Part shown: positions 1 to 64,000 of the stretch, piece after piece
How positions within the stretch are numbered: the first letter of the stretch is position 1
Layout: the number at the start of each line of letters is the position of its first letter
Notes under the pieces: generated by a model
The model's database searches: none
What the model was told of the DNA's origin: nothing
What the model saw: only the letters and a program-made list of their open reading frames with translations
Source: Streptomyces erythrochromogenes
Lineage (GTDB): Bacteria; Actinomycetota; Actinomycetes; Streptomycetales; Streptomycetaceae
DNA length: 64,000 nt
Assembly: GCF_036170895.1 (NCBI RefSeq)
Contig: NZ_CP108036.1
Span: 1,984,001 to 2,048,000 of the forward strand
Direction of reading: 5' to 3'
Translations under genes and position numbers: made by a program

Positions 1-1
1 G

Positions 2-592
2 GACGCGCTGCGGGTCGCCGAAGCGGTCGCCCAGGACGACGACGACCGGGGCGCTGCCGCGTGCGAGCGGGGCCAGCTGGCCTACGCCGCGACCGTGCTG
101 GGGGTACGCGACCGGGCCGACGAGGCCCGCTCCGCGCTGGGCCGGGCCGCGGCCCTGCTGTCGCCCGGGTCCCGGACCCGTCCGCTGCTGGACTTCCGCC
201 GCGGCCTGGTCGCCGAGCACCTCGCGGACGCCCCGCAGTCCGCCCGGCCCGCCTACCGCCGCGCCCACGCCGGGGCGGAGGCGCACGGGGACACCCTGCT
301 GCTGTCGTTCACGTTCCGGCACCTGGCCGCGCTGGCCCTGCGGGACGGCGAGGTGGCCGAGGCCCGCAAGGGGTTCGCGGAGTCGCTGCGGATCCGGGAG
401 GACCTGGGCTTCCTGATCGGCACCGCCCCGGCGCTGGCGGCGCTGGCCGAGGCGGAGCCGGAGCCGGAGGCGACCCGGCTGCGCGCGGAGGCGCGCCGGC
501 TGTTCCACCTGCTGGGCGGCATCCCCACCTGGCTGGCGGACCAGCTCCATCCGGCCCCGGCCCCCTCGCCCGCCCCTTCGCCCGCGGCGTAG
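2..592 (+). CDS. TPR-type helical repeat protein, C-terminal part
   Basis: The reading frame is open from the left edge of the window, so the N-terminus lies outside; 196 residues are visible, ending at TAG. The visible part is Ala/Leu/Arg-rich helical repeat, with tetratricopeptide-like units such as HLAALALRDGEVAEARKGF. In Streptomyces such tails often belong to large LuxR-type or NB-ARC/TPR regulators or to TPR scaffold proteins, but the domain that would decide this is missing. The last residues are a Pro/Ala/Ser tail. A strong hairpin follows the stop and is shared with the convergent GntR gene. No enzymatic motif is visible, so the call is structural only. Confidence 0.7.
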   Translation, partial: DALRVAEAVAQDDDDRGAAACERGQLAYAATVLGVRDRADEARSALGRAAALLSPGSRTRPLLDFRRGLVAEHLADAPQSARPAYRRAHAGAEAHGDTLLLSFTFRHLAALALRDGEVAEARKGFAESLRIREDLGFLIGTAPALAALAEAEPEPEATRLRAEARRLFHLLGGIPTWLADQLHPAPAPSPAPSPAA

Positions 593-611
593 CCCGGCGC
601 CACGCGTTCGA

Positions 612-637
612 GGCCCGGGCCCGGGCGGGCCCGGGCC
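612..637. terminator. Bidirectional hairpin terminator
   Basis: A perfect 11-bp G/C stem (612-622 with 627-637) and a 4-nt loop lie between the convergent TPR protein and GntR genes. There is no T-run, as is common in Streptomyces. Confidence 0.6.
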
Positions 638-663
638 CTGGAGCCGCCGAGCCCCCGCAGGGG

Positions 664-1323
664 TCAGGCTCCGGCGAAGTGCTCCCGTACGAGCGATTCC
701 ACCACCGGGAGGTCTCGGGCGATCAGGGCCTCCAGCAGGGCCGAGTGCTCGGCCGCGTCGGCGACGAGATCGGCCCGCCGCACGCGCGGGGCGCCCGGCA
801 GGGGCCACTGGGCGCGGCGGTGGAGCTCCTCGGCCACCTGTACCAGCCGGTCGTTGCCGGCGAGCCGCAGCACCGCCCGGTGGAAGGCCCGGTCCGCCTC
901 CGCGTAGCCCGGCAGGTCGCCCGCGGCGGCCGCCTCGGCCGTGGCGGCAGCGGCCGGGCGCAGGGTCTGCCAGGTGGCTTCGGGCACGGTGCGGGCCAGT
1001 CGCAGCATGACGGGGACTTCGAGCAGCGCCCGGACCTCGGCCAGCTCGGCGAGCTCCCGCGGGGTGCGGGACAGGACGCGGAAGCCCCGGTTCGGGAGGC
1101 ATTCCACCGCTCCCTCGACGGCCAGCTGCTGCATCGCCTCGCGCACCGGGGTCGCGGAGACCCCGAAGCGCTCCCCCAGCGCCGGGCCGGAGTAGATCTC
1201 CCCGGGCACGAGCTCGCCGTCGACCAGGGCCGCGCGCAGGGCGTCGAGGACCTGCCCGCGCACCGAATGGCGCATGACCTTCCGCTTTTGTGCCGGTACC
1301 CGGGCGTGGGCCGTTTCGTGCAC
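664..1323 (-). CDS. GntR family regulator (FadR/FCD subfamily)
   Basis: A 219-residue DNA-binding regulator. An N-terminal winged helix of GntR type (about residues 20-85, with GVSATPVREAMQQL as the recognition region) is followed by an all-helical FCD ligand domain (about 90-215) carrying the usual AFHRAVLRLAGN signature. FCD domains typically bind small carboxylic acids through a metal ion. The gene is divergent from the FhuF-like gene; the 134-bp gap between them holds an iron box. An internal Met (MRHSVRG) is a possible later start. The ligand cannot be told from sequence. It may regulate itself or the neighbouring gene; that is inference. Confidence 0.88.
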   Translation of the reverse strand: MHETAHARVPAQKRKVMRHSVRGQVLDALRAALVDGELVPGEIYSGPALGERFGVSATPVREAMQQLAVEGAVECLPNRGFRVLSRTPRELAELAEVRALLEVPVMLRLARTVPEATWQTLRPAAAATAEAAAAGDLPGYAEADRAFHRAVLRLAGNDRLVQVAEELHRRAQWPLPGAPRVRRADLVADAAEHSALLEALIARDLPVVESLVREHFAGA

Positions 1324-1411
1324 TCGGTCCTCCTCCTCCGGGTCTCGACCTGTCCCGAGAGAATAGGTGACGCGCCGCGCGACGGGTGGGTGCGGATCGT
1401 TCCGAATCAGG

Positions 1412-1430
1412 TAAGGTAAGGCTAACCTGT
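1412..1430. promoter_or_regulatory. Iron box (DmdR/IdeR-type operator)
   Basis: The 19-bp sequence TAAGGTAAGGCTAACCTGT matches the actinobacterial iron-box consensus TWAGGTWAGSCTWACCTWA except at the last two bases. It lies 28 bp upstream of the FhuF-like start. Iron-loaded DmdR1/IdeR repressors bind such sites, so the gene should be repressed when iron is plentiful. Confidence 0.85.
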
Positions 1431-1457
1431 TAACGATCGTGTGATCGGTGGTCCGTC

Positions 1458-2318
1458 ATGACCGTCTCGACCCTCCCGGCGCTCGCCCCCGCCCCGCCCG
1501 GCTCTGCGGTGGCCGAAGCGTTCGCCCGGCTGGCCGACGTGTACGGCGGACTGCGCGTCGCCGAGCGAGCCGCGCACGAGCCCTCCCCTCGCGGTGCGGG
1601 GTGGGTCGGCGCGGACGAGCTGGCGGCCGGCGGGGCCGCCCTGGACGCCTTCCTCGCCTGGGACAACGCCCAGGTCCTGAGGGACTACGGGACCCAGGCG
1701 CGGCCCGATGTGGTCGCGAGCTTCGGGCTGCACCGGTACGCGTGGCCCGCCTGCCTGCTGATCACGCTCCCGTGGTTCCTCCACCGGCGGGTCCCCCGGC
1801 TCCCGGTCGCCGAGGTCGCCTTCCACCGGGCCCTCGGCCGGATGACCGTGCACGTCGAGAGCTTCGCCTGCCTGCCGGACGACCCGGCGGCCGCCCTCCC
1901 CGGGGCCCGGGTCGTGCCCGACGAGGAGGCGCTGCGCGAGGAGGTGCGGGCTGCGGTGGCCCAGCACCTCGAACCCGTGCTGGAAGGTTTCGGCCCGCGC
2001 ATGCGGCGCGGCCGCCGCGCCCTGTGGGGCATGGTCACGGACGAGGTCGTCGAGAGCCTCTGGTACGTGGGCCACCTGCTCGGCGAGGAACAGCGGACGA
2101 TGGCCGAACTGGAGGCGCTCCTGCCGGGCTCGACGGCCCCGTACACCGGGGCCGCCGGATTCCGTACGCTCGCGGGCCCCGACGGCCGCGAACTCCCCAC
2201 CCGGGACCGGGCCAGCTGCTGCTTCTTCTACACGATCCGCCCGGAGGACACCTGCGTCACCTGCCCCCGCACCTGCGACGCGGACCGCATCACCCGCCTC
2301 ACGGCCGAAGCCGCCTGA
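1458..2318 (+). CDS. FhuF-like (2Fe-2S) siderophore-iron reductase
   Basis: A 286-residue cytoplasmic protein with the FhuF C-terminal cluster motif, a Cys pair at residues 254-255, then ten residues, then Cys266 and Cys269 (CC-x10-C-x2-C). In FhuF proteins these cysteines hold a [2Fe-2S] cluster that reduces ferric siderophores to release iron. The upstream part is the usual helical FhuF-like domain. The ATG at 1458 sits just downstream of the iron box, so the gene is expected to be induced by iron starvation. No siderophore uptake or biosynthesis genes are nearby, so it probably acts as a stand-alone reductase. Confidence 0.88.
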   Translation: MTVSTLPALAPAPPGSAVAEAFARLADVYGGLRVAERAAHEPSPRGAGWVGADELAAGGAALDAFLAWDNAQVLRDYGTQARPDVVASFGLHRYAWPACLLITLPWFLHRRVPRLPVAEVAFHRALGRMTVHVESFACLPDDPAAALPGARVVPDEEALREEVRAAVAQHLEPVLEGFGPRMRRGRRALWGMVTDEVVESLWYVGHLLGEEQRTMAELEALLPGSTAPYTGAAGFRTLAGPDGRELPTRDRASCCFFYTIRPEDTCVTCPRTCDADRITRLTAEAA

Positions 2319-2566
2319 GCCCACCCGTACCGACTCGGGACGCGGCCGGTCCGGGCGACGGGGGCTAACCCACCCGTAGAGGTGGCCGTAATCGAACGCA
2401 ACTCCGGCCGCACGGGAGTCAGTTCGAGATACAACACCCTATCCGGCGGGCCCCGCCCCCCGATGGCGTCCACTTGCCCCGAAACCCGCGTGCACGGCGC
2501 ACCACCTGCGCCACTATGGCGCCCGGAAAACCGCACAGCCGCATACGCGAGGCAAGGGACATCCGC

Positions 2567-3625
2567 ATGAGACTGACCGACATATCGCTGGACTGGCTGC
2601 TGCCCGGCAGTCTGCTGATCCTGGGCGTACTTGCGGCGGTTGCGGTACTGGCACGTGGCAAGCGCGAGAGCGAGAAGGCCGCGGCCGACGACAGCTGGGA
2701 GCGCAGCGAGGAGCGGCGGCGGCGCAAGGAGGCCGTCTACGGCACGGCCTCCTACGTCCTGCTCTTCTGCTGCGCGGCGGTGGCCGCCGCGCTCTCCTTC
2801 CACGGGCTGGTCGGCTTCGGCCGGCAGAACCTCAACCTCTCCGGAGGCTGGGAGTACCTGGTCCCCTTCGGCCTCGACGGCGCCGCCATGTTCTGTTCGG
2901 TCCTCGCCGTCCGCGAGGCCAGCCACGGTGACGCGGCCCTCGGTTCGCGCATGCTGGTCTGGCTGTTCGCGGGGGCGGCCGCCTGGTTCAACTGGGTGCA
3001 CGCCCCGCGCGGTCTGGGTCACGACGGCGCTCCGCAGTTCTTCGCGGGGATGTCGCTCTCGGCGGCCGTCCTCTTCGACCGCGCCCTCAAGCAGACCCGC
3101 CGGGCGGCGCTGCGCGAACAGGGCCTGATCCCGAGGCCCTTGCCGCAGATCCGGATGGTCCGCTGGCTGCGGGCCCCCCGGGAGACCTTCGGCGCATGGT
3201 CCCTCATGCTGCTGGAGGGGGTGCGCACCCTCGACGAGGCCGTGGACGAGGTGCGCGAGGACAAGAAGGAGCGGGAGCAGGACCGGCACCGCAGGCGCGA
3301 CCAGAACCGGCTCGACCGGGCGCGCATCAAGGCGCTGGGCCGGCAGAACCGGGCGTTCGGGCGGTCCCGCGGCCGTCAGGTCGAGCTCCCGGAGCTGACG
3401 CAGGGAGCGGGCTCCGCGCCGGTCGGCGCGGAGCCGGCCATACCGGAATCGGGACAGCTGCCGCTACTCCTCCGGCCCTCCCTGCAGGCCGTGGGCCGCA
3501 CCGAACCCACTGACGTGACCGGCACCCGGACGGTGGACCTCACCGCCGAGGACGACACCCAGACCATTCCCCGGCTGGACTCGCTGGAGCGCAAACTGAA
3601 AGACCTGGAGCAGCAGTTCGGCTGA
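2567..3625 (+). CDS. DUF2637 domain membrane protein
   Basis: A 352-residue protein with about five hydrophobic segments in its first 165 residues, matching the Streptomyces DUF2637 family, followed by a long charged cytoplasmic tail. The tail contains a Lys/Glu/Arg-rich, coiled-coil-prone stretch (about 200-260), an acidic/Thr region, and a short C-terminal coil (LERKLKDLEQQ). The ATG at 2567 is chosen because AAGGGA lies upstream at normal spacing; the frame is open further upstream but has no good ribosome site. Family members occur in conjugative plasmids and in chromosomes, and their function is not established. A convergent hairpin terminator follows. Confidence 0.8.
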   Translation: MRLTDISLDWLLPGSLLILGVLAAVAVLARGKRESEKAAADDSWERSEERRRRKEAVYGTASYVLLFCCAAVAAALSFHGLVGFGRQNLNLSGGWEYLVPFGLDGAAMFCSVLAVREASHGDAALGSRMLVWLFAGAAAWFNWVHAPRGLGHDGAPQFFAGMSLSAAVLFDRALKQTRRAALREQGLIPRPLPQIRMVRWLRAPRETFGAWSLMLLEGVRTLDEAVDEVREDKKEREQDRHRRRDQNRLDRARIKALGRQNRAFGRSRGRQVELPELTQGAGSAPVGAEPAIPESGQLPLLLRPSLQAVGRTEPTDVTGTRTVDLTAEDDTQTIPRLDSLERKLKDLEQQFG

Positions 3626-3647
3626 CAGGTCCGGACAAGGGGACACC

Positions 3648-3681
3648 CCGCAGGGCCCGCCGGTTCAGGCGGGCCCTGCGG
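3648..3681. terminator. Bidirectional hairpin overlapping a stop codon
   Basis: A perfect 14-bp stem (3648-3661 with 3668-3681) and a 6-nt loop. The stop codon of the leftward HATPase gene (3665-3667) lies in the loop, so the terminator stem includes the last codons of that gene. Confidence 0.65.
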
Positions 3682-4222
3682 CGTACGGGGCCTCGCGGCG
3701 CCCGTCGAGCTCGAACCACACCACCTTGCCGCCGCCCAGGGCGAGCGCGTCCACGCCCCACTCGTCGGCCAGCGCCTCCACCAGCACCAGTCCCCGGCCG
3801 TGCGTACCGTCGTCGGCGGTCGGTACGTACGGCCGGGGTCGGCGTGCCGCGTGGTCGCGGACCTCCACCCGTAACCGTGCGGCCGTGAGGCTCGCGGACA
3901 CCTCCGCGCCCCGGTCGGTGTGGACGAGGGCGTTGGTGACGAGCTCCGTGATCAGCAGCTCGGCCACGTCCGTGGCCTCGGTCCTGCACCGGTGGCGCAT
4001 CAGCTCCCTGAGTGCCCGGCGGACCTCGCCCACCGCCTTCAGGTCCGCGCGGCGCACGCTCCGGGTGATGCGCAGCATGTCCACCGCTTCCCCGTCCTCG
4101 GCGGTGGACGGTTCGCGCGGTACCGGCGCCCCTCTCCTCCACAGCTTCCCCGTCTTCGCCCCCACCCGCACGGCGGTGTCCCTCCCGTGTCCGTTGCTCT
4201 CGAACAGGCCTACGGGATGCAT
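3665..4222 (-). CDS. HATPase (anti-sigma factor-like) ATP-binding protein
   Basis: A single-domain GHKL ATPase of the RsbW/SpoIIAB-like group abundant in Streptomyces, 185 residues from the ATG at 4222 (a GTG at 4243 is possible). Visible boxes are the N-box ELLITELVTNALVHT, the G1-like VEVRDHA and the glycine-rich G2 THGRGLVLVEALADEWGV. Such proteins act as serine kinases that sequester sigma factors or phosphorylate anti-anti-sigma partners, but no sigma or STAS gene is adjacent. It is the last gene of a leftward run behind the PP2C-like and PoxB-type genes. The gap to poxB is about 30 bp, so co-transcription is likely. Confidence 0.85.
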   Translation of the reverse strand: MHPVGLFESNGHGRDTAVRVGAKTGKLWRRGAPVPREPSTAEDGEAVDMLRITRSVRRADLKAVGEVRRALRELMRHRCRTEATDVAELLITELVTNALVHTDRGAEVSASLTAARLRVEVRDHAARRPRPYVPTADDGTHGRGLVLVEALADEWGVDALALGGGKVVWFELDGRREAPYAAGPA

Positions 4223-4253
4223 GCCCCCCGGGGGGATCCGCACTCCTGCGGGC

Positions 4254-5996
4254 TTACGGGCGGGGCACGTTGCGGAGGTTGGATCGAGCCATCTGGATCA
4301 TGCGCCCCACCCCTCCGTCGAGCACGATCTTGCTGGCCGAAAGTGCGAATCCGGTCACCATTTCGGCGCTGATCTTCGGCGGAATGGACAGGGCGTTGGG
4401 GTCGGTCACCACGTCCACCAGAGCGGGTCCCCGATGCCGGAAAGCGTCCTTCAAAGCACCGGTGAGCTGCTTGGGCTTCTCCACGCGCACCCCGTAGGCG
4501 CCCGCCGCGCGGGCGATCGCGGCGAAGTCCGGGTTCTTGTTCCGCGTCCCGTAGGAGGGGAGGCCGGAAACCAGCATCTCCAACTCGACCATTCCGAGGG
4601 ATGAGTTGTTGAAGAGCACTACTTTGACGGGCAGGTCGTACTGCACCAGGGTGAGGAAATCTCCCATCAGCATGGAGAAACCGCCGTCGCCGGACATCGA
4701 CACCACTTGACGGCCGGGATCGGTGAACTGCGCGCCGATGGCCTGCGGGAGGGCGTTGGCCATCGAGCCGTGGCTGAAGGAGCCGATGATGCGGCGCTTG
4801 CCGTTCGGGGAAAGATAGCGTGCCGCCCACACGTTGCACATGCCCGTGTCGACCGTGAACACCGCATCCTCGTCGGCCAGTTCGTCGAGGACCGAGGCCA
4901 CGTACTCGGGATGGATCGGGGTGTGCTTCTCGACCTTGCGGGTGTAGGCCTTCACCACCTCCTCCAGGGCGTCCGCGTGCTTCTTCAGCATCCGGTCCAG
5001 GAAGCGGCGGTCCGTCTTGGCCTTCACCCGCGCGTTGAGGGCGCGCAGGGTCTCCCGTACGTCTCCCCACACCGCGAGGTCCAACTGGGAGCGTCGGCCG
5101 AGGTGTTCGGGGCGGATGTCCACCTGGACGATCTTCACGTCGTCGGGCAGGAAGGCGTTGTACGGGAAGTCCGTGCCGAGCAGGACCAGCAGGTCGCACT
5201 CGTGGGTGGCCTCGTAGGCCGCGCCGTAGCCGAGCAGCCCGCTCATGCCGACGTCGTAGGGATTGTCGTACTGGATCCACTCCTTGCCGCGCAGGGCGTG
5301 CCCGACGGGGGCCTTGACCCGGCCGGCGAACTCCATGACCTCGGCGTGTGCGCCGGCGGTGCCGCTGCCGCAGAAGAGCGTCACCCGGTCCGCCTCGTCG
5401 ACCAGCCGGACCAGCTTCTCGATCTCACCGTCGCCGGGCCGCACGGTGGGCCGGGCGGTGACGAGGGCGTGCTCCACCGCCTTCTCCGGGGCCGGCTGGG
5501 CGGCGATGTCCCCGGGCAGCGCGACCACGCTGACGCCGCTGCGGCCGATGGCGTGCTGTACGGCGCTCTGGAGCAGCCGCGGCATCTGCTGCGGGTTGGA
5601 GATCAGCTCGCTGTAGTGGCTGCACTCGCGGAACAGCTGGTCGGGGTGGGTCTCCTGGAAGTAGCCCAGGCCGATCTCGCCGGAGGGGATGTGCGAGGCG
5701 AGCGCGATGACCGGGGCCATCGAGCGCTGGGCGTCGTACAGCCCGTTGATCAGGTGCAGGTTCCCCGGGCCGCAGGAGCCGGCGCAGGCGGCGAGGCGGC
5801 CGGTGATCTGGGCCTCGGCGCCCGCCGCGAAGGCCGCGGTCTCCTCGTGGCGGACCTGGATCCACTCGATGCCGTCGGTCCGGCGGATCGCGTCCACCAC
5901 CGGGTTGAGGCTGTCGCCGACGACTCCGTACATCCGCCGCACGCCGGCGCGCACGAGGATGTCGACGAACTGCTCCGCCACGTTCTGCTTGGCCAT
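4254..5996 (-). CDS. poxB: PoxB-type TPP-dependent pyruvate oxidase/dehydrogenase
   Basis: A 580-residue TPP enzyme close in length to E. coli PoxB (572). The N-terminal PYR domain has the catalytic glutamate in RHEETAAFAAGAEA; the middle domain is the nucleotide-binding type; the C-terminal PP domain has the ThDP motif GDGGFSMLMGDF...LFNNSSLG, nearly as in PoxB. PoxB decarboxylates pyruvate to acetate and CO2 with electrons passed to quinone; acetolactate-synthase-like relatives cannot be fully excluded. The MAKQN start (5996) is taken from conservation of the N-terminus; the GGGAGG before it is too close, so the Met at 6005 is an alternative. It is 28 bp downstream of the PP2C-like gene, in the same direction. 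Confidence 0.85.
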   Translation of the reverse strand: MAKQNVAEQFVDILVRAGVRRMYGVVGDSLNPVVDAIRRTDGIEWIQVRHEETAAFAAGAEAQITGRLAACAGSCGPGNLHLINGLYDAQRSMAPVIALASHIPSGEIGLGYFQETHPDQLFRECSHYSELISNPQQMPRLLQSAVQHAIGRSGVSVVALPGDIAAQPAPEKAVEHALVTARPTVRPGDGEIEKLVRLVDEADRVTLFCGSGTAGAHAEVMEFAGRVKAPVGHALRGKEWIQYDNPYDVGMSGLLGYGAAYEATHECDLLVLLGTDFPYNAFLPDDVKIVQVDIRPEHLGRRSQLDLAVWGDVRETLRALNARVKAKTDRRFLDRMLKKHADALEEVVKAYTRKVEKHTPIHPEYVASVLDELADEDAVFTVDTGMCNVWAARYLSPNGKRRIIGSFSHGSMANALPQAIGAQFTDPGRQVVSMSGDGGFSMLMGDFLTLVQYDLPVKVVLFNNSSLGMVELEMLVSGLPSYGTRNKNPDFAAIARAAGAYGVRVEKPKQLTGALKDAFRHRGPALVDVVTDPNALSIPPKISAEMVTGFALSASKIVLDGGVGRMIQMARSNLRNVPRP

Positions 5997-6024
5997 GCCT
6001 CCCATCCAGCCATGCCCGCGCCGG

Positions 6025-8064
6025 TTACGCCTCCCAGACGGCGGCGGCCGTGCGGTCGTCGGCGTACCCCTTGAGGCGGAGCTGGGTGTCCGCGAGGAAC
6101 GCGGCGAGGCCGGGCGGCTCCGGCTCGGCCCAGCGCGCGGCGAGCTCCGCCTGGAGGGCGGCCTCCTCCCGCATGGGCTCCGCCAGGCCGCCCGAGCACA
6201 GGAGCAGGGTGTCCCCCGGTCTGGCCACGGTTGCCCGGAACCGGAAGACGCTGCCGGGCTCGCCGACCGCGTCGGCCGGCTCGGCGGCATCGGCCGCGGG
6301 GGCCGGTGCGGGCGCGGCCGGGCCGGTGGGCTCCAGGTCCTGCCATTGACCCGAACGGAGCCGGAACAGCCCGCCCGCGCCGGATCCGAAGCACACCCGG
6401 GTGCGGCATTGCGGGTCCACCGGGAGCAGCAGCCCGCGCAGTCCCGCCGTGTACTCCTCCTCCGCGAGCCCCAGCTCGGCGGCGCGGGCCCGCAGGCGTC
6501 CGTAGCCGCGGTCGGTGAGCCGCTGCAGGCCCGAGCGCAGGGCGTCGCGGCGCCCGGCCCGGATGTCGTCGGCGAGCCTGCCCTGGCTGCGGCCGACGGC
6601 CGCGGCGACCGTGCGGCACAGTTCGGCGGCGGCCTCGGCGGCGCCGGGCGCGGCCCGGTCCCCGCCGGCGAGGGTCACCAGGACCAGGGCGTCGTCACCG
6701 CTGCCGAAGCGGGCGGTGAGCAGGAAGTCCCGGCGGCTCTCGCCGCGGTAGCGGGCGGAGTCGCCGCGCAGGGAGGCGGCCCGGAGGGTGTAGGCGCCGT
6801 AGCGGGCGCCCTCCAGGACGGTGTCCGGGACCAGCGCGTCGAGGGCGGCCGGGTCCGCGGGCGGGAGCGGGCCCGGTTCGGCGGCGTAGGTGGGGGCGCG
6901 GTCGCCGAGGTGCCGTACTTCGGGCCGCTGCTGCGGCGCCGCGGCCTCCGGGACGGGGGCGGCGGCGGGGGCGCGTACCGGTTCGGGCGGGGCTACGGGC
7001 TGCGGCACCTCCTCGGTGCGGTCCTCCCGGCGCGGCGCCTGGACGCGCCGGGTGGGCAGCTCCGGTCCGGGCGCCGGCGGCACCTCGACGCCCCCTAGGG
7101 CGTAGCCGGTGGCGCCGCCGGTCCGCGGATCGCGCGGCTGTGCGCCGTGCCAGGGCGGGGCCGGGGGCGGTGGCGGGACGTACCGCTCGCCGGGCGGCGC
7201 GGCGGCTTGCGCGGCGGGCGGCGCGACCGGCGGCGGACCGTACGGTGGCGCGGCGGGCGCGCCGGAAGGCACGCCCCGGGCCTGCGGCGGTGCGAGCGGC
7301 CCGAACCCCGGGCCGGACGTGGCCCCTTCCGCGGCGGGCGGCCCGGGCGGCGGACCGAGCCGCTCACCGGGCGACGGCGCCCGCGGTGGCCCGGCCGGTA
7401 CGTCGGCAGCCGCACCCGGAGCCGGATCCGCCCCGGCCGTTTCACCCGGAAGGGGCGCCCGTGCGGGCGGCGGGCCGTACGCCTCGCCGGACAACGGCAC
7501 CTGCACCGCCGGCTGGTCGAGCGCAGGGCCCGGCGGCTGCGCCGGGGCGTACCGTCCGCCGGGCGGAGCGTCCGCAGTGGGCCCCGGCGGCGGACCGCTC
7601 CGGTCGCCGGGCGGGGCCCACTCCCTGGCGGGCGGCACGGCCGGTGGCGCCGGCGGCACGGCCGGCGCGTCACCGGCGACGGGCGGAGCAGGCGGCGGAA
7701 CGTAGCGCTCAGAGGGCGACGCGGGCAGCGTGTCGGGGACCGGGCGCGGTGCGGGGACCGGACCCGCCACCGGGGGCCGGGCGGGCTCCCGCCGGACCGC
7801 GTCCGGCAGCGGCGGCCGCGCGGGCAGGCCGGCGTCCGGGTCCGGGCGGGGGGCCGGCAGCGGCCCGCGTCCCGGCCCGGGTCCGGGCTCGGCCTCCCGG
7901 ACCGGCTCCGGCGGCGCGGGGGGCGGCGCCCCGGCCGGGTCCCCCGTCACTCCGGCCGCCGACCGGAACCGGTTGTCGAGGGTGTCCCCCGGGTCGGGTG
8001 CCGGTCCCGCTTCGGGGTCCTCGTAGAGCTTCTGCCACCAGTCGTCCGCGCCCTGCTGACTCAT
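6025..8064 (-). CDS. Proline-rich protein with degenerate PP2C-like domain
   Basis: A 679-residue protein. After a short Trp-containing N-terminus (DDWWQKLYEDPEAG), about 370 residues are a low-complexity Pro/Ala/Gly region with several copies of a (G/S)ERYxPPP-like unit. The last 255 residues resemble the PP2C domain used by Streptomyces stress phosphatases, ending in a recognisable ADDRTAAAVWE. The acidic metal-ligand positions look changed: where active enzymes have a DG pair, this protein has TLAGGD and LLLCSGGLAEP. It may be a pseudophosphatase that binds rather than hydrolyses; that is inference. It heads the leftward unit with poxB and the HATPase gene. Confidence 0.75.
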   Translation of the reverse strand: MSQQGADDWWQKLYEDPEAGPAPDPGDTLDNRFRSAAGVTGDPAGAPPPAPPEPVREAEPGPGPGRGPLPAPRPDPDAGLPARPPLPDAVRREPARPPVAGPVPAPRPVPDTLPASPSERYVPPPAPPVAGDAPAVPPAPPAVPPAREWAPPGDRSGPPPGPTADAPPGGRYAPAQPPGPALDQPAVQVPLSGEAYGPPPARAPLPGETAGADPAPGAAADVPAGPPRAPSPGERLGPPPGPPAAEGATSGPGFGPLAPPQARGVPSGAPAAPPYGPPPVAPPAAQAAAPPGERYVPPPPPAPPWHGAQPRDPRTGGATGYALGGVEVPPAPGPELPTRRVQAPRREDRTEEVPQPVAPPEPVRAPAAAPVPEAAAPQQRPEVRHLGDRAPTYAAEPGPLPPADPAALDALVPDTVLEGARYGAYTLRAASLRGDSARYRGESRRDFLLTARFGSGDDALVLVTLAGGDRAAPGAAEAAAELCRTVAAAVGRSQGRLADDIRAGRRDALRSGLQRLTDRGYGRLRARAAELGLAEEEYTAGLRGLLLPVDPQCRTRVCFGSGAGGLFRLRSGQWQDLEPTGPAAPAPAPAADAAEPADAVGEPGSVFRFRATVARPGDTLLLCSGGLAEPMREEAALQAELAARWAEPEPPGLAAFLADTQLRLKGYADDRTAAAVWEA

Positions 8065-8115
8065 GCCCTCATTCTCGGCCTCCGGTGGGGGCCGAAAACG
8101 CCGAATGCGCGAAAA

Positions 8116-8145
8116 GGGTCCACCGGGCCGCCGCCCGGTGGACCC
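8116..8145 (-). terminator. Intrinsic terminator of the subtilisin gene
   Basis: A 13-bp perfect stem (8116-8128 with 8133-8145) with a CGCC loop, followed on the minus strand by TTTTC. It lies 21 bp past the subtilisin stop. Confidence 0.8.
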
Positions 8146-8166
8146 CTTCCGTCCTGCCCGTACGGA

Positions 8167-11100
8167 TCAGCGGACGTCGTACGCCCGCGCGACCGTCTGG
8201 GTGACCGTCGCGCCCTTCGCGTCGGTCAGTTCGACCCTCAGCGAGACCGGCTTGCCGGAGGCCCCGGCGTGGTCGACGACCGCCGTCCAGGTGCCGTCGC
8301 GCCGGCCGACCTTCGCCTGCGTCCAGTTCTCGCCGTCGTAGGAGTACGCCAGCGCGGCCGACGTGAGCGCTCCGGGCACGTAGCCCGCGTGGCCGGTGAC
8401 GCCCAGCCCGATCGTCTGGCCGTTCTCCGCCGCGACGGTCTTCATGCCGTCGAGCGGGGCCGCGTACCGCGGGAAGAGGAACGGCAGGCCCTGCGAGTAC
8501 GCCGACGCGTCGAGCTTCGAGGTGAAGCCCCAGGTCGTGCTGACCGAGGTGGACCGCTGCCAGGTGCGCGAGGGCGGGCCGATCTTCTCGATGGACTGGG
8601 TCAGTTCGTAGCGGCCCTCTTCGGCCGGGACCTCGAAGACCCCGAACGGGTACCAGCTGTCGCCGATGACCTCGCCGTCGCGCCGGAGCCGGAGGTTGCC
8701 GATGTCCCCGAAGGAGCCCGGCTGCGCGGCGTGCGCGCTGTCGCCCCACATGGCGGGCGCGAAGCCGATCAGGTTCGCCTGCCGTTCGGCGGCGAGGGTC
8801 TCCCGGCCGGCGGGGTCGCGCGGCGCGACCGGGCCGGTCACCCCGTCGTACCAGGCGGCCTTGCTCCTGGCGCCCTTGGCGTAGGTGCGCTGCTCGCCCG
8901 TCATGAACTCGCCCCAGGGGAAGCTGCTGGAGAGCAGTTGGTCCCAGGCGGTGTCCCCGGCGGAGTAGAACTCGGTCCGCTTGCCGGGCGTCGCGACGGT
9001 CTCGATCCCGCCGAAGTACACGGCGCTGCCGATGGGCCGGTAGGCGCCCGCCATGTCGACGAAGTCGGCGGCCACGCCCATGGAGTTGTAGGTGGACTCG
9101 ACCTGCCCGAGGTCGCGGTCCCGAACCCGGTAGGTGCGGCCGCCCTTGATCTCTCCCGTCTCGGGGAAGGCCAGCGAGTAGACGTACGGGCTCTTCGCCG
9201 TGGCCTTCCAGGACAGTGCGACCTTGCCGGCGGCGAGCCTGGCCAGGAGCGCCTTGGCCTCGGCGGCCTCGATGGTCATCGTGGGCAGCGAGCCGCCCGC
9301 GTAGCCGGTGAAGGCGGCCCAGCGGCCCGGGGCCTCGCGGTGGGCGAGGACGGCCTTGGCGCCGGCGGCCTGCGCGTTCTGCGCGACCTCGTGGAGGGCG
9401 CCGTCCACGGCCTTCACCAGGACGACGGCGTCCTTGGCGCCGGCCGCGGCGAGTTCCGCGGGGGTGCCGGAGCCGGCGTCGACGAGCGGGGCGCCGCCGG
9501 TGCCGTCGAGGTTGTCGCTGCCGGTGGACGCGGTGAGCGGGTGCAGGACCGGTCCGCCGGCGACCTTCAGCTCGGAGACCAGCGGGGCGGCCGCCCGCCA
9601 GTAGCCGGCGAATTCGAAGTCGCCGTCCTTCGCGCGGCCTTCGACGGAGGAGTAGAAGCCGCGGATGGTGCGGCCGCCCATGGCGGTTCCGGCGTGCAGC
9701 CAGGTGTCGTCCCAGCTGCGGGCGAAGCCGAGGGTGGTGTTGCGTGCCTCGACCGGCCTGTCGGCCTCGACGGACAGGCGCCCGGCCTTGCGGGCGTCGA
9801 GCACGATCGTGGTGTCCTTCTTCACCTCGGTCTGGGGGCGGCCGAGGTAGGTGAGGGAGTCGATCATCTCCGCGCCCTCGCCGGGGTCGGCGGTGGCGAC
9901 GAAGGCGGACAGGAAGTAGGCGCCGGGGCGGACCCGGTAGACCTGGTCGGTGGCGCCGTCGTTGAACCGGCGCTCGCCGGAGGCGTCGTCGGTGCCGATC
10001 ACGTCCAGCGAGGAGGGACCGGCTGCGGGCTTGCCGGCCCGGTCGAGGAGCTTGACCCGCAGGGTCACCGTCTCGGGCTCGACGTGGAGCGAGAAGGGGG
10101 TGGAGACGCGTACGCCGTCGGCCGTGGCGACGACCCGGCCGGTGACGTCCCCGTACTGGGCGCGCTCCAGCTTGGCGGCCGGGTCGAGGGCGAGGGGCAC
10201 GGTGACGGTGGCGCCGGCCGGGACGGTGACGGTGCGCCGGTCGAGCCGGGCGATCTGGCTGCGGACGGCGGATCCGTCGTTGCCCGTGACCTTCTCGACG
10301 GCGAGGTGCAGCGTGACGGGGTTCTTGCCGAGGTTGGTGTACGGGACCTCGACGTTTCGGCGGTCGCTGCGGTCCTGCGGCCAGTTGTACGTGCCGCCCT
10401 GGACGGCGGGCGCGCCGGTGACGGCGGTGTCGAGGGCGGCCTTGACGTCGAGGCGGCCGGCGCCGGCCTCCCGTACGTCCCCGGGGACCTTGGTGTTCGC
10501 GGAGCCGACGAGGGCGGCCTTGATCTGCTGCCCGGTCCAGTCGGGGTGGCGCTGCTTGACGACGGCGGCGGCGCCCGCGACGTGCGGGGTGGCCATGGAG
10601 GTGCCGGACATGGACTGGTAGGCGTACACCCCGCGGCCGCCCGCGGCGGCGGCGGAGATGCCGACGCCGGGTGCGGCGATCTCTGGCTTGAGGGTGTGCT
10701 GCAGACCCGCCGGGCCGCGGCTGGAGAAGGGGGCCGTGGTGTCGTCGCGGTCGACTGCGCCGACCGTCAGCACGCTGGGGGCGCAACCGGGCGAGGAGAC
10801 CGTGTTGTTGCCGGGGCCCGAGTTGCCCGCGGCGACGACGAAGAGCGGGCCCTGCCGGGAGAGCCGTTCGGCGGCCGCGGCGAGCGGGTCGTCGCAGGCG
10901 GTCTGGGAGGGGTCGCCCAGGCTCATGGAGACCACGTCGGCCTTGGACTCGACGGCCCACTCCATGCCGGCGATGATCCACGAGTCGAGGCCGTAGCCCC
11001 CGTCGTTGAGGACCTTGCCGCTGAGCAGTTCCGCGCCGGGGGCGACGCCCTTCTTGGCTCCGCCGCTCTCGGCTCCGGAGCCGCCGACGGTGGAGATGGT

Positions 11101-11937
11101 GTGGGTGCCGTGGCCCTGCCGGTCGCCGTCGGTGTCGGAGTCGGTGAAGTTCTTCGAGGCGGAGACGCGGCCCTTGAGGTCGGGGTGTTCCAGGTCGGTG
11201 CCGGTGTCGAGGACGGCGACCTTGGTGCCCTTGCCGTCGTATCCGGCGGCCCAGGCGGCGGTCGCGGCGACCTGGCGCGTGGAACGCTCCAGGTTCGCCT
11301 GGACCCTGCCGTCCAGCCACAGCTTCTTCAGGCCGCCCGTGGCCGTTCGCGCGGTGGCGTCCGTACCGGTGACGTCGGCCCAGAAGGCCGCGGCCTGCTC
11401 CTTGTCCGCGGAGAGGGCCACGGCGCCGATGGAGCCGAGGACCAGGGAGCGGTCGGCGCCGCGGGGCGCGGGCGGCGCGCTGCGCGCCACGTCCACGGAT
11501 CCGTCGTAGACGGCGATGAGCGGCAGCTTCTTGGTGTGGGCGTCGTCGTAGCCCTGCCGGACGAGGCCGGTGACGTTGAAGAGTTCATGGTCGACCCGGC
11601 CCGCGGCGAGGGCCGCGACCGCGGCCTCGGGGTACACGTACAGGTCCTGGCCCGACTGCCGGGTCTGCACGAGCGGCTGGGAGCCGTCCCCGCGCGGCAT
11701 CGCGGTCGCGGCGGTGCGGCCGGACGCGTCGGTGGACACCAGGATCCGGTCACCGGTGACGAGGGTCACGGTGACGGGGGCGGTGGGCTGCTTTCCGGCC
11801 GCCTGGCTGCCGACGAGTGGTCTCTTCCCCGCTCCGGGCGTTCCGTCGGCCGGCTGCGCCGTCGACGGGCCGACGGCGGTGGCGGCGAGGACGGCTGCTG
11901 TGGCCGCCCCGATCGCCGTGCGCGATATCGGGCGCAT
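8167..11937 (-). CDS. Secreted S8 (subtilisin-like) serine peptidase, large
   Basis: A 1256-residue secreted protease. The start at 11937 (MRPISRTAIG) has GGGGAG upstream and gives a twin-Ala signal peptide ending near AQPADG. A propeptide region is followed by the catalytic domain with Asp244 (VAVLDTGTD), His276 (GHGTHT) and Ser447 (SGTSMATPHVAG), all intact. A PA-like insertion and several hundred residues of beta-rich C-terminal region follow, without a sortase motif, so the protein is probably released. It is divergent from a TrmB/LuxR-type regulator, a pairing seen for several Streptomyces extracellular proteases. Substrate is unknown; general extracellular protein breakdown is likely. 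Confidence 0.92.
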   Translation of the reverse strand: MRPISRTAIGAATAAVLAATAVGPSTAQPADGTPGAGKRPLVGSQAAGKQPTAPVTVTLVTGDRILVSTDASGRTAATAMPRGDGSQPLVQTRQSGQDLYVYPEAAVAALAAGRVDHELFNVTGLVRQGYDDAHTKKLPLIAVYDGSVDVARSAPPAPRGADRSLVLGSIGAVALSADKEQAAAFWADVTGTDATARTATGGLKKLWLDGRVQANLERSTRQVAATAAWAAGYDGKGTKVAVLDTGTDLEHPDLKGRVSASKNFTDSDTDGDRQGHGTHTISTVGGSGAESGGAKKGVAPGAELLSGKVLNDGGYGLDSWIIAGMEWAVESKADVVSMSLGDPSQTACDDPLAAAAERLSRQGPLFVVAAGNSGPGNNTVSSPGCAPSVLTVGAVDRDDTTAPFSSRGPAGLQHTLKPEIAAPGVGISAAAAGGRGVYAYQSMSGTSMATPHVAGAAAVVKQRHPDWTGQQIKAALVGSANTKVPGDVREAGAGRLDVKAALDTAVTGAPAVQGGTYNWPQDRSDRRNVEVPYTNLGKNPVTLHLAVEKVTGNDGSAVRSQIARLDRRTVTVPAGATVTVPLALDPAAKLERAQYGDVTGRVVATADGVRVSTPFSLHVEPETVTLRVKLLDRAGKPAAGPSSLDVIGTDDASGERRFNDGATDQVYRVRPGAYFLSAFVATADPGEGAEMIDSLTYLGRPQTEVKKDTTIVLDARKAGRLSVEADRPVEARNTTLGFARSWDDTWLHAGTAMGGRTIRGFYSSVEGRAKDGDFEFAGYWRAAAPLVSELKVAGGPVLHPLTASTGSDNLDGTGGAPLVDAGSGTPAELAAAGAKDAVVLVKAVDGALHEVAQNAQAAGAKAVLAHREAPGRWAAFTGYAGGSLPTMTIEAAEAKALLARLAAGKVALSWKATAKSPYVYSLAFPETGEIKGGRTYRVRDRDLGQVESTYNSMGVAADFVDMAGAYRPIGSAVYFGGIETVATPGKRTEFYSAGDTAWDQLLSSSFPWGEFMTGEQRTYAKGARSKAAWYDGVTGPVAPRDPAGRETLAAERQANLIGFAPAMWGDSAHAAQPGSFGDIGNLRLRRDGEVIGDSWYPFGVFEVPAEEGRYELTQSIEKIGPPSRTWQRSTSVSTTWGFTSKLDASAYSQGLPFLFPRYAAPLDGMKTVAAENGQTIGLGVTGHAGYVPGALTSAALAYSYDGENWTQAKVGRRDGTWTAVVDHAGASGKPVSLRVELTDAKGATVTQTVARAYDVR

Positions 11938-11972
11938 CGCTCTCCCCAGGTGAATTCCGGCCAAGTGCTGCA

Positions 11973-11996
11973 TTGCACGGCAAAGCTGCCACGCAA
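11973..11996. promoter_or_regulatory. Inverted repeat between subtilisin and LuxR genes
   Basis: TTGCACGGCA-AAGC-TGCCACGCAA: 10-nt arms matching at 8 of 10 positions around a 4-nt spacer, 36 bp upstream of the peptidase start. It is a plausible operator for the adjacent LuxR-type regulator. Confidence 0.45.
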
Positions 11997-12134
11997 ATGG
12001 CTTCTGGCCGGCGGATGTTGGTGCTGCGGTGGCGCAACCTTGGCAGAGGGGCGGGGGGTGCGGCGATGATGGCGGCGGCGGGTTTGCGCCGTGGCCGCTT
12101 CCCGCCAGGAGCCGTGTCGAAAGGTGGTGGACGG

Positions 12135-13112
12135 GTGCTGGGTGCCATAGGCCTGGACGAGGGCCAGGAGTCTGCGTACCGCGTCTTGGTGGCGCTGGGC
12201 GCGGCCGAGGTCCCCGACCTCGCGCACCGGCTGACCCTGCCGGTGCCGCAGACCGAACGGGCCCTGCGCCACCTGGAGCGGCACGGGCTGGCGGCGCAGT
12301 CCTCGGCCCGGCCGGGGCGCTGGGTGGCGGCCCCGCCGGGGGTCGCGCTCGGGGCCCTGCTGACCCAGCAGCGGCACGAACTGGAGCAGGCGGAGCTGGC
12401 GGCGGCGCTGCTGGCGGAGGAGTACCGGGCGGAGGCGGCCGAACCGGCGGTGCACGACCTCGTGGAGGTGGTGCAGGGCGCGAGCGCGGTGGCGCACCGC
12501 TTCCACCAGCTCCAGCTGGGCGCGGAGAAGGAGGTGTGCGCGCTGGTCAGCGGCCGCCCCCAGGTGGTGACGGGCACGGACAACGAGGCGGAGGACCGGG
12601 CCTCGGTGCGCGGGGTCGACTACCGGGTGGTGATCGAGCGGGAGGTGCTGACCCTGCCGAGCGGGATCCGGGAGGCGTCCACGGCCCTGGCCCGGGGCGA
12701 GCAGGTCCGGGTGACGGCGGAGGTCCCGACGAAGCTGGTGATCGCGGACCGGACCCTCGCCATGGTCCCGCTGACGGCGCGCGGCGCGGAGCCGGCGGCG
12801 CTGGTGGTGCACGCGTCCGGGCTGCTGGAGTCCCTGACGGGCCTGTTCGAGGCGGTGTGGCGGGAGGCGATGCCGCTGCGGCTGGGCGCGTCCGGTTCAC
12901 CGGAGGAGTCCGAGGGCATCCCGGACGCCACGGACCTGGAGATCCTCTCGCTGCTGCTGGCGGGCATGACGGACGCGAGCGTGGCCAAGCACCTGGAGCT
13001 CGGGCTGCGGACGGTGCAGCGGCGGGTCAAGGGGCTGATGGAGGCGGCCGGGGTGACGACCCGGCTGCAACTGGGCTGGCACGCGTACGAGCGCGGCTGG
13101 GTGGCCCGGTAG
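12135..13112 (+). CDS. TrmB/LuxR-type transcriptional regulator
   Basis: A 325-residue regulator read from the GTG at 12135, preceded by AAAGGTGG; ATG codons at 12066 are possible but less typical. The N-terminus (LGAIGLDEGQESAYRVLVALG...) is a TrmB-like winged helix (about 1-75). The middle is a sensor region of unknown ligand, and the C-terminus carries a LuxR helix-turn-helix (DLEILSLLLAGMTDASVAKHL..LRTVQRRVKGLMEAAG). It is transcribed away from the large secreted subtilisin, so control of that protease is the natural hypothesis. No receiver domain is present, so it is not a classical two-component response regulator. Confidence 0.85.
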   Translation: MLGAIGLDEGQESAYRVLVALGAAEVPDLAHRLTLPVPQTERALRHLERHGLAAQSSARPGRWVAAPPGVALGALLTQQRHELEQAELAAALLAEEYRAEAAEPAVHDLVEVVQGASAVAHRFHQLQLGAEKEVCALVSGRPQVVTGTDNEAEDRASVRGVDYRVVIEREVLTLPSGIREASTALARGEQVRVTAEVPTKLVIADRTLAMVPLTARGAEPAALVVHASGLLESLTGLFEAVWREAMPLRLGASGSPEESEGIPDATDLEILSLLLAGMTDASVAKHLELGLRTVQRRVKGLMEAAGVTTRLQLGWHAYERGWVAR

Positions 13113-13136
13113 CCGACCGTCGGGCACGCTGGGCGG

Positions 13137-13619
13137 GTGGACGTGCCGCAGCTGCTCCTGGTGGGTCTGGTGCTGCTGTTCGGGCTGGTCGGGGTACTGG
13201 TTCCCGGTGTGCCGGGGACCTGGCTGGTGTGGGCGGGGCTGCTCTGGTGGGCGCTGCACGAGCGGTCGGCGCTGTCGTGGTCCCTGCTGGTCGCGGCGAC
13301 GGCCCTGCTGCTGGTGGTCCAGGTGGTGAAGTGGCAGCTGCCGCCCCGGCGGCCGCACGGGCTGCCGGCCACCCCCCGTACGGCCGCCTTCGCGGGCGCG
13401 GGCGCGCTGCTGGGCTTCGTACTGGTCCCCGTGGTGGGGGCGGTCCCGGGCTTCGTGGGCGGCATCTACCTCTGTGAGCGGCTGCGTCTGGGCGGACACG
13501 GCGAGGCCTGGGCGTCGACGCGGGCGGTGATGCGGGCGGTGGGCACGAGCGTGCTCGTGGAACTGTTCGCGTGCCTGCTGGTGGTGGGGGCGTGGGTGGG
13601 CGCGGTGGCCACGGAGTAG
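13137..13619 (+). CDS. DUF456 family membrane protein
   Basis: A 160-residue very hydrophobic protein with four or so membrane segments and the family-typical GVLVPGVPGTWLVWAGLLWWA and GFVLVPVVGAVPGFVGGIYL glycine/proline-rich helices, which match DUF456. It starts with GTG 24 bp after the LuxR-type gene and may be co-transcribed. The family has no established function; glycine-zipper-like helices suggest packing inside the membrane. Confidence 0.85.
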   Translation: MDVPQLLLVGLVLLFGLVGVLVPGVPGTWLVWAGLLWWALHERSALSWSLLVAATALLLVVQVVKWQLPPRRPHGLPATPRTAAFAGAGALLGFVLVPVVGAVPGFVGGIYLCERLRLGGHGEAWASTRAVMRAVGTSVLVELFACLLVVGAWVGAVATE

Positions 13620-13665
13620 CCCCCGGCCGACTCCTGGCCACGCCCCCGGCCGACTCCTGGCCACG
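13620..13665. repeat. Tandem 23-bp direct duplication
   Basis: Two perfect adjacent copies (13620-13642 and 13643-13665) of a 23-bp unit beginning CCCCCGGCCGACTCCTGG, directly after the DUF456 stop. Each copy contains a GGCC..GGCC mini-palindrome. Confidence 0.8.
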
Positions 13666-13697
13666 CGCCCCGGTCAGGGTCCCTGCCGCGGCCCCGG

Positions 13698-13928
13698 TCA
13701 GGGGGTCTCGTCGCGCAGGAACGGGCGCAGGGCGCCGAGGAGTGCGCCCGCGCAGGTGTCGCGCAGCTCGGCGCGCGTGCAGGTCTCGCCGGTGAGCCAG
13801 TCCAGGCACAGCACCCGGACGAACACCAGCCAGCTCTTCAGGACCGCGGCCACGGCCGCCCGCGCGGAGTCGTCGGCGAGCGGTAGGACGTCGAGGAGCC
13901 GGGTCCGCAGGACGCCTGGTGTATCCGC
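13698..13928 (-). pseudogene. TetR regulator C-terminal remnant
   Basis: On the minus strand an open frame of 76 codons reads through LLDVLPLADDSARAAVAAVL, SWLVFVRVLCLDWL and LLGALRPFLRDE to TGA at 13698, a typical C-terminal helix bundle of a TetR-family repressor. A TAA at 13929-13931 closes the frame upstream, no start codon is suitably placed, and the region where the DNA-binding domain should lie is the promoter and 5' end of the next gene. The N-terminal half is therefore missing. It probably once controlled the divergent DUF4345/GNAT pair. Confidence 0.75.
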
Positions 13929-13936
13929 TTACCAGG
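13915..13936. promoter_or_regulatory. Palindrome upstream of the DUF4345 gene
   Basis: CCTGGT-GTATCCGCTT-ACCAGG: perfect 6-bp arms, 16 bp before the downstream ATG. Its size and position fit a TetR operator, perhaps that of the truncated neighbour. Confidence 0.45.
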
Positions 13937-13952
13937 GGTGGTAGGTCGGACC

Positions 13953-14363
13953 ATGGCCAGGGCTCTCAAGTGGCTCGTTCTGACGACGGGCATGGCGTGC
14001 GTGGCGATCGGCCTGGGCCGTGTGGCCCTCGGCAACGCGGCGGTACCCGGCATCGGGGCGGCCGGAGCGACGGTCGACAGCCTCGGGCGGTTCCTGGGCG
14101 CGGCCTTCGCGGGCTACGGGCTCGCCTGGATCTGGGCGGCCCGGCAGTCCCCGATCCCGGCGAACGTCGTCCGGCGGCTGGCCGCGGTGTTCCTGCTGGG
14201 AGCGGCCGGGCGGCTGCTGTCGCTGGCGGTGCACGGATGGCCGCACGGGTTCCAGGTGGGCCTCCTGGCCATCGAACTGGCCATGCCGCCGCTGTACTTC
14301 CGGCTGGCCGACGCCGACGAGCGGGCCCACTCGCAAGTCAAGATCATCAAGGGTGCAGAATGA
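13953..14363 (+). CDS. DUF4345 family membrane protein
   Basis: A 136-residue integral membrane protein with four hydrophobic helices (around 8-30, 45-65, 78-95 and 100-120) matching the DUF4345 family, whose members are usually next to a TetR repressor. The ATG at 13953 (MARALKWLVL) is preferred to the GTG at 13938. The stop overlaps the ATG of the GNAT gene (ATGA), so the two are translationally coupled. The function of the family is unknown. Confidence 0.8.
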   Translation: MARALKWLVLTTGMACVAIGLGRVALGNAAVPGIGAAGATVDSLGRFLGAAFAGYGLAWIWAARQSPIPANVVRRLAAVFLLGAAGRLLSLAVHGWPHGFQVGLLAIELAMPPLYFRLADADERAHSQVKIIKGAE

Positions 14364-14977
14364 CCCGTATGCCCATAACGAACGCTCCGAAGACGGCAAC
14401 GATCGACGATGCCCGCATGGTCAGCCGCACCCTGGCCGCCGCCTTCGGCGACGACCCGATGATGCGCTGGTTCTTCCCCGACGACGCCTCCCGCGAGGCA
14501 GGGCTGAACCGCTACTTCACCACGCTGTTCACCCGGCAGTACGTCCACCACGGCGTGTGCGAGCGCACCGACGCCGCGGCCTCCTTCTGGGTGGCGCCCG
14601 AGGGGCAGGCGAAGGCCGTGCCCGACGCGGAGACCGTCCAGGAGCTCCAGGACATCCTCGGCGACCGGGCCGCGCTGTTCCGGGAGGCCGTGGAGGAGGC
14701 AGCGAAGCACTCCCCGACCGAGCCCCATTGGTACCTGGCGGTGGTCGGCGCCGACCCCGCCGCCCGGGGCCAGGGCCACGGGGCGGCCCTGCTGCGCTCG
14801 GGCCTGGCCCAGGCCGACGCGGCGGGCCTGCCGGTCTACCTGGAGTCCTCCAAGCCCGACAACCTGCCCTTCTACGAGCACTTCGGCTTCACCGTGCTCG
14901 GGGAGGCCCGGCTGCCCGGCGGCGGCCCGGTCCTGTGGGCGATGCGCCGCGCCCCGCGCACCCCGGCCGGCGTCTGA
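14360..14977 (+). CDS. GNAT family N-acetyltransferase
   Basis: A 205-residue acetyltransferase of the GNAT fold. The acetyl-CoA-binding motif A is HWYLAVVGADPAARGQGHGAALL (R/Q-x-x-G-x-G/A form), followed by the motif B-like LPVYLESSKPDNLPFYEHFGF typical of actinobacterial GNATs. It overlaps the DUF4345 stop codon by four bases; an alternative ATG is ten bases in. The acceptor cannot be deduced. A strong terminator follows. Confidence 0.88.
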   Translation: MTRMPITNAPKTATIDDARMVSRTLAAAFGDDPMMRWFFPDDASREAGLNRYFTTLFTRQYVHHGVCERTDAAASFWVAPEGQAKAVPDAETVQELQDILGDRAALFREAVEEAAKHSPTEPHWYLAVVGADPAARGQGHGAALLRSGLAQADAAGLPVYLESSKPDNLPFYEHFGFTVLGEARLPGGGPVLWAMRRAPRTPAGV

Positions 14978-14997
14978 CGCCCGACACCTGACGCCGA

Positions 14998-15031
14998 GGC
15001 CGGAGGGGTCCACTGCCGCACCCCTCCGGCC
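14998..15031. terminator. Hairpin terminator after the GNAT gene
   Basis: A perfect 12-bp stem, GGCCGGAGGGGT with ACCCCTCCGGCC, around a 10-nt loop, 20 bp past the GNAT stop. Confidence 0.8.
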
Positions 15032-15065
15032 CCAGGCAGTGTCCTGGGCTGCGGCGGGAAACGGG

Positions 15066-15110
15066 CGGCGCCCCGGGGGCGGACCGGTGGGGTCCGTTCC
15101 CGGGGCGCCG
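15066..15110. terminator. Hairpin terminator after the PKD-repeat gene
   Basis: A 12-bp perfect outer stem (15066-15077 with 15099-15110) plus a nested GGACC/GGTCC stem, 24 bp beyond the stop of the leftward secreted protein. It forms a back-to-back terminator pair with the preceding hairpin. Confidence 0.7.
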
Positions 15111-15134
15111 TGGCGTACGGGTTCTGCCGGCGGG

Positions 15135-16787
15135 TCAGTTCGTCTGGTAGACGCCGAAGATGTCGACCACGAGGTCGATGTCGTCCCAGCCGCGGTTCCA
15201 GAAGTCGACGATGCCGTTGTACCCCATGCCGGCCTGGACCAGGTTCGGGACGGTCTCGTTCCGCTTCCAGTTCAGGTTGGAGGAGTTGGGCGGGGTGGGC
15301 CAGGTGTCCCAGCCGCCCTTGTAGGCGCTCAGCGAGTTCGGGTCCGGGGAGACCGTGAGGTAGCCCTCGCCGCGGGTGTTGGTGACCGTGGTGTTCAGCA
15401 CGTAGGCCGTGTTGGCCGGGTACTGCGTGGACAGCGGCATGTAGATGTAGCCCTGGCCCCCCAGCGGGCCCCACGCCCAGTCCGAGCTGTCACGGGTGTC
15501 GAGCAGACGCTCCGGGAGGAAGGGCAGGTAGGCGCCCTGGCTGTCGGCGTGGTAGTAGCCGACGACGTCGACGATGACGTCGGTGCCGTTCCAGGAGCCG
15601 TTGCGGAAGTTGACGGAGCCGTCGGGGCCGACCGGCACGATCACCGAGTTGGCGACCGTCTGGCCGGCGCGGAAGTTCACGTTGGACGTGGTCGGGGCGG
15701 CGCCCCCGCCGGGGAACACGGTCAGGTGGCCGTCCTCGCGCGGGTTCGTGACGGTCACGTTCAGCGCGACCGCCGTGGCGCCGTCCGGGATGCCGTCCCT
15801 GCCGGTGAACTTGACGCCGAAGGTGCTCTGTCCGCCGACCTTGCCCTGGGCGGTGCCGGTGCCGTTGCGGGTGTCGACGAAGCGCGACGGGTTCAGCGGG
15901 GTGTAGCCGCTGGACGAGGTCCGGGTGAAGTAGCCGGTGACGTCGGCGATCAGGTCGACCGACTCCCAGCCGCCGTTGTAGAGGTTGACGAAGCCGTTCC
16001 TGTCGACCGGCACGATCACCAGGTTCGGGACGGTCTGCCCCTTGGCGAAGTTGACGTTCGACGTGGTCGGACGCTCGCTGCCCGCGGGCCACACCGTGAC
16101 GTGGCCGCCGCTGGTGGTGTTGGTGGCGGTGACGTTGAGCACCACGGCCGTGACGCCGGCGGGGATGTTGCCGTTGCCGGAGATCTGCACCCGGGTGGTG
16201 CCGTACGCCGGGACCTTGGCCTTCGGCCCGCCCGTGCCGTTGCGGGTGTCCAGGAGGCGCGTGGGCGCGTACGGCGTGAAGTCGGAGCCCGGCGTGACGA
16301 CGGCGAGCGTGTTGGTGCCCCGGTCGCCCGTGGCGTCCTTCAGGGTGACCTTGACCGTGTAGGCGCCGATCTCCGCGTAGGAGTGGGCCACGGTCTGGTT
16401 GGTGGGGCCGTAGGTGTCGAACACGTCGGTGGTGCCGTCGCCCCACTCGATGTAGGCCGAGATCTGGGCGTCCGGGTCGATGCTGACGGCGAGGGCCAGG
16501 CTGATCCCGCGGGCGCTGGTGCCCTTGGCGCTCAGGCCGACCGTCGGCTCCGAGGCGGCGGTCCCCTGCGCCTGGGCCTTGCCCTTGCCGGCAGGCCGGA
16601 CCGTGCGCTCGGCGGCGCTCGTGAAAGTTTCGAAGTTCGACGCCGCGGCCTTGCCGAGGTCCGCGTCCGGAGCGCTCACCCCGTGCGCATCGGGCTTGGC
16701 GGACTCGTCGGCCTGGGCCATGCCGGGTACGAGACCTACACCGGCCGCGATGACGGCGGCGGAAACTATGAGTCGGCGATTGCGCAC
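15135..16787 (-). CDS. Secreted PKD-domain protein with three DTR/GYY repeat modules
   Basis: A 550-residue exported protein. The GTG start at 16787 (GGGGGG upstream) gives a signal peptide of about 27 residues ending in GMAQA. A PKD beta-sandwich domain follows, with the family mark YIEWGDGTTDVF (about residue 110). Then come three modules of about 110-140 residues, each opening with P(T/S/E)R(L/F)(L/V)DTR and ending with a DVxGYY-type motif; the third is divergent. The same module type occurs in the secreted protein at 43627-46488. No catalytic motif is visible; binding to cell-surface or extracellular polymers is plausible but unproven. Confidence 0.82.
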   Translation of the reverse strand: MRNRRLIVSAAVIAAGVGLVPGMAQADESAKPDAHGVSAPDADLGKAAASNFETFTSAAERTVRPAGKGKAQAQGTAASEPTVGLSAKGTSARGISLALAVSIDPDAQISAYIEWGDGTTDVFDTYGPTNQTVAHSYAEIGAYTVKVTLKDATGDRGTNTLAVVTPGSDFTPYAPTRLLDTRNGTGGPKAKVPAYGTTRVQISGNGNIPAGVTAVVLNVTATNTTSGGHVTVWPAGSERPTTSNVNFAKGQTVPNLVIVPVDRNGFVNLYNGGWESVDLIADVTGYFTRTSSSGYTPLNPSRFVDTRNGTGTAQGKVGGQSTFGVKFTGRDGIPDGATAVALNVTVTNPREDGHLTVFPGGGAAPTTSNVNFRAGQTVANSVIVPVGPDGSVNFRNGSWNGTDVIVDVVGYYHADSQGAYLPFLPERLLDTRDSSDWAWGPLGGQGYIYMPLSTQYPANTAYVLNTTVTNTRGEGYLTVSPDPNSLSAYKGGWDTWPTPPNSSNLNWKRNETVPNLVQAGMGYNGIVDFWNRGWDDIDLVVDIFGVYQTN

Positions 16788-16904
16788 CGGCCCCCCATTT
16801 TCTGTTGATGCTTGAACAGGTTCGAAAGCTCGCCCAGAGTACACAGGCATCCGGCTGTTGATCACCCCTATATCGGCGCCGGGCCCGCACGGCAGCGACG
16901 AGGT

Positions 16905-16924
16905 GGTCCGGATCCATCCGGACC
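16905..16924. promoter_or_regulatory. Inverted repeat between rsgA and the PKD-repeat gene
   Basis: GGTCCGGAT-CC-ATCCGGACC, perfect 9-bp arms, upstream of the leftward secreted gene. It may be an operator or part of the rsgA termination region. Confidence 0.4.
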
Positions 16925-16944
16925 GCGTCCACGCCTGGGGGCTC

Positions 16945-16988
16945 GCCCCGCCCCGCCCCGGGCCGGACGGCCCGGGGCGGGGCGGGGC
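16945..16988 (-). terminator. Very strong hairpin after rsgA
   Basis: A perfect 20-bp stem built from CCCCG units (16945-16964 with 16969-16988) and a GGAC tetraloop, eight bases beyond the rsgA stop. It is the longest perfect stem noticed in the window. Confidence 0.85.
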
Positions 16989-16996
16989 GGGGCGGG

Positions 16997-18103
16997 TCAG
17001 ACCCGGCCGCCGCGCTTGGCGGAGTAGTTGGCCCGGCCCTCGGCCGACTTCAGCCGCCAGTCGCGGCGGATCTCCGACCGCAGCCGGGCGTCCGTCTTGG
17101 CCACGATCCGCTGGTTCTCCCGCAGGAGCTTGCGGTAGCTCTCCAGGCGCCGCTCCGGCAGAGCCCCCGACTCCAGCGCGGCGAGCACCGCGCACCCCGG
17201 CTCCGCCTCGTGGGCGCAGTCGTGGAAGCGGCATTCGGCGGCGTAGTCCTCGATCTCGGAGAAGACCTGCCCGACCCCCGCCTCCGCGTCGAAGAGCCCG
17301 ACGCCGCGCAGGCCCGGGGTGTCGATGAGGACCCCTCCGCCCGGCAGGACGAGGAGGTTGCGGGTGGTCGTGGTGTGGCGGCCCTTGCCGTCGACGTCGC
17401 GGGTGGCCTGGACCTCCATGACGTCCGTGCCGAGCAGCGCGTTCGCCAGGGTGGACTTGCCCGCGCCCGAGACGCCCAGCAGGACGCTCGTGCCGGAGCC
17501 GACGACGGCACCGAGGACGTCGGTGCCCTCCCCGGTGTGGGAGGAGACCGTGAGGACCTGGACGCCCGGGGCGGTGGTCTCCACGTCCTGGACCAGGTGC
17601 CCGAGGGTGACCGGGTCCGGAACCAGGTCCGCCTTGGTGAGGACGACCAGCGGCTGCGCCCCCGACTCCCAGGCCAGGGCCAGAAAGCGCTCGATGCGCC
17701 CCAGGTCGAGCTCGACGGCGAGGGAGACGGCGATGATCGCGTGGTCGACGTTCGCGGCGAGGATCTGCCCCTCGGACCGCTGCGACGAGGTGGAACGCAC
17801 GAAGGCGGTCCGGCGCGGCAGGTACGCCTTCACGTACCGCGGGTTGCCCGCCGTCTCGACGGCGGCCCAGTCCCCGGTGCAGATGACGCGCAGCGGGTCG
17901 TGGGGGGTGACGAAGGCGGTGTCGGCGCGGACGATGCCGTCGGCGGTCAGCACGTCGCACTGACCGCGGTCGACGCGTACGACACGGCCGGGCACGAGGC
18001 CCTGCTCGGCGTACGGGGTGAACTCGGCAGCCCACGCGTCGTCCCAGCCGAGGGAGGTGAGGGTGTGCGCGAGCGAGGCCTGCGGGAAAGCGTTGAAAGA
18101 CAA
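16997..18103 (-). CDS. rsgA: Ribosome small-subunit-dependent GTPase A
   Basis: A 368-residue circularly permuted GTPase that helps late 30S maturation. An N-terminal OB-fold (about 30-105) is followed by the permuted G domain, with G4 VVLTKADL preceding the P-loop GVSGAGKSTL and the G3 motif DTPGLR. The C-terminal zinc-knuckle (C-R-F-H-D-C-A-H...GC) then follows. The TTG at 18103 is chosen as start because GAAGGG lies six bases upstream; a start at 18136 is possible. A 23-codon ORF with a near-perfect ribosome site lies just upstream on the same strand. Confidence 0.93.
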   Translation of the reverse strand: MSFNAFPQASLAHTLTSLGWDDAWAAEFTPYAEQGLVPGRVVRVDRGQCDVLTADGIVRADTAFVTPHDPLRVICTGDWAAVETAGNPRYVKAYLPRRTAFVRSTSSQRSEGQILAANVDHAIIAVSLAVELDLGRIERFLALAWESGAQPLVVLTKADLVPDPVTLGHLVQDVETTAPGVQVLTVSSHTGEGTDVLGAVVGSGTSVLLGVSGAGKSTLANALLGTDVMEVQATRDVDGKGRHTTTTRNLLVLPGGGVLIDTPGLRGVGLFDAEAGVGQVFSEIEDYAAECRFHDCAHEAEPGCAVLAALESGALPERRLESYRKLLRENQRIVAKTDARLRSEIRRDWRLKSAEGRANYSAKRGGRV

Positions 18104-18175
18104 GGGGAACCCTTCACAGGGTGGCCCCGGCCGCACGCGCCCGCTCTGCGGCGGTGCGTGAAGAGAAGTGTGAGG

Positions 18176-18247
18176 TCAGCCGGAGACCACGGGGGTGACA
18201 TCGATGGTCTTCTGAGTGCGGGCAGCGCCCTGCGCAACGACAGTCAT
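18176..18247 (-). CDS. Possible small ORF upstream of rsgA
   Basis: ATG at 18247 to TGA at 18176 encodes 23 residues beginning MTVVAQGAARTQKTIDV and ending in VVSG. It is preceded by GGAGGTGA at ideal spacing, one of the best ribosome sites in the window, 72 bp upstream of rsgA. It could be a leader peptide or a small protein. It has no Cys, no run of identical codons and no hydrophobic segment, so no mechanism is suggested by the sequence. Confidence 0.5.
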   Translation of the reverse strand: MTVVAQGAARTQKTIDVTPVVSG

Positions 18248-18358
18248 CAATGAACTCACCTCCGGGTCAGCACGTGGCCGTGGTCCCTCACCACTCGGTG
18301 GGAACGGACCGACTTTAACAAGCCCCCTCGCGTCGGGGCCACTTCTTTTTCCGCACCG

Positions 18359-18901
18359 TCAGCCGAGGGTCGGGCCGACCCGCCGGGCCAGCACCTGTCC
18401 CGGCCAGTCCCCGGACAGGAAGCCCTCGGTGGGGGCGAAGCCGTTGCGCTCGTAGAACGCGACCAGTTCGCCGCCGCCCCCCGCCCAGCAGTCGACCCGC
18501 AGGAGGGCGACGCCGGCCCGCCGTGTCTCCTCGGCGGCGTGCGCGAGCAGCGCCGCCCCGATGCCGCGGCCCGCGTGCCGCCGGTCGGAGACGAGCAGCC
18601 GCACGTACCGCTCGGGCTCCCCGGCCGGCGCGATCGGCAGCTGCGGGCTGGGGCCGTGGTCCAGCACCAGGGCCCCGACGGGCGCCCCGTCCAGCTCTGC
18701 GACGTACGGGGTGTTCTCGGTCGTGTACCGCTCGACCCGCTCCGGGCCGCCGGCGCGCTGCGAGTACGGCGCCGTGCCCCACTGCTCGGTGTTGCCGCGG
18801 GCGTTCATCCAGGCCACGGCGCCGTCGAGCATGTCCAGCAGGGCCGGTGCGTCCGCCGGGCCGCCCGGCCGGATCCGTATCGCGTGCGCGGTGTCGTTCA
18901 C
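18359..18901 (-). CDS. GNAT family N-acetyltransferase
   Basis: A 180-residue GNAT protein. Residues about 98-125 carry the acetyl-CoA-binding motif [20 protein letters not shown], and the C-terminal half has the [13 protein letters not shown] signature. It starts with ATG ([12 protein letters not shown]). It lies upstream of the rsgA unit in the same direction, separated by a weak hairpin around 18322-18339. Substrate unknown; small-molecule or protein amino groups are usual acceptors. Confidence 0.87.
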
Positions 18902-18936
18902 GCCGGAAGCCTATCCGGAGCCGGCCTCGTGCGGCC

Positions 18937-19449
18937 TCACCCGAAGCGGACCGGCAGGTACTTGATGCCGTTGATGAAGTCCGAGCGCAGCCGCCGCGGC
19001 CGCGATCGCCGCCACCGCCCGTCCGGCCCGGAGCCCGGCGACGACTTCGGCGGTGAGGGGATCGGGCGGCCCGGCCTCCGCGGCGCGGGCCCGGGCCAGC
19101 GCTTCGAGCCCCGCGCGGGGGTCTCCGTGCCCCGCCACCAGCCCGGTGAGGCGGCGTACCTCGCGGGGGGGGCCAGAGGTCGGCGAGCCCGACGCGCCGG
19201 TCCCGCAGGGCGTGCGCCGGTACGCCGAGCAGCGCGGGCGCGGTGCCGGGCGCGAGCCGGATCCCGGCGACCGCCCCGGCGTGGACCTCCCCGGCGGGAT
19301 GCGGCCCGGTGTCGGGCCCGGCCACCAGGAGCCGCCCGTCGACCCAGAGCAGGTCCATGCACCCGTCGGGCAGCACCAACCCCGCCGCCGCCCGCGGTGC
19401 GCCACAGCACGGCCCCGGGAATCCCGGCCGACGGCGTCTCCTCGTACAC
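18937..19449 (-). pseudogene. Broken AraC-family regulator
   Basis: Three minus-strand frames in succession spell one protein. [21 protein letters not shown] (from GTG 19449) continues in a second frame as [20 protein letters not shown]...[15 protein letters not shown], and in a third as [21 protein letters not shown]...[13 protein letters not shown]. This is the N-terminal domain of DUF6597-type AraC regulators. The breaks fall near 19385 (GGC/G run) and at the 8-G run 19166-19173. The C-terminal HTH pair is absent; the last open stretch reads [15 protein letters not shown], which looks like the tail of an unrelated protein. Either real decay or two homopolymer sequencing errors plus a deletion. 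Confidence 0.7.
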
Positions 19450-19552
19450 GCCTCCAGGCTAGGCCCGCCCCTCTCCCGAGATCATTCGAAGGACTGCCCG
19501 CCACCCCGCCGGCAGGGTCGCCGTGTTCGTTGGTTCCAGGGGGAGTTGAGGC

Positions 19553-20054
19553 ATGATCCGGGACGGATCCCGCCGAGGCCGGCGGGGCCGCCGTACGATC
19601 GGGATCGTGGTTCCCGTCCCGGGGACGGAGGCGACGGTCCTCGCCTCCTCGGGGCGGAGCGGCACCCCGGCGGCGCCCGCGAGCGCCGCGCCGCCCGCCA
19701 CCGCCCTCGGCACCGTCCGGCTACCGGTCGCAGCAGGCCAGGTGGGGTGTGGCACCCCCGATCTGCGGTACGGGGGTACTCGTCGACCGCCGAGCTGGAG
19801 TACCGGCCCCCCTCTCATGGCGGCGGCATCGGCCGCAGGCGCGCGCCGGGCGGCCCCTGGCCTTCGAGCCCGTGCCGGATGGCCGCGGGCACGGCTCCGG
19901 TCCGGTGCGCATGGGGGCCGACCGCGTGCGGGGAGCCGCCCTGTGCTCCGTCACCGAGCGCGGCCCCGTGGCCATGGCCCTCGTCGAGGACGTCGGCGAC
20001 GAGAGGAGGACCCCCGCGCCGGGCGGACGGCTCGTCGTCCGGGCCGAGGGCTGA
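19553..20054 (+). pseudogene. Possible frameshifted hypothetical gene
   Basis: Coding-like third-position GC is seen in two plus-strand frames in turn. One begins near 19553 (IGIVVPVPGTEATVLAS, then GTVRLPVAAGQVG). The other ends at TGA 20054 (RPLAFEPVPDGRG, then ERGPVAMALVEDVGDE and GGRLVVRAEG). The change of frame around 19770-19860 suggests a disrupted or poorly conserved gene. I do not recognise the product; the C-terminal end only faintly resembles the small barrel of aminomethyltransferase-type proteins. The remainder of 19450-20075 shows nothing else I can support. Confidence 0.3.
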
Positions 20055-20075
20055 GCGGCCCCCGCGTCCCGGCGG

Positions 20076-21191
20076 TCAGTGCTTGCGCAGGCGCGAGGAG
20101 TAGTCCTCGGGCGGCAGGAACTTCGACCAGCGTTCCGGGAACTCCGACGGCATGCCCTCGTCCTCGTCGTCCTCCGACTCGCCCTCCGCCATCGCCCGCC
20201 AGGCGGCGGCCCGTGCGACCAGCTGAGCGGCCTCCGCCTCCCGGATCCGCTCGTTCGCCTCACGCGCCGCCGCCGTGGCCACCGACGGCCAGACGCGGTC
20301 GATGGCGGCGTTCACGGCCGCGCCGACGAGCACGGCGAAGGCCGAGATGCCGATCCAGAGCAGGACGGCGACGGGCGCGGCCAGGGAGCCGTAGATGGTG
20401 GGCCCCTCCACGGTGTTGGTGAGGTAGATCCGCAGCAGGAACGAGCCCAGCACCCACATCGCCAGGGCGACCAGTGCGCCCGGCACGTCCTCGATCCACG
20501 GCGAGCGCACGGGCACGGACACGTGGTAGAGCGTGGTCAGGAAGACGATGGACAGCAGGGTCACGGTCGGCCAGTACAGGACGGCGATCACCTCGGTGCC
20601 CCACGGCACCAGCCGGACGACGGCGTCCGGGCCCACCACCATCAGCGGCAGCACGATCGCGCCGATCAGCAGGGCGATGATGTAGAGCAGGAAGGCCAGC
20701 AGCCGGGTCTTGACGATGCCGCGCTGCCCGTCGAGCCCGTACATCACGGTGATGGTGTCGATGAAGACGTTGACGGCCCGGGATCCCGACCACAGGGCGA
20801 AGGCGAAACCGAGCGAGATCAGGTCGGGCCGGCCGCTGCGGGTGACGTCGTCCAGCAGGGGTCTGGCGATGTCGTTGACGCCGCGGTCGGACAGGACCGT
20901 GCCGACCGCGCGCAGGATGTTCTCCTCGATGCTCTCGACGGTACGGGTGTCCGTCCACCCGTCGACGTAGCCGAGCAGGCCCAGCAGGCCCAGGAACAGC
21001 GGGGGCAGGGAGAGCAGTGTGAAGAAGGCCGCCTCGGCCGCGAGCCCGAGGATCCGGTACTCGATGCACGAGTTGACGGTGTCCTTCAACAGCAGCCAGC
21101 CCATTTTCCGCTTCGAGACGTTGCGGTAGAGGGCGCGGGCCCGGTGGAGCCGTCCTGGGATCCGCTCGGGTGTTTCTTTTGCTGGCTGCAC
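20076..21191 (-). CDS. YihY/BrkB family inner-membrane protein
   Basis: A 371-residue membrane protein with about six hydrophobic helices between residues 45 and 300. Family features include the first helix AAEAAFFTLLSLPPLFLGLLG, the SRAVNVFIDTI region and GSLAAPVAVLLWIGISAFAVLVGAAVNAA. The charged C-terminal tail (about 300-371) holds an acidic EGESEDDEDEG stretch. The family was once called ribonuclease BN in error; its true function is unsettled, with transport or envelope roles proposed. Its GTG start is only 17 bp from the divergent acyl-CoA dehydrogenase start. Confidence 0.88.
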   Translation of the reverse strand: MQPAKETPERIPGRLHRARALYRNVSKRKMGWLLLKDTVNSCIEYRILGLAAEAAFFTLLSLPPLFLGLLGLLGYVDGWTDTRTVESIEENILRAVGTVLSDRGVNDIARPLLDDVTRSGRPDLISLGFAFALWSGSRAVNVFIDTITVMYGLDGQRGIVKTRLLAFLLYIIALLIGAIVLPLMVVGPDAVVRLVPWGTEVIAVLYWPTVTLLSIVFLTTLYHVSVPVRSPWIEDVPGALVALAMWVLGSFLLRIYLTNTVEGPTIYGSLAAPVAVLLWIGISAFAVLVGAAVNAAIDRVWPSVATAAAREANERIREAEAAQLVARAAAWRAMAEGESEDDEDEGMPSEFPERWSKFLPPEDYSSRLRKH

Positions 21192-21208
21192 GTCCTTACG
21201 GTATCCGC

Positions 21209-22852
21209 ATGGCAGCCACCACCCACACAGTCAGCAACCAGGCCCCGCCCCTGGTGGGGTACGACGTCTACGGCGGCGATCGGGCCCTGACCGAGGGCGT
21301 CGAGCGTCACCTGGCGTCCGCGGATCCCGAACTCCTCGGCGAGGTACGGGAGGAGCTCAGCGGCCTCGGGCGCGCGGCCGGTTCCGCGCAGGCCCAGGAA
21401 TGGGGCGTGCAGGCGAACGAGAACCCTCCGAAACTGCGCACGCACGACCGGTACGGGAACCGCGTCGACGAGGTGGAGTTCCACCCTGCGTGGCACCGGC
21501 TGCTCGGGCACGCCGTGGGCTCCGGGCTCACGGACGCCTGGGGGCGTCCGGCCGGGCACCTGCGCCGGGCGGCCGGATTCTTCCTGTGGTCGCAGGCCGA
21601 GGCCGGCCACGGCTGCCCGGTCTCGATGACGCACGCGGCCGTGCCGGCCCTGCGGGCCGATCCGTCGATCGCGGCGGAATGGGAGCCTCGGCTGACCTCG
21701 CACGTGTACGAGGAGGGGCTGCGGCCGGCCTCGCAGAAGGCCGGCGTGCTCTTCGGCATGGGGATGACCGAGAAGCAGGGCGGCAGCGACGTACGGGCCA
21801 ACACGACGACCGCCGTGCCGCTGGACGCGTCCGGCGAGTACCTGCTGACCGGGCACAAGTGGTTCTGTTCGGCGCCGATGTGCGACGGCTTCCTGGTGCT
21901 GGCGCAGGCCCCGGGCGGGCTGACCTGCTTCCTGGTGCCGCGGGTGCTGGAGGACGGCACGCGCAACGTCTTCGCGATCCAGCGGCTGAAGGACAAGCTG
22001 GGCAACAAGTCGAACGCGTCGAGCGAGGTCGAGTTCGACGGGACCTGGGCGCGGCGGGTCGGCGAGGAGGGCCGCGGGGTGCGGACCATCATCGAGATGG
22101 TCGCGGCGACCCGGCTGGACTGCGTCATCGGCTCGGCTGCGCTGATGCGGCAGGCGCTGACGCAGGCGGTGCACCACGCGGAGCACCGCTCTGCTTTCGG
22201 AGCGCTGCTCGTCGACCAGCCGCTGATGCGCAACGTGCTCGCGGACCTCGCCCTGGAGTCGGAGGCCGCCACCACCCTGACGCTGCGCCTGGCCGCCGCC
22301 TACGACGCCGGGACCGAGCAGGAGAAGGCCTTCCTGCGCCTCGCCGTGCCCGCCGCCAAGTACTGGGTGACCAAGCGCTGTACGCCGATGGTGGCCGAGG
22401 CCCTGGAGTGTCTGGGCGGCAACGGCTACGTCGAGGAGTCCGGGCTGCCGAGACTGCTGCGCGAATCCCCGCTGAACTCCATCTGGGAGGGTTCGGGCAA
22501 CGTCCAGGCCCTGGACGTACTGCGCGCCCTCCAGCGGGAGCCGCAGGCGCTGAACGCCTTCCTCCAGGAGGTGGGCCTGGCCCGGGGCGCCGACCACCGG
22601 CTGGATTCGGCCATCAAGGACCTGCTGACGGATCTCGCCGATCTGGAGGGCATCGAGGCGCGGGCCCGCCGGGTCGTGGAGCGCATGGCCCTGGTGCTCC
22701 AGGGATCGCTGCTGGTCCGGTGGGCTCCGCCGGAGGTCGCGGACGCGTTCTGCGCCTCGCGGCTGGGCGGCGATTGGGGTTCGGCCTTCGGCACGCTGCC
22801 GCACAGCCTGGACCTGCGTGCGGTCGTGGAACGGGCGCGGATCGCGGGCTAG
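21209..22852 (+). CDS. AidB-like acyl-CoA dehydrogenase
   Basis: A 547-residue FAD flavoprotein. The N-terminal region with MTHAAVPAL, the middle beta domain with FGMGMTEKQGGSDVRANTT, and the C-terminal helices with SSEVEFDGTWARRVGEEGRG and SPLNSIWEGSGNVQALDVLR match E. coli AidB (541 residues) better than chain-length dehydrogenases. AidB-type proteins are linked to alkylation stress and bind DNA through a C-terminal basic patch; in actinobacteria the physiological substrate is uncertain. No good ribosome site precedes the ATG, which suggests a leaderless mRNA. A hairpin terminator follows. Confidence 0.88.
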   Translation: MAATTHTVSNQAPPLVGYDVYGGDRALTEGVERHLASADPELLGEVREELSGLGRAAGSAQAQEWGVQANENPPKLRTHDRYGNRVDEVEFHPAWHRLLGHAVGSGLTDAWGRPAGHLRRAAGFFLWSQAEAGHGCPVSMTHAAVPALRADPSIAAEWEPRLTSHVYEEGLRPASQKAGVLFGMGMTEKQGGSDVRANTTTAVPLDASGEYLLTGHKWFCSAPMCDGFLVLAQAPGGLTCFLVPRVLEDGTRNVFAIQRLKDKLGNKSNASSEVEFDGTWARRVGEEGRGVRTIIEMVAATRLDCVIGSAALMRQALTQAVHHAEHRSAFGALLVDQPLMRNVLADLALESEAATTLTLRLAAAYDAGTEQEKAFLRLAVPAAKYWVTKRCTPMVAEALECLGGNGYVEESGLPRLLRESPLNSIWEGSGNVQALDVLRALQREPQALNAFLQEVGLARGADHRLDSAIKDLLTDLADLEGIEARARRVVERMALVLQGSLLVRWAPPEVADAFCASRLGGDWGSAFGTLPHSLDLRAVVERARIAG

Positions 22853-22855
22853 GGA

Positions 22856-22874
22856 GGAGCCCCCGTCGGGCTCC
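22856..22874 (+). terminator. Hairpin after the AidB-like gene
   Basis: GGAGCCC-CCGTC-GGGCTCC, a perfect 7-bp stem beginning four bases past the stop codon. Confidence 0.65.
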
Positions 22875-23170
22875 CCTGCGGTCCCCAAACCGCTCCGAGC
22901 CGGGATCCGGGCCCGTCGACCGGCACAGAGGTGGCGCCGCGCCGACTCGGCACCACCTCTGAACCGAAGCCCCGAGGAGGAGCTGTCACGCCGCTCGGGC
23001 GACGTCCGGACATTTTCGGTCGGACGACCGGGACTTGGCGAGAGTTGCATAGCGTTGCAACCTTTGAGTCGGCAGCCGCCCGTCGGGGGCGCCGGGGGAA
23101 GCGGCCCCGAGGCACCTGCGGACCGCCGGGCGGCCGGCGTCGTACGTCCTGTTCGCACGGGGAGGTTCCG
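22875..23170. other. Noncoding region before the GAF regulator
   Basis: No convincing gene is seen in these 296 bp. They hold the AT-richer promoter zone of the GAF regulator with a palindrome at 23044-23061, and the ribosome site GGAGG (23161-23165). Confidence 0.6.
23044..23061. promoter_or_regulatory. Palindrome upstream of the GAF regulator
   Basis: GTTGCA-TAGCGT-TGCAAC, perfect 6-bp arms in an AT-richer patch 110 bp before the start; a likely operator for autoregulation. Confidence 0.5.
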
Positions 23171-24481
23171 GTGGCCGACACCACAGGCATGACGGTCGAT
23201 GTGGCACGCATCTCGGCCATGCACCCTCGGGAGGCCACGCGTCTGCTCAAGGGGGTGCGGGCGGCCGCGCTGGCGGGCGACCGCCCGCCGGCCGCGCCCC
23301 GGCCGGAGATCGCGGAGTCCTGGCGCCGGATGCTGGCCGGCGGTGTGCACCCGGACCGGGACGCGCGCTCGCGGATGCTGTCGGCCGCCGAAACGGAACA
23401 GCGGCGCCACGTCTCCCCGCTGCGGGAGGTGCTTCCCGTACTGCGCGAGGGTCTGCTGCCCGCGCTCGACGGGGCGCTCCACATCATGGTCGTCGCGGAC
23501 GCGGACGGCCGGCTGCTGTGGCGGGAGGGCCACAGCTCCATCCTGCGCAAGGCGGACCGGCTCGGTTTCGCGGTCGGCGCGGACTGGGACGAGGCCGTGG
23601 TCGGCACGAACGGCGTGGGGACCGCCCTGGTGGCCCGGCGACCGGTGCAGGTGTTCTCGGCGGAGCACTTCGTCTCCAGCCACCACGACTGGACGTGTGC
23701 GGGGGCGCCCGTGCGGGACCCGCGGGACGGGCGGCTGCTGGGCGTCGTCGACGTCAGCGGGCCGCTGGCCACCATGCACCCGGCGACGCTGGCCTGGGTG
23801 AGCTCGGTGGCCCGGCTCGCGGAACGGGAGCTGCGGATCCGGCACCTGGAGTCGCTGGAGCGGCTGCGGGCGGTGGCGGCCCCGCTGATGGCCCGGCTGC
23901 CCGGGCGGGCGCTGGCCGTGGACCCGCACGGCTGGACGGCCGCGGTGACGGGGCTGGCCCCGGCGGACCGGATCCCGCTGCCGAAGGACTTGGTGCCGGG
24001 CCGGGTGTGGGTGCCGCAGCTCGGCGACTGCGTGGCGGAGCCGCTGCCCGGCGGCTGGCTGCTGCGGATCGCGCAGGACCGTGCGGGCACGGCGGCGACC
24101 CGGGTCGTCCTGGACCTCAGCCGGGCGGGTTCGTGGTCGGCGACGGTGTACGGGTCGTCCGGGAGCTGGTCGCAGGAGCTGAGCCCGCGCCACGCGGAGC
24201 TGCTGTTCCTGCTGGCGGAGAGCCCGCTGGGGCGCTCGGCGGCGGAGCTGTCCGCGGAGCTGTTCGGCGACCCGACCCGCACCGTGACGGTCCGGGCGGA
24301 GCTGTCCCGCGTACGCCGCCACCTCGCGGGCATCCTGACCCACCGGCCGTACCGTTTCGCGGAGGACGTCGAGGTGGAGCTGATCCGCCCGGCGGACCCG
24401 ACCGCGCTGCTCCGGCACTCCACGGCCCCGACGGTTGTACGGGCCCGCCTGGGCCGGACGGGCCCCGGCATGATTCCCTGA
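23171..24481 (+). CDS. GAF-domain transcriptional regulator
   Basis: A 436-residue regulator starting at GTG 23171, five bases after GGAGG. Residues about 30-215 form the GAF module shared with AcoR/DhaR-type activators (SWRRMLAGGVHPD; DWDEAVVGTNGVGTALV; HHDWTCAGAPVRDPRDG..LGVVDVSGP). The AAA+ sigma-54 domain of those activators is absent, as expected in actinobacteria. The C-terminus has a winged-helix-like region (LSPRHAELLFLLAESPLGRSAAELSAELFGD). GNAT begins five bases downstream, so the two are one operon. The ligand is unknown; homologues often sit beside aldehyde or alcohol dehydrogenases, none of which is here. Confidence 0.85.
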   Translation: MADTTGMTVDVARISAMHPREATRLLKGVRAAALAGDRPPAAPRPEIAESWRRMLAGGVHPDRDARSRMLSAAETEQRRHVSPLREVLPVLREGLLPALDGALHIMVVADADGRLLWREGHSSILRKADRLGFAVGADWDEAVVGTNGVGTALVARRPVQVFSAEHFVSSHHDWTCAGAPVRDPRDGRLLGVVDVSGPLATMHPATLAWVSSVARLAERELRIRHLESLERLRAVAAPLMARLPGRALAVDPHGWTAAVTGLAPADRIPLPKDLVPGRVWVPQLGDCVAEPLPGGWLLRIAQDRAGTAATRVVLDLSRAGSWSATVYGSSGSWSQELSPRHAELLFLLAESPLGRSAAELSAELFGDPTRTVTVRAELSRVRRHLAGILTHRPYRFAEDVEVELIRPADPTALLRHSTAPTVVRARLGRTGPGMIP

Positions 24482-24486
24482 GCTGC

Positions 24487-25050
24487 ATGAGCACCATCAC
24501 ACTCACCACCTGGTCGCTGGAGATGACCTCTCCGGCGGACCTCGTCCCGGCGGCTCCGGCGGGCCCGGAGATATCCGTCGTGCGGTCGGAGGTCCCCTCT
24601 CCCGAGTTCAGCCGCTTCCTCTACGCCTCGGTGGGCGGCGACATCCACTGGACGGACCGGCTGTCCCTCACGCGTGCGCAGTGGGTGGAGCAGCTCGGCC
24701 GGCCGGGCGTGGAGACGTGGGTGGCGTACGACCGCGGCACGCCGGCGGGGTACGTGGAGCTCGACCCGCAGGACGACGGCGTCGTGGAGATCATGTACTT
24801 CGGCCTGCTCCCCGACTTCCGCGGCCGCCGCATCGGCGGGCACCTGCTGTCCGTCGGCATCGAACGGGCCTGGGACCTCGCCTCGCGCTGGCCGCAGCGC
24901 GAGGCGACCCGCCGGGTGTGGGTCCACACCTGCAGCCAGGACGGCCCGTCGGCGATGAGCAACTACCAGCGCCGCGGCTTCAAGGTCTTCAAAACGGAGA
25001 CGGAGCAGAAGGAAGAAACCCCGACGCCGGGCCCCTGGCCCGGCGCGTAA
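24487..25050 (+). CDS. GNAT family N-acetyltransferase
   Basis: A 187-residue GNAT. The acetyl-CoA motif is EIMYFGLLPDFRGRRIGGHLLSVGI, followed by VWVHTCSQDGPSAMSNYQRRGF and a short Glu/Lys/Pro tail. The ATG at 24487 is five bases past the stop of the GAF regulator, implying co-transcription and probably a common signal. Acceptor unknown. Confidence 0.88.
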   Translation: MSTITLTTWSLEMTSPADLVPAAPAGPEISVVRSEVPSPEFSRFLYASVGGDIHWTDRLSLTRAQWVEQLGRPGVETWVAYDRGTPAGYVELDPQDDGVVEIMYFGLLPDFRGRRIGGHLLSVGIERAWDLASRWPQREATRRVWVHTCSQDGPSAMSNYQRRGFKVFKTETEQKEETPTPGPWPGA

Positions 25051-25635
25051 GGCCTCCGGCGCGGCCTGCCGATTTCGGGGCGCTGCCCCGTCTGCGGCCC
25101 GTCGGGCTCGGGTGGGGCGGTGCCCCTCCGGGGGCTCGGCGCGTGCGGCCGTGTCCCGGCCAGGCGGCCCGGGTCGCACGCTCGTCCAGCGGGGAGCCCC
25201 CGCAGTGTCCCCACCCCACGGCTCCGCTTCGTCCGAGGCGGGCCGGTACCGCCGCGCGGGGGTATGGGGACGGTGGGGGGTGTCCCCGCAGGACGAGGGC
25301 GCGACCACCCCGTCTGGCCCGTGACACACCCGCACGCGCCGAGCCGAGGAGACCCCCCCGGCGGCCCCGCACCCCCACCCCCCATCCCGACCCCGCCCAG
25401 GCGCATCAACCGAGCTCCGCCGGCGATTGAGGCGCGGCCACCGGCCCGCAGCCGGAGAACAGGCGGCACCGCCCGGCCAGGGCAGCGGCGGCCACCGCCC
25501 CGCACCCGGAGAAGGGCACCGCCCGGCCAGGGCAAGGGCGTGACCCCCGTCACCCCGTCCCACCATTCGGGACCAGTTCGTCCGCATCCTGGACAGTAGT
25601 GGACTCCTCCAATCGGCCCATGACACGCTTCCGCC
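25051..25635. other. Long noncoding stretch with a dispersed-repeat-like element
   Basis: No coding frame here has support. It holds a GGGGC-GCT-GCCCC hairpin (about 25078), a large imperfect inverted repeat (25130-25352), the motif CCGGCGATTGAGG (about 25421), and a 20-bp direct repeat (25465-25484 and 25515-25534, beginning GGCACCGCCCGG). The hairpin and CGATTGAGG pieces resemble intergenic repeats scattered in Streptomyces genomes. The right end should contain the promoter of the sulfur operon. Confidence 0.55.
25130..25352. repeat. Large imperfect inverted repeat
   Basis: The arm at about 25130-25219 (GGCTCGGCGCGTGCGG...CTCGTCCAGCGGGGA...) pairs over most of its length with the reverse complement of 25261-25352, leaving a loop of about 40 bp. 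Similarity continues outward on both sides. It is compatible with a MITE-like palindrome or a structured RNA. Confidence 0.5.
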
Positions 25636-25719
25636 ATGAATGGAGCTGGAATTGCCTTGGTGAGTCGGCGGCACGTCGACCTCGGCCGCATGTCCAGCGC
25701 CATCTGTCCGGCGTGCTGA
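25636..25719 (+). CDS. Cysteine-type leader peptide of the sulfur operon
   Basis: A 27-residue ORF starting MNGAGIALVSRRHVDLGR and ending in Cys-Pro-Ala-Cys before TGA. The RRHVDLGRMSSAIC core is the actinobacterial putative leader peptide family found ahead of sulfur-assimilation operons. By analogy with the cysteine-responsive upstream ORF of mycobacteria, translation through the terminal Cys codons probably attenuates downstream expression when cysteine is plentiful. In-frame TTG/GTG codons at 25657/25660 could also be the start. It lies 216 bp before the reductase gene. Confidence 0.75.
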   Translation: MNGAGIALVSRRHVDLGRMSSAICPAC

Positions 25720-25935
25720 CGGAACCAGCAACCGCCGCACATCGCCGCAATCCCGGCATCGCCGCCGTGGAAGTGTCGATCATCGCAGTCCCCTGAAGGC
25801 CGAATTCCGCCCTGTCCGCCGGTCACCCCGGCAAGGCGCGGGCAATCAGCCGCACCCGCTCAGCGTCCAGGGGTCACGCCACCCCGCCCGCTTCACCAGC
25901 CCCTGCCCTGAGCCGCCCAAGAAGGACGTACCGCC

Positions 25936-27639
25936 ATGGCCGCCACCCCCGAAACGCCCGCGCCCGCCGCAGCCGCCGCGCGCCGCAAGACCGGCCGTCA
26001 CCGCGGCGAGGGACAGTGGGCCGTCGGACACCACACGCCCCTCAACGGCAACGAGCAGTTCAAGAAGGACGACGACGGTCTCAATGTGCGGACACGCATT
26101 GAGACGATCTACGCCCACCGGGGCTTCGACTCCATCGACCCCAACGACCTGCGCGGCCGTATGCGCTGGTGGGGCCTCTACACCCAGCGCAAGCCCGGGA
26201 TCGACGGCGGCAAGACCGCGATCCTGGAGCCCGAGGAGCTGGACGACAAGTACTTCATGCTGCGCGTGCGCATCGACGGCGGCCGGCTGACCACCGAGCA
26301 GCTGCGCGTCATCGGCGAGATCTCCGAGGAGTTCGCGCGCGGCACCGCCGACCTCACCGACCGCCAGAACGTGCAGTACCACTGGATCCGGATCGAGGAC
26401 GTCCCGGAGATCTGGCGCCGCCTGGAGGCCGTCGGCCTGTCCACCACCGAGGCCTGCGGAGACACGCCCCGCGTCATCCTCGGCTCGCCCGTCGCCGGCA
26501 TCGCCCAGGACGAGATCATCGACGGCACGCCCGCCATCGACGAGATCTACCGCCGCATCGTGGGCAACAAGGACTTCTCCAACCTGCCCCGCAAGTTCAA
26601 GTCCGCGATCTCCGGCTCGCCGCTCCTCGACGTGGCGCACGAGATCAACGACATCGCGTTCGTGGGCGTGAACCACCCCGAGCACGGTCCCGGCTTCGAC
26701 GTCTGGGTCGGCGGCGGGCTGTCCACCAACCCCAAGCTCGGTGTGCGCCTGGGCACCTGGGTCTCGCTCGACGAGGTCCCGGACGTGTACGAGGGCGTCA
26801 TCTCGATCTTCCGCGACTACGGCTACCGCCGGCTGCGCACCCGTGCCCGCCTGAAGTTCCTCGTCGCCGACTGGGGCGCGGCCAAGTTCCGCCAGGTCCT
26901 GGAGGACGAGTACCTGAAGCGGAAGCTGACCGACGGCCCCGCGCCCGAGCAGCCCTCCGGCCAGTGGCGCGACCACGTCGGCGTCCACCAGCAGCAGGAC
27001 GGCAAGTTCTACGTCGGCTTCGCGCCCCGCGTGGGCCGCGTGGACGGCGCCACCCTGACCAAGATCGCGGACATCGCGGAGCAGCACGGCTCCGGCCGCC
27101 TGCGCACCACCGCCGAGCAGAAGATGATCGTGCTCGACATCGAGTCCGACAAGGTCGACTCGGTCGTCGAGGCGCTGGAGGCGTTGGACCTGCGGGTCAA
27201 GCCGTCTCCGTTCCGCCGCGGCACGATGGCCTGCACCGGCATCGAGTTCTGCAAGCTGGCCATCGTCGAGACCAAGGCGCGCGGCGCCTCGCTCATCGAC
27301 GAACTGGAGCGCCGCCTGCCGGACTTCGCCGAGCCGCTCACCATCAACATCAACGGCTGCCCGAACGCCTGCGCCCGTATCCAGGTGGCGGACATCGGTC
27401 TCAAGGGGCAGCTGGTCCTGGACGACGACGGCAACCAGGTGGAGGGCTACCAGGTCCACCTGGGCGGCGCCCTCGGCCTGGAGGCCGGCTTCGGCCGCAA
27501 GGTCCGCGGCCTCAAGGTCACCTCGGCCGGTCTGCCCGACTACGTCGAGCGGGTCGTCAAGAGCTACGAGGAGCAGCGCGAGGACGGCGAGCGCTTCGCG
27601 GCCTGGGTCGCCCGCGCGGACGAGAAGAGCCTCTCGTGA
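25936..27639 (+). CDS. Ferredoxin-type sulfite (nitrite) reductase
   Basis: A 567-residue siroheme/[4Fe-4S] reductase that makes sulfide from sulfite using six electrons, probably from ferredoxin. Two siroheme-binding half domains are seen. Cluster-binding cysteines are in the family spacing TACTGIEFCK and NGCPNAC. Nitrite and sulfite reductases of this family are hard to separate by sequence, but its place at the head of cysH-C-D-N and a chelatase strongly favours sulfite. The ATG at 25936 has GAAGGA upstream. Its stop overlaps the GTG of the next small gene, and the leader peptide lies upstream. Confidence 0.93.
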   Translation: MAATPETPAPAAAAARRKTGRHRGEGQWAVGHHTPLNGNEQFKKDDDGLNVRTRIETIYAHRGFDSIDPNDLRGRMRWWGLYTQRKPGIDGGKTAILEPEELDDKYFMLRVRIDGGRLTTEQLRVIGEISEEFARGTADLTDRQNVQYHWIRIEDVPEIWRRLEAVGLSTTEACGDTPRVILGSPVAGIAQDEIIDGTPAIDEIYRRIVGNKDFSNLPRKFKSAISGSPLLDVAHEINDIAFVGVNHPEHGPGFDVWVGGGLSTNPKLGVRLGTWVSLDEVPDVYEGVISIFRDYGYRRLRTRARLKFLVADWGAAKFRQVLEDEYLKRKLTDGPAPEQPSGQWRDHVGVHQQQDGKFYVGFAPRVGRVDGATLTKIADIAEQHGSGRLRTTAEQKMIVLDIESDKVDSVVEALEALDLRVKPSPFRRGTMACTGIEFCKLAIVETKARGASLIDELERRLPDFAEPLTININGCPNACARIQVADIGLKGQLVLDDDGNQVEGYQVHLGGALGLEAGFGRKVRGLKVTSAGLPDYVERVVKSYEEQREDGERFAAWVARADEKSLS

Positions 27640-27824
27640 GCGAGCGAGCCGCACCCTTCTACTGCCCCTACTGCGGCGACGAGGACCTGTTCCCGCACGA
27701 GACCGGCCACGGCGCGTGGGAGTGCAGGGCCTGCAACCGGGCCTTCCAGCTGAAGTACCTCGGGCTGCTGGCCCGGGGCGTTCGGTCCGATTCGGCGGAA
27801 TCAGCGGGAGGCGACGAGATATGA
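27636..27824 (+). CDS. Small zinc-ribbon-like protein of the cys operon
   Basis: A 62-residue protein overlapping genes on both sides (GTGA with the reductase stop, ATGA with cysH). It has two CxxC pairs, CPYC near residue 10 and CRAC near 31, 18 residues apart, as in a rubredoxin-like or zinc-ribbon fold, then a basic/acidic tail. It sits between reductase and cysH in the same order as in S. coelicolor (SCO6101 region, from memory). It may bind zinc or an Fe-S centre and assist electron transfer to the reductase; this is inference. Confidence 0.8.
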   Translation: MSERAAPFYCPYCGDEDLFPHETGHGAWECRACNRAFQLKYLGLLARGVRSDSAESAGGDEI

Positions 27825-28564
27825 CCACCACTCAAGACGCCGGTCTCAAGAACGCAACGCTCAAGAACGCGGCGCTCAAGGCCGAGACGCTCAAGGAGCT
27901 GGCCGAGCAGGCGGGCCGCGACCTGGAGGACGCCTCCGCGCCGGACATCCTGCGCTGGGCGGCCGACACCTTCGGCGGGAAGTTCGCCGTGACCTCCTCC
28001 ATGGAGGACGCGGTCGTCGCCCACCTGGCCTCGCGGGTCTTCCCCGGTGTGGACGTGGTCTTCCTCGACACGGGCTACCACTTCGAGGAGACCATCGGCA
28101 CCCGGGATGCGGTCGACGCGGTGATGGACGTCAACGTCATCACGCTGACCCCGCGTCAGACCGTGGCCGAGCAGGACGCCGAGTACGGCCCGAAGCTGCA
28201 CGACCGGGACCCCGACCTGTGCTGCGCACTGCGCAAGGTCAAGCCGCTGGAAGAGGGCCTGACGGCGTACGACGCGTGGGCGACGGGCCTGCGCCGCGAC
28301 GAGTCCCCGACCCGGGCGAACACCCCGGTGGTCGGCTGGGACGAGAAGCGGCAGAAGGTCAAGGTCTCGCCGATCGCCCGCTGGACGCAGGACGACGTGG
28401 ACGCGTACGTCGCCGAGCACGGCGTACTCACCAACCCGCTGCTGATGGACGGCTACGCCTCCGTCGGCTGTGCCCCCTGCACCCGCCGCGTGGCGGAGGG
28501 CGAGGACGCGCGGTCCGGCCGCTGGGCCGGGCGGGGCAAGACCGAGTGCGGACTGCACGGCTGA
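27821..28564 (+). CDS. cysH: Phosphoadenylyl/adenylyl-sulfate reductase
   Basis: A 247-residue reductase. It has the PAPS-reductase fold with the substrate loop FAVTSSMEDAVV and the C-terminal catalytic ECGLH. Two Cys pairs, DLCCALRK and GCAPCTRR, bind the [4Fe-4S] cluster found in the APS-using (plant/Bacillus) class. So it probably reduces APS directly. The N-terminus has a repetitive LKNATLKNAALKAETLKE helix. It starts at ATG 27821, overlapping the zinc-ribbon gene, and is followed immediately by cysC. Third gene of the assimilation operon. Confidence 0.92.
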   Translation: MTTTQDAGLKNATLKNAALKAETLKELAEQAGRDLEDASAPDILRWAADTFGGKFAVTSSMEDAVVAHLASRVFPGVDVVFLDTGYHFEETIGTRDAVDAVMDVNVITLTPRQTVAEQDAEYGPKLHDRDPDLCCALRKVKPLEEGLTAYDAWATGLRRDESPTRANTPVVGWDEKRQKVKVSPIARWTQDDVDAYVAEHGVLTNPLLMDGYASVGCAPCTRRVAEGEDARSGRWAGRGKTECGLHG

Positions 28565-29145
28565 TGACGACCAGCGAAGAACCTACGGAGACAGAGCAGA
28601 TGAGCGTGAGCGACCAGGGCGCCACCGTGTGGCTGACCGGGCTGCCGAGCGCGGGCAAGACCACCATCGCCTACGCGCTGGCCGAGCGGCTGCGCGCCGA
28701 GGGCCACCGCGTGGAGGTGCTCGACGGGGACGAGATCCGCGAGTTCCTCTCCGCCGGCCTGGGCTTCACCCGCGAGGACCGGCACACCAACGTGCAGCGG
28801 ATCGGCTTCGTCGCCGAACTCCTCGCGAGCAACGGCGTCAAGGCGCTGGTGCCGGTGATCGCGCCGTTCGCCGACAGCCGCGAGGCCGTCCGGGGGCGGC
28901 ACGCCGCCGCGGCGACGGACTACCTCGAGGTGCACGTGGCCACCCCGGTCGAGGTGTGCTCCGAGCGTGACGTGAAGGGTCTGTACGCCAAGCAGGCGGC
29001 GGGCGAGATCTCCGGTCTGACCGGGGTCGACGACCCGTACGAGGCGCCGGAGTCCCCGGACCTCCGTATCGAGTCGCACACGCAGACCGTGCAGGAGTCG
29101 GCCTCGGCCCTGCACGCGCTGCTCACCGAGAGGGGTCTGGCATGA
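28564..29145 (+). CDS. cysC: Adenylylsulfate kinase
   Basis: A 193-residue APS kinase (phosphorylates APS to PAPS with ATP). The P-loop GLPSAGKTTIAYALAE and the motif DGDEIREFLS, then FTREDRHTN, are intact. The first ATG (28564) overlaps the cysH stop; an internal ATG at 28600 with GGAG nine bases upstream gives a more typical 181 residues, so the true start is uncertain. Its stop overlaps the cysD ATG. Presence of APS kinase beside an APS-reductase-type CysH suggests PAPS is also needed for sulfation or as a control branch. Confidence 0.9.
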   Translation: MTTSEEPTETEQMSVSDQGATVWLTGLPSAGKTTIAYALAERLRAEGHRVEVLDGDEIREFLSAGLGFTREDRHTNVQRIGFVAELLASNGVKALVPVIAPFADSREAVRGRHAAAATDYLEVHVATPVEVCSERDVKGLYAKQAAGEISGLTGVDDPYEAPESPDLRIESHTQTVQESASALHALLTERGLA

Positions 29146-30080
29146 CGACGACCGTCGCACACGTCCACGGCGAGACGGACGCGCCCTACGCGCTGTCGCA
29201 CCTCGACGCCCTCGAGTCCGAGGCCGTGCACATCTTCCGCGAGGTGGCGGGCGAGTTCGAGAAGCCGGTGATCCTCTTCTCCGGCGGCAAGGACTCCATC
29301 GTCATGCTGCACCTGGCGCTGAAGGCGTTCGCGCCGGCGCCGGTGCCCTTCGCGCTGCTGCACGTCGACACGGGCCACAACTTCCCCGAGGTGCTGGAGT
29401 ACCGCGACCGCACCGTCGCCGAGCACGGGCTGCGCCTGCACGTGGCGTCCGTCCAGGACTACATCGACGCGGGCAAGCTGCGCGAGCGCCCCGACGGCAC
29501 CCGCAACCCGCTGCAGACCGTCCCGCTGACGGAGGCGATCCAGCAACTGAAGTTCGACGCCGTGTTCGGCGGCGGCCGCCGCGACGAGGAGAAGGCCCGC
29601 GCCAAGGAGCGGGTGTTCAGCCTCCGCGACGAGTTCTCCCAGTGGGACCCGCGCCGCCAGCGGCCCGAGCTGTGGCAGCTCTACAACGGCCGCCACGCCC
29701 CCGGCGAGCACGTGCGCGTCTTCCCGCTCTCCAACTGGACCGAGCTGGACGTGTGGCAGTACATCGCCCGCGAGGGCATCGAACTCCCGGAGATCTACTT
29801 CGCCCACGAGCGCGAGGTCTTCAAGCGCAACGGCATGTGGCTGACGGCCGGCGAGTGGGGCGGCCCGAAGGAGAGCGAGACGCCCGAGACGCGGCTCATC
29901 CGCTACCGCACCGTCGGTGACATGTCCTGCACCGGCGCCGTCGACTCCGACGCCGTCACGCTCGACGCCGTGATCGCCGAGATCGCCGTCTCCCGCCTCA
30001 CCGAGCGGGGCGCGACCCGCGCCGACGACAAGATGTCCGAGGCCGCGATGGAAGACCGCAAGCGCGAAGGGTACTTCTAG
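29142..30080 (+). CDS. cysD: Sulfate adenylyltransferase subunit 2
   Basis: A 312-residue ATP sulfurylase small subunit. The PP-loop SGGKDSIVML (about residue 45) binds ATP; the Asp-rich DAVFGGGRRDEEKARAKER and the SQWDPRRQRPELW region are typical of CysD. The ATG at 29142 overlaps the cysC stop. CysD makes APS from sulfate and ATP, driven by the GTPase CysN encoded immediately after. Confidence 0.95.
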   Translation: MTTTVAHVHGETDAPYALSHLDALESEAVHIFREVAGEFEKPVILFSGGKDSIVMLHLALKAFAPAPVPFALLHVDTGHNFPEVLEYRDRTVAEHGLRLHVASVQDYIDAGKLRERPDGTRNPLQTVPLTEAIQQLKFDAVFGGGRRDEEKARAKERVFSLRDEFSQWDPRRQRPELWQLYNGRHAPGEHVRVFPLSNWTELDVWQYIAREGIELPEIYFAHEREVFKRNGMWLTAGEWGGPKESETPETRLIRYRTVGDMSCTGAVDSDAVTLDAVIAEIAVSRLTERGATRADDKMSEAAMEDRKREGYF

Positions 30081-30082
30081 AA

Positions 30083-31432
30083 ATGACCAGCACCACCGAT
30101 CAGGTCGCCGGGCTCGACGACCTCGCGGCGACCACCCTGCTGCGCTTCGCGACCGCCGGTTCCGTCGACGACGGCAAGTCCACCCTGGTGGGCCGGCTGC
30201 TGCACGACTCCAAGTCGGTCCTGACCGACCAGATGGAGGCCGTCGAGGCCGTCTCCGCCCAGCGCGGCCAGGAGGCCCCCGACCTCGCGCTGCTCACCGA
30301 CGGCCTGCGGGCCGAGCGGGAGCAGGGCATCACCATCGACGTCGCGTACCGCTACTTCGCCACCGCACGCCGCCGGTTCATCCTCGCGGACACCCCCGGG
30401 CACGTGCAGTACACCCGGAACATGGTGACCGGCGCCTCCACTGCCGACCTGGCCGTGGTCCTGGTCGACGCCCGCAACGGCGTGATCGAGCAGACCCGCC
30501 GGCACGCGGCCGTCGCGGCCCTGCTGCGCGTCCCGCACGTGGTCCTCGCCGTGAACAAGATGGACCTGGTCGGCTACCAGGAGTCGGTCTTCGCGGCGAT
30601 CGCGGAGGAGTTCACCGCCTACGCCTCGGACCTGGGCGTCCCGGAGATCACCGCGATCCCGATCTCGGCCCTGGCCGGCGACAACGTGGTGGAGCCGTCC
30701 GCGAACATGGACTGGTACGGCGGGCCGACGGTGCTGGAGCACCTGGAGACGGTCCCGGTCAGCCACGACCTCACCGCCTGCCCGGCGCGTTTCCCGGTGC
30801 AGTACGTGATCCGTCCGCAGTCCGCGGAGCACCCCGACTACCGGGGCTACGCGGGCCAGATCGCCTCCGGCGTGCTGCGCGTCGGCGAGGCCGTCACCGT
30901 CCTGCCGTCGGGTCGCACCTCGGTCATCGAGGGCATCGACGCGCTGGGCGAGTCGGTGGACATCGCCTGGGCGCCGCAGTCGGTGACGGTGCGTCTGAAG
31001 GACGACATCGACATCTCGCGCGGCGACCTGATCGCGCCGTCCGCGAACGCCCCCGCCACCACGCAGGACGTCGTCGCGACCGTCTGCCACGTGGCGGACC
31101 AGCCCCTCTCCGTGGGCGCCCGGGTGCTGATCAAGCACACGACCCGCACGGTCAAGGCGATCGTCAAGGAGATCCCCTCGCGGCTGACCCTGGACGACCT
31201 GTCCCAGCACCCGGAGCCCGGGCAGCTCGTGGCCAACGACATCGGCCTCGTGGTCGTCCGTACCGCCGAGCCCCTCGCGCTCGACGCGTACGCCGACTCC
31301 CGCCGCACCGGATCGTTCCTGCTCATCGACCCGGCCGACGGCACCACGCTGGCGGCGGGCATGGCGGGCGAGTCCTTCGCCTCCAAGGCCGAGACGACCG
31401 TCCAGCCGGACGACGAGGGCTGGGACTTCTAG
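30083..31432 (+). CDS. cysN: Sulfate adenylyltransferase GTPase subunit
   Basis: A 449-residue translation-factor-type GTPase. G1 GSVDDGKSTLVGRLLHDSK, G3 DTPGHVQYTRN and G4 NKMD are intact; two beta-barrel domains follow. GTP hydrolysis by CysN powers APS formation by CysD. Unlike NodQ/CysNC fusions it lacks a C-terminal kinase, consistent with the separate cysC upstream. It starts two bases past cysD. Downstream are two possible tiny ORFs before the transporter genes. Confidence 0.95.
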   Translation: MTSTTDQVAGLDDLAATTLLRFATAGSVDDGKSTLVGRLLHDSKSVLTDQMEAVEAVSAQRGQEAPDLALLTDGLRAEREQGITIDVAYRYFATARRRFILADTPGHVQYTRNMVTGASTADLAVVLVDARNGVIEQTRRHAAVAALLRVPHVVLAVNKMDLVGYQESVFAAIAEEFTAYASDLGVPEITAIPISALAGDNVVEPSANMDWYGGPTVLEHLETVPVSHDLTACPARFPVQYVIRPQSAEHPDYRGYAGQIASGVLRVGEAVTVLPSGRTSVIEGIDALGESVDIAWAPQSVTVRLKDDIDISRGDLIAPSANAPATTQDVVATVCHVADQPLSVGARVLIKHTTRTVKAIVKEIPSRLTLDDLSQHPEPGQLVANDIGLVVVRTAEPLALDAYADSRRTGSFLLIDPADGTTLAAGMAGESFASKAETTVQPDDEGWDF

Positions 31433-31435
31433 GCG

Positions 31436-31537
31436 ATGTTCACCGATCTCTACTCGACCTTCGCGAAGGAGGGCGGCCGCGTGGGCAGCGGCGCCCTCGG
31501 CAGCGGCCAGGGAGGGGTGGCGCGATGTGCGCGATGA
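31436..31537 (+). CDS. Possible small ORF after cysN
   Basis: ATG 31436 to TGA 31537 would encode 33 residues (MFTDLYSTFAKEGGRVGSG...), three bases after the cysN stop. No convincing ribosome site is present beyond coupling to cysN. A second ORF (31525-31599, 24 codons) has GGAGGGG upstream. Both could be chance. The cysN-to-lipoprotein gap is 196 bp. Confidence 0.25.
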   Translation: MFTDLYSTFAKEGGRVGSGALGSGQGGVARCAR

Positions 31538-31628
31538 CCGCCCCCGTCCCCGACGAGCCGTACCTGCCCCCGTCCCACAGACGAAGACCCGCGCCGTAGA
31601 CCACGGCGCGCCGAGAGGAAGTCCTCCC

Positions 31629-32750
31629 GTGCCTGCCACCACCCGGACCACCCTGCGCCGCGGCCTCGCCGCTGCCGCTGCCCTGCCGCTGCTGATCGGC
31701 GCCCTCGCCTCCTGCGGCTACGGCTCCCAGTCGGACGACAAGGGTGACAAGAAAGCGAACGCCGCTGCCGCGGACGGCAGGAAGCTGTCGGCGTCCGAGG
31801 TCCGTATCGGGTACTTCCCGAACCTGACCCACGCCACCGCCCTGGTCGGGCTCCAGGAGGGCCTGATCCAGAAGGAACTCGGCGGCACGGCAGTCAAGCC
31901 GCAGACCTTCAACGCCGGTCCGTCGGAGATCGAGGCGCTCAACGGCGGTTCGCTCGACATCGGTTTCATCGGCCCCTCGCCGTCGATCAACGGCTATGTG
32001 AAGTCCAAGGGCTCCAACCTGCGGATCATCTCCGGCTCCGCCTCGGGCGGCGTGAAGCTGGTGGTGAACCCGGACAAGATCAAGACCCTGGACGACCTCA
32101 AGGGCAAGAAGATCGCCACCCCGCAGAAGGGGAACACGCAGGACGTCGCGTTCCTCAACTGGATCTCCGAGAAGGGCTGGACGGTCGACCCGGAGTCCGG
32201 CAAGGGTGACGTCTCCGTCGTCCGCACCGACAACAAGGTCACCCCGGACGCCTTCAAGCAGGGTTCCATCGACGGCGCCTGGGTGCCGGAGCCGACGGCT
32301 TCCAAGCTCGTCTCCGACGGCGGTTCCGTCCTCCTCGACGAGACCGCCCTGTGGCCCGAAAAGAAGTTCGTGATCACGAACATCATCGTGTCGCAGAAGT
32401 TCCTCAAGGAGCACCCGGACGTCGTCGAAGCCGTGCTCACGGGCACCGTGAAGACGAACGAGTGGATCAACGCCAATCCGGACAAGGCGAAGGCCTCCGC
32501 CAACGCCAAGCTGGCGGCGGACAGCGGGAAGGCGCTCGACGCGAAGGTCATCGACCCGGCGTGGCCGAGCATCGCGATCACCGACGACCCGCTCGCGTCG
32601 ACGCTGAAGACCCAGTCGGACTGGGCGGTCAAGGCCAAGCTCATCGAGCAGCCCGACCTGGCCGGCATCTACGACCTGACGCTCCTGAACAAGGTCCTGA
32701 AGGCCGCCGGCAAGCCCGAGGTCTCCGACGCCGGCCTCGGCGCCAAGTAA
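31629..32750 (+). CDS. Sulfonate-type ABC transporter lipoprotein
   Basis: A 373-residue substrate-binding lipoprotein. The signal peptide ends in lipobox LIGALASC, followed by a polar linker. The body is a SsuA/TauA/NMT1-type periplasmic-binding fold: VRIGYFPNLTHATALVGL, LNGGSLDIGFIGPSPSI, and GWTVDPESGKGDVSVVRTDNK. The GTG start is chosen for GAGAGGAAG upstream. It should capture aliphatic sulfonates, taurine or similar sulfur compounds; sulfate-binding proteins look different. Genes for its ATPase and permease follow. Confidence 0.87.
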   Translation: MPATTRTTLRRGLAAAAALPLLIGALASCGYGSQSDDKGDKKANAAAADGRKLSASEVRIGYFPNLTHATALVGLQEGLIQKELGGTAVKPQTFNAGPSEIEALNGGSLDIGFIGPSPSINGYVKSKGSNLRIISGSASGGVKLVVNPDKIKTLDDLKGKKIATPQKGNTQDVAFLNWISEKGWTVDPESGKGDVSVVRTDNKVTPDAFKQGSIDGAWVPEPTASKLVSDGGSVLLDETALWPEKKFVITNIIVSQKFLKEHPDVVEAVLTGTVKTNEWINANPDKAKASANAKLAADSGKALDAKVIDPAWPSIAITDDPLASTLKTQSDWAVKAKLIEQPDLAGIYDLTLLNKVLKAAGKPEVSDAGLGAK

Positions 32751-32791
32751 CCCGTAAGCCAGCAATCCAGCAATCCCAGGAGGTGACGACC

Positions 32792-33586
32792 ATGGCCACG
32801 ACACTTGCCAAGGCTGCCGAGGGCACGGTGGCGGAGCACACGCACGCCGCCCGTATCGAGCACGTCTCGAAGTCCTTCTCCGGCCCGGCCGGATCGCAGC
32901 TCGTCCTGGACGACATCAGCCTCGATGTCGCTCCCGGAGAGTTCGTCACCATCCTGGGGGCCTCCGGCTGCGGAAAGTCCACCCTGCTCAACCTGGTCGC
33001 CGGCCTCGACAAGCCGACCGCGGGATCCATCGAGACCCCCGGCGGCCGCCCCGCGCTCATGTTCCAGGAACACGCCCTCTTCCCCTGGCTGACCGCCGGC
33101 AAGAACATCGAACTCGCCCTGCGCCTGCGCGGGGTCGCCAAGGCCGACCGCAAGCCCGAGGCCGAACGCCTGCTGGACCTCGTCCGCCTCGGCGGCGCCC
33201 ACGGCAAGCGCGTCCACGAACTCTCCGGCGGCATGCGCCAGCGCGTCGCCCTGGCCCGCGCCCTCGCCCAGGACAGCCGCCTGCTGCTCATGGACGAACC
33301 CTTCGCGGCCCTCGACGCCATCACCCGCGACGTCCTCCACGGCGAACTCACCCGCATCTGGGAAGAGACGGGCCTCTCGGTCCTGTTCGTCACCCACAAC
33401 GTGCGCGAGGCCGTCCGCCTCGCCCAGCGCGTGGTCCTGCTCTCCTCCCGCCCCGGACGGGTCGCCAAGGAATGGACCGTGGACATCCCCCAGCCGCGCC
33501 GCATCGAGGACGCGGACGTCGCGGAAATGTCCCTCGAGATCACCGAACACCTGCGTGGGGAGATCCGCCGCCATGGCCAGCACTGA
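32792..33586 (+). CDS. Sulfonate-type ABC transporter ATP-binding protein
   Basis: A 264-residue ABC ATPase of the SsuB/TauB group. Walker A GASGCGKST, Q-loop FQEHALFPW, signature LSGGMRQR, Walker B LLLMDEP and the switch His (VTHNV) are all present. The ATG at 32792 has a near-perfect AGGAGGTGA ribosome site. It overlaps the permease gene by 14 bp. It energises uptake by the permease encoded next. Confidence 0.93.
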   Translation: MATTLAKAAEGTVAEHTHAARIEHVSKSFSGPAGSQLVLDDISLDVAPGEFVTILGASGCGKSTLLNLVAGLDKPTAGSIETPGGRPALMFQEHALFPWLTAGKNIELALRLRGVAKADRKPEAERLLDLVRLGGAHGKRVHELSGGMRQRVALARALAQDSRLLLMDEPFAALDAITRDVLHGELTRIWEETGLSVLFVTHNVREAVRLAQRVVLLSSRPGRVAKEWTVDIPQPRRIEDADVAEMSLEITEHLRGEIRRHGQH

Positions 33587-34457
33587 AACGAAGGCGACCA
33601 GGGACGACCTCGCGGGACTGGAGGCCGGCCTCGACGCCCTGGACGCGGTCCACACCCACCGCACGCCGGTCCGCGAGGTCCTGGTCAAGAAGGTCCTGCC
33701 GCCGGTCCTGGCCGTCGGCCTGGTCCTGGTGGTCTGGCAGGTCCTCGTCTCCCTGAAGGTCACCGACGAGACGAAGCTCCCCGCCCTTTCCGCGGTGTGG
33801 GACAGCCTGTCCGACATGTGGCTGAAGGGGACCCTGCTGGAGGTCATCTGGACCTCCGTCTCCCGCGGTCTGCTCGGCTTCCTGCTGGCCCTGGCCATCG
33901 GCACCCCGCTCGGTCTGCTGGTCGCCCGGGTGAAGTTCGTGCGCGCCGCGATCGGCCCGATCCTCCAGGGCCTGCAGTCCCTGCCGTCGGTGGCGTGGGT
34001 GCCGCCGGCCGTGCTCTGGTTCGGCCTCAACGACGCCATGATGTTCACGGTGATCCTGCTCGGCGCCGTCCCCTCGATCGCCAACGGGCTCGTCTCCGGC
34101 ATCGACCAGGTCCCGCCGCTGTTCCTGCGGGCCGGCCGCACGCTCGGCGCCACGGGCCTGCGCGGCGCCTGGCACGTGGTCATGCCGGCCGCGCTGCCCG
34201 GCTACGTCGCCGGCCTCAAGCAGGGCTGGGCCTTCTCCTGGCGCTCACTGATGGCCGCCGAGATCATCGCCTCCTCCCCCGACCTGGGCCTGGGCCTGGG
34301 CCAGCTCCTGGAGAACGGCCGCAACAACATCGACCTGCCCGGCGTGTTCCTCGCCATCATCCTGATCCTCGTCGTCGGCATCGCCATCGACCTGCTGATC
34401 TTCAGCCCGCTCGAACGGTACGTCCTGCGCAGCCGCGGCCTCCTGGTGAAGAGCTGA
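33573..34457 (+). CDS. Sulfonate-type ABC transporter permease
   Basis: A 294-residue membrane permease with about six helices and the binding-protein-dependent EAA-like loop (around residues 205-225, TLGATGLRGAWHVVMPAALPG), matching SsuC/TauC. The start at ATG 33573 overlaps the ATPase stop, indicating tight coupling. It precedes the chelatase gene by five bases. Confidence 0.92.
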   Translation: MASTETKATRDDLAGLEAGLDALDAVHTHRTPVREVLVKKVLPPVLAVGLVLVVWQVLVSLKVTDETKLPALSAVWDSLSDMWLKGTLLEVIWTSVSRGLLGFLLALAIGTPLGLLVARVKFVRAAIGPILQGLQSLPSVAWVPPAVLWFGLNDAMMFTVILLGAVPSIANGLVSGIDQVPPLFLRAGRTLGATGLRGAWHVVMPAALPGYVAGLKQGWAFSWRSLMAAEIIASSPDLGLGLGQLLENGRNNIDLPGVFLAIILILVVGIAIDLLIFSPLERYVLRSRGLLVKS

Positions 34458-34462
34458 GCCGC

Positions 34463-35218
34463 ATGGCACCCGTACTGCTGGTCATCGCCCACGGCAGCCG
34501 CGATCCGCGGCACGCCGCGACCGTGCACGCCCTCACCCGGCGGGTGCGGGCGCTGCGTCCCGGACTGCGGGTGGAGACGGCCTTCCTGGACTTCAACGCC
34601 CCGCGGGTCGAGCAGGTGCTGTCGGCGCTGCACGCCGACGGCGTCCGCGACGTGGTGGCCCTGCCGCTGCTGCTGACCCGGGCCTTCCACGCGAAGGCCG
34701 ACATCCCGGCGGCGCTGTCGGACGCGCTGACCCGTCTGCCGGGCCTCTCGGTCTCGGTGGCGGACGTCCTCGGCCCGTCCCCGCTGCTCGTCGAGGCCCT
34801 CGAACGCCGGCTGTCCGAGGCCGGCCTCACCCCGGCGGACCGCGCCACCACCGCGGTGGTGCTCGCGTCCGCCGGCTCCACAGACCCGGAGGCGATCGCA
34901 GTGATCGCTGAAATCGCGCGGGAGTGGCGGCACACCGGTTGGTGCGCCGTGCGGCCTGCGTTCGCCTCCGCTGCTCTTCCGCGCACGGAGGACGCCGTAC
35001 GGGCCCTGCGCGCCGAGGGCTTCGCCCGGGTGGCGGTGGCCCCGTACGTCATCGCCGCCGGCCGGCTGCCGGACCGCATCGCGGCCGGCGCCGAGGCCGC
35101 GGGCGCCGACGTGGTGGCCGACGTCCTGGGCGCCGCCCCGGAACTGGCCCTCCTGCTGCTGCGCCGCTACGACGCGGCCGCCGCGGCACCGGCCCGGCTC
35201 CCGGCCCTGACGGCCTGA
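34463..35218 (+). CDS. Sirohydrochlorin chelatase (CbiX/SirB-like)
   Basis: A 251-residue protein of two duplicated chelatase half domains: the first carries LLVIAHGSRDP and LPLLLTRAFHAKADIP, the second AVVLASAGSTDPEA and VAPYVIAAGRLPDRI. His residues of HGSR and FHAKADI are the metal-handling positions of CbiX/SirB enzymes. Insertion of Fe(II) gives siroheme, the prosthetic group of the sulfite reductase that heads this operon. It starts five bases after the permease gene. It is the last rightward gene of the unit; convergent with the gene beyond. Confidence 0.9.
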   Translation: MAPVLLVIAHGSRDPRHAATVHALTRRVRALRPGLRVETAFLDFNAPRVEQVLSALHADGVRDVVALPLLLTRAFHAKADIPAALSDALTRLPGLSVSVADVLGPSPLLVEALERRLSEAGLTPADRATTAVVLASAGSTDPEAIAVIAEIAREWRHTGWCAVRPAFASAALPRTEDAVRALRAEGFARVAVAPYVIAAGRLPDRIAAGAEAAGADVVADVLGAAPELALLLLRRYDAAAAAPARLPALTA

Positions 35219-35231
35219 CCGGCCGACCGGC

Positions 35232-36233
35232 CTACGCGCGGGCGGCGGCCTCGTCGGCCAGGGCCGTCAGGTCCGCGATGGACATCGCACCCGGCGGCAG
35301 GCCCTCCCGGGCGAAGATGTTCGCCGCGTGCCGCAGGACGTCGTTGACCGGGGTGGGCACCCCGTGCAGCCGGCCCAGCAGCGAGATCTCGCCGTTGAGG
35401 TAGTCCGCCTCCACCGAGCCCGTGCCGCGCGCCAGGCTCTGCCAGGAGGATCCGCCCCGCACGCCCGGCGGCTGCTCGACCTTCCCGTCGCGGGCCTGCG
35501 ACTGCTCCGCGTCCGAGGCGTAGGCGATGCCGGCCGCCCCGAAGGCTGTCTTCGCCTCGCGGACGGCGCGCTGCAGCAGCGCCGCCTTCGCCGGATCGGG
35601 CTCCGGGCCGGTCGTCGCCTGGATCGCGTTGCTCAGGTTCCCCAGCAGCTTCGCGTACTTCCACCGCATGACGTCCTCGACCGGCGGGGCCTCGAAGCCG
35701 GCCTTGGCGAGGTCCGCCGCGACGGACCGGGCGAGCGCGTCCGTGCCGCCGGCGGCCCGGCCCAGGTGCAGGATGCCGGTCAGCGGGGTGCACAGCGCCG
35801 AGACCACGCCCGGCTCCAGGAAGGTGGCGGGCAGCCATACGCACACCCCGTACACGCGGGCGAAGCGCCGTAGCGCCATCCGCTCGCTCTCCACGCCGTT
35901 CTGCGCACAGAACACCGGGAGCCGCTGGGCGGCCGTGCCGCCGCCCGCGACCTCCGCGTCGCCCCACACGTCGAGCGCCGCGATCGCGTCCTGGGTCTTC
36001 ACCGCCAGCAACAGCACGTCGTCCGGGCGCAGTTCGCCCATCTCGTCCGGTCCGGTGACCACCGGCAGCCGGTGCACCCGGCTCCCGTCCGCCGTTGTGA
36101 GCCGCAGCCCCTCGGCCCGCAGGGCGTCCGCGTGCGCGCCGCGCGCGACGAGGACGACCTCGCCGCCCGCCTCGGCGAGCCGTCCGCCGATGGTGGCGCC
36201 CACGGCGCCCGCGCCGATGATGATGTACCGCAT
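35232..36233 (-). CDS. Ketopantoate reductase family oxidoreductase
   Basis: A 333-residue NADP(H) enzyme. The Rossmann motif YIIIGAGAVGATIGGRL lies at the N-terminus, and the catalytic lysine region RWKYAKLLGNLSNAI (about residue 195) matches 2-dehydropantoate 2-reductase. That enzyme makes pantoate for coenzyme A, but Streptomyces has several paralogues and this one may act on other 2-oxo acids. The start at 36233 is weakly supported by an AGG. It lies divergent from a small NTF2-like gene and convergent with the chelatase. Confidence 0.82.
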   Translation of the reverse strand: MRYIIIGAGAVGATIGGRLAEAGGEVVLVARGAHADALRAEGLRLTTADGSRVHRLPVVTGPDEMGELRPDDVLLLAVKTQDAIAALDVWGDAEVAGGGTAAQRLPVFCAQNGVESERMALRRFARVYGVCVWLPATFLEPGVVSALCTPLTGILHLGRAAGGTDALARSVAADLAKAGFEAPPVEDVMRWKYAKLLGNLSNAIQATTGPEPDPAKAALLQRAVREAKTAFGAAGIAYASDAEQSQARDGKVEQPPGVRGGSSWQSLARGTGSVEADYLNGEISLLGRLHGVPTPVNDVLRHAANIFAREGLPPGAMSIADLTALADEAAARA

Positions 36234-36318
36234 GCCGATGAGCCTGGCACACCCTGCCGGCTCCGTCTTCGCCGGGGCCGGTCGGCGACGCCCCGCCGGC
36301 CCGGGCCAGGATGCTCCC

Positions 36319-36702
36319 ATGGGTATGGACGAAGAGGGCGTGGCCGAGGCGGTCGCGCGCGAGATGCAGTTGATGAGCCCGGGCGTGCGGACGTCGGGGG
36401 TCCTGACGGACCGGCTCCTCGATCCGGAGTTCGTCGAGGTGGGCGCCTCGGGCCGCAGGTGGGACCGGGAGGCGGTGCTCGCGGCGCTGCCGGACCTGGA
36501 GGGCGCTGCCGAAGACGGCCCGCGGTACGAGCCCGCGGGCATGACGGGGGTCGAACTGGCACCGGGGGTGGTGCACCTCACGTACGAGACCGTGATCGAC
36601 GGGCGCCGGGCGCGCAGGAGTTCCATCTGGCGGAACCCGGCCGACGGCACCGGCTGGCGGATGTACTACCACCAGGCCACGCCGGTGCCGGACACCCCCT
36701 AG
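36319..36702 (+). CDS. DUF4440/SnoaL-like small protein
   Basis: A 127-residue protein of the NTF2-like superfamily. Helix-rich N-terminus (EAVAREMQLMSPGVR...LLDPEFVEVGASGRRWDREAVLAALPD) and beta strands ending in RRSSIWRNPADGTGWRMYYHQATP match the DUF4440 family. AGGA precedes the ATG at 36319. Such folds bind small hydrophobic ligands or act as dimer enzymes; no catalytic residue can be assigned. It overlaps the convergent next gene by four bases. Confidence 0.82.
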   Translation: MGMDEEGVAEAVAREMQLMSPGVRTSGVLTDRLLDPEFVEVGASGRRWDREAVLAALPDLEGAAEDGPRYEPAGMTGVELAPGVVHLTYETVIDGRRARRSSIWRNPADGTGWRMYYHQATPVPDTP

Positions 36703-36989
36703 GACTCCTCGGCCGGGCGGCCGGCGCGCCGGCGCCGGAGCTCCCTCAGCCAATCCCGTACCTGCTCGTCGTCGTGCAGGTACGGCTCTCCGGGGCCCGG
36801 CCGCAGGTCGATGCCGTGCAGGAGCTGCAGCGCCCACCAGGACAGGTCGTCCCAGTCCAGCGTGGTGTCGTCGACCCAGCGGGCGGCCCACCGGTCAGCC
36901 GCGTCCCGGCTCGTGCGGCCTTCCGCCACGGCGGCGAAGCGCGCGTCGATCTCGTCCAGGTCCGGCTGGTCACCCTCGTTCATGCGCAC
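36699..36989 (-). CDS. Small hypothetical protein
   Basis: A 96-residue acidic/basic helical protein (MRMNEGDQPDLDEIDARFAA...) with Trp-rich LDWDDLSWWALQLLHGIDL and a basic C-terminus. ATG at 36989 or 36983. Length, codon bias and tight convergent overlap with the NTF2-like gene support it. I do not recognise a family; immunity-like or SMI1-like roles have no support. Confidence 0.65.
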   Translation of the reverse strand: MRMNEGDQPDLDEIDARFAAVAEGRTSRDAADRWAARWVDDTTLDWDDLSWWALQLLHGIDLRPGPGEPYLHDDEQVRDWLRELRRRRAGRPAEES

Positions 36990-37034
36990 AACGTACCCGG
37001 GAAGGGGCGAACGCCGCCCGGTGCGGAAGTCGCT

Positions 37035-37601
37035 TCAGGGCGTGGTCAGTTCCACGAGCTTGGCGACGGTGTTCCAGTTGCGGGTGGTCACGTCGATGCC
37101 CTTGACGACGGCGGCCCGGCCGAGGGCCTCGGCCAGTTTGGAGCGGCCGAGGCCGTCGGGGGCGTAGAGGTAGAGGACGCGGTCGCCGAGCCGGTACTCC
37201 TCGGGGAGGAACGCGGCCCCGTCGAGCGCGGCGAAGCGCTCCGGGCCGGGCTGCTCGGAGAAGAAGGTGGCGTGGAGCTGCCTGCCCTCCAGCTCCGCGG
37301 CCGGGAAGGGGCAGGCCTCCGCGACGGCCCGCAGGTACGTCCCGTCCACCACCAGGCACGCGACCCGGAAGCCGAAGTGGTCCTCGATGGCCGTCTCCAG
37401 CTCCCGGGCGAGCGCCACCGGGTCGGTCTTCGCGCTGCTGAAGACCGCGTTGCCGCTCTGCAGGTACGTCTGCACGTCGCCGTGCCCGAGTCCGTCCAGC
37501 ACGGAGCGCAGCTCCGCCATCGGGACCTTCTTGCTGCCGCCGACATTGATCCCGCGCAGCAGCGCCGCGTACTTCGTCGTCTCCGTGGCCTTCTTGGTCA
37601 T
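37035..37601 (-). CDS. DUF1697 family protein
   Basis: A 188-residue protein with the DUF1697 signature YAALLRGINVGGSKKVPMAELR at the N-terminus, then VQTYLQSGNAVFSS and the C-terminal WNTVAKLVEL. The family is widespread in Gram-positive bacteria and its function is not established. It is in the same direction as the small hypothetical before it and the glycosyltransferase gene lies upstream. Confidence 0.9.
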   Translation of the reverse strand: MTKKATETTKYAALLRGINVGGSKKVPMAELRSVLDGLGHGDVQTYLQSGNAVFSSAKTDPVALARELETAIEDHFGFRVACLVVDGTYLRAVAEACPFPAAELEGRQLHATFFSEQPGPERFAALDGAAFLPEEYRLGDRVLYLYAPDGLGRSKLAEALGRAAVVKGIDVTTRNWNTVAKLVELTTP

Positions 37602-37621
37602 GGGGGCACCTTAGGTGGCGC

Positions 37622-38824
37622 CTATGACAGTTCGGCCTCGATGAGGTCGGCCGCCCGGCGTGTGCCGCCCTCGGCGGCCATCGCGGCCCGGATCTCCTCG
37701 GCGCGGGTGGCGACGGCGGGGTCGGCGACGAGGGCGAGGACGGCCTCGCGGAGGGTGGCCGCGTCCGCTTCGGCCATCGGGACGTGCCGGGCAACGCCCA
37801 GGGAGGCGAGCATGTCGGCGTTGCCGAACTGGTCGACGGCCTGGGGGACGGCGACCATCGGGGTGGCGGTGGCGAGCCCTTCCTGGCTGCCGCCGGCGCC
37901 CGCGTGGGTGATGAAGGCGTCGGCCTGGCGCAGGATGTCCAGCTGGGGCACCCAGCGGTGGACCTCCACGTCGGCGGGGACCTCGCCCAGGTCGGCCTCG
38001 TCGGTGAACTTGCCGATCTGCAGGACCACGTACCAGTCGGGCAGGTCCGCGAAGGCGTCGATGCAGGCGCGGTAGAAGGCGGGCTGCTTGGTGAAGGCCG
38101 AGCCGAGCGAGACCAGGACGACCTTCTTGCCGTGGGCGGCCTCGGGCCTGTTCCAGGTGCCCTGGGTGGCGCTGCGGTCGCCCTGGCAGGCTCCGACGAA
38201 GGTGTGGACGGAGGCGTCGACGCGGTCGGCGTGGGGCTGGAGGGCCCTGGGGATCAGGACGAGGCTGCGGCGGGGGCGGCTCTGGAGACGTTCGATCTGG
38301 CCGTCGAGGCCGTTCTCGGTGAGCCAGGCGGTGAACCGGGCGTAGTACGCCTGCCCGCGCTCGGAGGCCTTCAGTCCGGCGAACATCGGCTCGGCCACCT
38401 CCTCCTCGTAGCCCTCCCAGGCGACGAGGTTCGGGGAGAGGGAGACGGCGGGGACGCCCCAGCGGTGGGCGAGCACGGGTGCCGGGTAGGAGGTGATGTC
38501 GTGGATGACGAGGTCCGGTTCGTCGCCGTCGAAGGCGGCGGCGAGCTGCGGGAGGACCTGGATGGCGTCGTTCAGGAAGGGCTCCAGGTTGTCGATGAGT
38601 TCGGTGCCCCAGGCCTCCGGGTCGTCGTCGGTGGGAAGGGTGGAGGTGTAGATCACGGGCGTGGCGCCGGTCTCGGCGACCTTCTCGGCGAAGGCGGCGG
38701 GGATGGCGTAGCTGACGCGGTGGCCCCGGGCGACGAGCTCCCGGATCACCTCGATGCTCGGGTTCACGTGCCCGTGGGCGGCGATGGAGAACATGGCGAT
38801 GTGGGCGGGCTTGGCTGAGGTCAT
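37622..38824 (-). CDS. Macrolide glycosyltransferase (MGT/OleD-like)
   Basis: A 400-residue GT-B enzyme of family GT1. The N-terminal domain starts [19 protein letters not shown] with the catalytic His, and the C-terminal domain has the nucleotide-sugar motif [27 protein letters not shown]. This matches the OleD/Mgt enzymes that inactivate macrolides by glucosylation of the desosamine 2'-OH in Streptomyces. Other acceptors, such as plant phenolics, are known for this group. No macrolide cluster is near, so this is probably intrinsic resistance or general detoxification. Confidence 0.88.
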
Positions 38825-38865
38825 GATCCGACTCTAGCGAGACGATACGTCTCGTGCAATCTGTT

Positions 38866-41094
38866 TCAGGCCGACCGCGGTGGACGGGGCGCGGCCCCGT
38901 CGGTGGAGTCGGCCCCGGCCGGATCGGGGGCGCGGTAGGGCGCCAGAACGCGCTCGACGTCGAGGGCGAGCGAGTCGAGCCAGGTCTGGGCGGCGAAGAA
39001 CTCGGACGGGGCGACGACCTCCGGCACCTGCGCGGCACCGCCGCCCGCTCCGCCTCCTCCGCCTCCTCCGCCTAGTCCGGCCGCCGGTTCGGCGGCCGCG
39101 CCGACGGCGGCGGCACCGCTGCCGTGCGACCCGTCCGCCGACGGGATCGTGGCCGCACGCTGCGCCGCACCCCTCATCCGGGCGGCCACACCGTCCGCCC
39201 GGCCGCTGAGCCGCTCCCCGTTGCCCGGCCCGAGGTCCGGGCCGGCGCGGGCGAGCAGCCTCCGGGAGCCCCAGAGCACGTGGTGGCCCGTGATCATGGC
39301 CGCCTGCCAGTCGGGCGCGCCGGCCACCGGCGCCCGCGGCTCGCTCTGGCGCTGTGCGTACGCGCTCTCCGCCAGCGCCAGCGCGAGCTGGAGCGCCCGG
39401 TCGTCGGGGGCGGTGTCCCGCCTGCCGGCGACCACGGCGGCCGTAGTGGCCTCGACCGTCTCGGCCTCCCGCGCCAGCAGCAGAGCGACCGCGCGGTGCA
39501 GCTCGGTCTGCGCCCCCCGCGGCCAGGCCAGCAGTCCGAACACGACGCCGACCGTGCTGCCGATGATCACGTCCATGAGCCGGACCCCGGCCAGCCTCCA
39601 GGTCACGGGCGCCAGCTGCGCGAAGACGAAGGACACGACGAGGGTGAACATGCCCTGGGCCCAGCCCACGCCCCGGACCGGTCCCACCGTGAAGGCGACG
39701 AGCATCACCAGCGGCAGGATGACGGCGTAGACGGTGGTGTGGCCGCCGACCAGGGCCAGGATCCCGGCGGCCAGGAGCGCGCCGAGCAGGGTCCCGGCGA
39801 GTGCCTGGCGGACGGTCGCCTTGGTCTGGGAGACCGTGGTCCGGGTCAGGCTGAGGACGGCCAGCATCGCCCAGAAGCCGTGGGGCAGCGACTCCACGCC
39901 GGCGAGCGTGCGGGCGGCCGCGAGCGCGAGGCTGATCCGGACGGCGTTCTGGAAGTGCACGGAGCGCGGCCCGGCGTGCGCCGCCAGCCGGTGCCACCAC
40001 AGGCGGGGCGCGCGCCGGCCCGCGTACCAGAACCGGCCGGAGTCGGTCCCGGGGGGCAGCGGGGCGCGCCGGCCCCGGACCGCCAGCTCGGCGGCGGTCG
40101 CGAAGGCCACGGCGGCGTCCGCCACCTCCAGCAGCGCCGCCCGTCGGCGGCCGCGCACCTCGGTCACCGGCTGCGGCTCCCGCTCGGCGGCCTCCCTCAC
40201 CTCTTCCCGCAGCCGCCGCAGGGCGTCGGCCTCGGCGGTCGCGCGGCCCGTCCCGGCCAGCAGGGCTCCGGTCTCGGCGGCGGACCGGCCGACGGTCTCC
40301 AGCAGCTGCTGTCCGGTCTTGTGCGGCGGCTGCCCCGGAGGGGGCGGGGGCAGGGTCACCAGTCGCCCGAGCAGGGTGCGCGCCCCCAGGCCGGTGTGGG
40401 CGAGGGCGCGGTCGCGCAGGCCCGGCCCGGCGGGGCGTTCGGCCTCCTCCACGTGGAGGGGGCGCAGCGACTCGCCGGTCTTCCGGGCGGTCTCGACCTC
40501 GGCCGCGGGCAGCGTGTACGGGGGCCGGCCCAGCTCGGCGGCGAAGCGGGCGGCGGTGCCGGCCGCCCCGGCGGCCAGCTCCCGGTAGGTGGTGCCGCGC
40601 GGCTCGGGGAGGATGAACTTCTCGGCGAGGATGAGCAGGATCAGGCCGAAGGTCGCGCCCCCCAGCCGTTGGCCGAGGGTGTCGGGTGCGTAGGGCGGGA
40701 AGCACGGCAGGATGTAGAGCAGTTGGAGCCCGGGGGCGGCGCCCGCCGCCCGGGGTCCGACCGCGGCCACGAAGGCGATGGCGAAGCCGAAGAGCAGCAT
40801 GCCGGCCACGGCGGTCCAGGTCCGTACCGCGAGGAAGGTGCCGGCGGTCAGGAGCAGCCACGCCACCGGCAGGGTCCTGACCAGTACGGCGGCCCGCTGG
40901 TCGCCGGTACCGGGGATGCGGGAGAGGGCGGCCATCGAGACCACCGCGAAGAGGGCGTACGTCGCCGCCACGGGCCGGTCCAGCCCGTACAGGCACACGT
41001 AGAACGCGCCGCACGCGCAGAGGGTGGTGCGGATCGCGCGCCGTGCCACGCCACTGGGGCCGCGGCCTGCGCTCACGTCTTCTTCGGCACCCAC
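38866..41094 (-). CDS. FUSC family membrane protein
   Basis: A large (about 742-residue) membrane protein with two sets of hydrophobic helices (around residues 15-150 and 400-560) and cytoplasmic parts between and after, as in FUSC/YccS-like aromatic acid exporter families. The C-terminal region holds a poly-Gly linker (about 39038-39080, GLGGGGGGGGAGGG). The start is uncertain: GTG codons at 41094/41097 are chosen because the frame continues into the divergent TetR region without a better site. Export of aromatic acids or other compounds is the family expectation only. Confidence 0.75.
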   Translation of the reverse strand: MGAEEDVSAGRGPSGVARRAIRTTLCACGAFYVCLYGLDRPVAATYALFAVVSMAALSRIPGTGDQRAAVLVRTLPVAWLLLTAGTFLAVRTWTAVAGMLLFGFAIAFVAAVGPRAAGAAPGLQLLYILPCFPPYAPDTLGQRLGGATFGLILLILAEKFILPEPRGTTYRELAAGAAGTAARFAAELGRPPYTLPAAEVETARKTGESLRPLHVEEAERPAGPGLRDRALAHTGLGARTLLGRLVTLPPPPPGQPPHKTGQQLLETVGRSAAETGALLAGTGRATAEADALRRLREEVREAAEREPQPVTEVRGRRRAALLEVADAAVAFATAAELAVRGRRAPLPPGTDSGRFWYAGRRAPRLWWHRLAAHAGPRSVHFQNAVRISLALAAARTLAGVESLPHGFWAMLAVLSLTRTTVSQTKATVRQALAGTLLGALLAAGILALVGGHTTVYAVILPLVMLVAFTVGPVRGVGWAQGMFTLVVSFVFAQLAPVTWRLAGVRLMDVIIGSTVGVVFGLLAWPRGAQTELHRAVALLLAREAETVEATTAAVVAGRRDTAPDDRALQLALALAESAYAQRQSEPRAPVAGAPDWQAAMITGHHVLWGSRRLLARAGPDLGPGNGERLSGRADGVAARMRGAAQRAATIPSADGSHGSGAAAVGAAAEPAAGLGGGGGGGGAGGGAAQVPEVVAPSEFFAAQTWLDSLALDVERVLAPYRAPDPAGADSTDGAAPRPPRSA

Positions 41095-41169
41095 CACTCC
41101 AGCATCGGGCCGGCCACCGGAAGCCACCACCCGCCGGCCGGGCTTGCCGCGCCCCCGACCGGAGGGTTC

Positions 41170-41191
41170 AATGAATGAACAGGCATTTATT
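41170..41191. promoter_or_regulatory. TetR-type operator
   Basis: AATGAATG-AACAGG-CATTTATT, 8-bp arms matching at 7 of 8 positions, in an AT-rich island between the FUSC gene and the TetR fragment. Typical of a TetR operator. Confidence 0.6.
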
Positions 41192-41210
41192 AAGTGGGAG
41201 GTGGCCGGTC

Positions 41211-41827
41211 GTGGCACGCCCGCGCGGGGTCGAGGACGCGGTGATCCTCCGGGCCGCGGTCCGGGTCATGGGCCGGGTGGGGCCGGCGGGGCTCACCCTG
41301 GCGGCCGTGGCCGGCGAGGTCGGTCTGGTGCCCGGCACCCTCGTGCAGCGGTTCGGGTCCAAGCGCGGTCTGCTGCTGGCGCTCGCCGACCGGTCACCGA
41401 CGGCAACACCGCCCGCTACCGCGGCTCGTTCTTCTACGACCTGGCCAAGTCCGCGGTGATCCGCCTCGCCTTCGCGCAGGCGGCCGAGCTCAGGCCGCAC
41501 GGCGTCGCCGCCGTGGCGATCACCCCCGGGTTCCTGCGTTCGGAGGCCGTGCTCGACCACTTCGGCGTCACCGAGGCCACCTGGCACGACGGCGTGGCAC
41601 AGGACCCGGCCTTCGCCCACTCCGAATCCCCCGCGTATCTGGGCCGGGCGGTCGCGGCGCTGGCCGCCGACCCGCAGATCATGGCCAAGTCCGGCCGGGC
41701 CCTGGCCACTTGGGGCCTGTACCAGGAGTACGGGTTCACCGACGCCGACGGGACCCGGCCCGACTTCGCCGCCCACTGGGCGAAAAGCCTGGAGGCGGAA
41801 CACGGCCCGCTCGGCGACCCCCTCTGA
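41211..41827 (+). pseudogene. TetR N-terminus joined to a short-chain dehydrogenase C-terminus
   Basis: From GTG 41211 (GGGAGGTGG upstream) a TetR DNA-binding domain is readable (ARPRGVEDAVILRAA...AAVAGEVGLVPGTLVQRF...LLLALADRS). At about 41390-41400 it stops abruptly and a different frame continues as VTDGNTARYRGSFFYDLAKS...IRLAFAQAAELRPHGV AAVAITPGFLRSEA, the C-terminal half of a short-chain dehydrogenase with the YxxxK (YDLAK) pair. It ends at TGA 41827. The parts are out of frame, so no full product is made. It looks like a deletion joining two neighbouring genes. Confidence 0.82.
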
Positions 41828-41835
41828 CCGGCCGT

Positions 41836-41855
41836 CCCGGACCGCCCCGTCCGGG
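41836..41855 (+). terminator. Weak hairpin after the TetR/SDR scar
   Basis: CCCGGAC-CGCCCC-GTCCGGG, a 7-bp perfect stem just beyond the SDR stop and 18 bp before the next ATG. Confidence 0.4.
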
Positions 41856-41873
41856 CGGTGGTAGAACAGCCGC

Positions 41874-42737
41874 ATGGACGAAGCGCGGGCGAGGGACGTA
41901 CTGACGGCGGCGGGCCTCACCGGGGGCGGGACCGCGGAGCCCGTCCTGCTCGCCCTCGGCGAGAACGCCGTGTTCGCGGCCGGCGACCTCGTGGTCAAGG
42001 TGGGCCGGGAGGCCGCGCTGCTGGAGCGGGCCGAGCGCGAACTGGCGGTGGCGGACTGGTTCGCCGCGTCCGGCATCCCGGCGGTCCGCGCGGCCGAGCC
42101 GCGGCCGCGGCTGGTGGGCGGACATCCGCTGACCCTGTGGCACCGGCTGCCGGACGCGGTGCGGCCCGCGGGGCCCGAGGACCTGGCGGTGCTGCTGCGG
42201 GCCGTCCACGCGCTGCCCGACCCGCCGTTCGCCCTGCCGGCACGGGACCTGCTGGGCGGGGTGGAGCGCTGGCTGCGGCTGGCGGGGGACGCGATCGACC
42301 CGGCCGACGCGGCGTACCTGCGCTCCCGCCGCGACGGCTACGCGGACGAGGTGGCGGCCCTGTCCCCGCACCTGCCGCCGGGCCCGGTCCACGGCGACGC
42401 CCTGCCCCGCAACGTCCACGTCGGCCCGGACGGCCCGGCTCTCGTGGACCTGGAGACCGTATCGGCGGACCTGCGCGAGCACGACCTGGTGGTGATGGCC
42501 CTGTCCCGCGACCGGTACGGGATGCCCGCCGGGGAGTACGAGGCCTTCGCGGCGGCGTACGGATGGGACGTCCGCGACTGGGAGGGCTGCGCGGTCCTGC
42601 GCGGCGCCCGCGAGACGGCCAGCTGCGCCTGGGTCGCCCAGCACGCCCCCGCCGACCCGGGCGCCCTGGCCGAGTTCCGCCGCCGGGTGGCCTCCCTCAG
42701 GCACGGCGACCCGCGGACGCAGTGGCGTTCCTTCTAG
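41874..42737 (+). CDS. Aminoglycoside phosphotransferase-like kinase
   Basis: A 287-residue small-molecule kinase of the APH/choline kinase fold. The catalytic loop GPVHGDALPRNVHVG (Asp at about 175) and the metal-binding LVDLETVS are intact. The family includes antibiotic kinases, but most Streptomyces members phosphorylate unknown small molecules. Nine bases separate it from the hydrolase gene, suggesting co-transcription. Confidence 0.85.
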   Translation: MDEARARDVLTAAGLTGGGTAEPVLLALGENAVFAAGDLVVKVGREAALLERAERELAVADWFAASGIPAVRAAEPRPRLVGGHPLTLWHRLPDAVRPAGPEDLAVLLRAVHALPDPPFALPARDLLGGVERWLRLAGDAIDPADAAYLRSRRDGYADEVAALSPHLPPGPVHGDALPRNVHVGPDGPALVDLETVSADLREHDLVVMALSRDRYGMPAGEYEAFAAAYGWDVRDWEGCAVLRGARETASCAWVAQHAPADPGALAEFRRRVASLRHGDPRTQWRSF

Positions 42738-42782
42738 GGTTCAGGGGTGGTGGGGACACCACCGACCTGCGAATATCTGCGG

Positions 42783-43568
42783 ATGATCACACTCTCCGAC
42801 GATCTCGGACACCTTTCCTACGTCGTCACCGGCGACGGACCGCCCGTGGTGCTCGTGCACGCCGGGATCGCCGACCACCACATGTGGGACGCGGTCGTCC
42901 CCGCCCTCGCGGAACGGCACACCGTCATCCGCTACGACCTGCGGGGCTTCGGGCAATCCGCGCCGCCGAGCGGCCCGTTCAGGGAGACCGACGACCTGCG
43001 CCGCCTCCTGGACCACCTCGGGCACGAGCGGGTCCGGCTCGTGGGGGCGTCCTGGGGCGGCCGGGTGGCCGTGGACTTCACCCTGACCCACCCGGACCGG
43101 GTCCACTCCCTCGCGCTGCTGGCCGCGCCGTGGCCGGGATACGACTGGTCCGCGGAGATGATCGCCTACGACGAGGCGGAGACGCAGGCCTTGGCCTCGG
43201 GCGATCTGGACGCCGCCGTCGCCACGAACCTGGACATGTGGGTGCGCGGTCCGGCGCGCGCGTGGGAGGACGTCGCCACGGGCCTGGCCGACCGGCTCCG
43301 CGAGCCGATCCGCACGTCGCTGGTGAACCAGGACGTCGTCGGGGAGCACTCCCAGGGCGTCGTACGGGGCGACCTGTCCGGGATCTCCGTCCCCACCCTG
43401 GTCGGCATCGGCAAGCTCGACGTCGCCGACTTCCAGGACATCGGCCGGCGTTACGCCTCCGAGATCCCCGGCGCCACCCTGGTCGAGTTCCCGACGGCCG
43501 CCCACCTCATCGCGATGGACGCGCCCGCCGAACTCACGTCGGCGCTGGGCCCGTTCCTCGCCCGCTAG
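42783..43568 (+). CDS. Alpha/beta fold hydrolase
   Basis: A 261-residue hydrolase. The nucleophile elbow GASWGG (Ser at about 98), oxyanion loop LVHAGIADHHMWDAV and the C-terminal AAHLIAMDAPAEL with the catalytic His are present. ATG at 42783 is preferred to the GTG at 42747. Possible substrates include lactones, esters or epoxides; not determinable. A strong hairpin separates it from the secreted repeat-protein gene. Confidence 0.87.
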   Translation: MITLSDDLGHLSYVVTGDGPPVVLVHAGIADHHMWDAVVPALAERHTVIRYDLRGFGQSAPPSGPFRETDDLRRLLDHLGHERVRLVGASWGGRVAVDFTLTHPDRVHSLALLAAPWPGYDWSAEMIAYDEAETQALASGDLDAAVATNLDMWVRGPARAWEDVATGLADRLREPIRTSLVNQDVVGEHSQGVVRGDLSGISVPTLVGIGKLDVADFQDIGRRYASEIPGATLVEFPTAAHLIAMDAPAELTSALGPFLAR

Positions 43569-43578
43569 CCACGGCGCG

Positions 43579-43613
43579 GTCCTTGCGCCGGCCCGATCGG
43601 CCGGCGCAAGGAC
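43579..43613. terminator. Bidirectional terminator
   Basis: A perfect 15-bp stem, GTCCTTGCGCCGGCC with its complement, and a CGATC loop between the convergent hydrolase and secreted repeat-protein genes. Confidence 0.82.
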
Positions 43614-43626
43614 GGGGGTTGCGGCG

Positions 43627-44736
43627 CTACTTCGTGTAGTAGCCGGCCACATCGGCGATCAGGTCCACCGATCCCGCGTTGTTGTAGAAGCTGACCTTTC
43701 CGTTCACCACGGGGACGATGACGAGGTTCGGAATCGTCTGCCCGGCGGTGAAGTTGAGGTTCGACGCGCTGGTACGGGTCGTGCCGTCCGGGTACACCGA
43801 CACGTAGCTGCCCGTGGTCGGGTCGGTCGCCGTCACGTTCAGGACCACGGCCGTGACACCCGAGGCCGGGATCCCGGCGCTGCCCGCGACCTGCAGGGTC
43901 ACCGTGCCGCCCTGGCCCACCTTCGCCTTCGGCACACCCAGCCCGCTGCGCGTGTCCATCAACCGCGTCGGCGTGACCGGCTTGTACGAGGAACCCGAGC
44001 CGTCCGTCGTGTAGTAGCCCGCCACATCGGCGATCAGGTCCACCGAACCGGCGTTGTTGTAGAAGCTGACCTTCCCGTTCACCACGGGGACGACGACCAG
44101 GTTCGGAATCGTCTGCCCGGCGGTGAAGTTGAGGTTCGACGCGCTGGTACGGGTCGTGCCGTCCGGGTACACCGACACGTAGCTGCCCGTGGTCGGGTCG
44201 GTCGCCGTCACGTTCAGGACCACGGCCGTGACACCCGAGGCCGGGATCCCGGCGCTGCCCGCGACCTGCAGGGTCACCGTGCCGCCCTGGCCCACCTTCG
44301 CCTTCGGCACACCCAGCCCGCTGCGCGTGTCCATCAACCGCGTCGGCGTGACCGGCTTGTACGAGGAACCCGAGCCGTCCGTCGTGTAGTAGCCCGCCAC
44401 ATCGGCGATCAGGTCCACCGAACCGGCGTTGTTGTAGAAGCTGACCTTCCCGTTCACCACGGGGACGACGACCAGGTTCGGAATCGTCTGCCCGGCGGTG
44501 AAGTTGAGGTTCGACGCACTCGAACGCGGCGTTCCGTCGGGGTACACGGAGACGTGGCTGGCCGTGGTCGGGTCGGTCGCCGTCACGTTCAGGACGACAG
44601 CCGTGACACCCGACGCCGGGATCCCGGCGCGGCCCGCGACCTGCAGGGTCACGGTCCCGCCCTGGCCCACCTTCGCCTTCGGCACACCCAGCCCGCTGCG
44701 CGTGTCCATCAACCGCGTCGGCGTGACCGGCTTGTA
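43627..44736. repeat. Three tandem 375-bp repeats
   Basis: Units start at 44736, 44361 and 43986 on the minus strand, with a constant period of 375 bp (the last ends at the stop). The second and third units are nearly identical at DNA level; the first differs at some codons (for example TASHVSV for TGSYVSV). This implies recent duplication or gene conversion. Confidence 0.9.
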
Positions 44737-46488
44737 CGTGCCCAGGCCGGAGACCGCGGGCGGGGTCACCGTCAGCGTGCCCGCCCCGTACGAGGAGCCC
44801 AGCGCGCTCACGCGGATGTTCCAGTTGCCCGCGGGAGCCGTGCGCAGGTCCACGGTCGCCTTCAGGGTGCGGGCGTCGTCGGAGACCGAGACGGTCGTGG
44901 CCGTCAGTGGCGCCGGGCCGCCGGTCAGCTGGACGGTGGTGCCCATGCCCAGCGCGGTGCCCTGAACGGTGAGGGTGGCGACCGTACCGCTCTGCACGCT
45001 GGTCGGCGTGACCGTCCCGACGGACACCTCCTCCGAGCCGCACGGCGCGGTGGTGCAGACGAGTTCGGCGCGGTAGGCCGTGCGGTCCGTACGGTCCGGC
45101 AGCGCGAGGACGAACAGGCTCTGCTCGGAGCCCTGGCACTCGTACGAGGACGAGGTGTTCATGCAGAGGTTGGTCCCGGCCTTGCTGTACAGCGAGGGCT
45201 GCGGGGTGTACGTCCCACCGTCCGTGGCGGTGATGTCGGCCCTGAACCGGTCGCCCGAGATGCTCGGCAGGACGGCGCACACGCCGGTCCGCTCCTCGGA
45301 GAGCGTGCCGGTCAGCGGGCCGTAGCCGTACGCGACCGAACCGACGCGCTTGCATTCGGCGGCGGGCCCGGCGGCCGTGGCGATCCGCCAGGCGTCGAGG
45401 CGGTAGGAAGCGGGCAGGGACCAGTTCTCGGGAGCCTGGGTGACGACCTGGTAGCCGGTGGACCCGGTGGGCGTGCACGCCCAGGTCCGCGGATGGCAGG
45501 CGATGTTGCCGGCGTTGTCCATGATCAGCATGTGCGTGCTGTCGTGGGTGTCCCGGACGTCGACGTGCAGCCGGTCCGTGGCGGCGGCCGTGGTGACCCG
45601 GTGGCAGCGCAGGGTACCGCTCTGGCCGGACGTCCCGGTCGTTGCCGGGGCGCCGACCGCCGTAGCGGCGGAGGTGGCGCAGCCGCGGGCCGTGGCGGTG
45701 ACGTCGCGGCGGTCCAGGGTGTGGCCGCGCGGGACGTCCTGGCCCTCCAGGAGCACGGTGTAGGCCTTGCCCGCGGTGAAGGAGCAGCTGGTGAGGCCGT
45801 CCGTCCGGAGCTGCTGGCCCGGGGTGGGGTGGCTGTAGCAGGACGGCCCGTCGCCATCGGTGTCGATCATGGTGATCGCGTAGTCCGGGAACAGGTCCGC
45901 GTCGTCCGGAAGGCTGTAGCGGACACGGAGGAGCTCGGCGGTGGAGTGCGCGTCGGCCGGAATCGTCAGGCAGTGCGAGAAGACGCCGTTGCCGGTCTCC
46001 AGCCGCACCGTCCCCGAGTCGTCGGCGAACGTCCCCGCGGGCAGGGTCCGGCACTCCTTCTGGAGTACGTCCGTACGGACGAAGTGGACGCCGTACGGAC
46101 CGGTGGCCTCGGTGTCGTCGGCGTGCACCAGCGCGCGGAACGGCGCCGTCCCGGTCAGTGCGCACTCGCCCCGCACCAGATCGCCGGCGGTGCACTGCGC
46201 GGTGCCGTTGCGATCGACCACCTCGACCTGGACGGTCAGGCCCGCGCCGCCGCGCGAGGTGAGGGCGGCGATCCGGGCGCCCTGCGGGCTCGGCAGCTCC
46301 AGGCAGTGCGTCTGCCCGGCCGCGGTGAACGTGCCCGCGTACCGCCCCTCGGTGACGCCGACGCAGTCCTCGGCGACCGGTGCGGCCTGTGCTGCGCCCA
46401 CGGGCGCGAGCAGTGCCGCGAGGATGGCGAACAGACACGTCAATACGGTGGAAACCAGGCGTCTTCCGGACGCCGATGCGGTTGTCAT
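43627..46488 (-). CDS. Large secreted protein with three near-identical repeat modules
   Basis: A 953-residue exported protein. ATG 46488 with GGGGGG upstream gives a signal peptide ending AAQAA. About 500 residues of Cys-containing beta-rich, low-homology domains follow, then an IPT/TIG-like Ig fold (SVGTVTPTSVQSGTVATL...). The C-terminal part is three 125-residue modules, each from YKPVTPTRLMDTRSGLG to DLIADVAGYYT; the last ends in TK at the stop. The modules share the DTR/GYY pattern of the PKD protein at 15135-16787. No sortase or anchoring motif is seen. It may be a cell-surface or secreted binding protein. Confidence 0.82.
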   Translation of the reverse strand: MTTASASGRRLVSTVLTCLFAILAALLAPVGAAQAAPVAEDCVGVTEGRYAGTFTAAGQTHCLELPSPQGARIAALTSRGGAGLTVQVEVVDRNGTAQCTAGDLVRGECALTGTAPFRALVHADDTEATGPYGVHFVRTDVLQKECRTLPAGTFADDSGTVRLETGNGVFSHCLTIPADAHSTAELLRVRYSLPDDADLFPDYAITMIDTDGDGPSCYSHPTPGQQLRTDGLTSCSFTAGKAYTVLLEGQDVPRGHTLDRRDVTATARGCATSAATAVGAPATTGTSGQSGTLRCHRVTTAAATDRLHVDVRDTHDSTHMLIMDNAGNIACHPRTWACTPTGSTGYQVVTQAPENWSLPASYRLDAWRIATAAGPAAECKRVGSVAYGYGPLTGTLSEERTGVCAVLPSISGDRFRADITATDGGTYTPQPSLYSKAGTNLCMNTSSSYECQGSEQSLFVLALPDRTDRTAYRAELVCTTAPCGSEEVSVGTVTPTSVQSGTVATLTVQGTALGMGTTVQLTGGPAPLTATTVSVSDDARTLKATVDLRTAPAGNWNIRVSALGSSYGAGTLTVTPPAVSGLGTYKPVTPTRLMDTRSGLGVPKAKVGQGGTVTLQVAGRAGIPASGVTAVVLNVTATDPTTASHVSVYPDGTPRSSASNLNFTAGQTIPNLVVVPVVNGKVSFYNNAGSVDLIADVAGYYTTDGSGSSYKPVTPTRLMDTRSGLGVPKAKVGQGGTVTLQVAGSAGIPASGVTAVVLNVTATDPTTGSYVSVYPDGTTRTSASNLNFTAGQTIPNLVVVPVVNGKVSFYNNAGSVDLIADVAGYYTTDGSGSSYKPVTPTRLMDTRSGLGVPKAKVGQGGTVTLQVAGSAGIPASGVTAVVLNVTATDPTTGSYVSVYPDGTTRTSASNLNFTAGQTIPNLVIVPVVNGKVSFYNNAGSVDLIADVAGYYTK

Positions 46489-46593
46489 GGACCCCCCATG
46501 GTGATGTGCGACGAGCGATCGTCGCACATCCGTACGGGATCGGCGTGGCCGATTCTCGTGTGCCCCGCCACCGCCCCGTCCGGCCGGGTCCGG

Positions 46594-47331
46594 TCAGGCC
46601 GGTACCAGGTCCCGCAGGGGCCAGGCGGTGTCGATCACCGCGTCCGGGGTGCCCTGGCGGCGCAGGTAGGACTGGAAGTCCCGGGCCCAGCGGGCGTGCC
46701 AGGTGCCCTGCTGTGCGTGCAGGTCGGCCGGGGTCAGCGCGGCCACCTGCGGGTGCCGCTCGGCTATCGCGCGGGCCACATGGACCGCGGCCAGCGCGTC
46801 CGCGCCCGCGTCGTGCGCCGCTTCCAGCGTGACCCCGTACACCCCGCAGACCGCTTCCAGGGTCCGCTTGCCGCGCCGGAAGCGATCCACGGCGCGGTCG
46901 ATGGTCAGCGGGTCGACCACCGGGCCGGTCCGCGCGCCGCCCAGCCGGTCGGCCAGCGAGGGCAGCCCGTGCCGGGCCAGTTCGGCGCTCAGCAGCGTGA
47001 GGTCGAAGGCCGCGTTGTACGCCACGACGACCGCCCCCGTACGCCAGTGCGCGACCAGCGCCTGCGCGACCTCGTCGGCGACCTCCCGCACCGGGCGGCC
47101 CTCCGCGACCGCCCGCTCCGTGCTGATCCCGTGGATGGCCGAGGCCCCCTCCGGAATCGGTATCCCCGGATCCGCGAGCCAGCCTCGCCGCTCGTGCACC
47201 GCACCGCCGCGCACCTCGACCACGGCCGCCGTCACGATCCTCGACTCGCCCGGCTCCGTGCCGGTCGTCTCCAGGTCGAACCCGATCAGCACCCGGCCGT
47301 GCCAGCCCCCCGTACCGCGCTGGTCCTCCAC
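46594..47331 (-). CDS. DEDDh 3'-5' exonuclease (epsilon-like)
   Basis: A 245-residue exonuclease of the DnaQ/epsilon family. Exo I LIGFDLETTGTEPGE, Exo II YNAAFDLTLL and Exo III (HDAGADALA, the DEDDh His) are all intact. The GTG start at 47331 has GGAGGG seven bases upstream. It lacks a helicase or polymerase domain, so a stand-alone proofreading or repair exonuclease is likely. It is read in the same direction as the adjacent HEPN protein gene, with a gap of about 90 bp. Confidence 0.9.
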   Translation of the reverse strand: MEDQRGTGGWHGRVLIGFDLETTGTEPGESRIVTAAVVEVRGGAVHERRGWLADPGIPIPEGASAIHGISTERAVAEGRPVREVADEVAQALVAHWRTGAVVVAYNAAFDLTLLSAELARHGLPSLADRLGGARTGPVVDPLTIDRAVDRFRRGKRTLEAVCGVYGVTLEAAHDAGADALAAVHVARAIAERHPQVAALTPADLHAQQGTWHARWARDFQSYLRRQGTPDAVIDTAWPLRDLVPA

Positions 47332-47422
47332 CCCTTGTCCCTCCCCCGTACACCTTCGGTCAACGGGTTTCAGCCTGCCACGGGCCACTGACAAGCCCGG
47401 CGACGCCCCTGCCGGGGGGTGC

Positions 47423-48700
47423 TCACGACACCGGCCGGGAGTCCTCCCACATCGACTCGAACTCCTCCCGGTAGGTCGTGAAGAGTCCGTGGTCCGCGTC
47501 CTTGGGCACCCCGCGGCCGCCGCCCCGCAGCACCAGCACGGGCGATTCCATGCCGCGCGCCCGCCGCAGGTACGACTGGACCACCGCGATGCCCGAGGCC
47601 TGCCCCTCCACCAGGTAGGCGGTGAAGCGCGGCGTCTCGTCGAAGACGTGGATCTCGAAGCGCGAGGGGTCCCGCAGGCCCGCCCGCACCCTTCGCACGT
47701 GCAGGATGTTCATCTCGACCGAACGGCTCAGCTCGCCCTTGCGCAGCCCCAGCTCCCGCTCGCGCCGTTTGACCGCGCTGCTCGCCGGGTTCAGGAACAG
47801 CAGCCGAACCCGGCAGCCCGCCTCCGTCAGCCGGACGAGTCTTCGCCCCGAGAAGTTCTGCACCAGCAGGTTGAGGCCTATCCCGATGGCGTCGAGCCGC
47901 CGCGCGCCCCCGAAGAGGTCCTCGGCCGGCAGGTTGCGCTGGAGGCGCACCCGGTCCGGGTGGACCGAGACGACGTCCGCGTACCGGTCGCCCACCAGGT
48001 CCTCGACGGCGTCGATCGGCAGCCGGTCCGCGGCGGGACTGCCGGAGCCCCCGCCCAGCACCTCCAGCAGCCGCGCCGAGGCCCGCTCCGCCTGCTCCAG
48101 CACGGGCCGCGACAGCGCCCGGTTGCGGGAGACGACGTTGCGGGTGACCTCCAGCTCGTCCAGGGCCAGCTCGATCTCGCGCCGGTCGTCGAAGTACGGC
48201 TCGAAGCAGGGCCAGTGCTGGACCATCAGCTCCCGCAGCTGCGGCAGGGTCAGGAAGCTCAGCACGTTGTCGTCGGCGGAGTCGAGCAGGTAGCCCTTGC
48301 GGCGGCTGACCTCGCGCACGGCAACGGCCCGCTGCACCCACTCCTGCCCGGCGGGCCCGGCGGCCGCGACGACCCAGTCGTCCCCGCCGTGCACCGGTTC
48401 GTAGATCGGCCGCAGCACCGCGCCGACCACCGACCGCAGCCGCTGTTCGATCAGGTTGAGCCAGATGTACGCCCGGCCCGCCCGCTGCGCCCGCGTACGG
48501 ACCTCGCTCCAGGCCTCCGCGCCCCAGTCCAGTTCGGCTCCGGCCCGCGCGTTCCCGGCCTCCGCCGGCCCGCCCGCCAGGGAGACCGCCCCTGCCGGGA
48601 TCCCCGTCGGCGCCCCGCCGGGGACACCACCTGGGGCGTCCGCCGGGCCACCCTCGTGACTGCTGTCACCAGGGGGCAGCTCCAGACCTCCCGAGCTCAC
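47423..48700 (-). CDS. SAV2148-type HEPN domain protein
   Basis: A 425-residue protein matching the Streptomyces family named SAV2148 HEPN domain-containing. A Gly/Pro/Ala-rich N-terminus precedes a helical region. An R-x5-H (Arg156 to His162, RELMVQH) is the kind of spacing seen in catalytic HEPN RNases, but a fold assignment by eye is weak. The GTG at 48700 is the most plausible start, with AAGGCGG upstream. Genes beside it: the exonuclease downstream, glgX divergent upstream. Confidence 0.8.
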   Translation of the reverse strand: MSSGGLELPPGDSSHEGGPADAPGGVPGGAPTGIPAGAVSLAGGPAEAGNARAGAELDWGAEAWSEVRTRAQRAGRAYIWLNLIEQRLRSVVGAVLRPIYEPVHGGDDWVVAAAGPAGQEWVQRAVAVREVSRRKGYLLDSADDNVLSFLTLPQLRELMVQHWPCFEPYFDDRREIELALDELEVTRNVVSRNRALSRPVLEQAERASARLLEVLGGGSGSPAADRLPIDAVEDLVGDRYADVVSVHPDRVRLQRNLPAEDLFGGARRLDAIGIGLNLLVQNFSGRRLVRLTEAGCRVRLLFLNPASSAVKRRERELGLRKGELSRSVEMNILHVRRVRAGLRDPSRFEIHVFDETPRFTAYLVEGQASGIAVVQSYLRRARGMESPVLVLRGGGRGVPKDADHGLFTTYREEFESMWEDSRPVS

Positions 48701-48796
48701 CCGTGCACCGCCTTCTGCGTCTGGACGCCCGTCTCCAGTGATCACGGAAGGGTATCCCGCGCGCGCGGCCCGGTGCAGCCCGATGGCCCGCACACG

Positions 48797-48850
48797 GACT
48801 GTCCATCGACCCATTATCCGATGCGCCGACAGTCTGCTGACCCGACTGTC
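48797..48850. promoter_or_regulatory. GACTGTC/GACAGTC repeats in the HEPN/glgX divergent region
   Basis: GACTGTC at 48797-48803, GACAGTC at 48828-48834 and GACTGTC at 48844-48850. The last two form an inverted repeat with a 9-nt spacer. A candidate operator in the 278-bp divergent region; nothing else is recognisable there. Confidence 0.4.
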
Positions 48851-48978
48851 AGCTCTGCGGGTCACCCGGTAGGACCACTCCCAAGTCCGCGCGTGCGGGC
48901 CCTCTTTCGGGGAAGATCTGGCAGTGACGCGGTCCACGCCGGATCATCCGGGAGTCTTTCGATACGAGGGAAGAGTCG

Positions 48979-51083
<2,105 letters not shown>

Positions 51084-51099
<16 letters not shown>

Positions 51100-52388
51100 G
51101 CGGGGTCCGGGACCGGTGGCCGGGCCTGCCCGGCGGCCGGTTCGCCGGGCGGCGCCACGGCCGGACCGGCAGCCGGGGCGGTGTGCGTACGGGCGGCGGG
51201 CACCCGGGTGACGAGGGCGAGGGTCAGGCAGAGCGCGGCCGCCCCCACGGCCACGGCGAAGGACCCGCTCGGGCCGTACCTCTCGGCGAGGCGCCCCGCG
51301 ACGACGAGCGCCACGGCCTGCCCGGCCACCAGGCTGCTGGCGGCGAAGGCCATCGAGGTGGCGAGCCGGGCCGGTTCCACGGCCCGCTCCGTGAGCGCGA
51401 ACGCGGTGATCAGATGGGGTGCGTAGGCGGCCCCGAGCACGGTGACGACCGCGTACAGCGGCCACAGGCTGTCGGTGACCAGCAGGGGCGCCGAGAGCAC
51501 GAGGGCGGCTCCGGTCGCCACCCGCCAGCGCAGCCGCAGGCCGAAGCGGGCGGGCAGCGCGCCGAGCGCGAGGCCGACGGCGGCGCTGACGACGCCCATC
51601 GCGGAGTAGACGACGGCGGCCTGGTCCGGGACGCCGAGTCGGATGGTGAGCGCGGTGATGCCGGCCTGGCAGGCGCCGAACATCATGCCCTGGAGGGCGA
51701 GGGAGCCCCGTACGGCGTAGACCACCGCGGGCGGCCGGACCCGGCGGCCCGTACGCCGTGCGCGCGCCGGGGAGCCGGCGGTGGCGGAGGCGGTCGGGTG
51801 CAGGGCGAAGGCGCTGCCGAAGACGGCGACGAGGCCGGCCGCGCCGGCCAGGGCGAAGGCCGGGTGCGCGATCAGCGCGGCGAGTCCGACCAGGGCGGGT
51901 CCGAAGACGAAGGAGGCCTCGTCCAGGGTGCCTTCGAGCGCGTGTACGGCGCCCACGACGCCCTCGTCGGCCTTGGCGCGGTGGGCGAGGGCGACGGAGC
52001 GGGTCCGGGCGAGCGGCCCGATCAGCGGCACGGAGGCGCCGGTGAGGGCGCCGATCTCGGCGAGCGGGAGGGTCGCGAGGTGGGTGAGGGCACCGGCGAC
52101 CAGGGCGGCGGTGGCGACGGCGTTGACCGCGGCGGCGGCCAGGACGACGGGCCGCTGCCCGTGCCGGTCGGCGAGCCAGCCGAGGACGGGCCCGAAGAGG
52201 ACCTGGCCGATGGAGAGGGTGCCTCCGACGATGCCCGCGGTGGCCAGGGAGCCGCTGGTCTGGGCGACCAGCAGAAAGCTTCCGAACTGGGACATCGCCA
52301 CGGGCAGGCGGGCGAGGAAAGAGACGAGCGGGAGTAGGGGCCCGGTCAGGGCGATGACTCTTCGATAGGTGTTGACGGTTCCGACCAC
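51084..52388 (-). CDS. MFS transporter
   Basis: A 434-residue 12-helix major facilitator. The loop between helices 2 and 3 carries GWLADRHGQRP, the MFS motif. The first helix starts LLPLVSFLARLPVAMSQF, and a Pro/Ala-rich tail closes the protein. It belongs to drug-exporter-like Streptomyces groups; substrate unknown. Its GTG start is divergent from treY and its end overlaps glgX by 16 bp, placing an unrelated exporter between two glucan genes. Confidence 0.9.
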
Positions 52389-52470
52389 TTGATCGACACT
52401 AACCCGGCGCAGTCACTCGGATGCATTGGGTCATGGCACGGAATCCGGCAGGTTGGGTACGTACGTTCTC

Positions 52471-54744
52471 ATGAGCCAGCCGCGCCCGACCCCCGCATCG
52501 GAATCTGATGTTCCGAAACCCGTCACCCCGGCGTCGACCTACCGTCTCCAACTGCGCCCGGAATTCCCCTTCGCGGCGGCCGAGGCGGCCGTACCGTACC
52601 TCGCCTCGCTCGGCGTGTCGCACCTGCACCTCTCCCCCGTCCTGGAGGCGGCGCCCGGATCGGCCCACGGGTACGACGTCACCGACCACTCGCGCGTACG
52701 GGCCGAACTGGGCGGCGAGCCCGGCCTGCGGGCCCTGGCCCGTTCCGCCCGGGAGCACGGCCTCGGCCTGGTCCTCGACATCGTGCCCAACCACATGGCG
52801 GTGCCGACGCCGCTGCGGCTGAACCGGCCGCTGTGGGAGGTGCTGCGGGACGGGCCCGACTCGCCGTACGCACGCTGGTTCGACATCGACTGGGAGGCCG
52901 GCGGCGGGCAGGTGGTGCTCCCGCTGCTCGCCGGGCCGGTGGACTCCTGCGACCTGCGGGTCGACGGCGGGGTGCTGCGCCACGGGGAGCAGGAGTTCCC
53001 GCTGCGGGAGGGGACCGAGGGCCTGGCGCTGCCGGAGCTGCTGGCCGCGCAGTGGTACCGGCCGGCCTGGTGGCGGGAGACCTCGACCGCGCTCAACTAC
53101 CGCCGCTTCTTCACCATTTCGGAGCTGATCGGGGTCCGGGTGGAGGACCCGGACGTGTTCACGGCCACCCATGCGAAGGTGCTGGAGCTGGTCCGGGACG
53201 GGGTCGCGCAGGGGCTGCGGATCGACCACGTGGACGGGCTGGCCGACCCGGAGGAGTACCTGGGCCGGCTGCGGGCCGCCGTCGGCGACGACTGCTGGGT
53301 GGTGGTCGAGAAGATCCTGGCCCGCCACGAGCGGCTGCCGGCCGCCTGGCCGGTGGCGGGGACCACCGGGTACGACGCGCTGCACCGGGTCGACGGGGTG
53401 TTCACCGATCCCGAGGGCGCCGCGGAACTGGCGGACCGGTACGGCGAGTGCACCGGCCTGCCGCAGTGGCCGGAGACCGCCCGCGCCTGTGCGCGGGAGG
53501 TGCTGACCGGCGACCTGGCCGCCGAGCTGGGGGCGCTGGAGCGCCGGGCCGGCGGGGAACTCGCCGGTGCGGTTCGCGAGTTGCTGATCGCCTTTCCCGT
53601 CTACCGGCCCTATCCCGGCGAGCCCGAGCTGCCGCCGCAGGCGCTGGAGCGGGCGGCCGAGCTGGCCGGTCCGGCCGCGGTGGCCGGCGTACGGGAGCTG
53701 CTGCTGCGGGATCCGGCCTTCGCCGCCCGGTTCGCCCAGACCTCGGCGGCCCTGCGCGCCAAGTCCCTGGAGGACCGGGCCTTCTACCGGTACGCGCCGC
53801 TGCTGTCGGCCACCGAGGTGGGCGGGGAGCCGGGGCGTCCGGCGGTGTCGCCCGAGGAGTTCCACGCGTACTGCGCCGCCCTGGCCCGGGACTGGCCGGA
53901 GACGGGCACGGTGCTGTCCACGCACGACACCAAGCGCAGCGCGGACGTCAGGGCCCGGATCTCCGCGTTGTCGCAGGCGCCGGAGCTGATGGACCGGGAG
54001 AGCGCGGCCCCCGACCCCCACCTGGCCTGGGTGGCCCGGCAGACCGCGCTCGGGCTCGGCCGGGCTCCCGAGGCGGTGCCGCGGCTGGCCGACGCCCTGC
54101 TCAAGGGGGCCCGCGAGGCCGCCCTGCGCACCAGCTGGACCGACCGGGACGAGGCGTACGAGACGGCCGTCCCCGGCTACGCCCCGGCCCCGCTCGACCT
54201 CCCGGCGGAACTCGCGGAGGCGGCCCGCGCGAACCTGCTCGGCATGGCGCTGCTGCACCTCGCGATGCCGGGGGTGCCGGAGGTCTACCAGGGCGCGGAG
54301 ACCGAGTACCGGGCCCTGGTGGACCCGGACAACCGGCGCCCGGCGTACTTCCCGAGCGGTGCGCTGGCGCGGCTGGACGCGGGCGCCGCCCCGCACGGCC
54401 CGGCCGAGGAGAAGCTGGCCCTCACGGCGGTGCTGCTGCGGCTGCGCCGGGACCGGCCGGAGCTCTTCCGCGGCTACGCCCCGGTCGCGGCCCGGGGCCC
54501 TGCGGCCGGCCACCTGGTGGCCTTCACCCGGGCCCCGGGCCTGCTGGTGGCGGCCACGCGGCTGTCCCACCGACTGGCGGGATCGGGCGGGTGGCGCGAC
54601 ACCCGCGTGGACCTGCCGCCGGGCACCTGGACGCCGGTCCTTTCACCACATCCGCATGCGAACTCACCTATCAGGCACAGCAGTTCGGTCGAGGTGTCCG
54701 CACTGTTGTCCGACCGTCCGGTGGGTGTCTGGCTCCGCCGCTGA
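52471..54744 (+). CDS. treY: Maltooligosyltrehalose synthase
   Basis: A 757-residue GH13 enzyme that converts the reducing end of maltodextrin to a trehalosyl unit. Family marks are TPASTYRLQLRPEFPFAAAEA at the N-terminus, LDIVPNHMAV, GLRIDHVDGL with the nucleophile, WVVVEKILARHERLP with the acid/base and STHDTKRSADVRAR. It is longer and differently arranged from debranching enzymes. The ATG at 52471 follows in-frame upstream Met codons without a ribosome site. treZ, which would release trehalose, is not in the window. Confidence 0.94.
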   Translation: MSQPRPTPASESDVPKPVTPASTYRLQLRPEFPFAAAEAAVPYLASLGVSHLHLSPVLEAAPGSAHGYDVTDHSRVRAELGGEPGLRALARSAREHGLGLVLDIVPNHMAVPTPLRLNRPLWEVLRDGPDSPYARWFDIDWEAGGGQVVLPLLAGPVDSCDLRVDGGVLRHGEQEFPLREGTEGLALPELLAAQWYRPAWWRETSTALNYRRFFTISELIGVRVEDPDVFTATHAKVLELVRDGVAQGLRIDHVDGLADPEEYLGRLRAAVGDDCWVVVEKILARHERLPAAWPVAGTTGYDALHRVDGVFTDPEGAAELADRYGECTGLPQWPETARACAREVLTGDLAAELGALERRAGGELAGAVRELLIAFPVYRPYPGEPELPPQALERAAELAGPAAVAGVRELLLRDPAFAARFAQTSAALRAKSLEDRAFYRYAPLLSATEVGGEPGRPAVSPEEFHAYCAALARDWPETGTVLSTHDTKRSADVRARISALSQAPELMDRESAAPDPHLAWVARQTALGLGRAPEAVPRLADALLKGAREAALRTSWTDRDEAYETAVPGYAPAPLDLPAELAEAARANLLGMALLHLAMPGVPEVYQGAETEYRALVDPDNRRPAYFPSGALARLDAGAAPHGPAEEKLALTAVLLRLRRDRPELFRGYAPVAARGPAAGHLVAFTRAPGLLVAATRLSHRLAGSGGWRDTRVDLPPGTWTPVLSPHPHANSPIRHSSSVEVSALLSDRPVGVWLRR

Positions 54745-54829
54745 ACCCCTGCGGCGTGGCCTGCCGCCCGCTAGGCTTCCTCGCACCCGAGCCGCACGGC
54801 CCGCGCGCCCGGGTGGAGGGGGCGAGTAC

Positions 54830-56596
54830 ATGGCGGCCGAGAACCCCGGGGTGCTCCAGCAGCGGTACTGGCTGGACCAGGCCTGGGAGGAACACGAGGG
54901 AACCGTCTACTGGTCGGCCTTCGACCAGAAGGAACGGGCGGAGGTATTCGTCCAGCAACTACAGCCCCTGGCGCAGCGGACGGGGTCCGAGCCGTTACTG
55001 GAACCGTTCCCGGACCGGGCGGCGGTGGCCGGGCCCCGGCCACCGTCGGGGAAGGGCTGGACGAAGTCCTCGAAGGCGGCCGCGAGAGCACGGGCGAGCA
55101 AGGACCAGATCGCCGTACCGGGTGATCTTATGCGGCAGGTCCGCCGGGTGTCGTCGCCGCGCAGTCCACATCTCCTCGCCGTTCACGACGTGTTCGAGCA
55201 CGGCGGCTCCGTCTGGGTCGTGATGGATCCCGTCCAGCCCATCTCCCTGCGACAGTTACTGAAGGAGCAGGGCAAGCTCGGCGGCGCGGGGGCCGCGTAC
55301 CTCGGGGTGGAGATGGCGGCCGCACTCCAGGAGATGCACGACGCGGGCATCGCGCACGGCCGGTTCGACCCCCGCAGCGTGTTCTTCCGTGGCGACCGCA
55401 CCCTGGCCCTCGCCGGCTACGGACTGGCCCCCTCCCCGCACGACGGGCAGGGGCCGTGGCTCCGGCCCTGGCGTCCCGATTCCCGCTACACCGCGCCCGA
55501 ACTGGCCCGGCACACGGCCGACCGGCCTCCCACCCCGAGCTGCTCGGGAGACCTGTGGGCCCTGGGGATGGTCCTCTACGAGATCCTCATGGGCAGCCGC
55601 AGTCTCCTGTACGGGCCGCTGCGCAGGTTCCGCTGGATCCGGAAGGTGCACGACGCCCGCCCTCCCCGGGTCCCCGGGGAGGCCGAGCTCACCCTGCTCC
55701 TGGCGGTCCTGCTCTCCCCGCATCCGGGCGCCCGGACCTCCGCGGCCGCAGCCGCGGTCTCGCTGCGCCGGCTCGCCGGGCTGCACGAACCGATGCCCGG
55801 CGGGCACTGGGCCGTCGCCAACCGGCCGCCGCGCTCCTTCTCGGAGCACCTGCGGGAACAGCTGGTGCACGTGTTCACCACCGCCACCAGCCGGGCCATG
55901 GCAGCTTTCCTGACGGGCGTGCTGGTCACCCTGGTCACGCTCTTCGGCTGGCACCTGGTGAGTCGGCCCTCGGCCCCGGACCCGCTGACCGCCCTGCTGT
56001 CCGGGGCGGTGTTCGGCGCCGCGTACGGGACGGTACGAGTGGTCCTGATGGCGAGCTGGCACTGTCTGGCACTGCTGCGCGGGGCCCCCGCACCGGACGC
56101 CCAGGCCGCGCCCCGGCCCCCCGCCGCGGCGGGCGCGCCTTCCGGCGCGGCGCAGGCTCCGGAGCCCGCGGCATCCGCCGCGCCGCCCGCGCACCTGCTC
56201 AGGCTGCCCGCCTGCACTCCCCGGCTGACGCTGCTCGACGCCCCCGCGCACGTGGGGCGGGCCGTCCGGCTGGAGTTCACCCTCGACGTGCCCCCCGGTC
56301 ATCCCTGGCACCGGGCCTCCGGGGACGCCCGCGCGCCCGCCGAGCTGATGCTGGTGGCGTCACCGCGCGGAGCAGGCTCGACCCTCGTGCCGCCGTGCGC
56401 GGGCTATCGCGTACAGGCACCCGGAGGGGAGGCCGCGGCCTTCACGTTCACCGCGCACGCACCGGGGCGGCACCGGCTGCGGATCACCGTGTACGACCGC
56501 GCGCACGGTGTGGTGCTGCAGGAACTCGACGCGACCCTGGAAGCCGAGGAGCCCGCCCTCCTCGGCTCCGCCCGGCACGATGGACCGGAGTTCTGA
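54830..56596 (+). CDS. Membrane-anchored pseudokinase
   Basis: A 588-residue protein with GGAGGGGGCGAG before ATG 54830. Residues 30-300 follow the protein kinase fold (SPRSPHLLAVHDVFEHGGSVWVVMD, LLKEQGKLGGAGAAYLGVEMAAALQEMHDAGIAHG, then WRPDSRYTAPELARH and SGDLWALGMVLYEILMG). Catalytic residues are lost: the beta3 Lys position is Gln42, HRD is HGR (176-178) and DFG is GYG (196-198). Two membrane helices (about 356-378 and 385-415) are followed by a beta-rich domain to the end. It starts an operon with the CHAT protease, overlapping it by 17 bp. Likely a sensor or scaffold. Confidence 0.78.
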   Translation: MAAENPGVLQQRYWLDQAWEEHEGTVYWSAFDQKERAEVFVQQLQPLAQRTGSEPLLEPFPDRAAVAGPRPPSGKGWTKSSKAAARARASKDQIAVPGDLMRQVRRVSSPRSPHLLAVHDVFEHGGSVWVVMDPVQPISLRQLLKEQGKLGGAGAAYLGVEMAAALQEMHDAGIAHGRFDPRSVFFRGDRTLALAGYGLAPSPHDGQGPWLRPWRPDSRYTAPELARHTADRPPTPSCSGDLWALGMVLYEILMGSRSLLYGPLRRFRWIRKVHDARPPRVPGEAELTLLLAVLLSPHPGARTSAAAAAVSLRRLAGLHEPMPGGHWAVANRPPRSFSEHLREQLVHVFTTATSRAMAAFLTGVLVTLVTLFGWHLVSRPSAPDPLTALLSGAVFGAAYGTVRVVLMASWHCLALLRGAPAPDAQAAPRPPAAAGAPSGAAQAPEPAASAAPPAHLLRLPACTPRLTLLDAPAHVGRAVRLEFTLDVPPGHPWHRASGDARAPAELMLVASPRGAGSTLVPPCAGYRVQAPGGEAAAFTFTAHAPGRHRLRITVYDRAHGVVLQELDATLEAEEPALLGSARHDGPEF

Positions 56597-57902
56597 ACCG
56601 TTGAACCTCCAGATCGACCTGTCCGCCCCGCAGGACCCCAGCCGCGGCTACCGGCTGCTCGCGGAACCCCCGACCTGCGGAGTGCGGCACCTGACCGTCT
56701 GCATCCGAACGCCCTCCGACACCGTGACCACCATCAGTCTGTGGGGCCACCCGGACGTCCTGCCGCAGCCCCGCACTGGCTCGTACTACACGGTGCTGGA
56801 GACCGGCGCGGAGGAGCTCAGGACGCTGTCGGCCCGCCTCATATCCCGCTGGCAGGAGTTCGTCGCGTACCAGCCGTCCCGGCAGCAGGGGCCGCTCGAC
56901 GTCCTGCCGTACACCAACATCGCCGATCTCAGCGGCCGTTCTGCCGTCGAGGTGCTGGCCCAGGTGAGCGAGCTGGCCGAGGAGGGCCAGTACCTGCTCG
57001 ACGAGCTCCTCGCCGGAGACGGCCGCGGACTCGCCGAGGTGCGGCGCCGACTGCTGGACCTGCTCGGGCGCCGGGACCTGCGGATCCGCTTCGACTCCGA
57101 TCTCGACCTGCCCTGGCCCCTCCTGGCAGTCGGCGCCGGTCCAGGCGCCGGAGCCCCCGGTGAGGAGGATCCGTTCGCCACGTTCCTGGGGCACCGGCAC
57201 GAGATCGAGGCGCTCTCCGGCGCCTACCCGACCGCCTACTGGTACGAGTCCACCCGCACCCGCCCCGCCTCCAGCGCCTGGACGGACGAGGAACTGGCGG
57301 ACAACCTGCTCGCGAGCGACGTCCTCAAGCTCCTCGACGACCGGACGGAGCTCACCGAGCGCTTCCACGGCAGCGACCTGCTGGCGACGCTGCACCAGCC
57401 GGTCGTCGACCACGACCTGATGTACTTCTACTGCCACGGCGAGTACGTCAGGCAGGGGGACCGGACCTGGCAGGCCCTGCGCCTCAGCGATCCCATGCCG
57501 ATCGACGCGTCGATCGTGGACCGGTACCGCAAACGGCACACCGAGGCCAACGCCCGGGACGGCGCGCTCTGCCTGTTCCACCCCATGGTCCTGCTCAACG
57601 TGTGCTTCGCCGGGGCTCCGGCCACCGCGGGCTACGCCGGCATCGCCGCGGCCCTCGTCAAGCACGGCGCCGTCGGGGTCCTGGCACCGTCCATCGCCAT
57701 GCCCCAGGTCTTCGGAGCCGAGTTCGCGCTGCAGTTCCTGACCCGCTACGCGGTCCAGGGCCTGCCCGCCGGACGGGCCGTGCTGGAGACCGTGCGCTGG
57801 TTCGCCACGACGTACCGCAATCCGCTGGCCCTGACATACGGCCTCGTCTGCGGGATGGACAGCCGTCTGCCCGCACCCCAGGAAGGACCGACGAGTTCAT
57901 GA
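56580..57902 (+). CDS. CHAT domain caspase-like protease
   Basis: A 440-residue protein. The N-terminal part (about 1-200) is beta-rich and helical and resembles the adapter region of actinobacterial CHAT proteins. The C-terminal CHAT fold carries the catalytic dyad His286 (MYFYCHGEYV) and Cys342 (MVLLNVCFAGAP), then AAALVKHGAVGVLAPS. It starts at ATG 56580 inside the kinase gene (17-bp overlap) and its stop overlaps the hydrolase ATG. CHAT proteases act in eukaryotic separase-like folds, in gasdermin-linked defence and in signalling. Its substrate is unknown. Confidence 0.85.
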   Translation: MDRSSEPLNLQIDLSAPQDPSRGYRLLAEPPTCGVRHLTVCIRTPSDTVTTISLWGHPDVLPQPRTGSYYTVLETGAEELRTLSARLISRWQEFVAYQPSRQQGPLDVLPYTNIADLSGRSAVEVLAQVSELAEEGQYLLDELLAGDGRGLAEVRRRLLDLLGRRDLRIRFDSDLDLPWPLLAVGAGPGAGAPGEEDPFATFLGHRHEIEALSGAYPTAYWYESTRTRPASSAWTDEELADNLLASDVLKLLDDRTELTERFHGSDLLATLHQPVVDHDLMYFYCHGEYVRQGDRTWQALRLSDPMPIDASIVDRYRKRHTEANARDGALCLFHPMVLLNVCFAGAPATAGYAGIAAALVKHGAVGVLAPSIAMPQVFGAEFALQFLTRYAVQGLPAGRAVLETVRWFATTYRNPLALTYGLVCGMDSRLPAPQEGPTSS

Positions 57903-58999
57903 CCGAACGAAGCCCGCGACGGGTGCACACGCGGCGCCCGGTACGGCCCACGGCCCTGGCGCCCGACGCACTGACCACCGTCGACCTGGACAAGGACGGG
58001 TGGCTGGTGTCCGCCGCCACGGGCCGGCCGGTGCGCGCCGACCGGCTGGCCCGGTACCTGGCCGAACGGCTCAGTCCACCGTCCTGGGCCACCGACATCA
58101 TCGTGTACGTGCACGGCTGGCGGACGGGCAGTCGCTCGGCCATACGCTCGGCGCAGCGCCTGCTCGCCCTCATGGACCGCCAGCACACGGCTCGCGCGAC
58201 GCTCTACCCGGGGCTGCGCGAACGCTACGCGCCGTGGACGGTCGTGGTGCGCTGGCCCTCGTCGTCGCTGATCACCAAGGGCGGCTACGAGAAGATCCGC
58301 GAGCGGGCCCACGCGATGAGCTCCGGCGGCACCGGATACGCCCCGCACGTCCTGGGCCACCTGCTGGGATACCTGCACGCCGAGCGCGGCGATCCGTCTG
58401 ACCGGACCCTGCGCACCCGGGGCGGCCAGTACCTGCACCTGGTGGGCCACTCCTTCGGCGGCCGCTTCCTGTGCGAGGCGGTGATCCGGGCCGCGGACAC
58501 CGAGCAGGGCGGCACCCTGGGCTGGAGCACCACCGTCCACCCCTCGCGCCCGTTCACCGTCGACACCCTGACGGTCTTCCAGATGGCCGCCCCCACCGAG
58601 GCCTTCGAGTCCCTCTTCAAGCGGCTGCGCCCCGGGCCCGTGGGGCACACCTCACCGGTCGGCGGGCCGCTGGTGTTCACCCACTCCCGCTTCGACCGGG
58701 CGACGGGATTCTGGCACCTGCTGGGCGAGCGCAAGCCCGGCATCGGGCACTCAGGCATGCGCCTGTCGCGCGCGGGCGCCGGACTCGCGCCCAACGACGT
58801 GTGGGCCACCCGGCTGCTTCGTGCCGACACGCCCTATCCGCACACGTCGCTGGACCACGCCTTCGTGAACGTCGACGCGAGCTGGCGGTACCGGAGCACC
58901 AGGATCAACCCGGTCGGGGCGCATTCCGACTTCTACCATCCCGAGACGGCTCACCTGCTGCTCAGTCTGGCCGACCACTCCCGTCCCGCGTCGGCGTAA
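57899..58999 (+). CDS. Alpha/beta hydrolase of the pseudokinase-CHAT operon
   Basis: A 366-residue hydrolase-fold protein. Oxyanion region IIVYVHGWRTGSRS and nucleophile elbow VGHSFGGRF (Ser185) are intact; candidate acid and His lie in DHAFVNVDAS and HSDFYHPETAH near the C-terminus. An N-terminal 60 residues is basic and Pro-rich (RSPRRVHTRRPVRPTA). It begins at ATG 57899 overlapping the CHAT stop, so the three genes form a single coupled operon. It could be a lipase/esterase effector; the sequence does not show its substrate. Confidence 0.82.
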   Translation: MTERSPRRVHTRRPVRPTALAPDALTTVDLDKDGWLVSAATGRPVRADRLARYLAERLSPPSWATDIIVYVHGWRTGSRSAIRSAQRLLALMDRQHTARATLYPGLRERYAPWTVVVRWPSSSLITKGGYEKIRERAHAMSSGGTGYAPHVLGHLLGYLHAERGDPSDRTLRTRGGQYLHLVGHSFGGRFLCEAVIRAADTEQGGTLGWSTTVHPSRPFTVDTLTVFQMAAPTEAFESLFKRLRPGPVGHTSPVGGPLVFTHSRFDRATGFWHLLGERKPGIGHSGMRLSRAGAGLAPNDVWATRLLRADTPYPHTSLDHAFVNVDASWRYRSTRINPVGAHSDFYHPETAHLLLSLADHSRPASA

Positions 59000-59885
59000 C
59001 CCCCGCCGTCGGGGTCCCGGCCCGGACGAGCTCCGCGAAGGCGGCGGCCGCGCCGGTCAGCGGGACCCGGGAGAAGACCGCCAGGCGCCGGTGCCACGCC
59101 GGGTCGAGGGAGAGCAGCACGCAGTCCTCGCCGACGGCGCCCCGGACCATGTGGGCCGGGGCCATGACGATGCCCACCCCGGCGGCCGCCATCCGTACGG
59201 CCGTCGAGGTGTGTTCCGTACGGAGCACCGTGCGCGGGGTGAAGCCGACCTCGCCGCAGGCCCGGTCGAGGACGAGGACGCCGTCGACCAGCGGCTCCAT
59301 CGCGCAGCGGATCCAGTCGCGGTGGGCGAGCTCGGCGAGGCGGACGGAGCCCCTCCGCGCGAGCGGATCGTCGAAGGGGACGACGACGACCAGTTCCTCC
59401 CGGTCGAGGCGCAGCAGCGGCCCGGTCCACCGCGCGGGCTCCGGTCCCACCGCGAGGTCGGCGACGCCCCGTTCCAGTTGCTCCTCCAGCGCCTCGGTGG
59501 AGCCGTATTCGCGCAGTACCAGCGACACCCCCTGGTACAGGGCCCGCCAGCGGGCCACGACGCCCGGGAGCAGCCCGACGGCGACGGCGTGCACGGTGGC
59601 GAGGTGCAGTTCACCGCCGGCCACTCCGGCCGCGGCCCGGGCGGCCCGCTCGGCCTGGCGGGCGCTGCGCACGGCGAGCTGGGCGTGCGGGAGGAAGGCG
59701 CGGCCCATGGGGGTGAGCCGGACCCCGCGCGGCATGCGTTCCAGCAGGGCGCCGCCCACGGACCGTTCCAGGGCCTTGACCTGGTGGGAGAGCGCCGGCT
59801 GGGTGACGTGCAGGGTGTCCGCGGCGCGGGTGAAGGAGGACTCCTCCACCACGGCGAGGAAGTACTCCATCTGGCGCAGGCTCAT
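58962..59885 (-). CDS. LysR family transcriptional regulator
   Basis: A 307-residue LTTR. The N-terminal HTH (MSLRQMEYFLAVVEESSF TRAADTLHVTQPALSHQVKALERSVGG) is intact; a helical linker precedes the periplasmic-binding-like sensor domain. It is divergent from lpdA with an 83-bp gap that contains candidate T-N11-A sites, and it overlaps the convergent hydrolase end by 38 bp. LTTRs usually control the adjacent gene; lpdA regulation is the natural expectation. Confidence 0.9.
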   Translation of the reverse strand: MSLRQMEYFLAVVEESSFTRAADTLHVTQPALSHQVKALERSVGGALLERMPRGVRLTPMGRAFLPHAQLAVRSARQAERAARAAAGVAGGELHLATVHAVAVGLLPGVVARWRALYQGVSLVLREYGSTEALEEQLERGVADLAVGPEPARWTGPLLRLDREELVVVVPFDDPLARRGSVRLAELAHRDWIRCAMEPLVDGVLVLDRACGEVGFTPRTVLRTEHTSTAVRMAAAGVGIVMAPAHMVRGAVGEDCVLLSLDPAWHRRLAVFSRVPLTGAAAAFAELVRAGTPTAGVTPTRDGSGRPD

Positions 59886-59968
59886 GGCCTCAAAGCATAA
59901 ACAGCCTGCATGGCAACCAGAAGATCATTTCCTTGGACCGGACAGAACGGGCCGTGCACGCTGGGGAC

Positions 59969-61381
59969 ATGACCAACGACAGCACCGTGGATGTGATCGT
60001 GATCGGCGGGGGCACCGGCGGCTACAGCACCGCCCTGCGCGCCTCGGCCCTGGGCCTGACCGTTCTGCTGGCGGAGCGCGACAAGGTCGGCGGGACCTGC
60101 CTGCACCGGGGGTGCATCCCCAGCAAGGCCATGCTGCACGCGGCCGAACTCGTCGACGGCGTGGCCGAGGCGCGTGAGCGCTGGGGGGTGCGGGCGAGCG
60201 TGGAGTCGGTGGACTGGGCGGCGCTCACCGCGACCCGGGACGACATCCTGTCCCGCAACCACAAGGGAGTGGAAGGGCACTTGGAGCATGCCGGGGTGCG
60301 TGTGGTGCGCAGCAGCGTGCGGTTGACCGGTCCGCGGTCGGTACGGGCCGAGGACGGGCGGGAGTTCACCGCCACCCGCGGGATCGTGCTGGCCACCGGG
60401 TCCCGGCCGCGTACGCTGCCCGGCCTGGAGCCCGACGGCCGCACGGTGGTGACCAGCGACGACGCGCTGTTCGCCCCCGGGCTGCCGGCTTCGGTCCTGG
60501 TGCTCGGCGGCGGGGCGATCGGGGTGGAGTACGCGTCCTTCCACCGTTCCATGGGCGCCGAGGTGACCCTGGTCGAGGCGGCGGACCGGCTGGTCCCGCT
60601 GGAGGACGCGGACGTGTCGCGCCATCTGGCGCGCGGGCTGAAGAAGCGCGGGATCGACGTGCAGACCGGCGCCCGGCTGGAGGGGGCCGAACGGCTCGCG
60701 GACGGCGGGGTGCGGGCGGCCGTACGCACCGCGCGCGGGGAGCTGCGGGAACTGCGGGCGGAGCGGCTGCTCGTGGCGGTCGGGCGGGTCCCGGTCACCG
60801 ACGGGCTGGACCTCGCGGCGGCCCGGCTGACGGCCGACGAGCGCGGGTTCGTGGCGCCGGCCGACTGGTCGCGGCTGGAGACGGCCGTCCCGGGGGTCCA
60901 CGTGGTGGGCGACCTGCTGCCGCCGCCCTCGCTCGGGCTGGCGCACGCGTCCTTCGCGGAGGGGCTGCTGGTCGCCGAGACCCTGGCCGGGGTGGCGAGC
61001 GCGCCGGTGGACTACGCGGCGGTGCCGCGGGTGACGTACTCGGCGCCGCAGACCGCCGCCGTCGGGCTGACGGAGGCGCAGGCGCGCGAGGCGGCGTACG
61101 ACGTGGTGGTGAACACGATGCCGCTGACGGCCGTGGCGAAGGGCATGGTGCACGGGCAGGGCGGCACGGTGAAGGTGGTCGCGGAGCGGGACGGGCGGGT
61201 GCTGGGGGTGCACCTGGTGGGGCCGCACGTGTCGGAGATGATCGCGGAGAGCCAGCTGATCGTGGGCTGGGACGCGGAGCCCTCGGACGTTGCCCGCCAC
61301 GTACACGCCCATCCGACCCTCTCGGAGGCGGTCGGCGAGGCCTTCCTGAGCCTGGCGGGCCGCGGCCTGCACCAGCAGTAG
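59969..61381 (+). CDS. lpdA: Dihydrolipoyl dehydrogenase
   Basis: A 470-residue flavoprotein disulfide reductase. The FAD-binding VIVIGGGTGGYSTALRA, redox-active GGTCLHRGCIPSKAML (two Cys), NAD motif LVLGGGAIGVEYASF and C-terminal HAHPTLSEAVGEAF with the catalytic His are present. It reoxidises lipoyl groups of 2-oxoacid dehydrogenases or the glycine cleavage system. No E1/E2 partner genes are adjacent; regulation by the divergent LysR protein is likely. ATG 59969 is preceded by GGGG. Confidence 0.93.
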   Translation: MTNDSTVDVIVIGGGTGGYSTALRASALGLTVLLAERDKVGGTCLHRGCIPSKAMLHAAELVDGVAEARERWGVRASVESVDWAALTATRDDILSRNHKGVEGHLEHAGVRVVRSSVRLTGPRSVRAEDGREFTATRGIVLATGSRPRTLPGLEPDGRTVVTSDDALFAPGLPASVLVLGGGAIGVEYASFHRSMGAEVTLVEAADRLVPLEDADVSRHLARGLKKRGIDVQTGARLEGAERLADGGVRAAVRTARGELRELRAERLLVAVGRVPVTDGLDLAAARLTADERGFVAPADWSRLETAVPGVHVVGDLLPPPSLGLAHASFAEGLLVAETLAGVASAPVDYAAVPRVTYSAPQTAAVGLTEAQAREAAYDVVVNTMPLTAVAKGMVHGQGGTVKVVAERDGRVLGVHLVGPHVSEMIAESQLIVGWDAEPSDVARHVHAHPTLSEAVGEAFLSLAGRGLHQQ

Positions 61382-61486
61382 CGCGCGGCCTCCCGGGAGG
61401 GTACGGCATAGCCTTGGCCAGGGGTTTCCCCGGAGTTCCGGCGAACTGCGGGGCCCGCGCAGCAGTAGGGGGCGGGCCCGGCGGGC

Positions 61487-62992
61487 ATGGCATCCCTTGT
61501 GACTCTCCTCCGTGACATGTGCTACCCCACACCGCAGGAACTCGGGCTGGCCGCCCGCGCTCTGGCGGACGAACACCCCGGCGAGGTCCGGCTCCGCCAG
61601 GCCGGCACCTCGCGGGCCGGGCAGCCGATCTGGGTACTGTCCGTCGCGGCGACAGCAGGGCCCGGCACGGTCGGCCCCGGCGGCGCGGTCGGCCCTGGCG
61701 GCACGAACAGCCCGGTCGGCACAGACAGCCCGGCCCGCCCGGTCTGCGCGGGCGACCCCGGCGGCCCCGGCGGCGCGAACAGCCCGGGCGGCCCGGGCGG
61801 CGCGGTCGGCGCGGGCGACCCCGGCGGCATCGGCGGCACCGGCGGCACCGGCGGCACCCGCAACGTCCTCGTCGTCGCCGGCGCGCACGCCAACGAGCCC
61901 GTCGGCGGCGCCACGGCGCTCGCGCTCGCCCGCCGGATCCTGCGCGAGCCGGCACCGCGCGCGGGCTGCGGCTGGCACTTCCTGCTCTGCGCCGACCCGG
62001 ACGGCGCGGACCTGCACCGCACGCCCCGCCCGTACTCGCTGCTTGACTACCACCGGTACTTCTACCGGCCTCCCGGACCCGAACAGCCCGAGTGGGCGCC
62101 GTCTTTACTGCCCGCGGACCGGCTGCCGCCGGAGACCCTGGCGCTGACCGCGCTCATCGACGAGCTGCGGCCGGTCCTCCAGGTCTCCCTGCACGCCACC
62201 GATCTCGGCGGCTCCTGGGTGCAGCTCACGCGGGACATCCCCGGCCTCGCCGAGCCGTTCGGCAAATCGGCCGCCGAGCTGCGCATCCCGGTGGAGAACG
62301 GGGCCTCGGACGCCGCCGGCTGGCCCTCCCCCGGGCCCGGGATCTTCGTGATACCCCAGCCGGGGAGCGAGGCCGCCGGCGCGTTCCACCCCGAGGACAC
62401 CCGCCTGAGCACCTGGTACCACGCCCACCGGTACGCCGGCACCACCGCGATCGTCGAAGTCCCCATGTGGGCCTCCGACCTGGTGGACGATCCGGCCCCG
62501 CACCCCGACCCGCGCGGCGCCCTGCGGATGCTGGCCGGGCGGCTCACGGCGGACGCAGCGCTCGTCGGCGCGGCCCGCGAGCGGGCCCGGAGCCGGGAGC
62601 GGCCGGTTCCGGGCGCGTACGAGGACCCGGCGGCGGCCCCGCTGCTGCGCGCGGTGGACTGGACGCTCGCGCTGATCCCCCTGATCACCGCCGAGTGGAC
62701 CGGCGCCGGCGCCCCCGCCGAGGCCACGGCGGCGTACATCGCCAGCATCGACGCCTTCGGGCGCCGGCTGTCGCTGCGCGCGGCGGCGATGCTGCTGCGG
62801 GTCCTGCGCCCCGAGGGGCATCCGGCGGCGCCCGGGCTGGACCGGCTGGTCACCGGGTGGTGCGAGGAGTTCGCGGCCCGGTTCGGGGCCCGCTGGATCC
62901 CCGTGGCCACCCAGGTGGAGCACCAGTCCCGTACCGTCCTGGCCGCCTACGAGAAGCTCGTGGCGGCCGGCCGCTCCACGGGCAGGGCGTAG
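61487..62992 (+). CDS. M14 zinc carboxypeptidase with collagen-like insertion
   Basis: A 501-residue metallopeptidase of family M14. Zinc ligands are in the HxxE pair GAHANEPVGG and, later, VSLHATDLGGSW. A second half follows with FIVIPQPGSEAAGAF and VEVPMW. Between residues about 55 and 122, just ahead of the zinc site, lies a run of Gly-Pro-Gly/Gly-Gly-Thr triplets (61650-61860) not seen in typical members. There is no signal peptide. It may process peptides such as peptidoglycan or protein C-termini. The 3' end overlaps the convergent GNAT by 46 bp. Confidence 0.82.
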   Translation: MASLVTLLRDMCYPTPQELGLAARALADEHPGEVRLRQAGTSRAGQPIWVLSVAATAGPGTVGPGGAVGPGGTNSPVGTDSPARPVCAGDPGGPGGANSPGGPGGAVGAGDPGGIGGTGGTGGTRNVLVVAGAHANEPVGGATALALARRILREPAPRAGCGWHFLLCADPDGADLHRTPRPYSLLDYHRYFYRPPGPEQPEWAPSLLPADRLPPETLALTALIDELRPVLQVSLHATDLGGSWVQLTRDIPGLAEPFGKSAAELRIPVENGASDAAGWPSPGPGIFVIPQPGSEAAGAFHPEDTRLSTWYHAHRYAGTTAIVEVPMWASDLVDDPAPHPDPRGALRMLAGRLTADAALVGAARERARSRERPVPGAYEDPAAAPLLRAVDWTLALIPLITAEWTGAGAPAEATAAYIASIDAFGRRLSLRAAAMLLRVLRPEGHPAAPGLDRLVTGWCEEFAARFGARWIPVATQVEHQSRTVLAAYEKLVAAGRSTGRA

Positions 62993-63441
62993 CGGAACTT
63001 GGGGTTCGAGGCGGCGCCGAGGCGGTCGTAGAAGCGGATCGCCCCCTCGTTCCAGTCGGGGGTCTGCCACTGGACCTGTTCCAGGCCCAGCTCGCGGGCC
63101 AGCTCCGTCACGCCCTCCATCAGGGCGGCGCCGAGGCCCTGGCCGCGGGCGGCCGCGGCCAGGTAGAGGCAGTCCATGTGCAGGTGCTCCCGCGCGTCCC
63201 AGAAGGCGAACTCGGCCGAGCAGGCGGCGTATCCGGCGACGACGCCGTCGGCGTTCTCGGCGAGCAGCACCCACAGCCGGGAGTCCTCGGCGAACAGCCG
63301 CGGGCCGAGCCGCCCGGCGAGGTCCGCGGGGCGGGGGGCCGACTTCTCGTAGGCGACGTGCTCGTGGATGAGTTCGACCAGCCGGGGCAGGTCCCCGACC
63401 CGGGCGCGGCGGATGACAGGCGTGTGTTCCATGTCCGCCAT
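62947..63441 (-). CDS. GNAT family N-acetyltransferase
   Basis: A 164-residue GNAT with the acetyl-CoA motif LYLAAAARGQGLGAALMEGVTEL (Q/R-x-x-G-x-G/A) and WNEGAIRFYDRLGA near the C-terminus. The N-terminal start at 63441 (MADMEHTPVIRRAR) may be replaced by the Met at 63432. Its gene lies 82 bp from the FHA gene, read in the same direction. Acceptor unknown. Confidence 0.88.
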   Translation of the reverse strand: MADMEHTPVIRRARVGDLPRLVELIHEHVAYEKSAPRPADLAGRLGPRLFAEDSRLWVLLAENADGVVAGYAACSAEFAFWDAREHLHMDCLYLAAAARGQGLGAALMEGVTELARELGLEQVQWQTPDWNEGAIRFYDRLGAASNPKFRYALPVERPAATSFS

Positions 63442-63523
63442 CCTGCGCGGTCGCTCCCCGCGCCGGACCGGTGGGGGCCCGGCAGCGGACCGGCAGCGGA
63501 CCGGTGAGGGCCCGGGCCGGGGC

Positions 63524-64000
63524 TCAGCCCGCAGAGAGCCGGAAGCTCATGTTCCCGAAGCTGACCTGGTCCCCGTCGCGGACGACCGCGGAGCCCGTCA
63601 CGCGGCGCCCGTTGACGCTGGTGCCGTTGGTGGAGCCGAGGTCCTTGAGCACCCACACCCCGTCGCGCAGGCTCAGTTCCGCGTGCATCCGGGAGACGGT
63701 CTCGTGGCTGAGCCGCAGCCCGTTGCCGGGGTCGCGGCCGATCCGCAGGGCCGCCGCGCTCGGATGCGGCAGCAGCAGCTTGGGCAGCCGCTCGGCGGTC
63801 CAGGCGCGCCGGACACCGGCGGACACCGCCGAGACCCGGCCGACCCAGCCGAACAGCCGACGGGTCCACGGGCTTTCGGCGGCCTCCCTGGACTGGAGGT
63901 CGGCGGTGAGGACCGCGAGGTCCTCGGAACGGCGGGCCACCAGGGCGAGTTCCATGCGGCGCAGGAAGGTGTCGTGGGACAGCTTGCCGAGGGCCGCGCC
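63524..64000 (-). CDS. DUF1707/FHA domain protein, partial
   Basis: The gene is cut by the right edge of the window; the visible 158 codons give the C-terminal end. The upstream part (LGKLSHDTFLRRMELALVARRSEDLAVLTADL) is a DUF1707-like helical domain. The C-terminal domain (LRIGRDPGNGLRLSHETVSRMHAELSLRDGVWVLKDLGSTNGTSVNGRRV) is an FHA domain with the conserved R, S..H and GSTNG loops that bind phosphothreonine. Such proteins read Ser/Thr kinase signals. Nothing downstream suggests its partner. Confidence 0.85.
   Translation of the reverse strand, partial: GAALGKLSHDTFLRRMELALVARRSEDLAVLTADLQSREAAESPWTRRLFGWVGRVSAVSAGVRRAWTAERLPKLLLPHPSAAALRIGRDPGNGLRLSHETVSRMHAELSLRDGVWVLKDLGSTNGTSVNGRRVTGSAVVRDGDQVSFGNMSFRLSAG

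Follow-up and report, generated by a model that had tools for sequence, protein, structure and literature searches.

A beta module, a CHAT protease and an alpha/beta hydrolase form a constant unit. Very different N-termini are joined to it in-frame, with the junction at the beta module. The three-gene operon studied here lies at positions 54830 to 58999 of the window, the whole 64,000-nucleotide stretch of Streptomyces erythrochromogenes DNA that was analysed. Judged from sequence comparison, it appears to be one version of a portable cassette whose sentinels can be exchanged, and the general kind, a constant caspase-family protease with a variable partner, is already known. The earlier note on this DNA had taken the membrane pseudokinase, the protease and the hydrolase together as the system. 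That grouping has to be given up, as what stays constant is the beta module with CHAT and the hydrolase. Its proposal of a conflict or death system not yet described is still a reasonable class for the operon, but the pseudokinase is not a constant part of it (6 of 88 unique loci). The features of the operon are as follows.

54830..56596, + strand: gene 1 (588 aa), with a pseudokinase, two hydrophobic stretches, a proline/alanine-rich linker and a C-terminal beta module
55124..55747, + strand: swappable kinase-like domain, without the VAIK Lys, HRD Asp and DFG Asp (from Pfam)
55886..56050, + strand: two hydrophobic stretches, possible membrane helices (residues 353-378 and 388-407; from Kyte-Doolittle only)
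56201..56557, + strand: beta module, a predicted Ig-like beta sandwich, where the constant cassette starts (from shared sequence and model)
56580..57902, + strand: gene 2 (440 aa), CHAT (caspase-like) protease
57435-57437 and 57603-57605, + strand: CHAT catalytic residues His286 and Cys342 (from conservation)
57899..58999, + strand: gene 3 (366 aa), alpha/beta hydrolase
58451-58453, 58694-58696 and 58922-58924, + strand: putative hydrolase triad Ser185, Asp266 and His342 (from conservation and from the strand order of the model)

These coordinates bear out the overlapping three-gene operon of the earlier note; genes 1 and 2 overlap by 17 bp and genes 2 and 3 share ATGA.

One genome per species was scanned (GTDB 220), which gave 146 relatives, and the best 80 of the 146 were fetched with their flanks. 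Beta module, CHAT and hydrolase were found together in 76 of these best 80. Three of the others (L099, L168 and L175) lie at or near contig ends, and the fourth, L165, has the hydrolase with both CHAT and beta module missing. The window, the 76 relatives and 11 other loci make up the 88 unique loci used below, identical copies having been removed. Hydrolase matches with E<1e-40 numbered 26 in 295 Streptomyces genomes, and by hand count 25 of them adjoined a CHAT match; the adjacency persisted where CHAT identity dropped to 23-30%. The exception was G079, where the hydrolase is partial; in G195 the CHAT gene is divided between two contigs. The protease and hydrolase homologues, whose adjacency elsewhere the earlier note had made a test of its reading, are thus neighbours in other genomes, and in the 76 of 80 the beta module is beside them. 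The distance from the gene 1 stop to the start of the CHAT model was 60 bp or less in 85/88 unique loci, and the CHAT-to-hydrolase spacing fell outside -20 to 150 bp in 11/88. A beta-module profile was searched against 22 genomes selected for holding the cassette, with 150 candidates scored per genome. All 24 strong matches in these cassette-holding genomes were in genes beside a CHAT-hydrolase pair (24/24), and one extra match was marginal (E 8e-4). In L172 the beta module is upstream of NNH1-NACHT, in the same frame.

The cassette has a patchy occurrence. Strong hydrolase matches (E<=1e-30) were present in 33 of 392 Streptomyces genomes. A class-wide draw of 394 genomes gave strong matches in four, all of them Streptomyces (G000, G088, G173 and G547, the last in two pieces), and the other 25 of the 29 genomes listed in that draw had weak partial matches. 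The named-species scan added relatives in Kitasatospora, Actinacidiphila, Amycolatopsis, Actinokineospora, Kibdelosporangium, Nocardia and Paractinoplanes. Among 72,556 plasmid records the hydrolase occurred in three, two of which also had the beta module. Searches for a phage or viral origin were negative, with 0 of 50,697 phage records matching and no relative among viral contigs.

In gene 1 of the window, the kinase domain matched PF00069 (E 8.7e-14, residues 99-306). An alignment of the gene 1 family (23 rows) showed the VAIK Lys replaced by Gln, the HRD Asp by Arg, Gln or His and the DFG Asp by Gly, each in 22/22 scorable rows. By its fold and the three missing catalytic residues this domain is a pseudokinase, as the earlier note had read it. 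Gene 1 also matches PADLOC kinase models such as PD-T4-6 (1e-17), via the kinase fold. Two membrane helices had been claimed as well; hydrophobic stretches are indeed present at residues 353-378 and 388-407, but the second is marginal, barely above threshold (1.57 vs 1.5, by Kyte-Doolittle only). The window sentinel is probably a dead kinase tethered to the membrane. The C-terminal part of gene 1, about 120 residues, is common to the relatives. The beta-rich domain that the earlier note saw here was confirmed by the predicted structure (mean pLDDT 90.4), and fold comparison gave generic Ig-like sandwiches only.

The window CHAT protein had no match to PF12770 at E<=1; in Pfam, PADLOC and NCBIfam together nothing was above cut-off for gene 2, with a chance-level match only. 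Precomputed PF12770 (CHAT) matches were present on 7/25 gene 2 homologues, among the matches listed, and the CHAT of L084 scored under the PF12770 cut-off (16.9 vs 24 bits). Profile A3 weakly matched the PDB CHAT chains 8rot (E 9e-4) and 8d9h (E 0.43). By its motif and by homologues with PF12770, gene 2 is a CHAT protease. The His-Cys dyad described as intact in the earlier note, which made its conservation another test, is kept as His286 and Cys342 in 88/88 unique loci.

Gene 3 contains a nucleophile elbow and Ser, acid and His in the canonical order. Its nucleophile, also noted earlier as intact, is Ser185, present in 88/88 unique loci, and Asp266, His273 and His342 are each present in 87/88, with one gap. 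Conservation, and the order of strands in the predicted structure, suggest a triad of Ser185, Asp266 and His342. No match at E<=1 was found for gene 3 in Pfam, PADLOC or NCBIfam, nor for genes 2 and 3 against the anti-phage proteins of PADLOC-DB 2023. The hydrolase fold is closest to DDHD, PGAP1 and lipases, the Foldseek lipase match being weak (best E 6.7e-4, TM 0.30 by query). A sequence search of solved structures gave a single hydrolase match, which was judged to be chance.

The N-termini fall under 19 labels, and at least 20 label changes were counted on a quick CHAT plus hydrolase tree in which 81/88 rows were labelled; the labels are BLAST clusters, with Pfam run on representatives rather than on each member. 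Thus L158, L163 and L177 are labelled after cluster mates, and for L073, L076 and L160, placed in the AAA/TPR group, TPR alone was detected. The seven unlabelled loci are L082, L107, L111 and L129 (contig ends), L172 (odd order), and L103 and L149 (degraded). The commonest partners are an AAA/NB-ARC-TPR group (29/88) and a second NB-ARC/TPR group (22/88), some of the latter with a MinD/ParA domain; together they account for 51/88. Pseudokinases of the window type were found in 6/88 and PknG-like proteins in 5/88, and HsdR, ECF-like sigma, trypsin/VMAP-M0 and caspase N-termini in two loci each. The labels seen on one locus only, L4, SigB and nine others, comprise TIR, SigB-like sigma, HTH-AAA-ankyrin, a second pseudokinase, EAD2-VMAP, two zinc-ribbon forms, a Tle1-like phospholipase, another NB-ARC, DUF6879 and ribosomal protein L4. 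Matches for DUF6879, both zinc-ribbon forms, region 2 of the ECF factor in L120, and AAA and HTH in L119 were under the Pfam cut-off. Sigma region 2 was detected again in a distant clade (L159).

The N-terminus of L123, the second pseudokinase, matched nothing in Pfam at E<=0.01 but matched PknB chains (2e-6, residues 147-251), and by eye it is without HRD and DFG. In profile comparison it resembled the window pseudokinases weakly (probability 35, E 4e-4), and we therefore treated the two as separate lineages. Not all N-termini are dead decoys, because the HsdR copies and the PknG-like copies of L154 and L167 keep their active-site motifs.

The boundary of the cassette can be placed in a seven-locus clade (SH-aLRT 100, inner branches weak). 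Six of its loci, L108, L110, L111, L112, L120 and L123, are 68-83% identical in CHAT and 75-87% in hydrolase; L113 is nearly a copy of L110. The N-termini of the six are TIR in L108, HsdR in L110, a contig-truncated sequence of no known type in L111, a SigB-like factor in L112, an ECF-like factor in L120 and the second pseudokinase in L123. We compared L112 with L110, L120, L108, L123 and L111 by BLASTN (plus strand, matches >120 bp). In all five comparisons the shared DNA started at L112 positions 7324-7328, where the beta module starts at 7321, and finished at 10011-10029, which is the hydrolase end. Identity over this cassette of about 2.7 kb was 76-81%, and no match beyond it was found under the same settings. 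By these alignments, the cassette starts at the beta module and is joined to unrelated genes within one clade. L111 has only about 230 bases upstream of its beta module.

A second comparison concerns loci with conserved flanks. L072, with the DUF6879 label, has 78-87% DNA identity on both flanks to L078, L152, L130 and L135 of the AAA/TPR group. No DNA match >150 bp was found between gene 1 of L072 and those of the four loci, and their N-termini share no protein cluster with that of L072. Gene 1 seems to have been replaced in place at the L072/L078-type site.

Some partners resemble host proteins. In L081, from a single-contig genome (G159), an almost complete ribosomal protein L4 (Pfam match at positions 1-187 of 190, E 5e-65) is in-frame with the beta module. 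An untagged L4 in the same genome has 88% protein identity and 85.1% DNA identity (536/630) to the tagged one. GC content at L081 was 66.3% in the L4 part, 53-56% in the cassette and 68-69% in the flanks. The locus has a tRNA-Pro about 0.5 kb upstream. L112 and L070 come from one genome. In L112 the beta-module tag is on a SigB-like sigma factor, and an untagged copy in that genome is 88% identical in both protein and DNA (720/818). The untagged sigma ends where the linker of the tagged copy starts, and the tag follows the native C-terminus. L110 has a tagged HsdR (by Pfam) downstream of hsdM- and hsdS-like genes, both named by eye. Its translation shows VELK, GSGKT and DEAH; the motif regex found GSGKT only in L113. 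HsdR-beta fusions also occur in L113 and L247, with N-termini 96-97% identical; L253 is a copy of L113 and L254 a copy of L110, which leaves three distinct HsdR-beta copies.

We give an even chance to the reading that this is a modular conflict cassette consisting of a sentinel or bait N-terminus, the beta module, CHAT and the hydrolase; its role is probably anti-phage defence or regulated cell death. The N-terminal protein would be the sentinel. It could sense a ligand (NB-ARC/AAA-TPR, PknG-like) or act as a bait, and bait types would mimic cellular components targeted by invaders, such as a sigma factor, L4, HsdR or a kinase. The beta module may keep CHAT inactive or position it. Binding, modification or breakage of the sentinel would activate CHAT, which would cleave the linker, the hydrolase or some other protein, and the hydrolase would then attack membrane lipids or another ester and stop the cell. 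Trigger, cleavage and killing are all steps that we infer. The conflict-cassette reading is favoured by the linkage (76/80), the conserved catalytic residues (88/88), the placing of all strong beta-module matches beside CHAT-hydrolase in the 22 cassette-holding genomes, the swapping of N-termini with its sharp breakpoint, the bait-like partners, the NB-ARC/AAA-TPR sensor partners and the lipase-like hydrolase fold. Against it, TIR, caspase and Tle1-like N-termini are enzymes equally suited as effectors, the HsdR copies and the PknG-like copies of L154 and L167 retain active-site motifs, the commonest partners (51/88) belong to the AAA/NB-ARC/TPR groups rather than to bait types, and L4, SigB and nine more labels come from one locus each. 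The labels under the Pfam cut-off, the absence from phage records and viral contigs, the few strong matches class-wide (4/394), L165, L172, the weak Foldseek lipase match and the CHAT-to-hydrolase spacing of 11/88 loci also count against it.

Plant NLR proteins with integrated decoys, and pseudokinase decoys, are immune proteins that carry, by fusion, a copy of a host component targeted by invaders. A similar integrated-decoy immunity in bacteria is a tentative extension, which we hold to be somewhat improbable as it stands: the cassette would be a mobile alarm tag on whole host proteins or their copies (sigma factor, L4, HsdR), a tripwire leading to cell death. Unlike the plant decoys, the cassette consists of different proteins, and its trigger is a proposed one only. 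In the literature matches listed, from a search that covered neither bioRxiv nor most subscription papers, no bacterial integrated decoys and no CHAT with a hydrolase or with fused partners were described.

Alternatively, the N-terminus could be the output, with a CHAT cut beside the beta module freeing a restrained effector and the hydrolase acting as a second one. TIR, Tle1-like and caspase N-termini exist, a tagged and apparently full-length sigma factor would suit a pro-sigma, and the EACC1 authors interpret their variable domains likewise in passages of PMC7159879. However, 51/88 unique loci are in the sensor-like AAA/NB-ARC/TPR groups, dead kinases and L4 would be poor effectors, and the constant component is the hydrolase rather than the N-terminus, and we consider this explanation unlikely.

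Less likely again is that the cassette is an operon hitch-hiker with a developmental or proteostasis role, to which the fusions give promoter and anchoring only. The tight gene spacing (85/88, above) and the ordinary genes that surround the window operon would fit such a role. The patchy occurrence (33/392 Streptomyces genomes) argues against it, as do the in-frame fusions, the exchange of gene 1 between conserved flanks (L072 vs L078, L152, L130 and L135) and a high-GC L4 that bears a low-GC cassette. That the sigma factor and L4 fusions are assembly artefacts, with only the NLR-like and kinase forms real, is very improbable: L081 (L4), L112 (SigB) and L120 (ECF-like) are single loci, and L112 and L120 come from shotgun assemblies, but each fusion is one open frame, the L081 genome is a single contig, HsdR-beta is found in three distinct copies (L110, L113, L247), sigma region 2 recurs in the distant clade of L159, and DNA similarity begins at one place in five comparisons.

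If the conflict-cassette reading is true, a single fused cassette would let bacteria make an immune sentinel out of a cellular protein, and the list of fused partners would be a readable catalogue of the targets of actinobacterial invaders. The tag could then be tried on chosen baits, and a hydrolase family without a Pfam match would gain a likely role in cell death.

Among described systems, EACC1 and VMAP systems are the nearest kinds, and the window belongs to neither. In the EACC1 systems, passages of Kaur et al. 2020 (PMC7159879) describe a constant caspase with up to 50 variable domains, including STAND NTPases and EF-Tu, and place the TM protein EACC1 first, followed by the caspase fused to a variable domain. 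Like the cassette, they combine a constant caspase-superfamily protease with alternative domains, in actinobacteria of multicellular habit (PMC7159879). Unlike in EACC1, the window CHAT (440 aa) has a gene of its own, it is the beta module to which the variable part is joined, and there is a constant hydrolase gene. An EACC1 model exists in Pfam, and no match to the EACC1 TM protein was found among the 12 window proteins scanned with Pfam. Kaur et al. 2021 (PMC8195603) adds EACC2.

Like the cassette, the VMAP ternary systems have a caspase-superfamily peptidase with an adjoining alpha/beta-hydrolase gene, the peptidase always being beside the hydrolase gene in the account of PMC7159879; the same text reports that most kinase domains of vWA components have disrupted catalytic residues. 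The N-terminus of L077/L147 is EAD2-VMAP-M0-VMAP-C, with the contig ending just past the hydrolase, and provides a link to the VMAP-MoxR-vWA systems: the VMAP and cassette worlds meet because of this EAD2-VMAP N-terminus. Unlike in the VMAP systems, VMAP-C is just one of 19 N-terminal labels in the cassette relatives, and Pfam found no VMAP, MoxR or vWA among the 12 window proteins scanned. The whole words CHAT and pseudokinase are absent from the main texts of PMC7159879 and PMC8195603. TPR-CHAT/Csx29 of Craspase is a CHAT protease controlled by a partner, as is proposed for the cassette; unlike Craspase, no CRISPR effector was among the scanned window genes and the window CHAT stands alone.

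The scanned neighbours of the window operon are ordinary genes. By Pfam, one flank has two alpha-amylase-family genes and an MFS transporter, and the other has LysR, pyridine-nucleotide oxidoreductase, M14 peptidase and GNAT genes. The two alpha-amylase-family genes are presumably treX- and treY-like. We searched 31 genomes for an empty site beside treY and compared 23 treY loci, among which no clear empty site was found. In the flank of L211, the nearest treY relative, no LysR match was present. A LysR-like stretch (56% identity) follows shortly after treY in L222, and L214 has a LysR-like gene (67%) on the opposite side of treY.

Flanks common to several genomes surround the cassette (beta module, CHAT protease gene and alpha/beta hydrolase gene), namely a ~1060-aa gene and a downstream set of ~293-, ~132- and ~165-aa genes, and the place looks like a fixed chromosomal site. 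For this reading, comparison of flank DNA was confined to the relatives' loci L072, L078 and L152.

L085, 2037-6769: flanking gene set, also found in the flanks of L072, L074, L078 and L079

At L085 (genome G079), judged by gene sizes to be the same site, the hydrolase is the sole cassette part present, and it is partial. The CHAT-hydrolase locus of Streptomyces philanthi 23Af2 (L149, 7031-10019) is a decaying copy; its CHAT gene is split into two pieces in different frames, as is its hydrolase gene. Near both ends of an 8.67-Mb contig (G052:C1) lie two equal-scoring hydrolase fragments in opposite orientation (18246-18719 and 8647845-8648318), and this pair probably sits in terminal inverted repeats.

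In L083, L174 and L242 the N-terminus of gene 1 is caspase-like and accompanies a separate CHAT gene, therefore each operon has two caspase-family proteins. By eye, gene 1 of L083 has two caspase-like stretches. Opposite to the usual order, one open frame in L172 (4156-7620) places the beta module ahead of NNH1-NACHT, with CHAT and hydrolase downstream.

The window also contains the following gene:

47423-48430, (-) strand: gene with HEPN_SAV2148 and DUF5919 domains, close to the two alpha-amylase-family genes (treX-/treY-like) beside the operon
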